A stretch of DNA of 64,000 bases from Candidatus Iainarchaeum sp. (GTDB taxonomy: Archaea > B1Sed10-29 > WALL01), in assembly GCA_023129115.1 (NCBI GenBank), contig JAGMCR010000004.1, positions 1 to 64,000 of the forward strand, given 5' to 3'. Position 1 is the stretch's first letter; each line of letters begins with the position of its first letter. A model generated the notes under the pieces. The model had not been told where the DNA came from, made no database searches, and worked only from the letters and a program-made list of their open reading frames with translations. This document shows, piece after piece, positions 1 to 64,000 of this stretch. The translations under genes were made by a program, and so were the position numbers.

Positions 1-360
1 CCCGCGGCGAAGCCGGCGGCACCCCAGAAGCCCACAGCAAAAGGCAGGGCGGCGCCCGCGCCAAAGGCGGCGGCACCCCCCAAAGCAAAGCCCACTCCCA
101 AGCCACGGCCGCCGAGCGAGTTCACCCCGGAGACCAAGAGGAGGCTGAGGCAGTTCGACAAGGAGCTTGCCGCCGCCAAGGCCCAGCTGGCGTCACTGTC
201 CGGGAAAAAGCAGGACGTGCTGGCAAAGGCGATTGCCGAGCAGGAGAAGAACATGGCGGCGCTCGACGACGCTGTCCGGAGCAACGACAAGGACAAGGCC
301 GGCGAAGTAAGCTTCCAGCTCCTGTTCAAGAAAGGCGAAATCAAAAATCTTCTGAAGTGA
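1..360 (+). CDS. C-terminal part of a Pro/Ala/Lys-rich protein with a helical tail (5' truncated by the window)
   Basis: Open frame 1 from the window start (PAAKPAAPQKPTAK...GEIKNLLK*), stop at 358-360. Confidence 0.6.
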   Translation, partial: PAAKPAAPQKPTAKGRAAPAPKAAAPPKAKPTPKPRPPSEFTPETKRRLRQFDKELAAAKAQLASLSGKKQDVLAKAIAEQEKNMAALDDAVRSNDKDKAGEVSFQLLFKKGEIKNLLK

Positions 361-902
361 TGGGCGTGAACTTTTCCCTTATCCACGGTGTCTATGGGGG
401 CCCTGAAGAAAATTGGCTGCCGTGGCTGAAGCAAGAGCTGGAGTCGCGGGGCCACAAGGCATTCACACCCGCGTTCCCAACACCTGAAGGCCACTCGCTG
501 GAGAATTGGATCAAGGTTTTTGAAGATTTTCAAAAGGACGCGCAAGGGGCAGTCTTTGTCGCACACTCAATGGCCCCGGCTTTCGTGCTGCACCTGATTG
601 AGAAAGGCCTATCGCCAAAGCACTGCTTCTTTGTCGCGCCATTTTACGGGAAGACGGGAGACGCCGAGATTGACGAGCTGAATTCTTCGTTTATGGGTGC
701 AATCGACTGGGAGAAAGTGGCGTCCGCTTCGCACTATACCTGCTATTACTCGGACAACGACCCCTACGTGCCGGTGGAAACAGCCCTGGACTTCGCCAAG
801 CGGCTCAACGCCGAGGCAAAGATGGTCAAGGGGGCCGGCCACTTCAGTGCCGCCACTGGATACACAGAATTCCCGATGCTCCTCGAAGACTTATTGAAGT
901 AA
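360..902 (+). CDS. RBBP9/YdeN-like serine hydrolase (alpha/beta hydrolase)
   Basis: HGVYGGPEENWLPWLKQELESRG and VAHSMAP nucleophile-elbow-like motif; overlaps previous stop. Confidence 0.8.
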   Translation: MGVNFSLIHGVYGGPEENWLPWLKQELESRGHKAFTPAFPTPEGHSLENWIKVFEDFQKDAQGAVFVAHSMAPAFVLHLIEKGLSPKHCFFVAPFYGKTGDAEIDELNSSFMGAIDWEKVASASHYTCYYSDNDPYVPVETALDFAKRLNAEAKMVKGAGHFSAATGYTEFPMLLEDLLK

Positions 903-935
903 CTGTTTTATACTCCGCTTTCGTAATGGCTTTTG

Positions 936-2234
936 ATGGCAACGAGAGTGATTATCATGGGGGCCGCGGGGAGGGACTTCCACAACTTCAACACGTTTTT
1001 CCGCGACAACCCCAACTACGAAGTCGTGTGCTTCACCGCAACCCAAATCCCGGAAATCACTGACCGGAAGTACCCTGCCGAACTCGCCGGGAGGCTTTAC
1101 CCAAAAGGAATACCAATTTACGAGGAAAAAGAGCTAGCCAAGCTCATCAAGGAGCACGGCGTCGACGACGTGGTGTTTTCGTACAGCGACGTCAGCCACC
1201 GCTATGTTATGGACAAGGCAAGCGTCGTCAACGCCGCCGGGGCCAACTTCAGGCTCTTGGGCGCCGACGCCACCATGATAAAGTCCTCGAAGCCGGTGAT
1301 AGCCGTCTGTGCCGTCCGCACGGGCTGCGGCAAGAGCCAGACCGCAAGGAAAATAGTCAAGCTCCTCAAGGGCAAGGGGAAGAAAATCGTCGCCATAAGG
1401 CACCCCATGCCGTACGGCGACCTAGCCAAGCAGGCAGTCCAGCGCTTCGCCACGTACGAAGACCTGGACAAGCACGAGTGCACAATCGAGGAGAGGGAAG
1501 AGTACGAGCCCTACATCGAGCGCGGGCTCGTCGTCTACGCCGGAGTCGACTACGGGGCAATCCTCCGCGAGGCCGAAAAAGAGGCGGACATAATCCTGTG
1601 GGACGGCGGCAACAACGACTTCTCGTTCTACCACGCGGACCTGTACATCACAGTCGCCGACCCGCTCCGCGTGGGCCACGAGCTTTCCTACTACCCCGGC
1701 GAAATAAGCGCCCGCATGGCCGACGTCATCATCATCAACAAGGAAAACTCGGCCGAGCAGGAAAACATCGGCCGGCTCGTGAAAAACATCAAGAAAATCA
1801 ACCCCGCCGCGAAAATCATCCACGCCGACTCCGCGCTGTCCGTGGACGGCGACATCGCGGGCAAAAAAGCCCTAGTCGTCGAGGACGGGCCCACCACGAC
1901 CCACGGCGGCATGGCCTACGGCGCGGGGTTCGTCGCCGCCAAGGAAGCGGCATGCCAAATCATCGACCCGCGCCCGTTCGCAGTGGGCTCAATCAAGGCA
2001 ACCTTTGAAAAGTTCAGGCATCTGGAAAAAGTCCTGCCGGCCATTGGCTACTTCGGCCAGCAGCTCAAGGACCTCGAGGAAACAATAAACAAGAGCGACG
2101 CCGAAATAGTGGTCTCCGGCACGCCCATCGACCTCACGCGCGTGCTCAACATCAACAAGCCTATTGTGCGCGTGCGCTACGACCTCGCAGAAAAAGGCAG
2201 CCCAAACCTAGAGGAAATACTAAAAGACTTCTAA
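936..2234 (+). CDS. Cyclic 2,3-diphosphoglycerate synthetase-like P-loop protein
   Basis: GAAGRDFHNFNTFFRDN, CAVRTGCGKSQTARK P-loop. Confidence 0.8.
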   Translation: MATRVIIMGAAGRDFHNFNTFFRDNPNYEVVCFTATQIPEITDRKYPAELAGRLYPKGIPIYEEKELAKLIKEHGVDDVVFSYSDVSHRYVMDKASVVNAAGANFRLLGADATMIKSSKPVIAVCAVRTGCGKSQTARKIVKLLKGKGKKIVAIRHPMPYGDLAKQAVQRFATYEDLDKHECTIEEREEYEPYIERGLVVYAGVDYGAILREAEKEADIILWDGGNNDFSFYHADLYITVADPLRVGHELSYYPGEISARMADVIIINKENSAEQENIGRLVKNIKKINPAAKIIHADSALSVDGDIAGKKALVVEDGPTTTHGGMAYGAGFVAAKEAACQIIDPRPFAVGSIKATFEKFRHLEKVLPAIGYFGQQLKDLEETINKSDAEIVVSGTPIDLTRVLNINKPIVRVRYDLAEKGSPNLEEILKDF

Positions 2235-3301
2235 AGGGCGGCGCTTGGGTCCTTGAGCCCGGAGCCGCTTATTATGAGGGCGATTTTGTCGCTCTTTTTC
2301 TTGTCAATTTTTTCGTAACCCGCGAGAGTCGTGGCTGCCGCGGGCTCTGCGAAAATCCCTTCCTTCCCGAGCCCGCGCACTGCCTTCTTTATCGCGGCCT
2401 CACTGACAGTGACCGCCTCGCCCTTGGACTCGCGCATTGCGTTCAATGCAGTCAAGTCGTTGAACGGCGTCTTCACCATTATCGCCGACGCGATGGTGCT
2501 GCACTTGGTCATCCGCTCCGCCCGGTCCAGGCCCTCCTTCCACGCCGCCGCAATCGGCGCGCAGTTTTTGGGCTGGACCCCAATCATCTCCGGCAGCTTC
2601 CGGACCTTCTTCATTTGCTTGAGCTCCACAAACGCCTTGTGGATTGCCGTAATCAATCCCCCGGTGCCCATGGGCACGATTATCTTGTCCGGCGCGCCCA
2701 TGTCCTCGTACAGCTCGTACCCAATGGTCTTCTCCCCCTCGATGTAGTACGGGTTGAGCCCGGTCATGGCGAGGTAGCTGCCCCTCACGATGTCGTTCCA
2801 GAGCCTCTCCACCGCATCGTGGTAACTCCCCCTCACCCGCACGAGCTCCGCGTCGTAAGCGATTATCTGCGAAAGCTTGTTGGTGGGGGTGTCCGTCGGG
2901 ACGAACACGCGCGACTTGATGTTCGCGTACGCGGCATAAGCGGCAACACTCGCGCCCATATTCCCCGTCGAGGCAGTGCTCACCACTTTGAATCCCTCGG
3001 CAACGGCCCTGGACACCACGACGCTCGTGCCCCTGTCCTTGAACGAGCCAGTGGGGTTGTCGCCCTCCAGCTTGTAGTACGCCTTCCGGTCCAGCCCCTT
3101 CACGAGCGGCGTCCCGCCCTCCTCGAGCGAGTAGTGCCTGCCCTTGTGCGGCAGGCAGGACTGGTACCTCCACACGCCCTTGCCGTCCGGCTTCCACTTG
3201 AGCTTCTTGTACTCTACAAGCAGGGCCGAGCCGCAGTCACAGAGGTACTTGCCCTTCTTGGGCTTGTGCTTTTTCCGGCAGCGGGGGCAAACCAAGTGCA
3301 T
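2231..3301 (-). CDS. thrC: Threonine synthase
   Basis: PLP-enzyme motifs YKLEGDNPTGSFKDRG, STGNMGASVAAYAA; N-terminal Cys pairs. Confidence 0.9.
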   Translation of the reverse strand: MHLVCPRCRKKHKPKKGKYLCDCGSALLVEYKKLKWKPDGKGVWRYQSCLPHKGRHYSLEEGGTPLVKGLDRKAYYKLEGDNPTGSFKDRGTSVVVSRAVAEGFKVVSTASTGNMGASVAAYAAYANIKSRVFVPTDTPTNKLSQIIAYDAELVRVRGSYHDAVERLWNDIVRGSYLAMTGLNPYYIEGEKTIGYELYEDMGAPDKIIVPMGTGGLITAIHKAFVELKQMKKVRKLPEMIGVQPKNCAPIAAAWKEGLDRAERMTKCSTIASAIMVKTPFNDLTALNAMRESKGEAVTVSEAAIKKAVRGLGKEGIFAEPAAATTLAGYEKIDKKKSDKIALIISGSGLKDPSAAL

Positions 3302-3353
3302 GGCTGCCCCTACACAGTTGAGGTATTAAATAGTTAGCAGATAATTAGCAGAA

Positions 3354-6300
3354 TCAGCGCAGGCCCATGGCGCCGCCGCCCTCGAGCCTCTTCAGGTCCA
3401 CTTCGACAACCGAGCTGCCCTGTTCCTTGTTCATGGACACGCCGACAATCTGGTCGCTCGCGTGAATCATGGGGTTGTTGTGGGTGATTACAATGAACTG
3501 CGAGTCGTCAGTCCTCTTCTTAATCATCTGCGCAAGCCTCTCCGAGTTCGGCTTGTCCAGCGCCGCGTCGGCCTCGTCCAATATGTAAAACGGGCTCGGC
3601 TTGTACTCCTGCACCGAGAACAGGAACGCCAGCGCCGCAAGCGCCTTCTCGCCGCCGCTCATCGCGTCAATAATCTTGACGGGCTTGCCAGCCGGCCGCG
3701 CCTCAATCAACAAGCCGCCCTCGAACGGGTCGGCCTCGTTCTGGAGCCTGATGTCGGAATAAGCGTCCGTGTTGGGGTAGAACTGCTTGTAAATCCTGTT
3801 CAAGTGCTTCCTAATCTCGCTGAACGCCTCGAGGAACGCCTCCTTCCTGCGCGCATCAATCTCTTCCATCAAGGCAAGCACAGCCTCTTTCTCCTCGCCG
3901 AGCTTGTTCGCCTTTTCCTTCATCACGTCAAGCTCCGCCACGTACTTGTCGTACTTCTCAATCGCCGCGAGGTTTATCGGCGACAGCCGAATCATCTTGT
4001 TATTCAGCGACTCGACCTCTTCCTTCATCTCCTCCACGGCCATCTTGAAGTCCTTCACCTCGACACTCTCGTCGAACTCGGCCTTGAGGTCCGTGAGCCG
4101 CGTCTCCCACTTCGCCTTCTTGAAGTTCTCGTCGTTGAACTGCGACTGCTTGGTCTCGGCCTGCCGCTGCAGCTGGCCCCGCTGCTCCGCAAGCTTCATC
4201 ACCTCGCCCTCCAGCGAGTCCCTGCGCTCCACGAGCCCGCGGATGGACGAAGAAAGCTCTTTCTCCGCAAGCAGCTTTTCCTTTAGTACCGCCTGCACTC
4301 CCTTGTCCTCGGACTCAAGCTGGGACACCTGCTCCTCCCACGCCTTTATCGATTCCTCGCTCTCCTTGATGGAGTTGCGGTATGCCTTCTCCCGCTCGCC
4401 CATGTACTTGTCGAGCTCGGCGTTGATGGTGTTGATTTGAATCATGACCTCGGCCCGCTGGTCCCGCAGCGACTGCAGCCTCTTCTGCATCTCCTCGAGG
4501 CGCTGCGACACGACCCGCGCCTCGGGCGAGTCAATCTTTTCCTTGGCCAGCTCCTTCTTCTCCCCCGCCTCGCTGATTTGCGCCTGCAGGTCCTTCAGCT
4601 TCTTCTCGTCGTTGATTAGCTCGGTCTTGAGCCCCTGGATTTCCTTCTCGATGTCCTCTGCGGAAAGCGAGTACTTCTTCGTCATCGCCTTGTACTCGTC
4701 AATCCTCTGCTGGAGCTCGTTCACCCGCACCTCGGCCTCCTTTACCTTCAGCTCGGCCTCGGCCTTCTGGCCGCGCGTGTGGTTCATCTTCTCCCGCAAT
4801 TCCTCGAGCGCGCGCATGGCTTTCTCGCCCTTCTTCTGCAGCGACTCGCTCTTCTCCTTCAGCTCGTCGACGCGCTTGATTTCCTGGAGCGTGAGAGAGC
4901 CATGCTTGAAGCCCCCAGTGACCGCGCCGCTCGCCTCGGCCAAATCCCCGTCCAGCGTGGCCATGCGGCACGTCCCGAACCCAATCTCCTTGGTCGCGTC
5001 GATGTCCTCCACAATCACTGTGTCGCCGAACACGTACGAAAAGACATTCTGGTACTCTTTCTTGAACTTCACGAGCTTAATCGCGAAGTCGATTGCCTTC
5101 GGATTGTTCATCGCCTTCTCGGCCTGCGCGCTAATCTCGACGGGCCGTATCCTGTCGAGCGGGATGAACGTCGTCGTCCCCAGCTTCTTCCGCTTCAGCC
5201 ACTTGATTGCGTTCGTGGCCGCCTGCGAGTCCTTCGTTACTATGAAGTGCATCCGTGCGCCGGCAGTGGTCTGGACTGCATTGGCGTACTCAACGTCGAA
5301 GCTGCACAATTCCTCGACCGGGCCAATCACGCCCGGCAGCTCACTCTTGGCCTTCATGATGGCGTCGCTCGCAATGTTGCCCGTCATGTGCCTGATGGTC
5401 GCCACCTTTGACTGGAGTGAGTGGTACTTCTCGCGCACCGCGTCTAGCTCGGAACCAATTTCCGAGTACTCTGTGTTCAGCTTCTTCTCTTCCTCGAACA
5501 GGCCCTCGAGCTCCTGGTCAAATCCCCGGAGCCGGCGCTTGTGCTCGGCGAACTCCTTGTTGACCGTGTCGAACGCGCCCTTGAGCTCGCCAATCCGATT
5601 GTCGCTTTCCTCGCGCTCCACACCGCGGTCGCTCACGCTCAATTTCCTGACGCTGATTTTCTCGCGCACCTGGTCCATGCGGCCCTTGACCCCGTAGAAC
5701 AACTCCTTCTTCTTCGCGATGTCCTCGTTCATCTCTTCCAGCCGCTTCGTGATGTCGCCCACCAGGAGGTTCTTCTCGCTGAGCTCGCCCATGTACGCTT
5801 TGAGCTCGCCATCCTTTTCCTTAATCCTCTCGGCATAGGCAGAGTCCTCTTCCCCGAGCTTCTTGAGCGCCTCCCTCTTTTCCTTGGCCTCTTCCTGGCC
5901 CTGGGCTATCAGGCGCTTGGCCTTCTCGATTTCCGCGCGTGTGTTCTTGATGTCTTCCCCGCGGTTCTTGATTTTTTCCTGTGCGAGCGACAGCCTCGAC
6001 TTCAGCTGCTCAATCTCCCGCGAGATGTCGCGCTGCTCGTCCGCACCCTTGTCCATGATTTCCTGCTGCAGCGACTTCAGCTGGTTCTCCCAGTTAGTCA
6101 CCTGCGCCGAAATCTTTTTGATATTGTCCTGGAGCTCGTCTAGGTCCTTGCGCAGCGCCGCGACGTTTTCGCTCGACTCCTTGTACTTCGCCTCGACGTC
6201 CGTGAGCTCTGCGTGGATGATTGCGTGCTTCAGCTCCTTCGCCCTCTCGTCGAAGCGCTTGTACCGCTTGGCCTCGTCCCTCTCCTTCTTTATCTCCTTC

Positions 6301-8501
6301 AAGTAGCCGCCGCGCTCGTGAACGATTATCTCGGCCTCCCTTATCTTGGCGTCGGCCTTCTCGAGCTCACGCAATGCCTTGTCCTTCTTCTGGTTGTACT
6401 CCGCGATGCCGCTTATGTCGTCAATAAGCTCTCTCCGCTGCTTCGGCGTCATGTTGATTATGCTCGTCACGTCGCCCTGCATGATGATGTTGTACCCCTC
6501 TGTGGGAATGCTCATGGTGCTCAAGAGCTCGAGCAGCTCGGTGCGCGTTGTGCGCTTGCCGTTCAAGCGATAAACCGACGACCCCTTCTTGTCGATGCTG
6601 CGCGACACAGTGTACTTTTCCTTGCCGTCCCGCAGGTCAATCGAGACCTCGGCCTCGCCGGTCTTGCTCGAGTGGTGCACCAAGTCCGTCAATCGCCCCG
6701 CCCTCATGGACTTCATCGAGCCCTCGCCAAGCACGAATATTATGGCGTCGTTGAGGTTGCTATTATGCACGAACATGTTTTCTGCGACAAAGTTGTGGTG
6801 GCCGTCAATAGTTAAGTCGTACACCCATTTTTCTTTGCTATTGATTATTTGTACTTCAGTTATTTCGTCCCACAATACGTCGGATTCTGCGAAGGCGCGC
6901 AGTAGTTTTTCGGCCCCATTTTTTATTCCAACGTAGTCGAGCACTTCAGCAAGCCCTTTCCGGCTTGGTTTGCACCGGTCTTCGTAGTACGCAGCCAGTT
7001 TTTGGCATTTTGATTTGTTCTTTTTCACGGACATTGGCGCTTCTTTGATGTATTTTTTTATGAGCCCGTTGACGCCAGGAATCAAGTCGTGGTTGGGGTT
7101 TGTGTCTTTTTTGGGGTGGCGGAGCTTTTGGAGGGCCACAGCTTTTTTCCCTGTGAAGCTCAATTGTTCTGCGAGTGATTCCAGGTTATTGGCGCCATAG
7201 ACAAATACCGAATAATAAGTGCGCACTGTTTTTTTTGCTGTGTTTGCAGCGTATTTGCGTTTTTCCCTTATGCTGCTGGGTATGCTCAGCTGCAGCAGGA
7301 GTGTGGACACGTCTTTTGCGAGCTGCCTGCTTGCCGTGCAGTACTCAACGTAGTTTGGGTTGACGTAAGAGTCCCCCTCAAACAGTGTTGATAGGAATGA
7401 CTTGATGACTTCTTTGCTTGACTCGAATATCTGCGGGGGAACAGTTTTTGTTGAGGAATGGCCGTCGATTTCCATGCCAAATATTCTTTCTGCTGTTTTG
7501 CAGAGGGGTTGCGAGAAAATAATAACGTCTTTGGCGTTTTCCTTGTACTGGAGGACCGCGGGTTCAACACCAAAGCATTTTTTTGCTGTGTAGCAAAAGT
7601 CATTGATGACGCCTTCGTCTTCGTTAACGAAGCGCATCTGGTTTTGTGAAGAGTTCCTGCCCTCTGAAATCATGTAGCCAAGGAAGCGGGCGAGTTCGTT
7701 GTCCATTGCCCAAACTGGTTTTATCGTCTTGTTTTTTCTTCTGCCCTTAACCTCAATTATTAATTCGTCTTCTTTTTGCCGCAAGCCATTTAGTTTCATT
7801 AACTGGTTTAGGTTGTATATGTTTATTGACTGGCCGTCTAGAAGGCCCTTTATTGAATAGTGGGGCACTCCAGCCACTTTTGCAAGTTCGGCCCATGTTT
7901 TATTTTTTTTCAGTGCCTTTATCCCCTCAACTATCTTTTCGGTGTGCGGCACGTACACGCCGTCTGATGCCCTGAAGTATTCTGGGAACTCAATCCGTGT
8001 CTCCCGTGGCGTCGTCTCTAGTTTTCTTGGCGCAGCAATCCATTCCCCCTGCTTTAGTTCTTCTGCTTTTAGGCTAGTGATTTCATTGTTTTTGACAGTG
8101 AACAGGGGGTGGTACAACGTTGTCACGACCTCCCGCCCGCTCCGGGTCTTAATTTTTACCAGTTTTTTGGGGGAAGTTCTTTTGACGAATGCCTTGATGG
8201 GCATGGGCTCAATCTTTTGTGTTTGTGGGTTCAGGCTAAGGGCGTTGATGCCATCCGGGTTTTGTAGGCAGGCCTCTCCGTCGTCCATTGCAGTGGAGCC
8301 GTACTTGCTTATCTGGCTTTCGACAAGCTCTTTAATCGTTGTCTTTTTGCCGCTGGCAAGGACTAGTTGCGAGTCCCCCCTCAGGCACTTCCCCGAGCCG
8401 TTGGGCCCAACTACAGAAGTAAACCCGTCAACAAACGGGATGATTGCGTTGCGGAAGGACTTGAAGTCCTTCATCTTGATTTTCTCGATTTTCCCCATCA
8501 C
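3354..8501 (-). CDS. smc: Chromosome segregation protein SMC, interrupted by an intein
   Basis: GPNGSGK|SNLNDAI Walker A, coiled coils, AMSGGEKALAALAFLF signature, ILDEADAALD Walker B. Confidence 0.95.
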   Translation of the reverse strand: MMGKIEKIKMKDFKSFRNAIIPFVDGFTSVVGPNGSGKCLRGDSQLVLASGKKTTIKELVESQISKYGSTAMDDGEACLQNPDGINALSLNPQTQKIEPMPIKAFVKRTSPKKLVKIKTRSGREVVTTLYHPLFTVKNNEITSLKAEELKQGEWIAAPRKLETTPRETRIEFPEYFRASDGVYVPHTEKIVEGIKALKKNKTWAELAKVAGVPHYSIKGLLDGQSINIYNLNQLMKLNGLRQKEDELIIEVKGRRKNKTIKPVWAMDNELARFLGYMISEGRNSSQNQMRFVNEDEGVINDFCYTAKKCFGVEPAVLQYKENAKDVIIFSQPLCKTAERIFGMEIDGHSSTKTVPPQIFESSKEVIKSFLSTLFEGDSYVNPNYVEYCTASRQLAKDVSTLLLQLSIPSSIREKRKYAANTAKKTVRTYYSVFVYGANNLESLAEQLSFTGKKAVALQKLRHPKKDTNPNHDLIPGVNGLIKKYIKEAPMSVKKNKSKCQKLAAYYEDRCKPSRKGLAEVLDYVGIKNGAEKLLRAFAESDVLWDEITEVQIINSKEKWVYDLTIDGHHNFVAENMFVHNSNLNDAIIFVLGEGSMKSMRAGRLTDLVHHSSKTGEAEVSIDLRDGKEKYTVSRSIDKKGSSVYRLNGKRTTRTELLELLSTMSIPTEGYNIIMQGDVTSIINMTPKQRRELIDDISGIAEYNQKKDKALRELEKADAKIREAEIIVHERGGYLKEIKKERDEAKRYKRFDERAKELKHAIIHAELTDVEAKYKESSENVAALRKDLDELQDNIKKISAQVTNWENQLKSLQQEIMDKGADEQRDISREIEQLKSRLSLAQEKIKNRGEDIKNTRAEIEKAKRLIAQGQEEAKEKREALKKLGEEDSAYAERIKEKDGELKAYMGELSEKNLLVGDITKRLEEMNEDIAKKKELFYGVKGRMDQVREKISVRKLSVSDRGVEREESDNRIGELKGAFDTVNKEFAEHKRRLRGFDQELEGLFEEEKKLNTEYSEIGSELDAVREKYHSLQSKVATIRHMTGNIASDAIMKAKSELPGVIGPVEELCSFDVEYANAVQTTAGARMHFIVTKDSQAATNAIKWLKRKKLGTTTFIPLDRIRPVEISAQAEKAMNNPKAIDFAIKLVKFKKEYQNVFSYVFGDTVIVEDIDATKEIGFGTCRMATLDGDLAEASGAVTGGFKHGSLTLQEIKRVDELKEKSESLQKKGEKAMRALEELREKMNHTRGQKAEAELKVKEAEVRVNELQQRIDEYKAMTKKYSLSAEDIEKEIQGLKTELINDEKKLKDLQAQISEAGEKKELAKEKIDSPEARVVSQRLEEMQKRLQSLRDQRAEVMIQINTINAELDKYMGEREKAYRNSIKESEESIKAWEEQVSQLESEDKGVQAVLKEKLLAEKELSSSIRGLVERRDSLEGEVMKLAEQRGQLQRQAETKQSQFNDENFKKAKWETRLTDLKAEFDESVEVKDFKMAVEEMKEEVESLNNKMIRLSPINLAAIEKYDKYVAELDVMKEKANKLGEEKEAVLALMEEIDARRKEAFLEAFSEIRKHLNRIYKQFYPNTDAYSDIRLQNEADPFEGGLLIEARPAGKPVKIIDAMSGGEKALAALAFLFSVQEYKPSPFYILDEADAALDKPNSERLAQMIKKRTDDSQFIVITHNNPMIHASDQIVGVSMNKEQGSSVVEVDLKRLEGGGAMGLR
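6762..8387 (-). mobile_element. Intein (542 aa) with LAGLIDADG-type motifs inside SMC
   Basis: Starts Cys (CLRGDSQLVLASG), block B TTLYHPLFT, DOD-like LGYMISEG and FLSTLFEGDS, ends NFVAENMFVHN before Ser+1; in frame, AT-rich versus exteins. Confidence 0.93.
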
Positions 8502-8582
8502 GCCACCAAAACACGAATTCCCACGATATTACGAAGTAAGCCAATAAAAAGCTTCTTATATGGCGAACCCCTATTCCACGCG

Positions 8583-8978
8583 ATGCTAATCACCGGAAAG
8601 GGGCACCCCAACGTCACCTCCAGGCACCCCACCACAATCGCCTTCACCCGCGACAAGGACATCACCCCCCGCGGGGACTGCTTCGTGGCAGTGGCCTGCC
8701 AGTGGGAAGCCACTCCAGAAGTCCTCGAGAAGCTCCGCCGCGCCAAAAAAGTCACGGTCACCATCGAGTGCGGCGGCCGCAAGGAAACCATTGTTGGCTC
8801 CGGGGACCCGGGGCTCACGCTCTCTGAAAACGACCTCGTCATAAGGAAGTCCGGCTGGGTGGACAATCGGACCCTGATGATTGGGGCTGATAAGGCGGCG
8901 AAAGACCTGGATAAAGAGGTGGTCCAATGCCTGAAGCAGCCCGCCCCAGTGAAAATCAGGGTTGTGGCAAAACCTTGA
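8583..8978 (+). CDS. DUF371-family protein
   Basis: MLITGKGHPNVTSRHPTTIAFTRDKDITPRGDCFVAV. Confidence 0.85.
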   Translation: MLITGKGHPNVTSRHPTTIAFTRDKDITPRGDCFVAVACQWEATPEVLEKLRRAKKVTVTIECGGRKETIVGSGDPGLTLSENDLVIRKSGWVDNRTLMIGADKAAKDLDKEVVQCLKQPAPVKIRVVAKP

Positions 8979-9066
8979 GTATAGGCGCTCCTCTACCCTC
9001 AATGGGGTGAGGAAAGGTGGAGCCCACCCAGCCATGGAGAATACGAGGCACGCACCCTATCCTCAA
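8975..9066. ncRNA. Candidate structured RNA A
   Basis: Closing helix TTGAG(t)ATAGG/CCTAT(c)CTCAA, hairpins CTC(t)ACCCtcaatGGGGTGAG and GGTGGagcCCACC; core shared with candidate B. Confidence 0.4.
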
Positions 9067-9211
9067 GAATTCGTGTGCACTTTGCCTTCCGCAATGGAAA
9101 GCAAAGAGACTTATTTTTACTTCAAACTGATATATAAAACCTTTGCTATAAATGCGCTTTTTTTAACACTGGCACTTTTTTTAACACACCAGATTATCAT
9201 CAATTAACTAA

Positions 9212-9251
9212 ACAAACGTCACGCAGTAATGTTATTACACTATACGTTTGT
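9212..9251. repeat. Nested inverted repeat
   Basis: ACAAACGT...GTAATgttATTAC...ACGTTTGT. Confidence 0.6.
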
Positions 9252-9289
9252 CCAGTGCAGAGAAAAGTTTATATACATGTAAGCCATAA

Positions 9290-9400
9290 TGACTTTGGAG
9301 ATAAACATGGTCTCCAAAAACTACACCTAACCGAGGGGAAGGTGAACGGGCCCACCCAGCCAAAGGGGAAATATTGTTGGTTCACAACTCCCCTCCCCAC
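9290..9400. ncRNA. Candidate structured RNA B
   Basis: GAGGGGA..GTGAAC...GTTCAC..TCCCCTC nested helices; shares CCCACCCAGCCA core with candidate A; TATA-like aaaagtttatatac just upstream. Confidence 0.4.
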
Positions 9401-9402
9401 CC

Positions 9403-9615
9403 CTACTTGCGCCGAGACTTTGTCTTCGGCTTGGTCGGAGACGGCTTGCGCGTGTGTGTTCTTGATGGCTTCCCCGGCTTTTTTTCCTGGAGCTGCACGC
9501 CTGCCACAATGACGGCGACGGCTACCCCGGCGGCGAATGAGAAGGTCACGCTCTGCCCAGTGGCCGCGAGCAGGAGAAAGCTCGTGGTCCCCAACACGAT
9601 TCCAAGCTGGTTCAT
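9403..9615 (-). CDS. Small membrane protein with basic C-terminus
   Basis: 70-aa ORF, hydrophobic helices then KKPGKPSRTHTRKPSPTKPKTKSRRK; TATA-like element upstream. Confidence 0.5.
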   Translation of the reverse strand: MNQLGIVLGTTSFLLLAATGQSVTFSFAAGVAVAVIVAGVQLQEKKPGKPSRTHTRKPSPTKPKTKSRRK

Positions 9616-9678
9616 GGGTGTAGTTAAGGGGTTTGTATATAAAAGACGTTACACAAAAAACCCGTGTGGACGCGTAGC

Positions 9679-9742
9679 AACCCTTTTCCTGTTACGGGAC
9701 CATAAAGGTCCCGAACGGTGGAAAAGCGTTGGCGGAAAAAGA
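9679..9742 (+). repeat. Structured repeat copy 1, flanked by 15-bp direct repeat GTGTGGACGCGTAGC (9664-9678 and 9743-9757)
   Basis: AACCCTTTTCCTGTTA[CGGGACC-ataaa-GGTCCCG]AACGGTGGAAAAGCGTTGGCGGAAAAA. Confidence 0.8.
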
Positions 9743-9746
9743 GTGT

Positions 9747-9903
9747 GGACGCGTAGCCTAGTTTGGATAAGGCACTGGCCTCCTATTCGGTTACGCCCGA
9801 GGGCGATGACTGTTCCTCTGTACCGAGCCACTTCGGTGGTGATGAGGTTATGAACAACCGAGGAGCCAGCCAGGAATCGGGGGTTCAAATCCCCTCGCGT
9901 CCG
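9747..9903 (+). tRNA. tRNA-Arg(CCT) with 82-nt intron (9786-9867)
   Basis: Acceptor GGACGCG/CGCGTCC, anticodon arm CTGGC CTCCTA^A GCCAG, T-loop TTCAAAT; BHB with central helix CTCC/GGAG and bulges TA^T, CC^A. Confidence 0.93.
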
Positions 9904-9946
9904 CTTGTCCATCCCTTTTGCGGCTGGACGTAAAACAACGCAAACT

Positions 9947-9972
9947 GGGGGGACGCCAATTGGCGTCCCCCC
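9947..9972. repeat. 26-bp perfect palindrome GGGGGGACGCCAATTGGCGTCCCCCC
   Basis: Perfect self-reverse-complement, intergenic. Confidence 0.9.
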
Positions 9973-10009
9973 TAAGCATGTTCATTCCCCAAGCACGGTT
10001 GTGATTGTC

Positions 10010-10516
10010 ATGAAGCAAGTTGTCGTAATCGGCGCGGACCTCAGCGCCACGGAACAGCAACTAAAGATTGCTGAAGAAATTGGCGCGGGCATCGCGAAGC
10101 GCGGCGCAATCCTTGTGTGCGGCGGGCGTGGCGGTGTCATGGAGGCGGCCGCCAGGGGCGCGAAAGCGGAAGGCGGGACCACTGTTGCAATCCTGCCGTC
10201 TGCCGAGCACACCGAGGCCAACCCGTTTATGGACGTCACAATCCCCACGGGCATCGGGTTCGCGCGGAACGCGATTGTGGCTTTGTCGGGTGAGGCAATC
10301 ATTGTCGTGGGCGGGGGCTGCGGCACCATGTCCGAGATGGGCATTGCTTGGGCTTACAACCGGCCAATCGTTGCGCTGACCGGCGTCGGTGGGTGGTCTG
10401 ACAAAGTCGCGGGCACGAGGCTCGACGAAAAAGAGGGCCGCCAGCCAATAGAGCCCGCGGCGACTGCGGAAGAGGCAGTCGAGAAAGCGTTCAAGCTTAT
10501 TAAACAGAACGAGTAG
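10010..10516 (+). CDS. TIGR00725/LOG-like Rossmann protein
   Basis: CGGRGGVMEAAARGA; VGGGCGTMSEMGIAW. Confidence 0.8.
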   Translation: MKQVVVIGADLSATEQQLKIAEEIGAGIAKRGAILVCGGRGGVMEAAARGAKAEGGTTVAILPSAEHTEANPFMDVTIPTGIGFARNAIVALSGEAIIVVGGGCGTMSEMGIAWAYNRPIVALTGVGGWSDKVAGTRLDEKEGRQPIEPAATAEEAVEKAFKLIKQNE

Positions 10517-11120
10517 TTTCTCTTAGCGCCTTCAGCCGCAACCAATGCTTTTGATTAGCCGGCTTTACTTCTTCGAAGAATCTTATCACTTCTCTTTGGC
10601 GGTGTATGAAAACATTTTTGTGCTTTAGCGTTATGCTTGGATGATAACCAAGTTGCCTCAACAGCTTGAATATTAAGTTCAGTAGTTTTTCGTCGATACT
10701 CCTAAACCCTATTTGGAGGTAGTTCCCATACTTCCGGTACACACTCCCATCACCATCAAAATATCCTCTGAGAAATGGTTTCATAAGGGTGTCGTCTTTG
10801 CTTATTGATTGGGGAATTCGCGGGCTCTCTATAGTTTTGTTCCCCACCATGCCCATATCCAGTAATTGCTTAGTGATTTTCTTTGAATAGAAATAGCATT
10901 CGAGGCCATTATTGTTCTTGTAGGCGTAAATTCTTGGCGTAACCCCAAATTCGGAACTGAAAAGTGGGATAAGATGGTTGGTAAAGTAGTCCATTTCGTA
11001 CCGTTTGTCGCCAGCGATTTTTACCCGATAAACCCGGTGTTTTTCGCTGTAGTACACGTTTCCATCAGCCACCAAAATCCCCAAGAGCTCAGCCAATTGT
11101 GGAGTGATATAGGTTTGCAC
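10500..11120 (-). CDS. Free-standing LAGLIDADG homing endonuclease
   Basis: LLGILVADGNVYY and FLRGYFDGDGSVYR motifs; AT-rich relative to neighbours. Confidence 0.85.
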   Translation of the reverse strand: MQTYITPQLAELLGILVADGNVYYSEKHRVYRVKIAGDKRYEMDYFTNHLIPLFSSEFGVTPRIYAYKNNNGLECYFYSKKITKQLLDMGMVGNKTIESPRIPQSISKDDTLMKPFLRGYFDGDGSVYRKYGNYLQIGFRSIDEKLLNLIFKLLRQLGYHPSITLKHKNVFIHRQREVIRFFEEVKPANQKHWLRLKALRETTRSV

Positions 11121-11165
11121 GCTGTTAAATTAATATATGCCCATATATAAAACACTACCACTCAC

Positions 11166-11336
11166 GGGGTCGTGAGGTAACTTGGCATCCTGAAGGCTTT
11201 TGAGATTTAATCGTCTCTTAGCCGGGAAAGTGGCTCCAGGGTTCCTTGAAGTGTGGTATGCTGAGGCCTGTTGGCCGATGATTGCACTTTGGAGCGAGGA
11301 TACCACTATTTCCGTGTTCAAATCGCGGCGACCCCA
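11166..11336 (+). tRNA. tRNA-Trp(CCA) with two introns (11194-11229 and 11240-11301); CCA encoded at 11337-11339
   Basis: Acceptor GGGGTCG/CGACCCC; after removing both BHB introns: GGGGTCG TG AGGT AACTTGGCA TCCT G AGTGG CTCCAGA CCACT ATTT CCGTG TTCAAAT CGCGG CGACCCC A (73 nt). Confidence 0.82.
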
Positions 11337-11352
11337 CCAGCTCAGTGTCCTT

Positions 11353-11531
11353 AGGGGGAGCTGTGCTCCCCCTGGCCCAGACGAACAACAACCGAACATC
11401 CTTTGGGATGTCCGGTATCCTGCGGGATGTACGTCATACCCTGGGAAGCCCACCCCCTCAATAATTCTGTACTAATTGTCTCTGGGAGCCTTCAGGCTCC
11501 CAAGCCTAACGTGCCAGCTTAGTTTAAGCTG
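11353..11531. repeat. Cluster of five short hairpins
   Basis: AGGGGGAGCtgtGCTCCCCCT; ACATCCtttGGATGT-type; ATCCtgcGGGAT; TGGGAGCCttcaGGCTCCCA; CAGCTTAgttTAAGCTG. Confidence 0.75.
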
Positions 11532-11580
11532 AAGCGCTACGACCCCACCTACCTCTTTTTATATGCAATAATTCTAAATT

Positions 11581-12621
11581 ATGCCTATGAAGCGAGGTGT
11601 GCTAATTATTGCACTGCTTTTGTCGCTAGCCATGGCCGCGGACTGCCCCAACGAGTTCACACTCTACCTCAACGACACGCGCGAGCTTGAGGGAGACACG
11701 TTCGAGCTCGTCGGGAGCGGCGACACGTTCAGTGACATCGAGCTGGAAATCGACAACGGCGAAGTCGAGTTCGACAGCCACTATACAGTCACTGACGAGT
11801 GGCTCGTCCGAATAGTCTCAATCCTGCCCGACGGCGCAATGCTCCGCGCGTCAAAATTCTTTTCCGAGAGCGAGGGCGAAGAATTCGAGATGAACACGTG
11901 CGACAAGAGCGCCGCAGAAGTCCGCGACAAGGAAATACTCATGATGCCCTCGACATACACGCGTGCAATCTTCATTATCGACGGGGAGGAAATCATCATC
12001 GAGCTCCCCCGCGAAAAGGCGTATGTCGGCGAAGACTACCTCCTGGAGCTCATCTCCAGGGACACTTCGACGGGCGAGGGGATTACGGAAGCAGAGGTAA
12101 TGCTCACAAAGCTCCGCATCTACAACGCGTACGAGGGCACCGGGTTCACCCTCGAGTGGGGCGACAAGGCAGCCGTAAAGTTCAACGGCGGGCTCCTCCG
12201 CATGCTCCCCGAGAACCCGACGGGCGCGATTACTTACCGCGGCGAAACCATTTTCGTTGCCGGCGAAGACAAGCCGCTCGACAGTGACTACCAAATCCGC
12301 GCCACGAGCGCGAGGCCTAACGCCAACCCCCCGTACGTAAAGCTCTTGATAACAAAGCAGCCCGAGCCGACCCCGACGCCAACAGCAACTCCGACTCCTG
12401 AGCCGACAGCCACTCCTACTCCAACCCCGGAACCCGGGGTATCGCCGGAACCGGCGATACCCCAAGTTGATGAAGTGACTCCCACACCGGAACCGGTGAC
12501 ACCCCAAAATGATGAGCCGACTGTTACTCCAGAGCCAACGAAGTCCCCCGCAACCGGCCTCGTCACGCAGGAGCGCGGCATAATCGGGATTATCATTGAC
12601 TGGATACTCAGCTTGTTCTAG
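11581..12621 (+). CDS. Secreted, C-terminally membrane-anchored protein with TPEP-rich linker
   Basis: N-terminal signal peptide, TPTPTATPTPEP linker, C-terminal hydrophobic helix. Confidence 0.75.
   Translation: MPMKRGVLIIALLLSLAMAADCPNEFTLYLNDTRELEGDTFELVGSGDTFSDIELEIDNGEVEFDSHYTVTDEWLVRIVSILPDGAMLRASKFFSESEGEEFEMNTCDKSAAEVRDKEILMMPSTYTRAIFIIDGEEIIIELPREKAYVGEDYLLELISRDTSTGEGITEAEVMLTKLRIYNAYEGTGFTLEWGDKAAVKFNGGLLRMLPENPTGAITYRGETIFVAGEDKPLDSDYQIRATSARPNANPPYVKLLITKQPEPTPTPTATPTPEPTATPTPTPEPGVSPEPAIPQVDEVTPTPEPVTPQNDEPTVTPEPTKSPATGLVTQERGIIGIIIDWILSLF
12436..12463. repeat. 28-bp palindrome GGGGTATCGCCGG-aa-CCGGCGATACCCC in the linker of a CDS
   Basis: Perfect 13-bp arms. Confidence 0.9.
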
Positions 12622-12626
12622 CGCCA

Positions 12627-12682
12627 TTTTTCGTCAAGGTTTTTCCACGGAGCGGCAGCTAGGCTGTAACAGAAAAAAGGTT
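12627..12682 (-). repeat. Structured repeat copy 3
   Basis: Reverse complement AACCTTTTTTCTGTTACAGCCTAGCTGCCGCTCCGTGGAAAAACCTTGACGAAAAA aligns with copies 1 and 2. Confidence 0.6.
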
Positions 12683-12683
12683 G

Positions 12684-13364
12684 TTAAATCACTTCGCGCA
12701 TGGCCTTGGACAAGAAACCGCTCCTTATCCATGCGGCCTTGTCTTCCTTCGCGCTGCCCATGCCGTCGTTCAGGAAAATTAGTGAATGGTCGTCCACGAT
12801 TGCGGCGCGCTTCGGCCCCTCGACAATCCGCACAGCCACCCCGCGCTTCTGCGCCAGGTGCAGCAAAGGCCCGTACTCATTGCGCTTCCGCGCAAGGCCC
12901 TCCTTGTTGCTCGACAGCAGGATGTGCTCCTTGCTCTGCCTGATGAGCTCCTCAAGAGCCGCGTAGATGCTCTTGCGGTCAGTAATCGTGAAAACCTCCC
13001 CCTCTTCGCCAGCGGGGAGCACAGCCCCCTCCAAATGCTTCCCAAGCTGCTTTTCGAGCTTCGCCAGCTCATTGAGTTCCTTGTCGAGCTCCCTCTGCTT
13101 CTCTCTCTTCAAGGCGCCCACAGCCACTGGAACAGGGACAGCAGAGTACCGCGCCGGCCGCCCCGGCTGGCTCACCACAAACCCCCTCTTCTCAAGCTTC
13201 GCCAGCACGTCATAAACCCTGGGCCGCGGAATGCTCGCAACGTCGGAGAGCTCGGTCGCAGTGCTGGCCTTGGAGCTGGTCAAAGCAAAATAAGTCTTCG
13301 ATTCGTACTGGTTCAGCCCCAGCCGCCTAAGCACGCCAATGATTTCCTTGTTCACATGCAGCAT
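12684..13364 (-). CDS. TrmB-family transcriptional regulator
   Basis: wHTH LGLNQYESKTYFAL...IPRPRVYDVLAKLEKRGFV plus PLD-like C-terminal half. Confidence 0.88.
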   Translation of the reverse strand: MLHVNKEIIGVLRRLGLNQYESKTYFALTSSKASTATELSDVASIPRPRVYDVLAKLEKRGFVVSQPGRPARYSAVPVPVAVGALKREKQRELDKELNELAKLEKQLGKHLEGAVLPAGEEGEVFTITDRKSIYAALEELIRQSKEHILLSSNKEGLARKRNEYGPLLHLAQKRGVAVRIVEGPKRAAIVDDHSLIFLNDGMGSAKEDKAAWIRSGFLSKAMREVI

Positions 13365-13562
13365 AACTCACTGCCCCTTTATATATGTTACCCATTAATA
13401 GGGACAACTATCATTTGTTGTTACTAGTTGGGGACAAATAAGTTTATAAAGGTGTATGCCCATAACCAAAGTCGCGAGGTGCTTGAGGGGCTGCGCCATG
13501 TGTATGCCTTTGCAAAAAACATAAGGCTTATATATGTCGTCCCTTAAAAGTAACAACAAGCC

Positions 13563-16500
13563 TTGTACAGGTGTTGTGATATGAATAAGACCCTATCCAT
13601 CCTGCTCAGCATGCTGTTGCTGACCAGCGTTGTATCGGCGGCTTTCATAGGGGGCAATTTCAAGGCCCTCCAGGACAAGATTAAGGAAAGCGCCGGTGAA
13701 GCAGCCGCTCCAGTCGATGACACGGCTGATACTAATCATAATAAGGAGAATATAATTGTGGTCAGGCCAATCAACCCGGCCGCGGCCAAGCCAGACCCGG
13801 TTGATACAGGGCTCCCGTCAGACGAGGACTTCGAGGGCACGCCGGGCGGCGACACCACCCCCCCCATGGTCATGGCACTCGCCTCCGCGACAACCGCCCC
13901 AATAAAAGAGGACCACTCTGTCGTGGTCGTCGGGCTCAAGAACGGCGACATCCACGCCTACGACTCGCAGAGCATGAAGAAGCTCTGGTTCGACGTCACG
14001 ACCCACAAGAAGTGGATTCAGGACATACAGTTCTACAACGAAACATTCGGCTCGAAAGAGCACGACATCGTTTATATAGCGGGCGACGGCAAGGTCAGCC
14101 GCCACTTTTCCAACAACGGCACCAAAATCAGGGACTACGACTTCAGCACCAACGGCGAGCTAATCTACTCGGTCGCCATTGACTCAGGCAACATTTACGC
14201 GGGCGACGGCAACGGAAAGCTCTACAAAATGGCCAAGTCCGGCAACACCCCAACGTGGACCCGCCAGGTATTCACCAAGCCCTCGCAGTTCGACTACGAG
14301 TGGGACAATGTCTACGCGGTCCGCCTGAGCGGCGAAAACCTCTACGTCGCGGGCGGCACGGGCTTTGTCTACGAGTACAACACCGATGGCACCAGGCTCG
14401 CAACAATATTCCGGGAGTCCGACTCGTCCAATGGGGCCAACGACGTCGACGCCAGCAAGATGTACTGTATCGAAGAATACAGTGGCACGCTCTACTTCCC
14501 TGACTCAACGACCCAGACGAATCACATCACCGTTGTCGACGACGGCGACATCGAGGCCTACCCCTCCAGCAATCGCATTACCGCAGACTACCAGACCAAG
14601 ATTTACAACATCGCAGTCGCCGGCGGATGGCTCTTCACCGCACAAAAGAACAAGGAAGTCGCTGCCTACAAAATCAGCGAGAAGGCAGCCAAGCCCCCCC
14701 TCAAGCACGCGACCGGGGAGGTCTACGACGTCGAGGCGACCGACAAGTACCTCTTCACGGGCTCTGCAGACAACAAGCTCAGGCGCTACACGGTAAACTA
14801 CGCGAACTCCAACCCGGCTAGCGGCACGCCAGACACTTACACGCTTAGCGACGACATCTCCGCCATCGGCGCGGAGTACAATGTCGAGACCACCAACGAG
14901 AACCCCCAGATTGTCAAGCCCCTGAGCGACCAGACAATCAACGAGGACGCGCCCGCCAAGGAGCTCTTCCCAGTCACCGACCACTTCGCGGACTTCGAGA
15001 CCGGTAGCCTGGGCTATTCCATCAGCATCGCAGACGACACGCTCGCAGCCCTCGACGTCAACGGAAACGGCTACGTGACCGCCGCTGGCAAGACCAACCA
15101 GAACGGCGCAAGCATGGTGACCATAACAGCCACCGACGGCAGCAAGTCCGCCACCGGCACGTTCAAGCTCACTGTCAAGCCAGTGAACGACAAGCCGGCC
15201 TACGACAACAACTTCCCGGCCTACGTCGAGGTCACGGAAGACACCCCCAAGACAGTCATCAGCAACCTCAACAACCACTTCAGCGACGCGGACGGCGACA
15301 CGCTCTCGTTCGAGGTCGACACCATTGCCGACGACACGCTCCTGAGCGCGTCTGTCCCGGCGAACACCGACGACCTTTACATCAGCCCCAAGTCCAACAA
15401 GCACGGCAGCACCACGGTCACCATCAAGGCCATGGACAACCAGGGCCTCATGTCGTACGCGCTCGGCACGCTCACGGTCAAGGTAGTCTCGGACAACGAC
15501 GGGCCCTACCTGACCGTCGACAACATACAGAACCAGTACCTCGTCGAGGACGAGCAGGACAAGAAGCTGTTCATACCTGACAGCTACTTCGACGACAAGG
15601 ACGGCGACACGCTCATTTACACCTTCACCCCCGCGGACGCCACGCTCGCCACCGTCACTTGCGTGAACGGCTATGCAGTCGCGTCCGGCCTCAAGGACCA
15701 GACCGGCAACACCATCGTCACCGTGAACGCGAGCGACAACAAGGATTTCATCCTCGCGAACTTCACGCTCTACGTTACCCCGGTCAACGACGCGCCTTAC
15801 CTCAACAACACAATCCCGCACCAGTACGTCGACGAAGACATCGCGGAAACAATAATCGACGACCTGGGCGACTACTTCGCTGACGTCGACAACGCCAAGA
15901 GCGAGCTTAAGTACAGCCTCTCGGTGTCCGACACCAGCCTCTTCAAGGCCAGCCCGGCCAATGGCGGCATTGGAATCCGCATCACTCCGCAGGAGAACCA
16001 GAACGGCACAGGCACGGTCAACGTCACAGTGCGCGACCCGGACTCTGCCAGCAACTGGACCAGCTTCAAGGTAACGGTCAACGAAATAAACGACTGGCCC
16101 AAAAAGCACACGGAGCTCGAGGACAAGCACATCCCCGAAGGCTCCAAGAACCGCGTCCTCTTCGGCGACCTCGACCAGTACTTCTACGACCCCGACGGGG
16201 AAAACCTGAGCTACGACCCAGACGGCCGCGGAGGCAGGCGCGGGATTGGCGGCGACAATGACATAGGGATAATCCCCGGCATCGGTGGCGGGGCCGGCCC
16301 CGGCATTGGCCCGGGCACCAACCTCCCGGACATCCCCTTCGACCCGTGCGCGGACTGGGAGGACAACGACCGCGGCATCAAGGAGGGCAACGACCCGGGC
16401 AACGCCAGGCCCATCGACGACCCGTGCAGGCCCAGGCCCAAGCCGCTCGCCTACGAGGTGGACCCGACGTACGACACCGGCCTCGTCGAGGTCTGGACAG

Positions 16501-19500
16501 TCGGCAGCAAGGTCTACGCCAACACGACCACCCCGGACGGAGTCGGCCAAACAAGCGTCACCATTATCGCCAAGGACAGGATGAACGCGACCAACCAAAG
16601 CACCTTCATACTCTTCGTGGACGAGGCCAACGACGCGCCAGTGCTGGTGAACTACACCCTCCCGAACGCGTACGTGAACGTCTCTTACTATTACGATGTT
16701 GACGCAACCGACGCGGACGGCGACACGCTTACGTACTTCACGAATGACACGTCACTCTTCACAATCGACCCGCAGACCGGCGAGATTTCGTTCCTGCCCG
16801 CCCAGGCGGACGTGGGTAGCTACGCGTACAGGATTAGTGTTACTGACGGGCTCATGACTGACCACCAGGACGTCACTCTCCTGGTCATTGACAACCTGGA
16901 CCCCGACGTCACCATCACCAGCCCGGTCAACAACAGCTACGTCAGCACTTTGGCTTCTGCGAACCAGCTGAACCTGACCTACACCAGCACCGCGACTGAC
17001 ATCGCGTACTACAACGTCAGCATGGACAACGGCGCGTGGATAAACAACTCACTCAACATGTACCACACGTTCACCGTAGCCACCGACGGCGCCCACAACA
17101 TGACCGTTGTCGCGCATGACGGCTCTGCCAACACCGGGCCGTCTTGGGTCAATTTCACGCTCGACAACACTGTGCCGGACGTCAACATCACCAGCATCAA
17201 TGGCATTGCCCCCCCGGTCAACAACAGCAACTTCACCACCCCCAGCATAACACTCCGCTGGGCCGGCACGGACAACTACGGCATCAGCTATTACACAATC
17301 AATGGTGTGGACGTCGGAACCAATACCAGCCACAACACTACACTCCCTGATGGGACCTACACCTACACCGTGGTGGCCTACGACCTTGCGAACAACACCG
17401 ACGCGGACAGCATCACCTTCAACATTGACGCAACCCCGCCGGACGTAAACATCACTTACCCGGACAACAACGGCTACGTCAACAGCAACGTATTCAACGT
17501 GACCTGGATTGGCACAGGCGTCAGCTACTACGTCGACAACTCCAGCACCAACGTCGGCCTCGCCACGAACGACCTGCAGAACCTGCCGGACGGCAACTAC
17601 ACCTACACGGTCACGGCGTACGACAGCTTTGGCAACACGGACAGTGACACAGCCAACTTCACGGTCGACACCAAGAGCCCGAGGGTCACCATCACCTCGC
17701 CGCTCAACATTACTTACGGCGCCAGCTGGGTCTGGGTCAACGCCACCACAAACGAGACCGCGAGCTGGTGTGGCTATTCCCTGGACAACGCGCTCAACGT
17801 CACCATGAGTGGCAGTGGCACGAGCTGGTACTACAACGCCAGCGGCCTCGGAGACGGCGCACACAACGTCACTGTGTACTGCAACGACAGTGCGGACAAC
17901 TTCGGCAGCGACAGTGAGTACTTCAGCGTGCTCACCACGGGCCCAACCGTGACAATCACTTACCCAAATGTTTTGTACATCAGCACGGGCGTGTTCAACG
18001 TCACCTGGTTTGGCACGGGTGTTAACTACTACACCAACAACAGCAGCGCCAACATTGGCCTTGCCGTGTATGAGGCCCAGAACCTCACCGAGGGCGTGTA
18101 CACCTACACAGTCACAGCGTTCAACGCAGCCGGCGCCAACGCCAGCGACACGGTTGGCTTCACGGTCGACATGACTCCCCCAACAATCGTCATCGATTAC
18201 CCGGCGAACGGAGCGACAATCGGCACCCGCTTCCCAACCCTCATCTGGAACGGGACCGACAACTACGGCATCGACCACTACACAATCAACACCACGGCGG
18301 GCGACTTCGACGTGGGCAATGTCACGAACCACACCCTGTCCCTGCCTGGCAATGGCAACTACAGCTACAACGTGACCGCGTACGACCTCGCGAACAACAC
18401 GGCGAGTGCCATCGTTAGCTTCACCGTCAACACGTCACCGCCAAGCAACGTGACAATCACTTACCCGCTCGACAACCAGTACCTCAACGATGGCAACATC
18501 ACAATCACGTGGAACTCCACGGGCGACGTGAGCTACTACATGCTCAACGCATTGAACGTCAGCACCAACGAGAGCCACAACGTAAGCCGCGGGGACGGCA
18601 ACTACCTCTACACTGTTACTGCCTACAACCCCGCGGGCAACGACAGCGACAGCGTGAACTTCACGGTCGACCTGTTCGACTCCGTGGTCACCATCCAGAC
18701 CCCTGCAGACGGCGCCAACCTCACCGACGGCAACGTCAGCATCACCTGGAACTCGAGTGACAACTACGGCGTCCAGTACTACACCGTGAACGGCACCGGC
18801 GTCGGCCTGAACGAGACGTACAACGTTACACTTGGCACCGGCATTTATACCTATATTGTGGTCGCGTACGACCTCGCGGGCAACAACGGCAGTGACAGCG
18901 TCACGTTCAACGTAACGGTCGTGTCGTCCTGCAACCTGATAATCAACTCGACCCTCGACACGACTTTCGTGTCGTACTACAAGGGCGGCGACGTCACCTA
19001 CGGCAACACCATCATCCAGACGTGCTCCACGGTCAAGAACTCGACCATCACCAACTCGACCATCACGAACTCCACGGTCATCCAGTCGAACATCAGCGAC
19101 ACGACCCTCGTGGGCGCCACGGTCATCAAGAACTCATACATAGACCCGTCCGACGTCCAGGACTCGACAGTCAGCGAGTCGACCGTGCTGAACTCGACGG
19201 TCTACAACTCCACAGTGACCAACCACTCCAGAATAGTCCGCAGCCACGTCGAGTGGTCCACAAGCAACAACTCCACGGTCACCGACTCAACGGTCCTGTA
19301 CTCCAACATCTACAGGAGCTGGGTCGAGCTCTCGAACGTCACCCGCTCGAACGTCACTGACTCGACGGTGTACAACTCGACTGTCACCGACTCGGACGTG
19401 ACGTCGTCCACGGTCAACGGCTCGACTGTCACTGACTCCACCGTGACAACTTCGGACGTCACTGGCTCGACTGTCACTGACTCCACCGTGACAACTTCGG

Positions 19501-21407
19501 ACGTCACTGGCTCCACGGTCGACAACTCGACAGTCACCGACTCGACAGTCACTCGCTCGGACGTCACCGACTCCACTGTCACCCGCTCGAATGTCACCGA
19601 CTCCACTGTCACTCGCTCGAATGTCACCGACTCGACGGTGTACAAATCGAACATAACGGACTCGACCATCACGAACTCCACAGTGCTCAACTCGACAGTG
19701 ACCAACTCCACGGTAAAGGACCTGCTCGTCGAGGACGCGAACATCACCAACGGCTGGCTCGAGAGCGGCTGCGTCACGTACAAGGGCTACAAGTACTGTG
19801 TGCCCCCGAACCCGCGCAAGAAAATCGAGGACATAAAGACACTCAGCCCGCCCACAGCGAACGCGGGCCCGGACCAGATGGTCCCGGCCAACACAATCGT
19901 TACCTTCAACGGCGGTGGCAGCACTGACGACAAGGGCATTAACAACTACTCGTGGCAGATAGTCGGCGGAGCAGCCATCGGCACGGGCGTGTCGCCCACC
20001 AACAACTTCACGTCCACTGGCGTGTACACTATCACGCTCACCGTGAACGACACCGACGGGCTCATCGACAGTGACAACATGACCGTCGCGGTCTACAACT
20101 CCAGCGCGACGTCGCCAGACCTCGCGGTCAACGACGACGGGTTCAGCCTCGGCTCCCCGGTAGTGGGCGGCAAGCCCATCAACGCCACGGTCAAGCTCTA
20201 CAACCTCGGCAGCACGGCCTACAACTTCACGGTCAGGATGAACTACTCCACGGCCAACAACACCGACAGGTTCTTCGCGAGCATGGCGAACGGCACCAGC
20301 ACGCCGGTCAGGATGACGCTTGTCCTGCCGGGCGGCAGCTTCACACTCACCGCAGTCGCGGACGTGTTCAACAACGTGACAGAGTCCAACGAGACCAACA
20401 ACGTCGCCAGAATGAGCTTCACGGGCGTGAACCTCGCGCCGACCGCATCGTTCACAGCGTCCGCCACCACCATAGACAAGGGTGACTCCATCACCTTCAA
20501 TGCAAGCGCGAGCACCGACCCGGACGGCACAATCACGTCCTATGCCTGGAACTTCGGCGACGGGAAGGCGGGAAGCGGTGTGGCCAACACACACCAGTTT
20601 ACGTCAAGCGGCACCTACACAGTGCGCCTCACCGTGACGGACAACAACGGCGGCACCGACCGCGCGACAATGACAATACGCGTGAAGGGTACGCCAGGCC
20701 CCAACCCAACAGGCCCGTCGGGCACTTCCGGGAGCAGCACCGACACGACGCCGTCCGTCCCGACAGTGCCAACCGTCCCGGGCAACGAGACCGAGGAAGA
20801 GATTTACATCGACAACCTCGTTACCTACGAGGTCGGCGACTTCATCATAACCAGGGATTACTTCTACAGCCCCAAGACGGGTGAAGGCTGGTACACGCTC
20901 AACGTCGAGAACACGGGCGACCGCAAGGTCATCCGCCTTGAGGACGCCAACCCGTACGGCGCGTCCGCGGACGAGTCGCCTGACTACACAGAGGGCAACA
21001 GGCTCGGCTGGGAAAGGGACTTCGGCGAGGGCAGCTCGTTCGAGGTCACCTACGACTTCAGCGAAGAGCTCACGCCCAGCGAGGTCAAGAGCATTGGCGT
21101 GCCCCTCATCGAGGACATAACGCCTGCCCCGCCCGCACCGGCGCCAACCCCGGAGCCGACGCCAGAGCCGCCCACCAGCCCGCTCACTGGCCTGCTCACT
21201 TTCCTGGAGCCGGACTTCTGGAGCGGCTGGATTGCGACGCTCGTCATGCTGGCCCTCGTGGTCCTCGTGGCCGCGGGATGGGTAATCTTCAAGGAGCAGG
21301 GCTACAGCATTTCCATGACCGGGACCCTGTTCGGCGACACTCCTGACTCCCTCGAGGAGCTGGACTTCAACCAGCCCAGCAACTACGCCGAGGGCACTCT
21401 CTACTAA
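13563..21407 (+). CDS. Giant (2614 aa) surface protein: beta-propeller, cadherin/Ig-like repeats, pentad repeat region, PKD, CARDB, C-terminal TM
   Basis: Signal peptide; repeated VNDKPAY/DADGDTL and TPPDVNITYP modules; STVTDSTVT pentads; PTASFTASATTIDKGDSITFNASASTDPDG PKD; C-terminal TM. Confidence 0.9.
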   Translation: MYRCCDMNKTLSILLSMLLLTSVVSAAFIGGNFKALQDKIKESAGEAAAPVDDTADTNHNKENIIVVRPINPAAAKPDPVDTGLPSDEDFEGTPGGDTTPPMVMALASATTAPIKEDHSVVVVGLKNGDIHAYDSQSMKKLWFDVTTHKKWIQDIQFYNETFGSKEHDIVYIAGDGKVSRHFSNNGTKIRDYDFSTNGELIYSVAIDSGNIYAGDGNGKLYKMAKSGNTPTWTRQVFTKPSQFDYEWDNVYAVRLSGENLYVAGGTGFVYEYNTDGTRLATIFRESDSSNGANDVDASKMYCIEEYSGTLYFPDSTTQTNHITVVDDGDIEAYPSSNRITADYQTKIYNIAVAGGWLFTAQKNKEVAAYKISEKAAKPPLKHATGEVYDVEATDKYLFTGSADNKLRRYTVNYANSNPASGTPDTYTLSDDISAIGAEYNVETTNENPQIVKPLSDQTINEDAPAKELFPVTDHFADFETGSLGYSISIADDTLAALDVNGNGYVTAAGKTNQNGASMVTITATDGSKSATGTFKLTVKPVNDKPAYDNNFPAYVEVTEDTPKTVISNLNNHFSDADGDTLSFEVDTIADDTLLSASVPANTDDLYISPKSNKHGSTTVTIKAMDNQGLMSYALGTLTVKVVSDNDGPYLTVDNIQNQYLVEDEQDKKLFIPDSYFDDKDGDTLIYTFTPADATLATVTCVNGYAVASGLKDQTGNTIVTVNASDNKDFILANFTLYVTPVNDAPYLNNTIPHQYVDEDIAETIIDDLGDYFADVDNAKSELKYSLSVSDTSLFKASPANGGIGIRITPQENQNGTGTVNVTVRDPDSASNWTSFKVTVNEINDWPKKHTELEDKHIPEGSKNRVLFGDLDQYFYDPDGENLSYDPDGRGGRRGIGGDNDIGIIPGIGGGAGPGIGPGTNLPDIPFDPCADWEDNDRGIKEGNDPGNARPIDDPCRPRPKPLAYEVDPTYDTGLVEVWTVGSKVYANTTTPDGVGQTSVTIIAKDRMNATNQSTFILFVDEANDAPVLVNYTLPNAYVNVSYYYDVDATDADGDTLTYFTNDTSLFTIDPQTGEISFLPAQADVGSYAYRISVTDGLMTDHQDVTLLVIDNLDPDVTITSPVNNSYVSTLASANQLNLTYTSTATDIAYYNVSMDNGAWINNSLNMYHTFTVATDGAHNMTVVAHDGSANTGPSWVNFTLDNTVPDVNITSINGIAPPVNNSNFTTPSITLRWAGTDNYGISYYTINGVDVGTNTSHNTTLPDGTYTYTVVAYDLANNTDADSITFNIDATPPDVNITYPDNNGYVNSNVFNVTWIGTGVSYYVDNSSTNVGLATNDLQNLPDGNYTYTVTAYDSFGNTDSDTANFTVDTKSPRVTITSPLNITYGASWVWVNATTNETASWCGYSLDNALNVTMSGSGTSWYYNASGLGDGAHNVTVYCNDSADNFGSDSEYFSVLTTGPTVTITYPNVLYISTGVFNVTWFGTGVNYYTNNSSANIGLAVYEAQNLTEGVYTYTVTAFNAAGANASDTVGFTVDMTPPTIVIDYPANGATIGTRFPTLIWNGTDNYGIDHYTINTTAGDFDVGNVTNHTLSLPGNGNYSYNVTAYDLANNTASAIVSFTVNTSPPSNVTITYPLDNQYLNDGNITITWNSTGDVSYYMLNALNVSTNESHNVSRGDGNYLYTVTAYNPAGNDSDSVNFTVDLFDSVVTIQTPADGANLTDGNVSITWNSSDNYGVQYYTVNGTGVGLNETYNVTLGTGIYTYIVVAYDLAGNNGSDSVTFNVTVVSSCNLIINSTLDTTFVSYYKGGDVTYGNTIIQTCSTVKNSTITNSTITNSTVIQSNISDTTLVGATVIKNSYIDPSDVQDSTVSESTVLNSTVYNSTVTNHSRIVRSHVEWSTSNNSTVTDSTVLYSNIYRSWVELSNVTRSNVTDSTVYNSTVTDSDVTSSTVNGSTVTDSTVTTSDVTGSTVTDSTVTTSDVTGSTVDNSTVTDSTVTRSDVTDSTVTRSNVTDSTVTRSNVTDSTVYKSNITDSTITNSTVLNSTVTNSTVKDLLVEDANITNGWLESGCVTYKGYKYCVPPNPRKKIEDIKTLSPPTANAGPDQMVPANTIVTFNGGGSTDDKGINNYSWQIVGGAAIGTGVSPTNNFTSTGVYTITLTVNDTDGLIDSDNMTVAVYNSSATSPDLAVNDDGFSLGSPVVGGKPINATVKLYNLGSTAYNFTVRMNYSTANNTDRFFASMANGTSTPVRMTLVLPGGSFTLTAVADVFNNVTESNETNNVARMSFTGVNLAPTASFTASATTIDKGDSITFNASASTDPDGTITSYAWNFGDGKAGSGVANTHQFTSSGTYTVRLTVTDNNGGTDRATMTIRVKGTPGPNPTGPSGTSGSSTDTTPSVPTVPTVPGNETEEEIYIDNLVTYEVGDFIITRDYFYSPKTGEGWYTLNVENTGDRKVIRLEDANPYGASADESPDYTEGNRLGWERDFGEGSSFEVTYDFSEELTPSEVKSIGVPLIEDITPAPPAPAPTPEPTPEPPTSPLTGLLTFLEPDFWSGWIATLVMLALVVLVAAGWVIFKEQGYSISMTGTLFGDTPDSLEELDFNQPSNYAEGTLY
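19023..19764 (+). repeat. Pentad repeat region (~49 pentads xS[TDN][VI]x) inside the giant surface protein
   Basis: NSTVT DSTVT RSDVT DSTVT RSNVT DSTVT... with a near-identical 45-bp DNA unit twice around 19423-19513. Confidence 0.9.
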
Positions 21408-21412
21408 GGAAG

Positions 21413-22558
21413 GTGAGCCAAGTGAACCTGAAGCACATCGTGTTTGGGCTCCTGATGCTGATTGCCGCAGCCCATGCAGCGCAATGCAGCGCCATCTCGC
21501 TCGACGGCGACCACCTAAGGTACGTCGAGCAGTACCAGGAGATTACTGTCCCACTGACCGCAACGAGCGACTGCCTCGCCAGCTACGACGCCACGGTGTT
21601 CTCGGACCTCCCGGTCGAGCTCACTCCCGCCTCGTTTGACATTGACCACTCGACCAAAACAATAAAGGCGTCCATCAAGCCCGGCGCGGCCAAGCCAGGC
21701 CTCTACACCGTCCACATACTCGTGGAGTCCAGGCAGGACATAGCCCGCGAAGAGTTCGTGGTCAAGGTGATAGAGACAGAGGACCCACTGCTCACCGCGG
21801 AAGCGCCTGCAGTGATGCGCATCCAGGAGACCGAAGAGTTCACAATCCCTGTTTCAGTCACGAACCGCGGCAAGACCGTGCTCAACAACGTCGTGACCTT
21901 CATCGACGAGAAGGGCGAGGAGCGCAGGTTCGCGGAAGAGCTGCAGTCGCTCCAGCCAGGCGAGACCAAGACAGTCAACTTCGACTACCCGGCACGCCCA
22001 CGCGGCGAGCACGCCTTCAACTACACTGCCACGGCAGGCGAGTACCGCTTCGTTGGGCAGGTCACGGTCACGTCGCTCACCGACAACTACCCGCTCTCGT
22101 CCATGATAACAGTCACCGGGCACGACAAGGGCTACAGGATAGCCTATCTCGTCAAGAACATCGGCCCGAACCGCCTCGACAGCCTGTTCCTCACAATCGA
22201 GGACGCGCCGTCGGACTGGAGCATTGTCTCGCCCCCCGAATTCTCCCTCGCCCCCTCCTCTGGGGCAATCGAAATGGAGCTGATTGTGGAGCCCGGCGAG
22301 CAGGACAGCGCAAGCGTCCACGTAGCGCTCTACGAGGGCAGCGGCCTGCTCGCAGAGGACGCGGTCGAGCTCTCACAGGCCCGGCTTAGCGGCACGGGCC
22401 TCATCAGCTTCGCAGAGTCGTTTGAAATCGGGCTCATTGTGCTGCTGCTCGCAGTGGTCGTGTTCCTGGGCTGGGACCTCCGCACCAAGGCCCGCAAGAA
22501 GAACATCAGCCTGCGCAGCCTAGTGCCAGAGTGGCTTGGGTCATACTGGCCGTTCTAA
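21413..22558 (+). CDS. Secreted CARDB/NEW3-like protein with C-terminal TM
   Basis: Signal peptide, Ig-like repeats, C-terminal TM; starts 5 bp after the giant gene. Confidence 0.75.
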   Translation: MSQVNLKHIVFGLLMLIAAAHAAQCSAISLDGDHLRYVEQYQEITVPLTATSDCLASYDATVFSDLPVELTPASFDIDHSTKTIKASIKPGAAKPGLYTVHILVESRQDIAREEFVVKVIETEDPLLTAEAPAVMRIQETEEFTIPVSVTNRGKTVLNNVVTFIDEKGEERRFAEELQSLQPGETKTVNFDYPARPRGEHAFNYTATAGEYRFVGQVTVTSLTDNYPLSSMITVTGHDKGYRIAYLVKNIGPNRLDSLFLTIEDAPSDWSIVSPPEFSLAPSSGAIEMELIVEPGEQDSASVHVALYEGSGLLAEDAVELSQARLSGTGLISFAESFEIGLIVLLLAVVVFLGWDLRTKARKKNISLRSLVPEWLGSYWPF

Positions 22559-22561
22559 CGT

Positions 22562-22637
22562 TTTTGAGGGTTGGGAGCCATTCCCGCAAGCATCTCCGCC
22601 CCCTTTGGGGGGCTTGTTCTTGGCTCCCCCCTCAATT
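22562..22637. terminator. Large hairpin between convergent genes
   Basis: TTGAGGGttGGGAGCCA...CCCCCtttGGGGG...TGGCTCCCcCCTCAA. Confidence 0.55.
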
Positions 22638-23078
22638 TATCCCTTTTGAAAACAGTATTGCCGGCTCTCCACTCGAGTAGTGGCCCGGCACAAAGCCCTT
22701 CCTCTCGAAGCCAAGCGTGGTATAGAACGCCATCGCTTCCTTGCTGCGCGGGTGGCAAAACAAGACCAGCTCTTTTTTCCCGAGCTCCAGCGCTTTCGCC
22801 ATTGCCACGTCCAGCAGGGCAGCGCCGATTCCCTTGCCCTGGTGCTCCTTCTTCACCTCAATTGAATGCACTTCTATCTTCTCAGGCGCCTTCGGGTCCA
22901 GCGCGATGTAACCCACCGCCTCTCCATTCTCTTCCGCGAGGAAGACCAGCATGCTGTCGTGCAGCATCTTCCTGATGCTCTCCTCGTCGTGCTCCAGCTC
23001 GGGCACAGCGTACCCGCTTTTTCCGGCGATGCGCCCAATCGCGAGCGCGTCCGCGTGGCCAGCCTCCCGTATGTTCAC
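22632..23078 (-). CDS. GNAT acetyltransferase (RimI-like)
   Basis: VHSIEVKKEHQGKGIGAALLDVAMAKA. Confidence 0.85.
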   Translation of the reverse strand: MNIREAGHADALAIGRIAGKSGYAVPELEHDEESIRKMLHDSMLVFLAEENGEAVGYIALDPKAPEKIEVHSIEVKKEHQGKGIGAALLDVAMAKALELGKKELVLFCHPRSKEAMAFYTTLGFERKGFVPGHYSSGEPAILFSKGIN

Positions 23079-23584
23079 GGGCTGAACCTCTCAATCTTAT
23101 AATAAGTAATGTCGCCCTCCTTGTCGACGAGGGCGTAAATCATTTTCTTGCGGACGTTCTGCGCCAGCCGCACCTTCCCAGAGAAAGTGTGGAAGTCGCA
23201 CTTGAACTCCTCCGGCACGCAGTGCACCAGCCAAATCGCGTGCGCCTCCCCCGGGCGGACGCCCCTCCCGTACACGCGGTAGTGCGTGCCAAACTTGAAC
23301 CCGGTCTTCACGACGTAGCCCCTGCCACGCAGGTCCCGGTAAACAATATACTTCCTCGGGAACTCCTTGTCGCTGCGGCTGAACGACTTCATCATCCCGT
23401 TGAAGTCCAGCTCCTTCTTCCCGCTCGTGACCACGAAGCTCTTGCGCTTTTCCTTGAGGAACAGCGCCTCCTCCGGGGACAGGAAGACCTTGCCGTCCTT
23501 CTCCTCGCCGAAGCCCCGGCCCGCCAGCTCCTTGGCCTCCTTCTCGTCAGTCACCCAGACGCGCCCCTTGATTATTATTGCCAT
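23075..23584 (-). CDS. endA: tRNA-splicing endonuclease (short form)
   Basis: KYIVYRDLRGRGYVVKTGFKFGTHYRVYGRG...RLAQNVRKKMIYALVDKEGDITYYKIER; 169 aa. Confidence 0.93.
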   Translation of the reverse strand: MAIIIKGRVWVTDEKEAKELAGRGFGEEKDGKVFLSPEEALFLKEKRKSFVVTSGKKELDFNGMMKSFSRSDKEFPRKYIVYRDLRGRGYVVKTGFKFGTHYRVYGRGVRPGEAHAIWLVHCVPEEFKCDFHTFSGKVRLAQNVRKKMIYALVDKEGDITYYKIERFSP

Positions 23585-24756
23585 GTCCCGCCCCCATAGT
23601 CCTCGAGGAACTTCAGCCCGACTGCCCCGACGGCCTCGCGGTGCTCCCCGGGGCAGAACGCGATGACGTTCATGTAGTCCCACTGTGCCTCCTTCAGCAG
23701 CCGCGTTATCAGGCTCGTCTCGTCAAGCGAGTAGTAGTCGCCGCCCTTCAGCACGCGGATGCCAACGTCCCTGAACCACGGCCGGGGGATGTAAAGCATG
23801 ACCTCGTCCGCGCCAATCCCTGCCTTCTCGGCAATCGACTCCTCGGCCTCGTGCATTTCCTTCTCGCCCATGTCCCCAAGATAAAGCCAGTTCCTGAAGT
23901 CCTTCATCTTCTGCTGCGCCGCGGACTTGTAAATCTTCCTTGCCTGCAGCCGCCCCGCCAGCTCGGCCGCGAGGCCGCCCCCATCGGCCAGCCTGCTCAT
24001 GAGCTGCCAGTCGTCCAGCTGCGTGAGCTCTTCCGCCCTCGTGTTGCCCGCGGCTATCGACGCCTCTGCCGCGCGGACGAGCATCACTTCCGTGCTCTTG
24101 GCCACGGGATGAAAGTAAATGTTGGAGTACATCAGGAAGCGCGCCATCAGCATGGCCTCTGCCGCGCTCACGCCCTTTTCCTCGAGCAGGACGCCGTCGT
24201 CCCTGATTATCAGCTTCCGCAGTATCCTGTCGGCATCGACAGACCCGTACGCCACGCCCGTGTAGTACGAGTCCCTCAGCAAGTAGTCCATCTTGTCCGT
24301 GCCGAGGTAGCCCAGAATCGCTTTGCCGATGGGCTTGTCGTAAATCGACGCGATGCTGTCCGGCGAAACGCCGTTCTCCCCCAGCACTTCCGCGATTTTC
24401 CCCCCAATGATTTTTTCCTTGGTGTGCTCCTCGTGGTTCTTGCCCGTGTGCTTCTCCATCACGCCCTCGAGCGCGTGCGAGAACGCGGAGTGGCCAATGT
24501 CGTGCAGCAGCGCCGCAATGACGAGCTTGCTGCCCTCTGGCTTGGGCAAATGGTTCAGGAAGCACCCGCGGCTCATCAAGTAATAAGTCCCGATTGAGTG
24601 CTCGAACCGCGTGTGGTTCGCGCCGGGGTAAATCATGTTGCTGAAAGACGTCTGCGCCACGCGCCTGAGCCTCTGCATGGTCTCGGTGTCGAGCAGCTCT
24701 CCCGCTATCGAGCTGATGAATACGTCGCCGTGAATGCTGTCCTTTATCCACCTCAC
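23575..24756 (-). CDS. HD-domain phosphohydrolase (dNTPase-like)
   Basis: IKDSIHGDV, HTRFEHSIGTYYL, ALLHDIGHSAFSHALE. Confidence 0.9.
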   Translation of the reverse strand: MRWIKDSIHGDVFISSIAGELLDTETMQRLRRVAQTSFSNMIYPGANHTRFEHSIGTYYLMSRGCFLNHLPKPEGSKLVIAALLHDIGHSAFSHALEGVMEKHTGKNHEEHTKEKIIGGKIAEVLGENGVSPDSIASIYDKPIGKAILGYLGTDKMDYLLRDSYYTGVAYGSVDADRILRKLIIRDDGVLLEEKGVSAAEAMLMARFLMYSNIYFHPVAKSTEVMLVRAAEASIAAGNTRAEELTQLDDWQLMSRLADGGGLAAELAGRLQARKIYKSAAQQKMKDFRNWLYLGDMGEKEMHEAEESIAEKAGIGADEVMLYIPRPWFRDVGIRVLKGGDYYSLDETSLITRLLKEAQWDYMNVIAFCPGEHREAVGAVGLKFLEDYGGGTWQ

Positions 24757-24823
24757 GCGTTAATTGCTGGCCGCCCGGTTTTTAACAGTTACCCTTATAA
24801 GCCCTTTTTGAATTAGCTAGCAC

Positions 24824-25891
24824 ATGCAGCTCAACCCGTGGGGCAGCGAGTCAATCAAGGACTACGACAAGCTAACCCACGAATTTGGGATGCAGAGGAT
24901 GCCAGACCTCGGCATCGACAACCACTACTTCCGCCGCGGCATCATCTTCGGCCACCGCGACTTCGACAAGTTCTGGAAGGACTTCAAGGCAAAAAAGCCC
25001 GTGTCAATCCTGACGGGCATAATGCCCTCGGGGCCAATGCACTTCGGCCACAAAATGGTCGTGGACCAGTGCGTCTTCTACCAAAACCAGGGCATCAAGA
25101 CCAGGGTCCTCGTCGCCGACGTCGAGGCGCGCACGACCCGCGGGACTACCAAAGAAGACGCAGAGCGCTACGCGCTCGAGGAATACCTCCCAAACTGGAT
25201 AGCGCTCGGCCTCGACCCCAAAAAATCAGTCATCTACGCCCAGTCCAACTACGGCGTGCCCTACTACTCCTTCTACTCCCTCCTCTCCGGCAGGACAACG
25301 CTCAACGAGATGCAGGCAGTGTACGGCGAGCTCTCGCCAGGGAAAATCATGTCCGCCATGGTCCAGATGGGCGACATACTCCACCCGCAATTGCCCGACT
25401 ACGATGGGCCAAGCCGCGTGCTCGTCCCGGTCGGCGCGGACCAGGACCCCCACATTCGCCTCGCCCGTGACCTCGCCGAAAAAGAGCACCTCGTGAAGCC
25501 CGCCGCGACGTTCCACCGCTTCGCCACCGGCATCGGGGGCAGCAAAATGAGCTCGTCAAAGCCCAACAGCTACATCTCGCTCAACGACCCCATTGAAGTC
25601 GCCGTGAAGAAGGCACTCAACGCACTCACTGGCGGCTGCAACACCGCCGCCGAGCAAAAAGAGACGGGCGGAAAAATCGAGGAGTGCGTCGTCTACGAGC
25701 TGTACGCCTACCACTTCATGCCGGACGACAAGGAGCTCACCGAAATCTACCGCAAGTGCACGAGCGGCGAAATGCTCTGCGGCGAGTGCAAGAGAATCCT
25801 CCGGGAAAAAGTCGAGAAGTTCATGAAGGCCCACGCCGCCAAGCGCGAGAAGGCAAAGAAGCAAGTCGAGAAAATGGGGGTGTTCAGGTGA
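24824..25891 (+). CDS. trpS: Tryptophanyl-tRNA synthetase
   Basis: NPWGSESIKDYDKL, PSGPMHFGHKM, GGSKMSSSKPNSYI. Confidence 0.9.
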   Translation: MQLNPWGSESIKDYDKLTHEFGMQRMPDLGIDNHYFRRGIIFGHRDFDKFWKDFKAKKPVSILTGIMPSGPMHFGHKMVVDQCVFYQNQGIKTRVLVADVEARTTRGTTKEDAERYALEEYLPNWIALGLDPKKSVIYAQSNYGVPYYSFYSLLSGRTTLNEMQAVYGELSPGKIMSAMVQMGDILHPQLPDYDGPSRVLVPVGADQDPHIRLARDLAEKEHLVKPAATFHRFATGIGGSKMSSSKPNSYISLNDPIEVAVKKALNALTGGCNTAAEQKETGGKIEECVVYELYAYHFMPDDKELTEIYRKCTSGEMLCGECKRILREKVEKFMKAHAAKREKAKKQVEKMGVFR

Positions 25892-26523
25892 TTGGAAAGC
25901 CCCTCCGCAAGTGGGCAGAAAAAAACGTCACCAACCCCATTGGCGCCCTGCTCGCCAAGACGGGCATCACCCCAAACCAGTTCACCATGCTCTCAATCCC
26001 CGTCGTGCTCGCCGCCGCGTACTTCATCTACATCCGCGACTGGCCGATGGCGCTTGTGCTGGTCGTCGTTTCAATCATCTGGGACAACTTCGACGGCGCA
26101 ATCGCCCGCGCCACGAACCGCGTCACGAAGTTTGGCTCCTACCTCGACTACATGATTGACAAAGTCGTCGAGCTCACGATTTACACCGCGTTCGCGCTCG
26201 CCGGCTACCCCGCCGAGTCCATAATCGCCGCGAGCCTCAACATGCTCAACAGCGTCGCCAAGCCCGCCGTCGCAATCCGCATCCCAATGGGCAACGAGGA
26301 CTGGCCCGCAATCGGCGAGCGCTCCGAGCGAATGCTCCTGCTCATGATTGGAATGGCGGCCGCAATCTTCTACCCACAAATCGCGGGCTACGAAACCATC
26401 TCAGTCGCCATCTGGCTCGTCGCGCTGCTCTGCCTCATCGGCACAGCCCAGAGAATGCTCTTCGCCCGCAAGCTCATCGCTGGCTACGAAAAGACGCACA
26501 AAAAGCAGATGATTAGAACTTAG
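25888..26523 (+). CDS. CDP-alcohol phosphatidyltransferase family protein
   Basis: DNFDGAIARATNRVTKFGSYLDYMIDK (CDP-OH-P signature); GTG start overlaps trpS stop. Confidence 0.88.
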   Translation: MIGKPLRKWAEKNVTNPIGALLAKTGITPNQFTMLSIPVVLAAAYFIYIRDWPMALVLVVVSIIWDNFDGAIARATNRVTKFGSYLDYMIDKVVELTIYTAFALAGYPAESIIAASLNMLNSVAKPAVAIRIPMGNEDWPAIGERSERMLLLMIGMAAAIFYPQIAGYETISVAIWLVALLCLIGTAQRMLFARKLIAGYEKTHKKQMIRT

Positions 26524-27148
26524 GGAACATCGGCGTCCCCTTCAATCTGCGGTACACCCTGCTCGTGAGCGCGGCCACACTCGCCCTGCCGTGCGCACTC
26601 GTTTTTCCCTTCCTTATGTCCCCAAAAACATCTTTCCCGCACTCTGTCCACGCACTCCCCATCTCCGCCTTGGTGTGCGCGTCGCTCCCCCCAGTCACTG
26701 TGACCCCCAGCTCCTTCGCGACCTTCTTGGCCTTGCTGTTCCCAACAAAGCTCTTGCCGTTAATCGCCTCGATGCCGTCGACGCCAATCTCGCGCCACTT
26801 GTCGCCCATGCCGTGCCGTGTGTAGTCGTACGGGTGCGCGGCAATCGCCAACCCCTTCTGCCTGTGGATTTCCTTCACCGTTTTTTCCGCTGGCATGTAC
26901 GCCTTGATTATCTTCGTGGCCCCCAACCCGAGCAAGTGCCCGTCCTGCGTCGACACCTCAATGCCCGGGATGAAAACCAAGCCCGCCTCCTTCGCGAGCT
27001 TTGCCGCCTCCTTGTTCCCCGCGACAGAGTTGTGGTCCGTGAGCGCGAACCCGGCGAACCCCAATTCCTTTATTCTGCCGATAATGTCCTGCACAGTCAT
27101 CAGCGAATCAGCGGAATGCACGGAGTGCACGTGCAGGTCGAATTTCAT
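26513..27148 (-). CDS. PHP-domain phosphoesterase
   Basis: DLHVHSVHSADS, ALTDHNSVAG, GSDAHTKAEMG. Confidence 0.88.
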   Translation of the reverse strand: MKFDLHVHSVHSADSLMTVQDIIGRIKELGFAGFALTDHNSVAGNKEAAKLAKEAGLVFIPGIEVSTQDGHLLGLGATKIIKAYMPAEKTVKEIHRQKGLAIAAHPYDYTRHGMGDKWREIGVDGIEAINGKSFVGNSKAKKVAKELGVTVTGGSDAHTKAEMGSAWTECGKDVFGDIRKGKTSAHGRASVAALTSRVYRRLKGTPMFPKF

Positions 27149-27630
27149 TTCAGCCTCTTGAACATGTAAATCTGGTCGTCGCCTTCTTCGTAAACATCCG
27201 GGATTCTACCGGCAACTTTGAATCCCTGCTTCTTGTAGAACTTCACGGATCCACCTTGTTCTTCCTCGCCGCTCGTGAAGAGACAGAACAACCTGCCGCC
27301 TCGTTTGCGTGCTTCGCCTTCCGCTTTCTCGTAAAGTCTGGTGCCGAGCCCGTCTCCCTGGAACTCTTTTTTGACTGCGATATAACCCAGCCAGTAAACG
27401 TCTTTGACACATTCTTTACAGCTGTGAATACCAACTACTCCAACCACTTTTCCTTTTTCTTCGGCCACCCAGTACTTGAGGCAGTGATAGACAGGGTTCC
27501 GGATTTTTGAGTCAAGACTAACCCTGAAATAGCTCTTCGAAGACTTTTCTTCCCATGGATAAGTATGCTCCCCGAACACTTTCGACGCGGCGTTAATGTC
27601 TTTCTTCTGGAGCGCCCGTATCCTCATCAC
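27145..27630 (-). CDS. GNAT acetyltransferase
   Basis: IAVKKEFQGDGLGTRLYEKAEGEA. Confidence 0.82.
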   Translation of the reverse strand: MMRIRALQKKDINAASKVFGEHTYPWEEKSSKSYFRVSLDSKIRNPVYHCLKYWVAEEKGKVVGVVGIHSCKECVKDVYWLGYIAVKKEFQGDGLGTRLYEKAEGEARKRGGRLFCLFTSGEEEQGGSVKFYKKQGFKVAGRIPDVYEEGDDQIYMFKRLK

Positions 27631-27884
27631 AGCGCCCCCAAGTGGTACCCCTCTATCTCGAAGTACCCCGCGAGCACTCCCGCGTCGATGAACCCGTGCG
27701 CGTACGCAATCGCCTCAAGCGCAGTGGCATAGTCCCCCTGCTCGGCGTAGTGCTTCGCGTCCGCAATGTAGTCCCTCGCGAACTGGAGAAAAGTGCCACT
27801 CACCTGGCCCTTCTCGACCTGCCTTAATTTTTCCATCGCTTCCCCGGTAATCCGGAGGCACAGCTCGTACTTTTCCTGGCTCAC
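27627..27884 (-). CDS. DUF357-family protein
   Basis: AYAHGFIDAGVLAGYFEI; GTG start. Confidence 0.75.
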   Translation of the reverse strand: MSQEKYELCLRITGEAMEKLRQVEKGQVSGTFLQFARDYIADAKHYAEQGDYATALEAIAYAHGFIDAGVLAGYFEIEGYHLGAL

Positions 27885-27948
27885 GCTAGTGCTTATGGGC
27901 TTGGGAAATAAAAAGAGGTAAGGGCGGGGGGCATTGGCGAGGGACCTG

Positions 27949-27971
27949 GGCGTTGACTTGGGGTCAACGCC
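27949..27971. repeat. Hairpin GGCGTTGAC-ttggg-GTCAACGCC
   Basis: 9-bp perfect arms between DUF357 and HU genes. Confidence 0.75.
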
Positions 27972-28014
27972 AATCCACTCGTCCAGTCGCGCCCGCCGCC
28001 GGGTTTGACGCGTC

Positions 28015-28287
28015 TTACTTGACCGCCTTCTTAAAGGCGTCTCCGGCCCTGAAGCGGGGCACCCGTGCAGCCGCAATGCGCATGCGCATTCCGGTCTGGG
28101 GGTTGCGGCCCATGCGTGCAGCACGCCTCGCGCGGTAGAACGTGCCAAAGCCGACGAGGGTAACCCTCTGGCCCTTCTTGACCGCGGAGGTAATCTCGTT
28201 GATCATAGTGTCGATGGCATCGTTCGCAAGCCTCTGCGAAACGTCCAGCTTCTTGGCTAGCCTCAGAGTAAGGTCGTGTTTGTTCAT
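28015..28287 (-). CDS. HU/IHF-family DNA-binding protein (bacterial type)
   Basis: VTLVGFGTFYRARRAARMGRNPQTGMRMRI. Confidence 0.93.
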   Translation of the reverse strand: MNKHDLTLRLAKKLDVSQRLANDAIDTMINEITSAVKKGQRVTLVGFGTFYRARRAARMGRNPQTGMRMRIAAARVPRFRAGDAFKKAVK

Positions 28288-28349
28288 TCATACACCTCTT
28301 TGCGGGCGAAAATACAAACCGCCCGCGGGGAATTACAGCTACCTAGTAT

Positions 28350-29093
28350 TTAATCCTTTCGAAAATGGCTCAGGAAAGCCTTTTCCATAACATGCAGTTC
28401 GCCCGGCACTATTAGGATATGAAGCCCAGTGCCGTGGTCCATTTCCGCCAGCTCCGCCGCCCTGCCGAACACAATACCGGTGTCCCCGCCGACCCGGCTC
28501 ATCGCAACAACTTCCCGCCCACCAAAAGAAGAGTCAATCTCCGTGAGGACCCCAATCGCCTCGCTGGGGGTCATCTGCCTCTCGCCCTTGATGTCGAGCA
28601 GCAGCAGCGTGTGCAGGCCGCGCGCCGAATTCTCCTTGACAGCATCGTAAAAGCTCGTGGGCCTGAAGTTCTCTTCCCAGAACGTCACGGTCGCGGTCTT
28701 GCCGAACTTGTAGATTTGCAAGCCAGACTCCGCCACCGCCGAGAAAATACTCGCGTTGTGGACTACCCTAGTCTCAATCCCTTTCTCCCACGCCCGCATC
28801 AAGAGGTCCGCGTGCGTCGTACACACCAGTGGGTCCCCGCCCACAAGCAGCGCAACGTCCTTTTCCTTTGCCTCGTCCATCCACGCGGTGTCCTGCTCCA
28901 GGTCCTCCCGCGCCAGCAGCGGCAATTCCTTCCCCACCAATTCCTCCAGCTTCTCCTTGGATGACCCCTTCAGTACCGAAGTGTACTCCTCGAGGTATAC
29001 CTCGTCACACTTCTTCGCGATTTCCAGGCCCTTGACTGTTATGTCTTTTTCGTCCCACAGCCCGAGCCCAATCAAGTAAAGCATCTCAAACAC
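28350..29093 (-). CDS. dphB: Diphthine synthase
   Basis: YLIGLGLWDEKDITVKGLEIAKKCDEVYLEEYTS; LLVGGDPLVCTTHADL. Confidence 0.92.
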   Translation of the reverse strand: MFEMLYLIGLGLWDEKDITVKGLEIAKKCDEVYLEEYTSVLKGSSKEKLEELVGKELPLLAREDLEQDTAWMDEAKEKDVALLVGGDPLVCTTHADLLMRAWEKGIETRVVHNASIFSAVAESGLQIYKFGKTATVTFWEENFRPTSFYDAVKENSARGLHTLLLLDIKGERQMTPSEAIGVLTEIDSSFGGREVVAMSRVGGDTGIVFGRAAELAEMDHGTGLHILIVPGELHVMEKAFLSHFRKD

Positions 29094-29850
29094 CTATGAA
29101 TACCCTCGCGAGGTCCCGCAGCCCCGGCGCGAGGCCAAGCGCCACAATAGCAATCTTGAGCAGCCAGTTCCAGTCGCCCTTGTCCTTGTCAATCACGTGC
29201 AGCGCGCCCAGCACGAGCGTGACTTTCACGAGCGGGAACAAAAACGGCGTGGGCTGCATCACAAGCGCCGACACCACGTGCTGCTCCCTGTAGCCCAAAA
29301 ACGCAATCGGAATCGCGGACGCCACCGAGTCAAGCACCTGGCCGAGCGCGACAACCCTGTTCTCCCTCGAGGCCAGCGTCTTCCTGAACACCATGCACAG
29401 CAGCACCACCACCAGCACCGCCACCCCAACAATCAAGAGCAGCCACTGCAAGTTGAACGCGACGGAGTAAGCCACCGCGACCACGAGCCCCACCGCCGCG
29501 GCAGCAAGCACCCACCCAACTTTCCTTATTTTTTCCAGGTCCCTGCCCGTGGCAATGATTATCCCAATGACCAGGCCCGCCATCATCAAATAAATCCCCG
29601 GCGTGATGAGCAGCCAGTGCTTCACCACCCACGCGTCCTGCAGCGCACGCACCAGCCCGCCGAGCACGAGGTACGGAAGCAGCGCGTAAAACAATTTTTT
29701 GCCTATTTTTATCTTCCACTTCTTCAGCAGCCACTTCACGCCGTACAGCCCAACAATGAAAAGAACAGCATAAGCAATCGTGTTGAATATGTTGTACCCC
29801 TCCCCCGTATAGACCGGCCGAATGAAATACGCCTCAATAAACTCCCACAT
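29086..29850 (-). CDS. DUF63-family membrane protein
   Basis: Multi-TM, GEGYNIFNTIAYAVLF, ALLPYLVLGGLVRALQDA. Confidence 0.78.
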   Translation of the reverse strand: MWEFIEAYFIRPVYTGEGYNIFNTIAYAVLFIVGLYGVKWLLKKWKIKIGKKLFYALLPYLVLGGLVRALQDAWVVKHWLLITPGIYLMMAGLVIGIIIATGRDLEKIRKVGWVLAAAAVGLVVAVAYSVAFNLQWLLLIVGVAVLVVVLLCMVFRKTLASRENRVVALGQVLDSVASAIPIAFLGYREQHVVSALVMQPTPFLFPLVKVTLVLGALHVIDKDKGDWNWLLKIAIVALGLAPGLRDLARVFIGV

Positions 29851-30822
29851 TCAGAACAACCCAAACAGCTTCGCTATGAACAGTGCGTAAAGGGCAAGCA
29901 GCCCGTACCCCTCATAGTGCCCAATCTTCCGGTCCATCGCCACGACGACGAACATCGCCAGCGTCGCCAGCAGGAACGGAAGCCCAACATCCAGAATCAC
30001 GCCGTTCGCAGTCAGCGGCACGAAAAGCCCCGGCAGCCCGGTGACCACAAGCGCGTTGAAAATGCACGACCCGGTGACGTTCCCAATCGCGAGCTCGTAC
30101 TTTTTCTTCATCGCCGCCTTAATCGACACCGCGAGCTCCGGCAGCGAAGTCCCGATTGCCACCGCGCTTGCCGCAATCACTGTCGCGGGAATCGCGAACT
30201 CTCCCGCAACCCCGATTATGCCCTCGACGCAGTAGTGCGCGCCAACCAGCACGCCCGCCCCCCCCAGCAGCATCTCCATAACCCCGTGCCGCATCTTCTT
30301 GCCGTCCCGGGTGGCCGTCTTATCGCGGTGCGTGCGCAGCGTGTACTTGAAGTAAACCCCATAGAGCAGTAGCGCGAGCGCGGCCTCGCCGAAGCTGAAC
30401 ACCCCGTCCGCCACCGCGAGCCACAAATAAGCCGTCGACGCGACAATCAGTGGCATGTCGACCTGCACAATGTCCCACCTGATTTTCATCCTCGCGTGCA
30501 CGCCCCCAATCATCCTCGTCGCGAACGCCGCCGCGCCAAGCACCAGCGCAATGTTCGCGATGTTCGAGCCAATCACGTTGCCCAGCACAATCGTTATCGC
30601 CTCGGGCGTGCCGTTCATGATGGCGAATATCGACGTGAACAACTCCGGAATCGACGTCCCTATGCTGGCCACTGTGGCGCCTATGACAAAAGGGGAAACC
30701 CCGAGTGCCATCGCCATCTTTTCCGCGCCCTCTGTGAAGTAGTCCGCGGACTTGACGAGCACTGCCAGGGCAATAATCAGCATGGCAATAGGCACGAGCA
30801 TTACAGTCCTTTTCACTCCCAA
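29851..30822 (-). CDS. Sodium/calcium exchanger family protein
   Basis: ATVASIGTSIPELFTSI...GNVIGSNIANI and second repeat AVAIGTSLPELAVSI...GNVTGSCIFN. Confidence 0.92.
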   Translation of the reverse strand: MGVKRTVMLVPIAMLIIALAVLVKSADYFTEGAEKMAMALGVSPFVIGATVASIGTSIPELFTSIFAIMNGTPEAITIVLGNVIGSNIANIALVLGAAAFATRMIGGVHARMKIRWDIVQVDMPLIVASTAYLWLAVADGVFSFGEAALALLLYGVYFKYTLRTHRDKTATRDGKKMRHGVMEMLLGGAGVLVGAHYCVEGIIGVAGEFAIPATVIAASAVAIGTSLPELAVSIKAAMKKKYELAIGNVTGSCIFNALVVTGLPGLFVPLTANGVILDVGLPFLLATLAMFVVVAMDRKIGHYEGYGLLALYALFIAKLFGLF

Positions 30823-30854
30823 CCTTTAATAACATTCCCGCCCAAGTCAACGCC

Positions 30855-31856
30855 GTGCTGTTCGTGAAGGCGCCGGCAGAAGTCGCGGAATCCATCCGCA
30901 AGAAGATGCTGGCCGCAGAAATCTTTGACCCCAACCACGCCGTGGAAAAAAGCAAGAGCCACGTCTATTTCCCTGCGGCCAAGCGCGCCCCAGGCTTCGA
31001 CTTCGTCGAGCGCAAGGCCCGCACACGCAAGCGCAAGCCGCGCTCGCTCCGGGAGGCCCTCGAGGGCAAGCTCGCCCCGGCCGACCTTGACGTCCTCGTC
31101 ACGTCGTTCGACACAATCGGCGACATCGCGGTCATCGAGGTCCGCTACGGCCTCGACGAAGCCCTGATTGGCAACGCAATCCTCGAGTCCCACCCCGCAA
31201 TCAAGACCGTCTGCAAAAAAGGCGGCGCCCACACCGGCCCGTTCCGCGTGATGCCGGTCAAGGTAATCGCGGGGGAAAACAAGACGTCCGCAGTCTACCA
31301 GGAGCACGGCGTCCGCATGAGGGTCGATGTGGACAGGGTGTACTTTTCCCCCCGCCTCTCGTCGGAGCGCCTGCGCATCGCAAAGCAGGTGGTCCCGGGC
31401 GAGGAAATCGCGGGCTTTTTCGCGGGCGTGGGCCCGTTCCCCCTCGTCATCGCCAAGAAAAAGAAGTGCAGGATATACGCCGTCGAGCTGAACCCGCACG
31501 CGTTCGAGCTCATGAGGGAAAACATCGCGATGAACAAGCTGCGCGGCGAGATACTCCCAACGCTCGGCGACGTCCGCGAAATCGCGCCCTACATCCCGAA
31601 GTGCGACCGCGTGCTCATGCCCTCGCCCAAGACGGGCGAGTCGTTCCTCGAGCCGTGCATCTCCGCGGCAAAGCCCGGCGGCGTGGTGCACTACTACGAG
31701 TTCGCCCCGGACGAAGACCCCTACTCGGGCGCAATCAAGCGCATCGAGGCGGCAGCCGAGTCACTGGGCCGAAAGGCAAAAATACTGAACAGGCGCGTGG
31801 TGCGCCCGCACTCGGTCCGCGTCTCCCAAGTCGCGATTGACTTCAGCGTCAACTGA
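30855..31856 (+). CDS. Class I SAM methyltransferase, Trm5-like
   Basis: GFFAGVGPFPLVIAKKKKCRIYAVELNPHAFELMRENIAMNKL. Confidence 0.85.
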   Translation: MLFVKAPAEVAESIRKKMLAAEIFDPNHAVEKSKSHVYFPAAKRAPGFDFVERKARTRKRKPRSLREALEGKLAPADLDVLVTSFDTIGDIAVIEVRYGLDEALIGNAILESHPAIKTVCKKGGAHTGPFRVMPVKVIAGENKTSAVYQEHGVRMRVDVDRVYFSPRLSSERLRIAKQVVPGEEIAGFFAGVGPFPLVIAKKKKCRIYAVELNPHAFELMRENIAMNKLRGEILPTLGDVREIAPYIPKCDRVLMPSPKTGESFLEPCISAAKPGGVVHYYEFAPDEDPYSGAIKRIEAAAESLGRKAKILNRRVVRPHSVRVSQVAIDFSVN

Positions 31857-32691
31857 TTAGATTCCTTGGCCTGCCGTTCCGCCACGCCACGAGGTTCCCA
31901 ACAAAAATCTCCATGCCTTTCTCCCGTGATTCTTCACTTCTCCACGCAGTGTGCGGCGTGGTTATCGCGTTCGGCAGCTCCGTCCTCGAGTGGTAGTCCA
32001 GGTCGACCGCAGCGCCACCCAGCTTTTTTGTTTTCAACGCCTCTGCCAGAGCGTTGTTGTCCACCACGGCTTCCCTAGCAGAATTAATCAAAAACGCGCC
32101 TTTCTTCATCAACGCGATTTCCTTTTCTCCAATGAACCCTCTTGTCTCACTGTTAAGCGCTAGATGAATTGAGACAAAGTCACTCTCTCCCAAGAGCTTT
32201 TCCAGCGCCACTTGGTACGGCTTTTTTTCCTTCCGGTCCCACGCAATGGCTCTCATCCCAAGCCCTTCTCCGCGTGACACAACTCCCTTGCCGATTGCGC
32301 CCAGCCCAATCACGCCAAGCGTCTTCCCCTCCAGCCCTTCTTTCCCGGCCAGCCGCTGCATCATCGTGACAGTCCAGTCCACGACTTCTTTTGTGCAATA
32401 GTCCGGGCAATTGCTCACTTTTACGCCGGCCTCCTTTGCCGCCCCGATGTCAACCCACTCGTATCCCGTCACGTAAACTGATACAAATCTCAATTCAGGA
32501 AGCGACTCGAAAAACCTCTTGGTGAGCGGGCCTGTGCGGGACCACACGGCGAGGACTGCCTCAGCTCCCCTGCATTTGGCAATCAGGTCCCGCTCGTCTT
32601 TTACTTTCTCGCCGCAGAACTCCGCGGGCCCTATCAATCCCATCTGCTCTTCCGAGAACACTTTTTTCGGGAGAAAAACGACAGTCTTCAT
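31849..32691 (-). CDS. D-isomer-specific 2-hydroxyacid dehydrogenase family
   Basis: LGVIGLGAIGKGVVSRGEGLGM; LINSAREAVVDNNAL. Confidence 0.9.
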   Translation of the reverse strand: MKTVVFLPKKVFSEEQMGLIGPAEFCGEKVKDERDLIAKCRGAEAVLAVWSRTGPLTKRFFESLPELRFVSVYVTGYEWVDIGAAKEAGVKVSNCPDYCTKEVVDWTVTMMQRLAGKEGLEGKTLGVIGLGAIGKGVVSRGEGLGMRAIAWDRKEKKPYQVALEKLLGESDFVSIHLALNSETRGFIGEKEIALMKKGAFLINSAREAVVDNNALAEALKTKKLGGAAVDLDYHSRTELPNAITTPHTAWRSEESREKGMEIFVGNLVAWRNGRPRNLIS

Positions 32692-33959
32692 TGCAGTTCC
32701 TTCACGATTTCCTGCGCCCTGTCCACGCGGACCTTCTTTTCCTTGACGAGCTGCTGCGCCACTTTGTCAATCATATCGCCCTTGGCGCCCGCGAGCACTG
32801 CGATGTTCTTGGCGTGCAGGTTCATGTGCCCGCGCTGTATGCCTTCCGTGGCCAGCGCGCGGAGCGCCGCAAAGTTCTGCGCCAATCCCACCATCGCGAT
32901 TATCTGCCCGAGCTCCTGCGCGGTCTTCACGCCGAGTATCTTCACGTTCGCTCTTGCAACTGGATGTGTCTTAGTCGCCCCGCCGACGAGGCCCACGGGC
33001 GTCGGAATCTCTATCGACCCCACCAAGTTCCCGTCAGCGTCCTTTTCATAGTGCGTCAGCGGGCTGTACTTCCCGCTGCGGGCCGCGAACGAGTGCGCGC
33101 CCGCCTCCACGGCGCGGAAGTCGTTCCCCGTCGCAATCACTACTGCCGTGACCCCGTTCATGGCTCCCTTGTTGTGGGTGGTGCAGCGGTACTGGTCTGC
33201 CGCGGCGAACGCGTAGGCCTGGATTATCCGGTCCACGACTTCTTCGCCGCCGATGGCTTCCTTGTCCCACACTGCGCGGGCACTAGAGGTTCTGTGCACC
33301 GCGAGGTTGCTGATTATCCTGAGCCGCGCCTCCCCGCCTGTTATCTCTTCAAGCATCGGCGCGATTCCCTCGACCATGGTGTTGACTGCGTTGGCGCCCA
33401 TCGCGTCCCTGCAGTCCACGAGCAAGTGGCAAATTAGCATCTTCCCCACGATGCTGTCCACGACCCGCGCCTCGACGTCCCTCGCGCCGCCGCCGAACTT
33501 GACGAGAATGGGGTCGAGGGAGTTCGCCTTTTCAATTAATTCTTTTTTCCTCGCCAGAATCTGCACGATGGCGCCCTCGGGGTCGGGGACGTCCAGGAGC
33601 TGTATCTGCCCAATCATTATTGGCTCCGAGGCCTCGGTGGTGAACCCGCCCCTGATGCGCGCGAGCTTGGCCGCGTAGCTGCACGCAGCGACGACGCTCG
33701 GCTCCTCAATCGCCATTGGGATGAACTTGTCCTCGCCGTTGATTTTGAAGTTCACCGCAATCCCCAGGGGTATGGGCATTTCGCCGATAACGTTCTCTAT
33801 CATGCGGTTGGCCTGCTCCATGGGGAGCATGGCGTTGGCAATGGCCTCCTTTTCCTCGTCGCTCAAGCCCGTTTCCGCAGCGACCTGGTCGAGCCGCTCC
33901 TTCGGGCTAAGCTTGTAAAACCCGGAGACTTGTGAGTTCACTGTTTGACACCTCGGCAT
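32688..33959 (-). CDS. hmgA: Hydroxymethylglutaryl-CoA reductase, class II-like
   Basis: SGFYKLSPKERLDQVA, MIENVIGEMPIPLGIAVNF, CRDAMGANAVNTMVE. Confidence 0.9.
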   Translation of the reverse strand: MPRCQTVNSQVSGFYKLSPKERLDQVAAETGLSDEEKEAIANAMLPMEQANRMIENVIGEMPIPLGIAVNFKINGEDKFIPMAIEEPSVVAACSYAAKLARIRGGFTTEASEPIMIGQIQLLDVPDPEGAIVQILARKKELIEKANSLDPILVKFGGGARDVEARVVDSIVGKMLICHLLVDCRDAMGANAVNTMVEGIAPMLEEITGGEARLRIISNLAVHRTSSARAVWDKEAIGGEEVVDRIIQAYAFAAADQYRCTTHNKGAMNGVTAVVIATGNDFRAVEAGAHSFAARSGKYSPLTHYEKDADGNLVGSIEIPTPVGLVGGATKTHPVARANVKILGVKTAQELGQIIAMVGLAQNFAALRALATEGIQRGHMNLHAKNIAVLAGAKGDMIDKVAQQLVKEKKVRVDRAQEIVKELQ

Positions 33960-34020
33960 TATTTGGTGGGCGCTAGTATTTTAAAGTTGGGGCGCGTTTG
34001 TCCCCATGAGGTGTTCAGTT

Positions 34021-34482
34021 ATGGGCCTTTTTGACAAGCTACTGCCACCCGGGAAAATGGAGCTGACTCTTGACAAGTTCAATTACGCGACTGGCGAGAC
34101 CATCAAGGGCACGGCCAGCCTGACGACGAACAAGCCAATCCACGCCAAAGGAGTTTTCGTGAAGCTATTCGCCCTCGAGAAAGTCTCGAGCACAACGGGC
34201 GGGTCGCACAGCTCAAGCACGCGCACGGTGTTCGACTTCCAGCAGCCGCTGGACAACGAAAGGGACTACAATGGCGGGGTCTACGACTTCAAAATCACAA
34301 TCCCAAAGCAGCCCCAGCAGGGCGACCAGAAAGCCGTCCAGATGGCGCAGACCGCCGCCGCAGCCATCAACGCACTGCAGGGCAAGTTCCAGTCGCGCAA
34401 CCTAAAGTGGTTCGTCGAGGCAAAGCTCGACATCCCCGGCGGCAGGGACATCAGCAAAAAAGTGCAGATAAACGTGGCGTAG
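34021..34482 (+). CDS. Arrestin/SpoOM-like beta-sandwich protein
   Basis: MELTLDKFNYATGETIKGTASLTTNKPIHAKGVFVKL. Confidence 0.65.
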   Translation: MGLFDKLLPPGKMELTLDKFNYATGETIKGTASLTTNKPIHAKGVFVKLFALEKVSSTTGGSHSSSTRTVFDFQQPLDNERDYNGGVYDFKITIPKQPQQGDQKAVQMAQTAAAAINALQGKFQSRNLKWFVEAKLDIPGGRDISKKVQINVA

Positions 34483-34497
34483 CAGCCTGTTTTGTTT

Positions 34498-35211
34498 TTA
34501 CTTGTTCAGGCTTTCCCACAGTATCTGCTCTGTTGGGTTGACGCTGACTCCATCCCCACTGATTTCGAAGGGGTGGATGCGCTTGTCGTGGTCCGTGCCC
34601 CTCATCTTCTTGACGAAGACCGACCGCACCGGCGGGAAAAAGTAGAGCGCGAGCACGCCGTCGACAACGAACTCTTCCACGCCGAAGCGCGAGAACTCGT
34701 CCCTCTTGCCCCCGGTCTCCGAGAGAAGCAGCGTCGTGCAGTTCAGCTTCTTCATTTCCGTGATGAGCTTGAACAAGTTGTAACGAATGTCCGCGTCGCT
34801 GCCCATGAACATCCCGAACGCAGTCGTCGAGTCAATGACCAGCCGCTTCGCGCCCATCTCGTTGACCATGTCCTTTATCTTGCCAATCTCTTCGTCGAAC
34901 TGGAGCGCGAACTCCTTGGGGTTGAACATGCCAACCCGGTAAATCTTGATTAGGTTCTCCTGCTGCATCTTCGCGATGTTCCAGTGGAAGCTCTTCATGT
35001 TCCACCAGATGTTCGTCGTCCCCTCCTCAAGAGTGATGTAAATGCCGGGGTCGTTGTACTCCGCCGCGCCGTTGTAAATGTACTGCGTCGAAAAAATGGT
35101 CTTTCCCGACCCGGCGCCCCCCGCGACCAGTATCGAGGATCCCTGCAAAAAGCCCCCCTGCAGGAGGTCGTCCATGCCCGGAATGCCGGTAGAAACGCGT
35201 TCCATAGCCAA
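34498..35211 (-). CDS. KaiC-like RecA-superfamily ATPase
   Basis: VSTGIPGMDDLLQGGFLQGSSILVAGGAGSGKTIFSTQYIYNG. Confidence 0.88.
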   Translation of the reverse strand: MAMERVSTGIPGMDDLLQGGFLQGSSILVAGGAGSGKTIFSTQYIYNGAAEYNDPGIYITLEEGTTNIWWNMKSFHWNIAKMQQENLIKIYRVGMFNPKEFALQFDEEIGKIKDMVNEMGAKRLVIDSTTAFGMFMGSDADIRYNLFKLITEMKKLNCTTLLLSETGGKRDEFSRFGVEEFVVDGVLALYFFPPVRSVFVKKMRGTDHDKRIHPFEISGDGVSVNPTEQILWESLNK

Positions 35212-35267
35212 AACCTTTAAATTAGCTGTTTTAATAACAATATAACGGGTAAGGACTATTTAAGGGT

Positions 35268-36029
35268 ATGGGAACCATGGACGTCCACGACCAACTCGTA
35301 GAAATTGTAGAAAATCCGGACTGGAAATCCCTACTCACGGGCATAGTCAAGGCCGAGGGCATGGACCCCTGGGACATCGACGTCACCATCCTCTCCGGAA
35401 AGTACCTAGACAAAATCAGGGCAATGAAAACAATAGACTTCCGCGTCCCCGCCAACGCAGTCCTCTGCTCGTCAATACTCATCCGCTTCAAGAGCGACGC
35501 GTGGGAGCTCTACCCCCGGGAAGAATACGAGGACAAGCTCGAGGACGACCACTGGGAATACATAATCGACGGCCAGCGCGTGCCCGACCTCGACCCCGCC
35601 AGGCGAATCACGCGCCGCCGCATCACCATCGACGACTTAATCACCGCAGTAGAAAAAGTAATGGAAACAGAGCGCAAGCGCGCCATGCGCCAGCGCGAGC
35701 GCCTCGAGGTCCCGCAAGAGCTCGTCAACATCGCGTTCGAGGACCGCGAGGACTTCGAGAAAATGGTCGAGACCGTGTACAAGCGCGTGCTCGCCAGCGC
35801 CGACAGCAAAAAAATCGCGATGTTCTCGCAAGTCGTCCCAGGCAACACGCGCACCGACACCATCATGACACTCCTCCCACTCATGCACCTCGCGACGCGC
35901 GGCCGCCTCGCGGTGGCGCAGGAAGAAATCTTTGGCGAAATATTCATTTTCCTGGACGGCAATGGAAATGGCAAAAAAGCATCTCGTAGAAGCAGCACTG
36001 TTCATGAGCGCCGAGCCGCTGACAATTGA
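35268..36029 (+). CDS. scpA: Segregation and condensation protein A
   Basis: LVEIVENPDWKSLLTGIVKAEGMDPWDIDVTILSGKYLDKI. Confidence 0.9.
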   Translation: MGTMDVHDQLVEIVENPDWKSLLTGIVKAEGMDPWDIDVTILSGKYLDKIRAMKTIDFRVPANAVLCSSILIRFKSDAWELYPREEYEDKLEDDHWEYIIDGQRVPDLDPARRITRRRITIDDLITAVEKVMETERKRAMRQRERLEVPQELVNIAFEDREDFEKMVETVYKRVLASADSKKIAMFSQVVPGNTRTDTIMTLLPLMHLATRGRLAVAQEEIFGEIFIFLDGNGNGKKASRRSSTVHERRAADN

Positions 36030-36774
36030 CCAGCTCGGCAAAATCATGGACTCGGAATCGCTCGGAAAGGCACTGGGCGTGCTCGACTCCCTAGTCCTGG
36101 ACTTCAACCAGCGCGACTCCGCGCTCGAGATAGCCAAGACAACGGACGGCCGCTACCGCATGCAGGTCCGCGGCGACTACCTGACGAGCGTGAAGCACCT
36201 CGCCATCTCCACCGACCTGCCCAAAAGCGCTTTGCGCACCCTCGCAATCATTGCGTTCAAGCAGCCCATCAAGCAAAGCATCGTCGTCAAGATGCGCGGC
36301 AACAAGGCGTACGACCACATCGAGCGCCTGCGCGAAGAAGGCTTCGTCAAGAAGACACGCGAGGGCAACACTTACATCCTCGAGACCACGAAAAAGTTCA
36401 TCGACTACTTCGGCGAGCCCATACAAAACACTGACTTCGTGCCCAAGGACACACAAACCATTCTCGGCGGCCAGGACTACGGCACAGCCGACTCAGCCAC
36501 TCCACCCGAGCCTACTACTCCAACCGGGGGGCAAGAGAACACCCCAACCGGGGAACAAGAGGACACGCCAACAGGGGGAGCCCCAACCGAAGCAGCTAAG
36601 ACTCCAACCGGGGGGTTGCCAATTGGCAACCCCCCCAGTTCTTCTGAGGAGGAAGCCCCCAGTTCTTCCGGGGACGAAACCAAGGCAGAGGAAGCCACTG
36701 AAGCCGAGGAAGCAACTGAAGCCACCGAGGCCGAAGAAGCCGAACAGCCAACGGAGGAAGAAGAAAATGCATAA
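35962..36774 (+). CDS. scpB: Segregation and condensation protein B with low-complexity C-terminal tail (start could be 35968)
   Basis: LVEAALFMSAEPLTIDQLGKIM...LRTLAIIAFKQPIKQSIVVKMRGNKAYDHIERLREEGFV. Confidence 0.9.
   Translation: MEMAKKHLVEAALFMSAEPLTIDQLGKIMDSESLGKALGVLDSLVLDFNQRDSALEIAKTTDGRYRMQVRGDYLTSVKHLAISTDLPKSALRTLAIIAFKQPIKQSIVVKMRGNKAYDHIERLREEGFVKKTREGNTYILETTKKFIDYFGEPIQNTDFVPKDTQTILGGQDYGTADSATPPEPTTPTGGQENTPTGEQEDTPTGGAPTEAAKTPTGGLPIGNPPSSSEEEAPSSSGDETKAEEATEAEEATEATEAEEAEQPTEEEENA
36610..36635. repeat. 26-bp perfect palindrome GGGGGGTTGCCAATTGGCAACCCCCC inside scpB
   Basis: Perfect palindrome of the same architecture as 9947-9972; translates as part of GGLPIGNPP. Confidence 0.9.
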
Positions 36775-36862
36775 GAACACTGTGATGATTCTCGTGTCAG
36801 CCGCGCTGATTATCGGCCTGCTTATCTGGGCCGCGTACCTCGCGTATACAATGCTGATGTAA
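36767..36862 (+). CDS. 31-aa single-TM small protein
   Basis: MHKNTVMILVSAALIIGLLIWAAYLAYTMLM; overlaps scpB stop. Confidence 0.5.
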   Translation: MHKNTVMILVSAALIIGLLIWAAYLAYTMLM

Positions 36863-36918
36863 AGCTTTTTAAAGCAAAACAGGCACAATAAGCCCACGAT
36901 TTGCTATTACCATCCATT

Positions 36919-36992
36919 GGGGGGGTAGCTTAGCCAGGTAGAGCGCCTGACTGATAATCAGGAGGTCGAGAGTTCAAATCTCTCCCTCCCCA
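36919..36992 (+). tRNA. tRNA-Ile(GAT)
   Basis: GGGGGGG/CCTCCCC acceptor, CCTGA CTGATAA TCAGG anticodon arm, GAGAG TTCAAAT CTCTC T-arm. Confidence 0.96.
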
Positions 36993-36994
36993 CT

Positions 36995-37069
36995 AACCCT
37001 TTTCCTGCTACAAGGGGCTTGCTTGCCTGCAAACCCCTTGAACGGTGGAAAAGCGTTAACGGAAAAAAG
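36995..37069 (+). repeat. Structured repeat copy 2
   Basis: AACCCTTTTCCTGCTA[CAAGGGG-loop-CCCCTTG]AACGGTGGAAAAGCGTTAACGGAAAAA. Confidence 0.8.
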
Positions 37070-37075
37070 TATCGC

Positions 37076-37099
37076 GGGGAACAGCAAATTGCTGTCCCC
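37076..37099. repeat. G-run/C-run hairpin upstream of metK
   Basis: GGGGaACAGCAAaTTGCTGTCCCC. Confidence 0.7.
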
Positions 37100-37183
37100 C
37101 CAAGTAATCGGGGAACAGCATCCCCAACCCCTTAGGGGGGAATGGCGCAATGCCACCCCCCTTCATACGGGAGATGGAAACGT

Positions 37184-38335
37184 ATGAGGAAAAGAAAGCA
37201 GTATTCGTTTACTTCTGAATCAGTGACCGAGGGCCATCCCGACAAGATGGCTGACCAGATAAGCGACGCCATTCTCGACGACTTGATTTCTCAGGACCCT
37301 GAGAGCCACGTCGCGGTGGAAGCGCTCCTGACCAATGGAGTAGTTGTTGTAGCCGGGGAAGTCCGGACCAATGGCTACGTGGACGTGCCGAGCATCGTGC
37401 GGCGGGTCGTGAAAGAAATCGGCTACACCCGTGCAAAGTACGGGTTCGACTCCGAGACGTGCGGCGTCATGGCTGCAATCCAGCAGCAGAGCCCGGACAT
37501 TGCGCAGGGTGTTGACAAGGCCGAGCAGGGCGCTGGCGACCAAGGCCTCATGTTCGGCTACGCGACGGACGAGACGCCGGAGTACATGCCGCTCTCGACC
37601 GTGCTCGCGCACAAGCTGTGCATGCGCCTCGCGGAAGTGCGGAAGGACAAGACGATTGGCTGGCTGCGGCCCGACGGCAAGAGCGAGGTCACTGTCGAGT
37701 ACGCGGACGGCGAGGCAAAGCGGGTGGAGGCAGTCGTAATCGCTGCGCAGCACGAGCCGACTGTCGAGTACGACCAAATCAAGAAAGAGATTCTCGAGCA
37801 CGTCATCAAGCCGGTTTGCGGCGGGTTGCTCGACGACCAAACAAAAGTCCACGTCAACGAGACGGGCCGCTTTGTTTTTGGCGGGCCGCGAGCGGACACC
37901 GGCCTCACCGGAAGAAAAATCATTGTTGACACGTACGGCGGCCACGGCTCGCACGGCGGCGGCTGCTTCAGCGGCAAGGACCCGAGCAAGGTGGACCGCT
38001 CGGCGTCTTACATGGCGCGCTACATCGCGAAAAACGTTGTCGCCGCCGGGCTCGCAAAAGAGTGCGAGGTCCAGCTCGCGTACGCGATTGGCGTTGCCGA
38101 GCCGGTGAGCGTGTTCGTCGACACTTTCGGCACAGGAAAAGTCGATGACGAGCGGCTAGAGGAGGTCATCCGCAAGGTGTTCCCGCTGAAGCCGGAGGGA
38201 ATCATCAAGCACCTGAAGCTATTGCGCCCGATTTACCGCAAGACGGCGGCGTACGGTCACTTCGGCAGGGACGACCCAGACTTCACGTGGGAAAAGACGG
38301 ACATGGCCGGCGAGCTCAAGAAAGCACTCGAGTGA
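37184..38335 (+). CDS. metK: S-adenosylmethionine synthetase, bacterial-type
   Basis: [69 protein letters not shown]. Confidence 0.95.
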
Positions 38336-38450
38336 GGGACAACCACGCCCCCATTTTTCTTTTTTTCCCTGCCTAGCTTTGCCCATTCAACCAGAAAAAA
38401 TGTTTAAACATAGCTATTTATTTGACAAACGCTTTTAGGGTTAGCGCGAG

Positions 38451-39302
38451 GTGTTTTTAGTGGAGACTATCAAGGAGCTTTTCAAGAAAGACAAAATGAG
38501 GTTGGGGGGGATACTAGCATTTATTGCCCTGTTGGGCGTGGTATTACTATTAACCACTACAGGAACCACTCAAGTAACCCTTTCTAATATTCAAACCTTT
38601 ATTTTTCAACTAGGAAACTCAAAGCCTACAGAGATTACTGAAATAAACGCCTCTACAGTTGGCAATGTTAGTAAAGTAGAAAGAGAAGGCTTGGAGCGTG
38701 CTTATGGTTATGAGAGTCTCCTTGGTACGGAGAAGGTCACAGGGGAACTGTTTAAAAGTCAGCCCTCTTGCATTAGTCAAAGTCCACTAGTTGGTGATAA
38801 TTGGGATTTCGTCGAGGTAACCCTCCCATTCCGCCCCAAAATTACTACGTTTGCTATTGTGAAACCAGATGGAAAAGTATACAAACTACATGAAGGATTT
38901 AATCCTTTTTTAAAAAGCGAAAATGTTACCATCACAAATGAGGCTGAGGCATTAAAAATAGCAGAATTGTTTGCCGCCATGGCGGGTTCGGGACCTTTCC
39001 CGGATATAGTCTTATTATGTGACAAATCTGACATTCCTAGCGAGGATGGAACAGCTCCGGATGTAATCAATCCCCCAATGGTGGAAAGAGACGTGGATAC
39101 ATTTAGAGTAACATTGTATACTTGGACGTGGTGTGGTCACGTTGCGAAGTGGGAGATCCCGATTGTATCAAAAGGAGTGGCAAAGTATCCGGAGTTTGAA
39201 GTGATAGAGGGCCAGGTAGGAGATTACCACTTTGACTACAATCGGTGTGGTGGATACAAAGGCTGGTCTCTCAAGATGTATGCCGGGGAGATAAAAAACT
39301 GA
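38451..39302 (+). CDS. AT-rich gene for membrane-anchored extracytoplasmic protein
   Basis: N-terminal TM (RLGGILAFIALLGVVLLLTT), no family recognised. Confidence 0.65.
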   Translation: MFLVETIKELFKKDKMRLGGILAFIALLGVVLLLTTTGTTQVTLSNIQTFIFQLGNSKPTEITEINASTVGNVSKVEREGLERAYGYESLLGTEKVTGELFKSQPSCISQSPLVGDNWDFVEVTLPFRPKITTFAIVKPDGKVYKLHEGFNPFLKSENVTITNEAEALKIAELFAAMAGSGPFPDIVLLCDKSDIPSEDGTAPDVINPPMVERDVDTFRVTLYTWTWCGHVAKWEIPIVSKGVAKYPEFEVIEGQVGDYHFDYNRCGGYKGWSLKMYAGEIKN

Positions 39303-39303
39303 A

Positions 39304-41430
39304 ATGAAACTCAAAAAAATTGTCGCGCCTCTATTTCTTATATGCCTATTTATGGTTTTAGCTGAAGCACAATCCGTATCAGTTAATGACAACTTTGTTG
39401 ATATAAAAGTAACTGCAACGACAACTACTGTTGAAACAGCACAAATAAGCATTTCAGATTTCGATGCTAATACGGATGTAAACCTAACTGTGGTTCTTTT
39501 TGAGTATCCTCTAAGCGGTTCGAGTTCTACAGTAGCTCATATCTTACAAAGCGTGAATGTTACTACTGATGCTTTTGGTAGTGGTACTTATAATTTCACC
39601 CCCCTTACGACTGACCACACTGGCGTTGGGGATATAATTGCTGTTCAGTGGAGTAATTCCTCAATAAACTCCACTTATTACGAGTCAGGTGGGGACTACT
39701 TCGTTGTTGAAAAGATTCGAGAGGAAAAAACATCAGATAATCAGTATACTGTAAGGACGTATTATTTCAGCGCCAATTTTGATTGGAACCAATCATTCGC
39801 AGATTCTTTTGCAAACGATACGGCGGATGGTGGAGTGAATGCTTATGAAGTCCAAATTAAGCAGTGGAACTTCACTTCACCGGATCCAGATACTCTTCTA
39901 CATTACTTTATTGTAAGAAATGACGTGGAGGGTTCTGATAATTTTGACGACAGTGCAGATGTACCCAGTGGATGTTACCAAGTGGATAACGCTGGCTCAG
40001 CTTCAGGTAATGATTGTAGAGTATGTATTAGGCATGATTTAGAAAGTCATTTTGAGGCTGACGATATAGGTTATGCAAACCAAGGCGATTTGCTTACCGT
40101 TATAACGGCGCATGAGCATTTTCACAATCTTCAATATGCTTTGATGGAATCTACTAAGTGGGGTAGTTGGGATACTGTAGCTGAAGGAACGGCAAGGTTC
40201 CAAGAAAGCGTCCTCTCGCCAACTATAAGCTCGTACAATACAACAGTAACAAAGTCACTTGTGATTTTAGAACATAATAATTATGTGGCGGACACAAGCC
40301 GTGAGTTGTCTTCTTTTTCTTATGAGTATGCGTTGTACTGGGGTTATTTGTTTGATACAAATAATGGGATTAACACAATCAGGGAAATCATAAATGAAAC
40401 AAGTGAGGTTGGTGCTTCAGAGAATGAATATTTAGCTGTAGCCATAACCAACATCCTGAATGCTGAAGGTGGTGGCCATTCAAGCTATGATGATAGTTTA
40501 CGAGATTTCTCTGAAAAAGTATTCGAAAAGGACTTTTCTTGGGGAACCTACAACGGCTCGGATGAAGTGAACTGGGGCTCGTATCTCAATGATGTGAGTA
40601 GAAAGCAACCCGCTTACTCAAACGGTCGAGCGACTGTTTCGGGGACAGTTGATGCGTGGGCTATCGAATATATCAATATAAGCAACTCTGATTTCAATAA
40701 TACTGAAGTAATCTTTGAGGGCTATCTCTCTTCAGATTTTACAGTCAAAGCTTTGCTCAGAACGGGAAGTTCTTACACTAGCGAAATATTAAGTTTAGAT
40801 TCTAACCACGATGGTCACCTGATTATTAGTGACTCCAATAGCTATGATGAAATTGTTTTAGTAATAATACGATTCAATATAACCGGTAGTGGCGCTTACA
40901 TCGTTAAGGTGAACGACCTCAGTAAAATGGAGCTTTCATCTGGCTGGAATCTTGTCTCTTTCCCTGTTCTCCCAGCAACCAAAACGGTGTCAAACGTCTT
41001 GTCTTCAATCAGCGGCAGTTACGAAAAGATACAGACTTACAACACGGACACGGGTGACTGGGATACTCATGACGAGAATGTTCCCAGTGGGTACACGCAA
41101 ACTCTCACTACAATAAGCGGCGGCAAAGCGTACCGGATTTACATGAACCAAAGCGATGTGCTTGAGTACACTGGCTCTGCTGTGGCGCCAGTCAACATCT
41201 CGCTGTACACTGGGTGGAACTATTTGCCGTGGGTTGGCGGCACAGAGGCCGTTACGAGTGCCTTGTCTTCAATCAGCGGGAGTTACGACAAGGTACAGAC
41301 CAAGATTGACGGCGAGTGGGAGACTTATGATGTTAACGCGATTGGCTTCGACCAGACGCTTGACTACATGAAGCCAGGGCGGGGATACCACATACTCATG
41401 AATTCAAATGATACGTTAGAGGTGAATTGA
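39304..41430 (+). CDS. Secreted HExxH metallopeptidase with two C-terminal WNLVSFP-type repeats
   Basis: TAHEHFHNLQYALM...TVAEGTARF zinc-site-like; SGWNLVSFP...ISGSYEKIQTY and TGWNYLPWV...ISGSYDKVQTK. Confidence 0.75.
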   Translation: MKLKKIVAPLFLICLFMVLAEAQSVSVNDNFVDIKVTATTTTVETAQISISDFDANTDVNLTVVLFEYPLSGSSSTVAHILQSVNVTTDAFGSGTYNFTPLTTDHTGVGDIIAVQWSNSSINSTYYESGGDYFVVEKIREEKTSDNQYTVRTYYFSANFDWNQSFADSFANDTADGGVNAYEVQIKQWNFTSPDPDTLLHYFIVRNDVEGSDNFDDSADVPSGCYQVDNAGSASGNDCRVCIRHDLESHFEADDIGYANQGDLLTVITAHEHFHNLQYALMESTKWGSWDTVAEGTARFQESVLSPTISSYNTTVTKSLVILEHNNYVADTSRELSSFSYEYALYWGYLFDTNNGINTIREIINETSEVGASENEYLAVAITNILNAEGGGHSSYDDSLRDFSEKVFEKDFSWGTYNGSDEVNWGSYLNDVSRKQPAYSNGRATVSGTVDAWAIEYINISNSDFNNTEVIFEGYLSSDFTVKALLRTGSSYTSEILSLDSNHDGHLIISDSNSYDEIVLVIIRFNITGSGAYIVKVNDLSKMELSSGWNLVSFPVLPATKTVSNVLSSISGSYEKIQTYNTDTGDWDTHDENVPSGYTQTLTTISGGKAYRIYMNQSDVLEYTGSAVAPVNISLYTGWNYLPWVGGTEAVTSALSSISGSYDKVQTKIDGEWETYDVNAIGFDQTLDYMKPGRGYHILMNSNDTLEVN

Positions 41431-42782
41431 AAATGAAGGGAAATGTTGCTATTGTGTTAATTGCTTTGGTGGTTGTTGTGGCTTTGGCTTATGCGAGTGT
41501 CACGACACCAAACTATGGGCCGCCTGGGGCATACACGGTCAGGGATTGGGTTCCCAGCGACTCTGGGAACACTACGTGCAGGGACGTGTGCGTCAGCTAC
41601 TTCACCATCAAGAACCCAACAGTCAATGATATTTCTTTCACTTCAAACACAGTCAAGATGTCGTTCGACAAGCTCCCCAAGAAGTGGGAGCTTTACAAGA
41701 AAGTCATGCACATCCATCCAGGCAACGGCACAGAGTATTGGGAGTGGGAAGACTTCACTCCAACGGGCCAATTCAAGGCAGGGGAAAGCATTGAGTTAAT
41801 GCTCGTTGGATACAAAAAGCCGGGAGAGTCAATTAAGTGGGGAGTTAACGTGTCAGGGTTCTACCTTGACCCGTGGTGGAATGAAGCAAACGCCACGCAC
41901 GGCTGGAACTTGAACAGCACTTGGAACGACGCGGTGGGCACGAACCACTTGGCAAGCAACGGCAACCCCCAGTGGGTTGCGGGCATCTTCGGAAATCAGG
42001 TCGAGCTCGATGGGACAGGGGATTTTGGCGTGAATTTTTCGGTGACTGGGATGCCCACGGGCAGCAGCACGGTTTGTTATTGGTATAAAGCGTATTCCTT
42101 CACTGACCGGGGCGCTGTCACGTTCGACAACACTGTAATTTGGGACCAAGGCAATACAAAAGTCGGGCGATGGATTGGGAGTGACGCGGAAACAGCCATG
42201 TTCCATTCACGGGTCTGCGACGCAAACAATAACAATGTTTTTGTTAGCCACACGATTGCGTTAAACACGCAATACTTTGATTGTTCAGTGTGGAATGATA
42301 CGGACAAAACTCTTTATGTCTATGTAAATGCCACGTTTAATGTGAGTAGCACAAATGCACTTGTTGGCGCGATTGACTCCAACGACGACTTTGCCATTGG
42401 CGCGAGGGACGCTGGCAACCGAGGGTGGAACGGCACGATTGATGAAGTCGTCGTATTCAACAAAGCACTAACGCCACTTGAAATAAACTCTCTATTCAAC
42501 AACAACGACATCTCAGGCACATCAGACCTATACTCACAAAACTACGCCCTGCCCCCAGTACAACCCCACTTATTCTTTGGAGAAGCAAGCAGCGGCACCG
42601 TGACTGCCCAAATAGAAGGAGTGACAAAAGCAACTACCACGGTATCAGGCGGAAAATTCTTTTTTGATGTCCCCGGAAACTGGACAGACTACAACAAAAC
42701 TGTATTAGTGAGTGTGGGCGGCGAGCAAGCCCAAGACCAATACCAACCCGGCGAAACCACCTTCGTCAACTTCACTGGGTAA
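41427..42782 (+). CDS. Secreted protein with LamG/concanavalin-like domain
   Basis: Signal-like N-terminus; FGNQVELDGTGDFGVNFSVTG...GTIDEVVVFNKALTPLEINSLF. Confidence 0.75.
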   Translation: MKMKGNVAIVLIALVVVVALAYASVTTPNYGPPGAYTVRDWVPSDSGNTTCRDVCVSYFTIKNPTVNDISFTSNTVKMSFDKLPKKWELYKKVMHIHPGNGTEYWEWEDFTPTGQFKAGESIELMLVGYKKPGESIKWGVNVSGFYLDPWWNEANATHGWNLNSTWNDAVGTNHLASNGNPQWVAGIFGNQVELDGTGDFGVNFSVTGMPTGSSTVCYWYKAYSFTDRGAVTFDNTVIWDQGNTKVGRWIGSDAETAMFHSRVCDANNNNVFVSHTIALNTQYFDCSVWNDTDKTLYVYVNATFNVSSTNALVGAIDSNDDFAIGARDAGNRGWNGTIDEVVVFNKALTPLEINSLFNNNDISGTSDLYSQNYALPPVQPHLFFGEASSGTVTAQIEGVTKATTTVSGGKFFFDVPGNWTDYNKTVLVSVGGEQAQDQYQPGETTFVNFTG

Positions 42783-42827
42783 AAGCTTATATTCCCCCGC
42801 CTTCTAATTCCCCGTGAGGTGTGATTT

Positions 42828-43505
42828 ATGAAGAAATCTCTTTTCATATTGCTAATGCTTGTTGCCACTTCTTTCGCGGCGTGTTCCGTGCTCCAGCCCG
42901 ACCAGCGGACTCTGGGGCATTGCCAGGAAGAACTTAACAAAGGCGAGATAATTAATGCCGGGTGCTGCTATTACTTCGTCGAGGAATGGGGCGACTGTGC
43001 CCTCTACCTCTTGAAAGGCGCGCGCGCGGCCGAGCTCGAGTGGGACCTTAACAAGGGCTCGTTCGACGCCGGCAGCACAGCCAAGCAGTACTACAACCCC
43101 GAGTACTACCCAAGCTCCGGCCTGGGCTCGGAGACCGGCGTGTGCCTCAACGGCTACGGCGACTCCGCACTGACGCAAGACGTGGCCCAGTACTACAACT
43201 GGATAAAGTTCTATGGCTACGGCGGCGAAGACGACCCGCCGTTCGACATGGGCGCCAAGATTGACGCGCTCGAGAACAAGCTGCACCCGCCTGCCAAGGA
43301 AGTCGAGGCGACTCCGACGGCAACGCCAAAGCCAACTGCGGCTCCTGCGGCGGCAACAGCCACTCCTGAGCCAACTGGCGAAGGGGACAACACGGGCGTC
43401 ATGCTAGTCGTTGCAGTGGTAATCCTCGGCGCAGTCGGGTACTTTATTTACACAAAGAAAAAGCCTGGCAAAAAGAAAGAGCACTCAAAGGGCTCGGAAG
43501 AATAA
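42828..43505 (+). CDS. Secreted Cys-containing protein with TATP linker and C-terminal TM
   Basis: Lipobox-like LVATSFAAC N-terminus, TPTATPKPTAAPAAATATPEPT linker, VMLVVAVVILGAVGYFIY TM. Confidence 0.7.
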   Translation: MKKSLFILLMLVATSFAACSVLQPDQRTLGHCQEELNKGEIINAGCCYYFVEEWGDCALYLLKGARAAELEWDLNKGSFDAGSTAKQYYNPEYYPSSGLGSETGVCLNGYGDSALTQDVAQYYNWIKFYGYGGEDDPPFDMGAKIDALENKLHPPAKEVEATPTATPKPTAAPAAATATPEPTGEGDNTGVMLVVAVVILGAVGYFIYTKKKPGKKKEHSKGSEE

Positions 43506-43548
43506 AACAAAAAAAAAGAAGGGAGGGAGGAATCTCCCTTTCCTTTTC

Positions 43549-44616
43549 CTAAAACACGTTGTAGAGCTGTAGCTCCGTCTCTGCCGGCTTTGCCTCGCCC
43601 GCAACGTGCGCCGCCTGCCCCTTGATGTGGGCGGACATGACACCAGTAAAGATGCTGATGACTTCCACCCGTCCCTCGTACTCGGGCACGATTCTCGCTC
43701 CCCAGATTACGCTTGCATTCGAGTCCACTGCCTCTGTGAGGCCGTGCCCAATTTCGTTGACCTCTCCCAAGGTCAAGTCAGGCCCACCGGTAATGTGAAT
43801 CAATACTCCGCTCGCGCCGGTGTAGTCAATGTCGAGCAAGGCGTTCTTCAAAGTGTTGTTGATTGCCTCGCTGACCCTGTTGTTGCCGCCCTTTGCCTCG
43901 CCCACCGAAATCACGGACACTCCGCCCGCGGCCATGATTGACCGCACGTCGGCGTAGTCCAGGTTAATCAGTGACGGGACAGTAATGGTCTCCGTGATTC
44001 CCTTGACCGCGCGCGCGATGACTTCGTCGGCCACGGCGAACGCCTGCTCAATCGGCAGGTTCGGCACCAATTCCACCAAGCGGTTGTTGTCAATGATTAT
44101 CACGGTGTCCGTAACTTCCTGCAGCTTCTTGATGCCCTCGTCGGCCTTTGTCATCCTCGCCCGCTCCATCTTGAACGGGTAAGTGACGATTGAGACCACG
44201 ATGGCGCCCTGCTGCTTGGCGATGTCGGCCACGACCGGGGCAGCCCCTGTGCCGGTGCCCCCGCCCATTCCAGCGGTCAGGAACACGAGGTCTGCGTTGG
44301 ACAGGACGTCCTCGAGCTCTGGCCTGCTGGATTCAGCGGCTTTTTCGCCGATTTCGGGGTATCCCCCCGCGCCAAGGCCGCGCGTCACGGTCTTGCCTAT
44401 CAGCAGCTTCTTTATCGCGCCGTTCACCAAGTTTAGGTGCAGCCGGTCAGTGTTCAGTGCCACTAATTCTGCGCCTGATACGCCCATTTTGGCGATGCGG
44501 TTCACGGAATTGCTTCCTCCGCCGCCACAGCCAATGACCACGATTTTTGGCCCGTCAGCAGAGCGTTCGCTGACTTCGTTTGAGTAAGATGTCGCGTTTT
44601 CTACTATACCCATCAT
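43549..44616 (-). CDS. ftsZ: Cell division GTPase FtsZ
   Basis: GGGGSNSVNRI, TAGMGGGTGTGAAPVVA tubulin signature. Confidence 0.97.
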   Translation of the reverse strand: MMGIVENATSYSNEVSERSADGPKIVVIGCGGGGSNSVNRIAKMGVSGAELVALNTDRLHLNLVNGAIKKLLIGKTVTRGLGAGGYPEIGEKAAESSRPELEDVLSNADLVFLTAGMGGGTGTGAAPVVADIAKQQGAIVVSIVTYPFKMERARMTKADEGIKKLQEVTDTVIIIDNNRLVELVPNLPIEQAFAVADEVIARAVKGITETITVPSLINLDYADVRSIMAAGGVSVISVGEAKGGNNRVSEAINNTLKNALLDIDYTGASGVLIHITGGPDLTLGEVNEIGHGLTEAVDSNASVIWGARIVPEYEGRVEVISIFTGVMSAHIKGQAAHVAGEAKPAETELQLYNVF

Positions 44617-44913
44617 CGAGATTCCTCCAAGAGCTTTGTCCCCCCAAGCGGGACTCGTTTAAAAACACGCCCTTTATATTTATACCCCCGGAATACAAAA
44701 CAAAGTTCGGAAACCAAACTCCCAACAGTTGTTTTACAACCTTTTCCTAATTTGCAGCCCGTTACAAAACCTTTTGCAAACACGTGAAGTTCACAAACCG
44801 AAATTTTGCGCGTGAAACAGCGCGTTTCGCAACTCTTTTCCGCAGCGCGTTTTTAAAAAACCTTTAAATACCGCCCCGCCAAAAATACCGTCTATCCCTT
44901 TGGAGACTAGTGT

Positions 44914-47310
44914 ATGCCCAAGTACAACCCCCTGGAAGTCGAGAAGAAGTGGCAGGACAAGTGGCTAGCCGACGGCACCTACAAGTTTGACATCGACGCC
45001 CCCGGCGAAGTATACGCCATCGACAACCCCCCATCGTTCACCAGCGGCACGCTCCACATGGGCCACGTCCTCAACCATGCCTGGATAGACTTCATGGCCC
45101 GCTACAAGCGAATGCGCGGCTACAACGTCCTGTTCCCATTGGGCTACGACTGCCACGGGCTGCCGACGGAGCTGAAGGTCGCCAAGGAATTCGGCATCTC
45201 CCCCGGCGACCGCAAAAAATTCCGCGAGGCCTGCGAGGACTGGACCACCAAAGCCATCACTCAAATGAACGAGCAGTACAAGCGCATCGGCTACTCGTGC
45301 GACTGGGACGAGTACTACGAAACAAGAATGCCCAAGTACAAGGCCCTCGTACAAAAATCACTCCTCGACTTCCACAAGATGGGCCGCGTCTACCGCGAAA
45401 AGCACCCCGTGCTCTGGTGCACCAAGTGCAGGACCGCGCTCGCAAAAGCAGAAGTCGGCCACGTCGAAGAGCAAGGAAAATTGTGGCACCTCAAGTTCCC
45501 CCTCGCCGACGGAAGCGGCGACGTAACCTTCGGCACGACACGCCCCGAACTATCCGTCGCGTGCAACAGCTTCTTTGTCCACGAAGACGACGAGCGATAC
45601 AAAAGCCTCGTCGGCAAAAAAGTCAAGCTCCCCTACGTCGACCGCGAAGTAGAAGTCCTCTCCGACCGAAACGTCGACCGCGAGTTCGGCACCGGCGTGC
45701 TCTACGTGTGCACGTTCGGCGACGAAATGGACATCAAGCGCACCAAAGAGCACAAGCTAACTGTCTACGAAGCAATTGACGACACCGGCCGCATGACCGA
45801 AGTCGCCGGCAAATACGCTGGGATGAAGGTCCGCGAGGCGCAAGCCGCAATCGTGGAAGACTTCAAGAAAGACGGCTACCTCGTGAAGATAGAGGAATTG
45901 CCACACAGCATGCTCTGCCACACAGAGCGCACCTCGTGCAAGAACCCGATTGAGTTCCTCCCAAAGCACCAGTTCTTCATCAAAGTCACTGACAAGCTCC
46001 GCGACATAGTCGAGGCCGCGGAATCAATGCAGTGGTTCCCCGGCTACATGGAGGGCCGCCTGGTCGACTGGACCAAAAGCCTGGACTGGGACTGGATAAT
46101 CTCGCGGCAGCGCGTGTACGGCACGCCAATCCCATTCTGGCACTGCGAAAAGTGCGACAAGCTATATGCCCCCAACGAGAAAGACCTGCCAATCGACACC
46201 GCGGTGGACTCCCCACCGCAGGAAAAGTGCGAGTGCGGCGGCGCGCTCAAGGGCACGAGCGACGTGTGCGACTGCTGGGTCGACTCGTCTGTTACACCCC
46301 TCGCCGTCTCCAAGTGGCTGTGGGACCCCAAGTACTTCGAAAAGGCGTATCCCAACTACCTCCGCCCCCAGGGATACGAAATCATCCGCACGTGGGCGTT
46401 TTACACAATGTTCCGCTGCCTCTTGCTTACCGGCCAAAAGCCGTTCAAGCACGTCGTCGTCAACGGAATGGTCGCAGGGCCAGACGGAAGAAAAATGGCA
46501 AAGTCGTACGGAAACGTCGTCGCGCCCGAGCCCGTGCTGGACAACCAAGGCGCCGACGCAATCCGCCAGTGGGCACTCATGGCGTCCCTGGGCGAGGACT
46601 ACCCATTCTCGGACAAGGAAATCATTCACGGCCTCAAGTTCCAGAAGAAGTTCTGGAACGCGAGCTACTTCGCGAGCCAGTTTTTGGAAGGAGAGCCGAA
46701 AAAGCCATCTACTCTTCGCCCCTCGGACAAGTGGATTCTCCACAAGCTCAACACTTTAATCAAAGAGTCAACCGAAGCTCTCGACAACTACGAGTTCTAC
46801 AAGGCACTCGGCTCCATACGCAGCTTCTTCTGGCACGACTTCTGCGACTACTACCTTGAAATCGCGAAGGACCGGCTGTACAATGCCACGGGAGACGACA
46901 AGCTTGCAGCGCAGTACGCTGTGTACAAGGTGCTGATGAACAGCACGCTCATGCTCGCGCCGTTCGTCCCGCACATAACAGAAGAAGTACACGAGCTATA
47001 CCTGAAGAAGTTCACGAACGGCGGCTCGGTGCACTTGATGGCGTGGCCCGAGGCAGACGAGTCACTAATCGACCTGTCCCTCGACGCGGTCGGCGAGGGC
47101 CTCACCGAAATCATTTCGGCGGTGCGGAAGTTCAAGACCGAGAACCAGCTCGCCCTTAACTCCGAGCTCTCGAAGGTAACTGTTTATAAGCCTGAACTGT
47201 CTATTCTGGCTGACGATGTCCGCGAAGCGGTAAAGGCAAGAGAAGTCGCGTTCGCCGAGGGCACGGGCCCGATTGAGGCGCGGGGCTTCACGCTTGAGGT
47301 AGCCAAATGA
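44914..47310 (+). CDS. valS: Valyl-tRNA synthetase
   Basis: NPPSFTSGTLHMGHVLNH; DGRKMAKSYGNVV; editing-domain Cys-rich segment. Confidence 0.93.
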   Translation: MPKYNPLEVEKKWQDKWLADGTYKFDIDAPGEVYAIDNPPSFTSGTLHMGHVLNHAWIDFMARYKRMRGYNVLFPLGYDCHGLPTELKVAKEFGISPGDRKKFREACEDWTTKAITQMNEQYKRIGYSCDWDEYYETRMPKYKALVQKSLLDFHKMGRVYREKHPVLWCTKCRTALAKAEVGHVEEQGKLWHLKFPLADGSGDVTFGTTRPELSVACNSFFVHEDDERYKSLVGKKVKLPYVDREVEVLSDRNVDREFGTGVLYVCTFGDEMDIKRTKEHKLTVYEAIDDTGRMTEVAGKYAGMKVREAQAAIVEDFKKDGYLVKIEELPHSMLCHTERTSCKNPIEFLPKHQFFIKVTDKLRDIVEAAESMQWFPGYMEGRLVDWTKSLDWDWIISRQRVYGTPIPFWHCEKCDKLYAPNEKDLPIDTAVDSPPQEKCECGGALKGTSDVCDCWVDSSVTPLAVSKWLWDPKYFEKAYPNYLRPQGYEIIRTWAFYTMFRCLLLTGQKPFKHVVVNGMVAGPDGRKMAKSYGNVVAPEPVLDNQGADAIRQWALMASLGEDYPFSDKEIIHGLKFQKKFWNASYFASQFLEGEPKKPSTLRPSDKWILHKLNTLIKESTEALDNYEFYKALGSIRSFFWHDFCDYYLEIAKDRLYNATGDDKLAAQYAVYKVLMNSTLMLAPFVPHITEEVHELYLKKFTNGGSVHLMAWPEADESLIDLSLDAVGEGLTEIISAVRKFKTENQLALNSELSKVTVYKPELSILADDVREAVKAREVAFAEGTGPIEARGFTLEVAK

Positions 47311-47447
47311 AGTCAATAGAGCACGACGCCCTTATGGAAGAAATGGAGAAAAAGAAGCGGCAGGCAATCATCATGATTGCCGCTATTGCAGTCGCTTTCA
47401 CGCTGTACTACCTGTTTGTACGGCCCATCCTTAAGGCCTACATATAA
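47307..47447 (+). CDS. 46-aa single-TM protein
   Basis: MKSIEHDALMEEMEKKKRQAIIMIAAIAVAFTLYYLFVRPILKAYI; ATGA overlap with valS. Confidence 0.6.
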   Translation: MKSIEHDALMEEMEKKKRQAIIMIAAIAVAFTLYYLFVRPILKAYI

Positions 47448-47472
47448 ATACTCTCCCTGCCTCTCCTGCGTT

Positions 47473-47832
47473 ATGGCCATGGGCTTGGTGCAGATGGCAG
47501 TGGCCGTGGGGATAAGGCTCCCCGCGCTCTACATAGCAATTTCCCGCCAGGGCTACCCCAACCTCAGCACTGGCTTGATTATCATGCTCGCTGTCTTTTC
47601 CGCGCTGCTCGGCTTCTTCATGCCCGCCGGCGGAATCCTCGACATCGGGGGCGCGCTTTTCCGCATCGTGCTCTTCGCCGTCATAATAATGATTCTCTTC
47701 CGCGCCGAGTTCATGGAGGCGCTGGGCGTAGTAATCGTCGCCGCCATAATCGAGTCACTCATCATCCTCGCCCTCTCGATTTCGCCGGTGAGCTGGCTCG
47801 TCGCGGGAATGAGCCCGCTGACTATTCCTTAG
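47473..47832 (+). CDS. Multi-TM membrane protein
   Basis: Four hydrophobic segments. Confidence 0.65.
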   Translation: MAMGLVQMAVAVGIRLPALYIAISRQGYPNLSTGLIIMLAVFSALLGFFMPAGGILDIGGALFRIVLFAVIIMILFRAEFMEALGVVIVAAIIESLIILALSISPVSWLVAGMSPLTIP

Positions 47833-48466
47833 CCACAGTGCGCGCAGACCGTATTTCATACGTCCCGCGCACGCCGTCCCACTTCTTTTCCGCTTCAGCA
47901 ATCTCAAGCCTCTTCCCGAAAAAAGGGGCGTCCACGACAAGCGTCTCGAACTCGCCGCCCTCCCCAACCGGCGACAGCTGCATCGACCGCAACTCCTCGG
48001 CAGCCCCTTCGTCCAGCCGCCTGCCGAGCCAATCCTCGCCAAGCCCCTCGGCGTACACGCCAACAATAACTATCTCCATCCCACTGCCCAATTCTTCCGC
48101 CAATACTTCTTCCTGTGGCCTCTGCCAGAGCGGCGCAACGCTCTCGATGCCCAGGTCGGCACAAATCTTGTCAATCCGCGTCTTCTGGTAGCTGCTCGCG
48201 ACCGCGCCGCTAAAAACTTTTTCGGGCTTCAGCCACTCCAGCGCCCGGCGCAAGTCCTCCAATTCCTTTTCCTTTTCGCCGGCTGTTTCCTCGACAACAA
48301 TGTCTTTCCCCATGCACTCCGCGAGCTGCGGGGCCAGCGAAATATTTGGGTGGTGGAACATGTAAGAGTCCTCGCGCTGCGGCACCATCGTCAACAGCGT
48401 GCACTCGCCAGCGAGGTGCGCGCAGTAAGTAGAGTCCTTTCCCCCCGAAAAAAGAGTTACAATCAT
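47822..48466 (-). CDS. Dph6-like diphthine-ammonia ligase / ATP pyrophosphatase
   Basis: TLFSGGKDSTYCAHLA PP-loop; FSGAVASSYQKTRIDKICADLGIESVAPLW. Confidence 0.9.
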   Translation of the reverse strand: MIVTLFSGGKDSTYCAHLAGECTLLTMVPQREDSYMFHHPNISLAPQLAECMGKDIVVEETAGEKEKELEDLRRALEWLKPEKVFSGAVASSYQKTRIDKICADLGIESVAPLWQRPQEEVLAEELGSGMEIVIVGVYAEGLGEDWLGRRLDEGAAEELRSMQLSPVGEGGEFETLVVDAPFFGKRLEIAEAEKKWDGVRGTYEIRSARTVAKE

Positions 48467-48470
48467 TTAC

Positions 48471-49013
48471 TCACCTGGGGGGCTTGTTCGGAACGTAACT
48501 CATCTTGTACGCCTTGACGTAAATCGTTACCTCGGTCTCCTTTATTATGTCAGAAAACTTGTTCTTCAACTTCTTGACAAGCTCCTGGAAGTGCCCCGGC
48601 GTCTCGGCGTAAAACTCGACACCAAAGTCCCACCTCCCGAGCGAGCTGAACGCAAACACTATCTCGGGATTCTTTATCACGTGGTCCATGAACTCCTGCT
48701 CCCGCTCCTCGGTAAGGTCCTTGAAAGTCAGCCGCAAGTGGCCCCACACGTCATAGCCCAGCCGCGGCAGGTTCGTCACAGTGAGAAACGCGGCAATCAC
48801 GTCCTCGTCAATAAGCTTCTTGAGCCTGTACTTGACAACGTCCCTGTTCATGTTCAGCTCGTGGGATATCCTGCTTATCGGCAGCCTCGCGTTCTGCGAA
48901 AGCAGGTTCAGGATTTTCCAGTCCTTCTCGTCAAGCTTTGCCCTATCGCCATAAGTGAGCTGCATTCCACCTTTATATTTACTTTCAAAAGCAAATCGTG
49001 GCATATTACCCAT
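48471..49013 (-). CDS. Lrp/AsnC-family transcriptional regulator
   Basis: KLDEKDWKILNLLSQNARLPISRISHELNMNRDVVKYRLKKL. Confidence 0.88.
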   Translation of the reverse strand: MGNMPRFAFESKYKGGMQLTYGDRAKLDEKDWKILNLLSQNARLPISRISHELNMNRDVVKYRLKKLIDEDVIAAFLTVTNLPRLGYDVWGHLRLTFKDLTEEREQEFMDHVIKNPEIVFAFSSLGRWDFGVEFYAETPGHFQELVKKLKNKFSDIIKETEVTIYVKAYKMSYVPNKPPR

Positions 49014-49101
49014 TATGGGTAATTATCTATATAAACCTTATTGTTTTGGGCAAAATGGGGGCGAAAACTAATTGTTAAGGGGCTCCCATAATTACTGTGG
49101 T

Positions 49102-49533
49102 ATGCGAATATTTCTAGCGGGGCCGTTCACCGCCAAAATCTGCCCTGACGAAGGGGCCATGCGCCATGACGACATCTCGCTTGTCCAAGGCCTCATATCG
49201 CTTTTCGAGGTAAAAGGGCACGAGGTCTTCAGTGCCCACAGGCGCGAGGACTACGGGCGAGCCCTCCTCCCCCCGCATGAATGTACTCAGAAAGACTACG
49301 AGGAAATGAAGTCTTGCGACATTGTTGTAGCCCACCCAGGCAACCCGCCGTCAGGCGGCGTACACATAGAACTTGGCTGGGCTTCCGTCCTCGGGAAGCC
49401 CAGCATTCTTTTGCTTGAGCATGGCAAAGACTATTCTCCGCTGGTGCATGGCCTCGGCTCTCTTTCAGAAGTAGAATACATACACTTCAAGGACCACAGC
49501 GACTTGTTCCAAAAGCTAGAGACAAGATTCTAA
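49102..49533 (+). CDS. Nucleoside 2-deoxyribosyltransferase-like protein
   Basis: IFLAGPFTA...CDIVVAHPGNPPSGGVHIELGWASVLGKPSILL. Confidence 0.75.
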   Translation: MRIFLAGPFTAKICPDEGAMRHDDISLVQGLISLFEVKGHEVFSAHRREDYGRALLPPHECTQKDYEEMKSCDIVVAHPGNPPSGGVHIELGWASVLGKPSILLLEHGKDYSPLVHGLGSLSEVEYIHFKDHSDLFQKLETRF

Positions 49534-49877
49534 ATGCCCTCGAGCTTTCCCTGCTTGCGCAGGTAGCTCACCTGGTGCTTCTTGTACTTCCAGACGACGT
49601 CGCCCTTCTCGTCGCCCTGGATTTCCCACGGCTCCACAATGACGTAGTCCCCCTCCCTCGCGTACACGCGGCGCCGCGCGCGGCCCGGGATGCGGCAAAG
49701 CCTGCGCCTGCCGTCACTGCAGTCGACGTACATCCTCTTCCCGCCGAGCAATTGCTCGATGTAGCCAATGACTTCCTTGCCCTTTGGCATCTTTGTCCTG
49801 GAGATTTCCTGCTGGATGCGCTCTTCATCGGTGAGCCCATCGTCCTTCTTCTTTTGCCAGGGCTTCTTGTACGCCAT
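49530..49877 (-). CDS. Translation initiation factor aIF1A
   Basis: KEVIGYIEQLLGGKRMYVDCSDGRRRLCRIPGRARRRVYAREGDYVIV. Confidence 0.95.
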   Translation of the reverse strand: MAYKKPWQKKKDDGLTDEERIQQEISRTKMPKGKEVIGYIEQLLGGKRMYVDCSDGRRRLCRIPGRARRRVYAREGDYVIVEPWEIQGDEKGDVVWKYKKHQVSYLRKQGKLEGI

Positions 49878-50162
49878 TTACAACATCCTCACTATTTGCG
49901 CGTGCGGCACGCCGCCAACGTCGGTGACACCGCCCTCGCGCACGAGACCTTTCTTCTTAGCTATGTTTATAACCGTTTCCCCGGTCAAGTTCGCAATCGT
50001 ACACTCGTCAAGCATTTTCCCGAACTCTTCTTCCGTGACTTTTTCGCTGCCGTAAAACCGCTCGCTGACCGTGAAGCCATCAAGCTCTTTCCCCAGCAAG
50101 TCCGCGTCGCACGCCGCCAATAACTTGTCGCGGCCGTGCATGTGAAACCTCGCGCAAATCAC
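49878..50162 (-). CDS. DUF424-family protein
   Basis: LLAACDADLLGKELDG...CTIANLTGETVINIAKKKGLV. Confidence 0.82.
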   Translation of the reverse strand: MICARFHMHGRDKLLAACDADLLGKELDGFTVSERFYGSEKVTEEEFGKMLDECTIANLTGETVINIAKKKGLVREGGVTDVGGVPHAQIVRML

Positions 50163-50569
50163 TTAATCACCGAAACCGGCGACCGCGCCCCGCAGGCCTC
50201 GCAGCGCATGAAGTTCACGCCGCCCTGCGTCAGCAGGTTCGTGTCCGGCTTGCCGCACTCCGTGCACAAGACGTATTCCTTGACGTACTTCTCGAGCCGC
50301 CCGTTCAGCGTCTTGTCGCGGTGCTTGCCCTTCAGGATTAAGCGCCTGCCGTCCAGGTCCGCCGGCGTCGCCAGTTCCTTCGACAAGAACTTCATCAAGT
50401 GCTTCTCGTCCCGGCGCAGCGCACCTGTAACGTCGGTAAAGTTCTGTATGATTGTCTGGTTGCCCTGTATGAAGGACTCGAATACAGGCATCTTGAACCG
50501 CGCCTTTTCCTTCGCGGTCTCCGGCAGTTCCGAGAACGCCTTTTCCATAAGTGCATTATAGCCTTCCAC
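50159..50569 (-). CDS. Translation initiation factor aIF2 beta
   Basis: NFTDVTGALRRDEKHLMKFLSKELATPADLDGRRLILKG; C-terminal zinc ribbon. Confidence 0.95.
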   Translation of the reverse strand: MEGYNALMEKAFSELPETAKEKARFKMPVFESFIQGNQTIIQNFTDVTGALRRDEKHLMKFLSKELATPADLDGRRLILKGKHRDKTLNGRLEKYVKEYVLCTECGKPDTNLLTQGGVNFMRCEACGARSPVSVIK

Positions 50570-50572
50570 TTT

Positions 50573-50917
50573 TCACACCTCTATTTCAGTGATTTCCGAC
50601 TTGGGCGCCAGCTCGAGCCTCCTCAGCTCCAGCCACTCCGGCCCAACCGGCCTGATTATTTCTGCGCTGATGAACCTCTCGCCGTCTTTCTCGCGCACCT
50701 TCCCGACCACGCGCACGGCCTCGCCCTCCTTCGCGGACAGCCCGTCGAACGACAGCACTTTTATCTCGCCGGTGCCGTCGTCCAGCACCATTGGGCTCTC
50801 CGTGACAATCGTGCCCACCACGTTGCACCGGTTGATTTCCTTGAGCCCGACGCGCACGAACGCGGGGTCGTACTCGCCTTGCGAGGCCTTGAACTCGCCG
50901 CCGAGCAAGTCGGCCAC
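50573..50917 (-). CDS. OB-fold nucleic-acid-binding protein (start uncertain)
   Basis: VVGTIVTESPMVLDDGTGEIKVLSF RPA-like OB fold. Confidence 0.7.
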   Translation of the reverse strand: MADLLGGEFKASQGEYDPAFVRVGLKEINRCNVVGTIVTESPMVLDDGTGEIKVLSFDGLSAKEGEAVRVVGKVREKDGERFISAEIIRPVGPEWLELRRLELAPKSEITEIEV

Positions 50918-50940
50918 CGAGACCTTGTACGCAGTGCTCC

Positions 50941-51765
50941 TCAGAACACCACCCCCGCAAGCACTGCGATGGACCACCCGATTATCGCGCCCAGCGTCAC
51001 CGGCGGCAGCGCGGGGTAGGCGCGCCCCGGCCGCTTGAACAGCCAGGCGAAGAACAGTATCAAGCAAAGCATCGAGCCCGTGACCGTGGAGAGCGCGGTC
51101 ACCAGCCCGAACTCCCGCAGCACTGCCACGGAAAACACGAGTGGCATCACCAAATCACCGCCGCCCAATTGGAACGTGTGCTTCTTCGTGGGAATTGCCA
51201 GGGTGAACGCAAGCTGCTGCTTAGTGATTTCCTTTGCCATGGTGACCATGTGCTTGGTCTTGAACACTGCAATCACGTCGTACACAGTCAGCAATCCCAA
51301 CAAGATAATCGCGGGCAGGAACCCGAGCTGCGCGCCGAGCAGCGCGCCCACGCCGATTATCGAAAGCAGTATCGCGACGTTCTGCGTCAAAATGTTTTTC
51401 CAGAACACGCGCGACGCAGTGATGGCGAGCGCGAGAGTCAGCGCAACAATGAACGCAGTGGACTCGGGCACGAACCCAAGCAAAAGCACTTCGAAAAATA
51501 TTTCTGTGGAAACAAAAATCGCGAGGAGCTCCATCACCTTGAGGAAATTCTTCCAGTACTTGATTATCAGCAGCACAAACGCGGTCGCTATGAGTATGTA
51601 CAGGAATATGCCGGCCCCCCACACGGCTTCCGTCATTGGCTCAATCTCGGGCAGCGCAATCAATTTGCTGCCGAGGTACAGCCCGAACGCCTGCACCACG
51701 AGGAACAATCCCAGCAGCGCCAGCACGACCTTCTGGCCGGGGCTGATTTTCTTTTGCTTCGCCAT
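50941..51765 (-). CDS. Presenilin/signal peptide peptidase-like aspartyl protease
   Basis: LLTVYDVIAVFKT (YD), LGGGDLVMPLVF (GxGD), PALPPVTLG (PAL). Confidence 0.9.
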   Translation of the reverse strand: MAKQKKISPGQKVVLALLGLFLVVQAFGLYLGSKLIALPEIEPMTEAVWGAGIFLYILIATAFVLLIIKYWKNFLKVMELLAIFVSTEIFFEVLLLGFVPESTAFIVALTLALAITASRVFWKNILTQNVAILLSIIGVGALLGAQLGFLPAIILLGLLTVYDVIAVFKTKHMVTMAKEITKQQLAFTLAIPTKKHTFQLGGGDLVMPLVFSVAVLREFGLVTALSTVTGSMLCLILFFAWLFKRPGRAYPALPPVTLGAIIGWSIAVLAGVVF

Positions 51766-51790
51766 GAGCGTTAGTTAAGAAGGGGGTTGT

Positions 51791-52421
51791 TTAAAAAAGC
51801 TTGTTGGTTTTTACGCCGAGCCCTGCCAGCCCCTCAATTATCCTGCTTGGCGGGTGCTCGCCCGCCTGGTAGTGGATTGTGGCGAACCCCATTTCCCTCG
51901 CGACCTCCAGATTGGGCAAAGAATTGTCTATGAACACGCATTCTTCCGCCGCCAACCCCGCCCGCTTCAGCGCCTCTTCAAAAATCTTTTTCCCTTTTTG
52001 CTTTTTCGTCGAGTGGACGTAACAAGACACGGCCACGGGGTCGAACAACCCATAAAACCCTTCCCTCAGCAAGAGCCTTTCGGCGCGATACGCGCTGTTG
52101 TCTGTTATCATTCCGACTATGTAATTCTGCTTCAGCCGCCTCGCGATTTCTATGGCCGGCGGGTTCGGCCGCGCCACGTCAATCGCTTCGTCCAGCAGCG
52201 CCAGGCCCGGCTTTATCCCCAGTGCGCTGCAGAAGCGGGCCCACAGCTCGGCCAGCGGCCCGTCCCCGTCGTCAATGCCATAAAGGATTTCGTCAATTTT
52301 TGGCGACCTCTTCTTCCGCTATCCCTGTTCTTTCGCTGACTACCCGAATCATGAGTTCCCGGCCCGTGTTCTTCATCAGCAACACGCCGTCCAGGTCAAA
52401 AAACACTGCCTTTATTTTCAT
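51791..52421 (-). pseudogene. HAD-superfamily hydrolase split by a frameshift at the T-run 52297-52301
   Basis: N-terminal frame from 52421 MKIKAVFFDLDGVLLMKNTG...EEEVAKN*; +1 frame continues KIDEILYGIDDGDGPLAELWARF...ITDNSAYRAERLL...VFIDNSLPNLEVAREMG. Confidence 0.82.
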
Positions 52422-52453
52422 GAGGCTTACCTGTCTCGCCACTTTGGCGGATT

Positions 52454-52479
52454 GGGGGATATGCCAACTGGCATCCCCC
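52454..52479. repeat. G-run/C-run hairpin GGGGGAT(at)GCCAacTGGCATCCCCC
   Basis: Imperfect relative of the palindromes at 9947 and 36610. Confidence 0.8.
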
Positions 52480-52566
52480 TAATGCACTTACCCGTCTTCC
52501 GCCGTCTTGAACAGCTGAAATCTCAGCTGGCACGATGCCCGTACTCGCTGTGCTGTGCAAGCGTGC

Positions 52567-54654
52567 TTAACGGCTCCCTGCGCTTCTGTATTGCCCGTGC
52601 TTCGGTTCGTACACGTACCCGTCCTTTTTGAGAATCGCGAGCAAGGAGTCAATGTCCTTCACGTCGAGCCCTGCGTTCTTGGCTTCTTCGACAATCATGT
52701 CCTTCGTCACAACATCGTACTCCTTCGTCAAGTTTTTGATAACTGATTCCAAGCTCCTCACCTTGTCCATCTTGGACTGCGTGTGCCCGGTCGCGATGAT
52801 GTCCGCGTCGAACATCCCGGTCTCGGGGTCAATCCCAATCTCGTGCATCACGAACATGTGCAGGCGAATAGACCGTTCCGCGTCCTCAATCTCGACGCGT
52901 GAGCTAAGCCTCCCCCGCGCGCTCGCCTCCCCCAAACGCACAAGCGCCTCGAGCTGCCTCGGCGTCGTCGCGACCGTGCCCTGCCTCTCGCCAAGCGCCC
53001 TCAAGTCAACGTAATACTCTTCAATCTTGCTCATTGCCTCGGGCGTCAGCACGGGGCTAATGTTGCGCCGCGCGTACGCGATGTACTTCCTCAACAATTC
53101 CGGGTCCAGCACGGGCATAATCTTTTCCTCTGCCCTAGCCAATTCCTCGTCCGTCAGCACTCCCTCCGCTCCCGTGCCACGGATTCCCGAGGTCTGGTGC
53201 GCCGACAAAATGTGCTGGGCCATTGCCCTGTCTTTTTTCTCGTCAAGCACGTCCTTAATCGGGAAAATCAAGTCAAACCTGCTCAACAGGGTTGGTGGAA
53301 TGTTGAACTGCTCCGCCGGCAACGACATCGGGTCGAACCGCCCGTACTTTGGGTTCGCCGCCGCAAGAATAGATGTCTCGCTCTTGAATGTCGTCACAAT
53401 CCCTGCCTTGGCGATTGAAATCCTCTGCTGCTCCATCGCCTCGTGCATCGCGCTGCGGTCCTCGTCGCCCATCTTGTCGAACTCGTCAATGCACGCGTGC
53501 CCGCCGCTGGCCAATACAAGCGCGCCGGCCTTCAGCGTCCAGCCGCCCTCACCGAACTCGTCTTTTTCTGCCGTGGCCGTGAGGCCAGCACCAGTGGCGC
53601 TCTTGCCGCCCACGAAAACGCCTTTCGGCGCAAGATTATACACGTAGTTAAGCAATTGTGATTTTGCTGTCCCCGGGTCGCCAATCAGGAGGATGTGCAT
53701 GTCCGCCCGAATCTTCATGCCGTCCGGAAGCTTCTTGTTCTTTGTGCCGCCAAACAATTGCAGCGCCAGCGCCTCCTTGATTTCATTGTGGCCGTAAATG
53801 CTCGGCGCCACCGACCCAATCAGCTTAGAGTAAATCTTTGGGTCGTCCCCGAACTCTTTTATCTGTGCCTCTTCTTCCTCGGTTAGCTCGATTTCCTCGA
53901 ACTCGCACTCGATTTGCTGCACGTGCACGGCATGAATATAAATTGAGTAGACCGCGCTCTTGTGCTTCGGCGGAATCAGCCTGAGTATCCCGGTAATCTC
54001 TACTTTGTCGCCGGCGAACAGCTTGTTCGTCAGGTCCCCCTCCATCCAAATGTCAATGTTTTTCGCTTGCTCGCCGCGCACCAATGCCTCGAGCGGCTCC
54101 TGGACCTGCATCTTCTGCATGTCCGTGAACCGCGTCTCGTCCAGCATCAGCTTGAACGCGTTGCGCTCGCACTGCGGGCACCGAATCGGCTCGTTCAATT
54201 TCCCGAACAGCTCGCCGGTCTGGTCGACCGTGATTCGCCTGCCGTCGTGCATGCACTCAAAAACCGCTACCTCGACTTTGGGCCGCACGTCAGTAATCTT
54301 ATTTATGACGCCCTCGATAGAGACGAACTTGTTGATGTGTGTCGAGTTGATGTTTCGTATCAAGATGCTCTGCGGCAAATTGAAGAACCGAACCCTTGGC
54401 GCCACGCGGTCGCCCTCGGTGTTCACCAATCCCTGGCTCGCGAGCGCCTCTTCGCTCGCCTTGATAATCGTGTCCGGGTTTTCAATCAAGTCGTCCGCGA
54501 TTTCGGGGGAATGCTTTTCCAGCAGGGCGTAGTCCACCGCGATGCTGTTCGTGTCCGGCCAGTACTCCGCGAGCTTCTCCATATCCTTCTTGTAATTGTC
54601 GCGGAAAAAGTCTTCCAGTTCCTGCACGTATGAAGTACTGACTATCCTTAACAC
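52567..54654 (-). CDS. mcm: Replicative helicase MCM (GTG start)
   Basis: LLIGDPGTAKSQLLNYV, IDEFDKM, SRFDLIFPIKD arginine finger. Confidence 0.96.
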   Translation of the reverse strand: MLRIVSTSYVQELEDFFRDNYKKDMEKLAEYWPDTNSIAVDYALLEKHSPEIADDLIENPDTIIKASEEALASQGLVNTEGDRVAPRVRFFNLPQSILIRNINSTHINKFVSIEGVINKITDVRPKVEVAVFECMHDGRRITVDQTGELFGKLNEPIRCPQCERNAFKLMLDETRFTDMQKMQVQEPLEALVRGEQAKNIDIWMEGDLTNKLFAGDKVEITGILRLIPPKHKSAVYSIYIHAVHVQQIECEFEEIELTEEEEAQIKEFGDDPKIYSKLIGSVAPSIYGHNEIKEALALQLFGGTKNKKLPDGMKIRADMHILLIGDPGTAKSQLLNYVYNLAPKGVFVGGKSATGAGLTATAEKDEFGEGGWTLKAGALVLASGGHACIDEFDKMGDEDRSAMHEAMEQQRISIAKAGIVTTFKSETSILAAANPKYGRFDPMSLPAEQFNIPPTLLSRFDLIFPIKDVLDEKKDRAMAQHILSAHQTSGIRGTGAEGVLTDEELARAEEKIMPVLDPELLRKYIAYARRNISPVLTPEAMSKIEEYYVDLRALGERQGTVATTPRQLEALVRLGEASARGRLSSRVEIEDAERSIRLHMFVMHEIGIDPETGMFDADIIATGHTQSKMDKVRSLESVIKNLTKEYDVVTKDMIVEEAKNAGLDVKDIDSLLAILKKDGYVYEPKHGQYRSAGSR

Positions 54655-54725
54655 CTCGGGCCTTCTGTTAGGATTAGTGGCATATTTAAAATCCCCCCAT
54701 ACTTCCGGTATTAGGAGGTGGTCTG

Positions 54726-54812
54726 CGCGGGGCGCGGGATTTGAACCCGCGTAGGCCCAGGTGACCAACCTGTCCCTCAAACAGGCACATTACCATGCTC
54801 TGCCAGCCCCGC
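54726..54812 (-). tRNA. tRNA-Leu(GAG), type II
   Basis: GCGGGGC/GCCCCGC acceptor, CCTGT TTGAGGG ACAGG anticodon arm, long variable arm, GCGGG TTCAAAT CCCGC. Confidence 0.92.
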
Positions 54813-54963
54813 ACCAAAACAGTTAAATATGTGGTTTTCCATAGTTTTTCCACAGGTGACCAACCGGCTCTGCCGGCTCTTTCTTTTTTTATTAATTAAA
54901 GACAGTTTCTACTACGGCTTGCCGAGAAAACCATTAAATAACACCTTGAATACAATGGTATTC

Positions 54964-55233
54964 ATGTCCACTGTCGTGACCACGGTGCGCTTGCCGGCGC
55001 GGGTGAAGCAGGAGGCAGAGTCCCTTGTGCATAAGGGATTGTTCAAGAACTTTTCGGATGTGGTGCTCGCGGGCCTTCGCCGCGAGATAAACGCGCACAC
55101 GGCGCGCGAGGCGCGGGAACAGGTGTGGCGTGATTACCTGGAGCGCAGTGGCGGCGATGCTGAAAAGGCCAGCAGGCTTTACTTGAGGGACGCTGAGGAG
55201 TACCAAAAAAAGCATCCAGGGCTTTTCAAATGA
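54964..55233 (+). CDS. Ribbon-helix-helix DNA-binding/antitoxin-like protein
   Basis: TTVRLPARVKQEAESLVHKGLFKNFSDVVLAGLRREI. Confidence 0.72.
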   Translation: MSTVVTTVRLPARVKQEAESLVHKGLFKNFSDVVLAGLRREINAHTAREAREQVWRDYLERSGGDAEKASRLYLRDAEEYQKKHPGLFK

Positions 55234-55319
55234 AGTCCCGGGGATGAACCACTTTTACGCCAACAATTCTCCCGAGCTCTTGCCAGTGCCTGTCTGGTGA
55301 CACCGCGGTCGCTCCCGCG

Positions 55320-57116
55320 TCAAGCAATGTGCCGCCTGGCCTTTTTCTTCACGCCCGGGCCAATCCGCTCCATCTTCCTGCCCGGGCCCATCCGCTCCAT
55401 CTTCCTGCCGAACGGCTGGGGCGCCTCCCTGACGCCGACCCTGAGCTTTCCCTTCTCAAGCCTCTTGGCGCGCCAGCCAGCCTTTTTCTCCCTCACGAAC
55501 TTCGCAATCCTCTGCGCTGGGAGCGCGCCCTCCTCGCGCTTCCCCTCCCTGAACTCAACAAGCCTCTCCGGCAGCACGAGCGACGCAAACCTCACCGGAA
55601 TCTGGTCCTTCCTGACCACGCGCTGGCCCTCCCGCACGTTCTTCTCCAGCCTCGCCAAAAAATCCTTGTCGTGCATCAGGCCAAGGTGCTCGTTGTAGTC
55701 GGCCGCAATGTCGCGCGTCGCCTGCTTCGTAATCTCGCCCATCTCCTCCCCAACGCGCCTCACGTTCTTCAGGATGCCCTCGCGCGCCCTGTCGGTCTTT
55801 GCATCCGTGTACCTCTCCTGCAGGTGCGTCAGCTCCCCAAGCTTTTCCTGGAACGCGACGGACGCGCTAAGCCGCCCCATCTCGGACGGCAGCGACGACT
55901 TCCCAGTCGCGTCGTAGTCAAAAATCCCGGACGCCTCTGTCACGTTCATCAAGTGCCCGTCCCGCTGGTAAATGTCCTTCGTGAGCCTCACGAGCCGGCC
56001 CGCGCCGGCCTTCTTCACTTCCTTTCCGACGCCCTTTTGCCACTTCTCAATCTCCCACCTGAAGACCTTCATGGCGTCGACATCGTTCTTCACGGCCTTC
56101 TTGAACATCCTCTCGATGTTCTTCTCGAGCATCGCGGCAGTCCCCTTCCCCATGGCCTCGACATTGCCCTTGTCCGCAAGCGCCGCCCTTGTGACCGTGA
56201 GCTTGTCATAGACCTCGTTGGCAGTGGCGCCGCCCCCCCACATCTTTGCCGTCGTGTCGAACTGGGCAAGCTGCTGCGCGGCACTCTGCAGCACGCCCCT
56301 CCTGAAGTCCCCCCCAGCCCTCTCCTTCAGGGCGTTGACATAGCCAATATACTTTCGTGCCTGCGCAAGCTTTCCCTTGCCCTTCTCAATCTTCTTCTCA
56401 AGCTCTTCCCTTCTCGCGCCAGTCGGCTTCTCCAGCTTGAGCAGCAGCTCCGTCTGGTTCACCGCCATCTTGGCCGTGGCCGCCGTCTCCCGCAGATTCC
56501 CCATCGTCTCGTCATAGCCCTTGTCAAGGAGGTCCCAGTGCTCAAGGCTGAGGTCCCGGCCCTTCATCTCGACGTAATAGTCCCGACCCGGAACAGGCGA
56601 CAGCCTCTTGACCTTGGTAATCGTGCCCTCTTGCTCCAGCCTCCTCCCGGCCCTGCGGTCGACCATGACCTCCTCGCCGCCAGGCACTTTCTCCAGCTCC
56701 GCGTCAACTTCGACCAGCTTGACAATGTCCGGGAACGGCTTCTTCCCGGCCATTTGCTTGAGCGTCTTGTCCAGCCCGACCTTTATCACAGAGCCCCGCT
56801 GCTCTTTCTTGGTCGTGATATAGCTCGCGCCGGGCGTCTTCTTGAATATCTTGGTGTCCTTGCCGTCCTTGGCCGCGAAAATGGCTCCGGACGCCCCGCC
56901 CCTGGAAATCGGCTTGATGTCCTTGAAGCCAAGCCTCTGAAGCTTCTCGATTATTTTCTGCTCCTCGGCAGTGGCGACCAGGTCAGCCTTCTTTTTTCCC
57001 GGCCTCTTGCCAATCCCAATAATCTCCTCTTCCGGCGCAGCCCTTTCCCTCACCCGCAGCTTCCTCGCCACGCTGGGCTGCTTGCCCTTCTTGCGGAACA
57101 AGTCAAGGAGACCCAT
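55320..57116 (-). CDS. Uncharacterised 598-aa protein with possible divergent kinase motifs and long helical segment
   Basis: ISRGGASGAIFAAKDGKDTKIFKK; DGHLMNVTEASGIFDYDATG; long charged helices. Confidence 0.6.
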   Translation of the reverse strand: MGLLDLFRKKGKQPSVARKLRVRERAAPEEEIIGIGKRPGKKKADLVATAEEQKIIEKLQRLGFKDIKPISRGGASGAIFAAKDGKDTKIFKKTPGASYITTKKEQRGSVIKVGLDKTLKQMAGKKPFPDIVKLVEVDAELEKVPGGEEVMVDRRAGRRLEQEGTITKVKRLSPVPGRDYYVEMKGRDLSLEHWDLLDKGYDETMGNLRETAATAKMAVNQTELLLKLEKPTGARREELEKKIEKGKGKLAQARKYIGYVNALKERAGGDFRRGVLQSAAQQLAQFDTTAKMWGGGATANEVYDKLTVTRAALADKGNVEAMGKGTAAMLEKNIERMFKKAVKNDVDAMKVFRWEIEKWQKGVGKEVKKAGAGRLVRLTKDIYQRDGHLMNVTEASGIFDYDATGKSSLPSEMGRLSASVAFQEKLGELTHLQERYTDAKTDRAREGILKNVRRVGEEMGEITKQATRDIAADYNEHLGLMHDKDFLARLEKNVREGQRVVRKDQIPVRFASLVLPERLVEFREGKREEGALPAQRIAKFVREKKAGWRAKRLEKGKLRVGVREAPQPFGRKMERMGPGRKMERIGPGVKKKARRHIA

Positions 57117-57150
57117 TACAACCCCCTTACACAGAACGCCTTTATAATCA

Positions 57151-57561
57151 TTAGACCACGCCGTACAGCAAAAACGGGATCTGGGGCAGCAGCATCGCTG
57201 CCATCGTCACCCACGGCGGCAAGCTCGTGAACACAACCGGCATCGTGGGCAGCCGCATCCCCTTGAACTCTTTGTAGTCAACAAAGTCCAGGATAACGTG
57301 CACCACAATCCCCAGCGTGAAAAACGGCAAAAACGTGTAAAGCGCCTTCATCCCCGGGAACAAATACCCCAAGTAAAAGATGGCTGACGGCACAAACGCC
57401 GTGTGCGTAATCCACGACCTGTGGAAATTAGGCAGAATATCGTCAATATCCGGGAAAATCGCGCCCAAAGCAAGGGCATATGCCGCCAGGAACTGCCCCT
57501 GGGAAAAGAAAAACCCGCCCAAGAGAACGGCGGACGCAATGTGGACAACCGCCCTCGCCAT
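57151..57561 (-). CDS. YdjM/DUF457-like membrane protein (putative metal-dependent hydrolase)
   Basis: HIASAVLLGG...GAIFPDIDDILP...RSWITHTAF. Confidence 0.7.
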   Translation of the reverse strand: MARAVVHIASAVLLGGFFFSQGQFLAAYALALGAIFPDIDDILPNFHRSWITHTAFVPSAIFYLGYLFPGMKALYTFLPFFTLGIVVHVILDFVDYKEFKGMRLPTMPVVFTSLPPWVTMAAMLLPQIPFLLYGVV

Positions 57562-57657
57562 GGCAATAATTATGCGGCAGAGGCTTTATAAAGACCATGC
57601 TTTTTCAGTGGCGAAAACAGCACCCTTTATATAGGTTTGCAATTATAATTGAGGGCG

Positions 57658-58062
57658 ATGAAGCGATTAGTGCTCCTCTTAATCATCGCCAGCCTTGCAC
57701 TCGCGCAGTGCACGGACAACGGCATCTGCGAGCCAGAGGAAAAGCCGTTCGGGTGCCCGGACTGCAGTTTCGGCAGCGTGTGCGTGGACGACGGCAAGTG
57801 CACGAGTGTCGAGATAGAGGCGGGCTGCAGCGACTGCTCGACCACAAAAGTCGCCAAATGCGTGGACAACGGCGTCTGCTCCAAGGAAGAGAAGTCCCTC
57901 GGCAACTGCAACGACTGCAAGCCCAAGGGCATTGACACCGGCCTCCTGCTCCTCGCGGGCGGAATCGGCTTGTTCGGCTTCATGGTCATCGGCGTCATAC
58001 TCGTGATAATCGTCGCGCTCTACATGCTCTCCCAGCACAGCAACCGCAGAATCAGGATGTAG
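57658..58062 (+). CDS. Secreted Cys-rich protein with C-terminal TM
   Basis: CTDNGICEPEEKPFGCPDC / CVDNGVCSKEEKSLGNCNDC repeats. Confidence 0.72.
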   Translation: MKRLVLLLIIASLALAQCTDNGICEPEEKPFGCPDCSFGSVCVDDGKCTSVEIEAGCSDCSTTKVAKCVDNGVCSKEEKSLGNCNDCKPKGIDTGLLLLAGGIGLFGFMVIGVILVIIVALYMLSQHSNRRIRM

Positions 58063-58117
58063 CCACCCACTTTCTTTATATATACTTTCTACGTAGTGCC
58101 TATTCGGTAGGATTCGG

Positions 58118-59125
58118 ATGGGGGTAAACCTCGGTGAGCTGCTGCCTGGCAAGAGCATTGAGCTCGAGCACCTGACAGGGCGCTCCATCGCAGTCGACGC
58201 ATACAACACTCTTTACCAGTTCCTCTCGATTATCCGCCAGCCCGACGGCACACCCCTCATGAACAGCCGCGGCGAAACCACTTCGCACCTCGCCGGCCTA
58301 TTGTACCGCACCTCCAACCTCGTGGCCCTCGGCATACGCCCCGCGTTCGTGTTCGACGGCGTGCCCCCCGAAAAAAAGGCCGAGACAATCGCCGCGCGGG
58401 TCGAGGTCCGCCGCAAGGCAAAGGAAAAGTGGGACGACGCGCTCGAGCGCGGCGCAGTGGAAGAGGCGCGGACCTATGCCCAGCAGGCCACTCGTTTAAC
58501 AAAAGAAATGGTCGTGCAGGCAAACGAGCTCCTCGCCGCGCTCGGAATCCCGTCTGTCCAGGCGCCCCAGGAGGGCGAGGCCCAGGCCGCGTTCATGTGC
58601 GCAGAGGGGGACGTCTGGGCGGCGGGGTCGCAGGACTTCGACGCGTTGTTGTTCGGCTCGCCGCGCTTGTTAAGAAACATGACTATCACGGGCCGCCGCA
58701 AGCTCCCAAGGAAAAACATTTACATCATGGTCAAGCCCGAATTGATTGAAATGGAAGAATGTGAATTGACGCGCGGGCAACTACTCGAAATCGCCTTGAT
58801 GATGGGCACGGACTTCAACGAGGGGGTCAAGGGCATCGGCCCCAAGAAAGCGCTCGCCGCGATAAAGGGCGGCAAGACAGCGGACGACGTGCACCGCGAG
58901 GCCGGGCTCGAGGGCGACCTCACCGCAGTGCGCGACATATTCCTCCACCCCGAGACGACGAAGGGGTACAAGCTCGAGTGGCGCGGGCCGGACGAGGAAA
59001 AGGCGTTGAAGCTTCTGGTCGACAGGCACGAGTTTTCCGAGTCGCGCGTCAAGTCGTCGCTGGCAAAGATGCGCGAGGCATTGTCGTCCAAGGGCACGCA
59101 GAGCAGGCTGGACGTGTGGTCATGA
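58118..59125 (+). CDS. fen: Flap endonuclease 1
   Basis: IAVDAYNTLYQFLS, FVFDGVPPEKK, APQEGEAQAAFM, GSQDFDALLFG. Confidence 0.96.
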   Translation: MGVNLGELLPGKSIELEHLTGRSIAVDAYNTLYQFLSIIRQPDGTPLMNSRGETTSHLAGLLYRTSNLVALGIRPAFVFDGVPPEKKAETIAARVEVRRKAKEKWDDALERGAVEEARTYAQQATRLTKEMVVQANELLAALGIPSVQAPQEGEAQAAFMCAEGDVWAAGSQDFDALLFGSPRLLRNMTITGRRKLPRKNIYIMVKPELIEMEECELTRGQLLEIALMMGTDFNEGVKGIGPKKALAAIKGGKTADDVHREAGLEGDLTAVRDIFLHPETTKGYKLEWRGPDEEKALKLLVDRHEFSESRVKSSLAKMREALSSKGTQSRLDVWS

Positions 59126-59667
59126 AAATGCTTGAAAAACTGCGCAAGGCGTTCAAGGCGAAGAACCTGACGGCGCTCAAGAGAATCAGCAACCAGGCAA
59201 TCGAGCGCGCGGCATTGACCGAGGACCCGGAGATGGTCAACATCTCCCTGATTGCGTACGCCCTGTACAAATTGCTCTCGAAGCCGCACGTGCTCGAGAG
59301 CGAGCAGTGGGAAGCGTTCGTAAAGGACGTCGACGCGGACCTGGCCGAGGGCATGGCGCTCCAGGAAAAGGGCGAGGCCGTGGGCGGGCTGCTCGAGAAG
59401 GACATCATCAACGACATCAACAAAATTGACGCGTCGCTCGGCAACTATGTCCAGGACGTAATCAAAAAGGCGCGGATGAAGCAGGCGTCGCGCATCTACG
59501 CCATGGGCCTGTCCCTCGACAAGGCCATCGCCCTCACGGGCGCGGACCGCTTCCAATTGATGTCGTACATCGGCGCCACCGTAATCCACGAGCGGCCGTT
59601 CACCCGCACGAAGAGCGTGGTCGACCGCTACCAGACAACAAAAAAAATCCTTGGTGAGAAAAAATGA
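59122..59667 (+). CDS. Helical protein of unknown function
   Basis: ATGA-coupled to fen and to the next gene. Confidence 0.65.
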   Translation: MKMLEKLRKAFKAKNLTALKRISNQAIERAALTEDPEMVNISLIAYALYKLLSKPHVLESEQWEAFVKDVDADLAEGMALQEKGEAVGGLLEKDIINDINKIDASLGNYVQDVIKKARMKQASRIYAMGLSLDKAIALTGADRFQLMSYIGATVIHERPFTRTKSVVDRYQTTKKILGEKK

Positions 59668-60323
59668 AAAAAATCGTGTGTGACTCGTCCTCGCTCATCT
59701 CGATGAGCGACAACTGCGTGCTGTGGCTATTGCCCGAGTTCGGCGTGGAGTTCGTCGTGCCCGAGGAAGTCAAGCGCGAGATTGTGGACAGGCCAATGAA
59801 GGAGGTGAGGTTCCAGTTCAAGGCATTGCGCCTGAGCCGGGCCATCACCAACGGCTCAATTAAGGTAGTGACCGACAGCGGCGTCGCGAAGCGGGCGAAG
59901 GAAATCGTGCGGCTCGCGAACTCATTGTTCAAGTACGGCAGGCACAACGTGAGCATCCTCCACGGCGGCGAGGCCGAGTCCATCGCGTTGATGCAGAAGC
60001 AGGGCATCCAAACCCTCCTCGTCGACGAGCGCACGACAAGATTGCTCATCGAGGACCGGGTCGCGCTCAGGAAATACATCGAGCGCCGCACGGGGTTCAA
60101 CCTGAAGCTCAACAAGCAAATCGCGGGGCAGCTCGAGGACGAGGTCGGCGGCGTCGACGTAATCCGCTCCAGTGAATTATTGGCGTGGGCGTACGAGAAC
60201 GGGCTAATGGAAAAGTTCGGCAGGGACCGGAACGTCCTGCACGCGTCGCTCTACGGCCTGAAGTACTCGGGCTGCGCGATTTCGAACGAGGAAATCGAGG
60301 ACTACATGAAGCTCCTGGCGTAG
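59664..60323 (+). CDS. PIN-domain-like protein
   Basis: VCDSSSLISMSDN...HGGEAESIALMQKQGIQTLLVDERTTR. Confidence 0.75.
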   Translation: MKKIVCDSSSLISMSDNCVLWLLPEFGVEFVVPEEVKREIVDRPMKEVRFQFKALRLSRAITNGSIKVVTDSGVAKRAKEIVRLANSLFKYGRHNVSILHGGEAESIALMQKQGIQTLLVDERTTRLLIEDRVALRKYIERRTGFNLKLNKQIAGQLEDEVGGVDVIRSSELLAWAYENGLMEKFGRDRNVLHASLYGLKYSGCAISNEEIEDYMKLLA

Positions 60324-60370
60324 GAACTTATTTATTCTTTCTCTTCTTAGTTCCAGTAGCGAGGCCTTTA

Positions 60371-60484
60371 ATGAGTGTAAAATCTTTTGTTAAGCGACTT
60401 CTTGACAGGGGGCGCGACGAAGAGCCTGACGATGAAGCCGAGAAGGTGAAGGAGCGCTTGAGGGCGCTCGGGTATTCGGAGTGA
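60371..60484 (+). CDS. 37-aa small protein
   Basis: MSVKSFVKRLLDRGRDEEPDDEAEKVKERLRALGYSE; 4 bp before ugd. Confidence 0.4.
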   Translation: MSVKSFVKRLLDRGRDEEPDDEAEKVKERLRALGYSE

Positions 60485-60488
60485 GCTA

Positions 60489-61715
60489 ATGAAAGTGGCT
60501 GTCGTCGGCACTGGCTACGTGGGGTTGATTACCGGCACAGCATTCGCGCTGAAGGGCCACGGCGTAACTTGCGTCGACACCGACGAGGCAAAAGTAAAGG
60601 CCCTCAACAATAAGTCACCCCACATTTACGAGGAAGGGCTCGCGGAGGCACTCGAAAAAACCGTTGGCAAAACACTGGGCGCGACCACTTCTCTTGCCGA
60701 TGCAGTCAGCGGTGCTGGTGTTGTGTTCATCGCTGTCGGGACCCCGTCGCGCGCCGACGGGAGCATCAACGACGATTACGTTATGCAGGCAGCCAAGGGC
60801 ATACGGGACGCCATTCCCAACAGCGAAAAGCCAGTTGTTGTCGTGAAGAGCACTGTTCTGCCGGGCACGGGCGACCGCGTTGCCGTGCTCCTCGGCGAAA
60901 AATCTTTTGTCGCGAGCAACCCCGAGTTTTTGCAGGAGGGCAAGGCGCTGCATGGCGCCCTGCACCCTGACCGGATAGTCGTTGGCACGGAAGACGAAGA
61001 GGCGAAGGCAACACTCGGCGAATTGTACTCTTCTTTTGATGCGCCCGTGTTCCACACAAGCCGCAGCATAGCAGAAATGGTGAAGTACGCGAGCAACGCG
61101 TTCCTCGCCACGAAAATCAGCTTCATCAACGAAATCGGGAATTTGTGCAAGGCCTTGGGGATTGACACGCGCGAGGTCGCGAGGGGCATTGGCATGGACC
61201 ACCGCATCAACCACCGGTTTTTGGGGAGCGGGTGCGGGTTCGGCGGCTCGTGCTTCCCGAAGGACGTGAAGGCAATCGTGGCGAGGGCGAGGGAGGAGGG
61301 CGTTGGCACTCCTGTCCTCGACGGCGTGCTTAGGACTAACGATGAGCAGGTCCTGCGGCTAATCAAGCTCGCGAAAAAGCACACGCCATTGAAGGGCAGG
61401 CGCGTGGGCGTGTTCGGTCTCGCGTTCAAGCCCGGGACTGACGACGTGCGGGAGTCGCCTGCGCTGCGCCTTATTCCCGCGCTGCTTAATGAAGGCGCTG
61501 TTGTTTCTGCGTATGACCCGAAGGCAATGGATAACGCCGGGGGGCTGGGCATTGGCCTCGCGGCGAGCGCGAGGGAGCTCGCGGACTCCAGCGAGGTGTG
61601 CTTCATCGTGACTGACTGGGACGAATTCAAGGACGATTCTCTTTACACGGATAAGATTGTTGTGGACGGCAGGGGCGTGACCACGGCGGGGTGCTACGAG
61701 GGGGTGTGCTGGTGA
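60489..61715 (+). CDS. UDP-glucose/GDP-mannose dehydrogenase family
   Basis: VAVVGTGYVGLITGTAFALKGH; GSGCGFGGSCFPKDVKAIV. Confidence 0.93.
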   Translation: MKVAVVGTGYVGLITGTAFALKGHGVTCVDTDEAKVKALNNKSPHIYEEGLAEALEKTVGKTLGATTSLADAVSGAGVVFIAVGTPSRADGSINDDYVMQAAKGIRDAIPNSEKPVVVVKSTVLPGTGDRVAVLLGEKSFVASNPEFLQEGKALHGALHPDRIVVGTEDEEAKATLGELYSSFDAPVFHTSRSIAEMVKYASNAFLATKISFINEIGNLCKALGIDTREVARGIGMDHRINHRFLGSGCGFGGSCFPKDVKAIVARAREEGVGTPVLDGVLRTNDEQVLRLIKLAKKHTPLKGRRVGVFGLAFKPGTDDVRESPALRLIPALLNEGAVVSAYDPKAMDNAGGLGIGLAASARELADSSEVCFIVTDWDEFKDDSLYTDKIVVDGRGVTTAGCYEGVCW

Positions 61716-62590
61716 TAGTGGAGAACTCCTCCATCCGCGGCTGGGTGTACAACAATTTTGACTGGGTGTTCAGGTTTGCCTATTGCAAAATCCCATTCGT
61801 CAGCGGGGCTGCCCGCAGCCTGTTTTTCCCAGTGCTTTACTCCAGCGACTTTTCTATCCCGGAGCAAGTGTTCGAAGAGGTGAGGGGATTCATCAGTGGG
61901 GGCATTCATGGAAAGACCGTGCTCGAAATTGGGCCTGGGAACTCGAGCGCACTGGCCCTAAATTTTTTGGCGAATGGCGCGGCGAAGTATATCATGGTTG
62001 ACAAGTTCCCGCGCGTTTTTGACACGGAATTCCAAAAGGATTTCTTCCGCAAGGAAAGCGCGTTCTACCTAGAAAAATATGGCAGAAAAGTCGCGAAGTT
62101 CATCAAGGGGGGCGGCCTTGACGGCAGGCACACCAAGTTCATTAACGAGGGCGTAGAGAATATGCCAAGTGTGCCGGACGGCTCTGTGGACATTGTCGTG
62201 AGCGTCAGTGCATTCGAGCACGTAAAGGAAGTGAAAGAGTCTCTTTCAGAGGTCTCCCGGGTGCTTGCGCCCGGCGGCGTGCTCGTGAGCCAGATAAACA
62301 TGCAGGACCACTACAACTTCAACAGCCCATTCAGGTTCCTGAAGTACTCTGATTTCGCCTGGCGTTGCCTCCTGACGAAGGAGGGGCACTCTTACACAAA
62401 CAGGCTCAGGATTGATGACTTCCTTGGGCTTATGGCCGAGGCAGGCCTTGGCGCAACTGTCCTGAGCTCAGACAACTGGGAAGGCGCCCTGGACAAGAGG
62501 GCTTTCGCGCCGCGGTTCAGGGAAAAGAAAGAGTCAGACTTAAGAATAATGTCGGCCACAATCATCGCGAAAAAGGGGCGTGCAAAATGA
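61712..62590 (+). CDS. SAM-dependent methyltransferase
   Basis: VLEIGPGNSSALALNFLANGAAKYIMVDKFPRVF; FEHVKEVKESLSEVSRVLAPGGVLVSQ. Confidence 0.8.
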   Translation: MIVENSSIRGWVYNNFDWVFRFAYCKIPFVSGAARSLFFPVLYSSDFSIPEQVFEEVRGFISGGIHGKTVLEIGPGNSSALALNFLANGAAKYIMVDKFPRVFDTEFQKDFFRKESAFYLEKYGRKVAKFIKGGGLDGRHTKFINEGVENMPSVPDGSVDIVVSVSAFEHVKEVKESLSEVSRVLAPGGVLVSQINMQDHYNFNSPFRFLKYSDFAWRCLLTKEGHSYTNRLRIDDFLGLMAEAGLGATVLSSDNWEGALDKRAFAPRFREKKESDLRIMSATIIAKKGRAK

Positions 62591-63459
62591 AAGTAGAAAA
62601 AGCAGTCATCCCCGCCGCGGGCTTCGGCACGCGCTTCCTTCCGTTCACAAAGGCAATGCCAAAGGAAATGCTGCCCATCATCGACAAGCCCACGATTCAC
62701 TTCGTGGTCGAGGAGGCGGTGAACTCCGGGATTGACGACATACTTATTATCACGGGCAAGGGCAAGCACTCGATAGAAAATTATTTCGACCGCAACAGTG
62801 AGCTCGAGGCCTTCCTTGAGAAAAAGGGCAAGGCACACCAGATTCAGCCGCTGCGGGACATCGAGGAAATGGCGCACATACACTACATTCGCCAAAAGGA
62901 GCAGAAGGGCCTCGCCCACGCCATCAGCTGCGCCGAGAAGCACGTTAGCGGCGAGCCGTTTGCGGTTCTGCTTGGGGACAATATCATCCACGGGGAGCCG
63001 CCGTGCACCAGGCAATTAGTCGATGAGCACTTGCGGACCGGCAAGACCGTGGTCGCGGTCGAGGAAAAGCCGGGGGACCAGCTCCACAGGTACGGCGTCG
63101 TTGACGGAACGCCGCTGGGGGAGCGGTCGCTGCTGGTGACGGGCGTTGTAGAGAAGCCACCGCCCGGCACCGCGCCGTCGAACCTGGTGTCGAACGGGAG
63201 GTACGTGTTCAGCCCCGAGATTTTTGACTGCATAAGGAATGCCCCTGCCGGCGCTGGCGGTGAGTATCAAATCACCGATGCGATGAAGCCACTGGTGGAA
63301 AAGCGCGAAGTCGTCGCCTACAAGTACGCGGGCGAGCGGTGGTACGACACAGGCGACAAAGTAGCGTACGTAATCGCGAATATTGAGTTTGCCCTTCGGC
63401 ATGACGAGCACAGGGAAGAGCTATCAGAGTACTTGAGGGAGCTAGCCAAGCGGCTTTAG
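62587..63459 (+). CDS. galU: UTP-glucose-1-phosphate uridylyltransferase
   Basis: KAVIPAAGFGTRFLPFTKAMPKEMLPIIDKP. Confidence 0.95.
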   Translation: MKVEKAVIPAAGFGTRFLPFTKAMPKEMLPIIDKPTIHFVVEEAVNSGIDDILIITGKGKHSIENYFDRNSELEAFLEKKGKAHQIQPLRDIEEMAHIHYIRQKEQKGLAHAISCAEKHVSGEPFAVLLGDNIIHGEPPCTRQLVDEHLRTGKTVVAVEEKPGDQLHRYGVVDGTPLGERSLLVTGVVEKPPPGTAPSNLVSNGRYVFSPEIFDCIRNAPAGAGGEYQITDAMKPLVEKREVVAYKYAGERWYDTGDKVAYVIANIEFALRHDEHREELSEYLRELAKRL

Positions 63460-63612
63460 CGAGGCCACTCCGGCGACAAGCACTGTGGCGAGGAAAAGCT
63501 CCAGGCTAACGAACCCTGCTATCTCAGGTATGAACTGGGCCGTGAGCGCGGTTGCTGCAAAAAGCGCCAGCAGCAGCGTGAACGCGGTTGCCAGGGTGTT
63601 TTTCTCGCCCAT
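63442..63612 (-). CDS. 56-aa two-TM small protein (not in supplied ORF list)
   Basis: MGEKNTLATAFTLLLALFAATALTAQFIPEIAGFVSLELFLATVLVAGVASLKPLG. Confidence 0.5.
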   Translation of the reverse strand: MGEKNTLATAFTLLLALFAATALTAQFIPEIAGFVSLELFLATVLVAGVASLKPLG

Positions 63613-63651
63613 TGATTATTTATAGTCAGTTTTCCCTTAAATAACGCACTT

Positions 63652-64000
63652 ATGCGGGGCATTTTCAAAAAGAAGGAGCTGCTTTTCGTCGTACTTCTTC
63701 TTGTGGCAGGGCTTTTCCTTAGGGCGTATGACCTGGGCTCGCAGTCCCTGTGGATTGACGAGGCGTATTCCACTACTGCTGCATTGGGGGTGCTGGAGCA
63801 CGGCTATCCCCAGATGCCTTCTGGCGAGCCCTACTCCCGTGCGCCCCTCCACACTTATTCTGTCGCGGCGAGCTTTGCCTTGTTTGGCGTGGGCGAGGCA
63901 TCGGCGCGGCTGCCGGCAGTCGTGTTCGGTGTCTTCACGATAGCAATCGCTTACTTGCTCGCGAAGGAATTGCTGGGCAGGGACGTGGCGCTCCTAACCG
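63652..64000 (+). CDS. PMT/ArnT-like membrane glycosyltransferase (truncated by window)
   Basis: LLVAGLFLRAYDLGSQSLWIDEAYSTTAALGVLEHGYP. Confidence 0.85.
   Translation, partial: MRGIFKKKELLFVVLLLVAGLFLRAYDLGSQSLWIDEAYSTTAALGVLEHGYPQMPSGEPYSRAPLHTYSVAASFALFGVGEASARLPAVVFGVFTIAIAYLLAKELLGRDVALLT

Follow-up and report, generated by a model that had tools for sequence, protein, structure and literature searches.

A widespread archaeal repeat with a covarying hairpin is probably an introner-like mobile element

The window, i.e., the whole stretch of 64,000 nucleotides analysed here (contig C14 of a 1.25 Mb host genome in 19 contigs), contains three copies of a structured repeat that is best read as a non-coding, introner-like mobile element of archaea, with a probability that we put at roughly 0.7. 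That the repeats constitute a family of mobile elements is very probable, and when lodged in tRNA genes the element probably acts as an intron, judging from the sequences at its junctions. Its place beside tRNA genes would thus be due to a mobile, intron-forming element rather than to one regulatory RNA. The original prediction of a structured family in this DNA stands but was incomplete as a reading, since the element is mobile, present in many phyla and the core of apparent introns.

The hairpin family and its covariation

The element is about 50–150 nt long, non-coding, and has the core NRRCCCTTTT-(variable hairpin)-AAAAGCGYYN'RYGGAAAA, with T-tracts on both strands. Its conserved hairpin comprises an outer stem NRRC/GYYN', a C.C mismatch, a Y-tract/R-tract stem and a freely changing tip; the conserved purine tail RYGGAAAA comes next, and a second hairpin often lies beyond it. 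In the window, copy 1 lies at 9678–9739 on the forward strand (match to covariance model R1 at 9679–9743; E = 8.7e-15), copy 2 at 36994–37066 on the same strand (R1 match 36995–37070; E = 1.2e-13) and copy 3 at 12623–12682 on the reverse strand. R1 was built from 12 copies including copies 1 and 2, while copy 3, from outside its training set and earlier described as the more diverged one, is recovered with E = 2.7e-8; both the sequence and R1 place all three where they had first been reported. Copy 1 combines the outer stem CAAC/GTTG, the C.C mismatch, the stem CTTTTCC/GGAAAAG, the tip CGGGACC-ataaa-GGTCCCG and the tail GGCGGAAAA (predicted fold of −25.8 kcal/mol, z −3.4). Copy 2 has the outer stem TAAC/GTTA, the same lower stem CTTTTCC/GGAAAAG, recognized from the outset as common to the two, the tip CAAGGGG/CCCCTTG and the tail ACGGAAAA (−29.4 kcal/mol, z −4.4).

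The compensatory change originally claimed is real and is cleanest in the outer stem, whereas the upper stems of copies 1 and 2 differ by wholesale replacement of the tip. The first outer-stem pair, read directly, changes from C-G in copy 1 to T-A in copy 2, and at the two pairs after it 23 and 18 of 72 sequences, respectively, carry AU/GC exchanges on both sides. Across these 72 distinct host-family sequences the stem shows 98 double-changed cells as compared to 33 ± 4 when shuffled and at most 23 when slid, in a test whose shuffle ignores relatedness and whose alignment had been fitted to the model. Judging by these exchanges, the structure is maintained across the family.

Over the whole genome, the 17-base core pattern with up to three mismatches occurs at 26 places as compared to one for the reversed pattern. 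Inspection confirmed 23 of these as true copies, with the 5′ half present too. The covariance-model search that had been suggested as a check retrieves 29 copies from the host genome at E ≤ 0.01 and 44 from the same-genus genome G001, in which some tandem copies border the ends of contigs and may be products of the assembly. At the gathering score, an Rfam search of the window matches tRNAs alone, with only far sub-threshold matches near copy 2, which agrees with the original prediction, in which no named RNA family was recognized. Abundant copies, strong covariation and the lack of an Rfam family are the reverse of the three outcomes named beforehand as speaking against the prediction.

The purine tail (GGAAAA...) is moreover the parallel complement of the pyrimidine strand on the 5′ side of the hairpin, with a mean contiguous run of 7.68 as compared to 6.26 ± 0.10 for shuffled partners, a signal that comes mainly from long pyrimidine tracts and from related lineages that are not independent. 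In asymmetric tracts, parallel and antiparallel matches run to 12 versus 7 (L203), 13 versus 7 (L215) and 17 versus 11 (L136). A triplex would be expected to select for mirror symmetry of this kind, and a triplex-like three-stranded core is a possible lead.

A second short repeat family of the form AACGTGCC-(covarying hairpin around AGTTT)-G was observed at 11508–11531 (+) in the window and at 24 further genomic sites. Its 25 copies at up to two mismatches genome-wide compare to none for the reversed pattern, and it at times forms composites with the element (L014/L044 and L050; L095 in G001).

Direct repeats, filled and empty sites and candidate enzymes

As first reported, two of the window copies adjoin tRNA genes: copy 1 precedes an intron-containing tRNA-Arg (9747–9903, +; Rfam tRNA, 49.7 bits; ARAGORN with introns allowed) and copy 2 immediately follows a tRNA-Ile (GAT) (36919–36993, +; ARAGORN; Rfam, 73.9 bits). 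Copy 3 sits between two convergent reading frames, which end 1 and 5 nt from its edges. Copy 1 is flanked by a 15-bp direct repeat absent from the original prediction: the left unit, GTGTGGACGCGTAGC, occupies 9664–9678 (+), its final C being also base 1 of the copy, and the right unit, at 9743–9757 (+), is by direct reading the 5′ end of the next tRNA gene. The two are identical at 15 of 15 positions, with the 99th percentile of a cross-pair control at 8, and the duplication, as read from the sequence, leaves the downstream tRNA-Arg gene whole. No clear direct repeat was found in the flanks of copy 2. All three window copies lie outside tRNA genes, and none was classed among those whose excision restores an RNA gene. 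Self-complementary CGCG followed by TA^G was observed on both sides of copy 1 (9664–9757), in register; a bulge-helix-bulge formed there could splice the copy out to give an intact tRNA-Arg, though the match may be due to chance.

Direct repeats scoring at least 12 flank 24 of 69 non-redundant copies in five host-family genomes, as compared to the 0.76 expected from cross-paired flanks. Copy 1 is among the 6 of 27 host-genome copies with such a repeat; the other 21 are without clear repeats, which may reflect either age or another route. The first five repeat-flanked copies, copy 1 among them, have direct repeats of 12–26 bp ending at, or a few bases from, the 5′ edge of the element, and examples reach 26 bp (L016/L039) and, in G001, 40–54 bp (L086 and L099). 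Copies in other archaea have them too (L112, L153, L159, L180, L209 and L214, among others), as do those of a Thermococcus-like order (L234, L235 and L267). In many cases the repeats make good a start codon or an entire tRNA. Because the interrupted gene is rebuilt by the duplication, insertion does little harm at operon junctions, in T-loops or where genes start. The notion that duplications begin at transcript 5′ ends was rejected, as antisense T-loop insertions begin near tRNA 3′ ends; selection for intact genes would account for both patterns. Also rejected was a guide-like role for stretches of the 3′ part that are reverse complementary to the 5′ flank: they are striking in L112 and L209, but over all loci their excess above cross-paired controls is slight and mostly due to tRNA acceptor stems. 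One copy with its direct repeat (L020/L042; G000:C3:2681–2740, −) lies in an open frame that reads through it without a stop.

Filled and empty sites coexist between pyrB and pyrI in the Thermococcus-like order, that of G023. The two genes nearly abut in most species (CTGGGGGTGCTGTGA, then ATG), constituting the empty site, and 7 of 30 loci carry an insertion of about 120 bp plus an 18-bp duplication. The core is found by pattern in L275, L280, L281, L298, L300 and L301, while L287 holds an insertion judged by eye to be degenerate. In L280, both pyrB and pyrI keep their ends because the 117-bp insert is bounded by two exact copies of CTGGGGGTGCTGTGAATG; the insert is an antisense element plus a second hairpin. 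All of these insertions are at one position and therefore may represent a single insertion with later losses or transfers. By eye, the inserts of L275, L280, L281, L298 and L300 also appear to contain an open frame of about 44 codons from an ATG overlapping the pyrB stop, which perhaps keeps translation coupled to pyrI. Elsewhere, in G073 (L254–L257), same-direction pairs of elements about 300–550 bp apart lie within longer palindromic repeats behind tRNA genes.

In being short, non-coding, dispersed and flanked by target duplications, the element resembles a MITE. One alternative is that it is an ordinary MITE or hairpin transposon, mobilized by an IS200/IS605-like or DDE transposase or by a tRNA-targeting tyrosine integrase present in the carriers. 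This would fit its palindromic form and direct repeats, the spacing of about 300 bp between composite copies, of which some have inverted ends, in one Thermococcus-like genome, and the core near terminase-like genes in an archaeal-like virus. We consider this unlikely. Most MITE-type transposon and integrase families make duplications of fixed length or none, while those of the element range from 12 to 54 bp. Further, while tyrosine integrases (Phage_integrase) are present in 9 of 13 carriers, G002, G003, G005 and G008 have no match; Y1_Tnp is absent from all carriers except G016, whose frame contains a stop, and DDE_Tnp_1 exceeds the cut-off in just 2 of 16.

More generally, none of the families searched (RVT_1, Y1_Tnp, DDE_Tnp_1, Cas1 and Phage_integrase) is common to all carriers, some of whose genomes are incomplete, such that a single absence is little proof. 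RVT_1 is absent from 13 of 13 element-bearing genomes in a set of 60, by a search that was positive in controls. Cas1 occurs in only 6 of 16 carriers and is missing from G000 and G001. The latter genome, with many fresh-looking copies, is also without RVT_1, Y1_Tnp and DDE_Tnp_1 and has only a partial integrase match. A non-exhaustive survey saw no autonomous element with shared ends and a transposase. Several candidate classes were set aside on these grounds: an IS200/IS605-type or REP element for want of a Y1 transposase, a CRISPR or casposon insertion for want of a consistent Cas1, and copies bounding a transposase gene, as the 2.8-kb pair in L272 encloses ordinary genes. An integron attC site (RYYYAAC/GTTRRRY boxes) was likewise rejected, given that AAC/GTT covaries to AGC/GCT, GAC/GTC and GGC/GCC and RRRY does not follow GTT.

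Copies in stable-RNA genes and spread across archaea

The named loci open to an excision test numbered 100. With the element plus up to 120 nt cut out, ARAGORN recognized a tRNA spanning the junction at 47 of them, the element being in sense orientation at 43 and antisense at 4; none of 352 shifted controls gave one. For 48 sense-oriented loci, a bulge-helix-bulge fit (a 4-bp helix between 3-nt bulges) that also gives back the tRNA is commonest with the cut 1–3 nt before the A of AACCC. This peak is broad, accounting at best for 26 of the 48 with G-U pairs allowed and for 9–11 with Watson-Crick pairs only, and not every locus has the strict motif. Rfam matches further place copies inside 23S rRNA (L118 and L196), 16S rRNA (L218) and RNase P RNA (L121, L131 and L135). 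The Methanophagales locus L121, with its element-interrupted RNase P RNA, separately contains a match to a group II intron domain (RF00029, 56 bits) at 51–125 (+).

Other copies stand behind genes rather than within them: among the copies that could be read in the Thermococcus-like order, 25 of 28 lie a few bases after a tRNA, those of four Methanophagales records (L119, L137, L148 and L201) about 4 nt after 5S rRNA, and several host copies within 1–5 nt of stop codons, one of them between convergent genes. These positions, together with the T-tracts on both strands, would suit a functional 3′-end element, i.e., a terminator or RNA-processing signal of tRNAs, 5S rRNA and mRNAs, that is kept and copied along with its function. 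We regard this as improbable, since it leaves unexplained the direct repeats, the filled and empty pyrB-pyrI sites, the copies that interrupt genes for tRNA, rRNA and RNase P RNA and the in-frame L020/L042; use as a terminator could be a later role for some copies. Another alternative is a SINE-like retro-element, whose RNA, perhaps an excised intron, would be copied by reverse transcription at a nick in the target. The duplications of variable length and the single variable end of this family are what target-primed reverse transcription typically leaves, and intron copies would supply the RNA. This is nevertheless very improbable, none of the tested carriers having RVT_1, which likewise sets aside a group II-derived element.

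The core is widespread in archaea, across many phyla. A scan over 85,488 species, each represented by a single genome, used the pattern ACCCTTTN{6,36}AAAGCGTTGAYGGAAA, for which we estimate fewer than one chance match; it yielded at least 116 loci, and 80 of 80 record titles among the matches listed are archaeal. Taxa among the matches listed include Diapherotrites, Micrarchaeota, Aenigmatarchaeota, Altiarchaeota, Woesearchaeota, Nanoarchaeota, Parvarchaeota, Methanophagales, Methanocellales, Thermoplasmata, Thermococcus and Bathyarchaeota, among others. A second model, R2, built from an alignment (A3) of 54 rows of which one (L016) came from a wrong-strand stretch, detects the core in 11 of the 19 genomes from the host class and in 28 of 41 from the Thermococcus-like order. 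A named Thermococcus record (L140) carries the element in the same post-tRNA position as the order of G023 does. In the viral collection (IMG/VR), two contigs identical around the core (L273 and L274) seem to represent a single archaeal-like virus, in which terminase-like genes lie downstream of the core and which might ferry the element from host to host; viral scans with a stricter pattern and with a GCTGGC variant returned no matches, nor did a search of a plasmid collection for the core.

Proposed mechanism and relation to known mobile introns

The sequences show that the element inserts with variable flanking duplications of about 12–54 bp; many of its sites are gene ends or lie within or next to genes for tRNA and other stable RNAs. 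On the favoured reading as an introner-like mobile element, insertion would proceed via a staggered break, with long overhangs, cut by an enzyme acting in trans; the odds of such trans-acting insertion at the DNA level seem about even to us. Where a sense copy lies inside a tRNA gene, its removal would restore the tRNA, and the junctions could pair as a 4-bp helix flanked by 3-nt bulges, a fit by which the host splicing endonuclease and ligase most likely cut the element out as an intron. Splicing would shelter copies in RNA genes, while those behind tRNA or 5S genes and stop codons may persist by being harmless or by serving as 3′-end elements. More tentatively, the family could be an archaea-wide introner that is mobile without its own or a standard transposase, possibly via host tRNA-splicing enzymes acting on its RNA, that has a perhaps triplex-like core and that is a source of many tRNA, rRNA and RNase P RNA introns.

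Comparable phenomena have been described. Large-scale transposition of tRNA introns was reported in Thermoproteales in 2010, with a mechanism that a review gives as still unknown (PMC4090602). Like archaeal bulge-helix-bulge introns, the element occurs in tRNA genes at canonical and other positions, with similar sequences at different sites for which transposition has been proposed; unlike them as they are described, it has one structured core across phyla, also occurs outside introns and has flanking duplications. In eukaryotes, introners are mobile elements that create introns, and direct repeats near intron borders, some of them archaeal, are reported in the same source (PMC11782384). Our element shares with eukaryotic introners its short mobile sequence, insertion with direct repeats and predicted splicing-out; it differs in being archaeal and of the bulge-helix-bulge rather than the spliceosomal type, and we claim no kinship in sequence. 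Prokaryotic MITEs and REP or palindromic repeats are similarly short, non-coding, hairpin-forming, dispersed and moved in trans, but lack its long variable duplications, its conserved single-copy hairpin with purine tail and its occurrence as introns, and the Y1 or DDE partner was not found. In Caldiarchaeum, integrating elements are reported to disrupt tRNA genes and are a proposed source of a tRNA intron (PMC3293823). These too target tRNA genes and leave a duplicated tRNA fragment at the border, but encode a recombinase, whereas the present repeat encodes nothing, is far smaller and is also found in protein genes with unrelated repeats. Literature searches, with subscription papers and preprints outside their scope, did not find the core sequence, and those for archaeal introners and MITEs gave no description of the element in the sources covered.

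The element accounts for tRNA-adjacent repeats that lack a match to an RNA family. Target duplications, presence and absence between related species and copies in and out of introns make intron gain directly testable, including in an order that appears to include cultured Thermococcus. The element thereby offers a concrete source of new archaeal tRNA introns.
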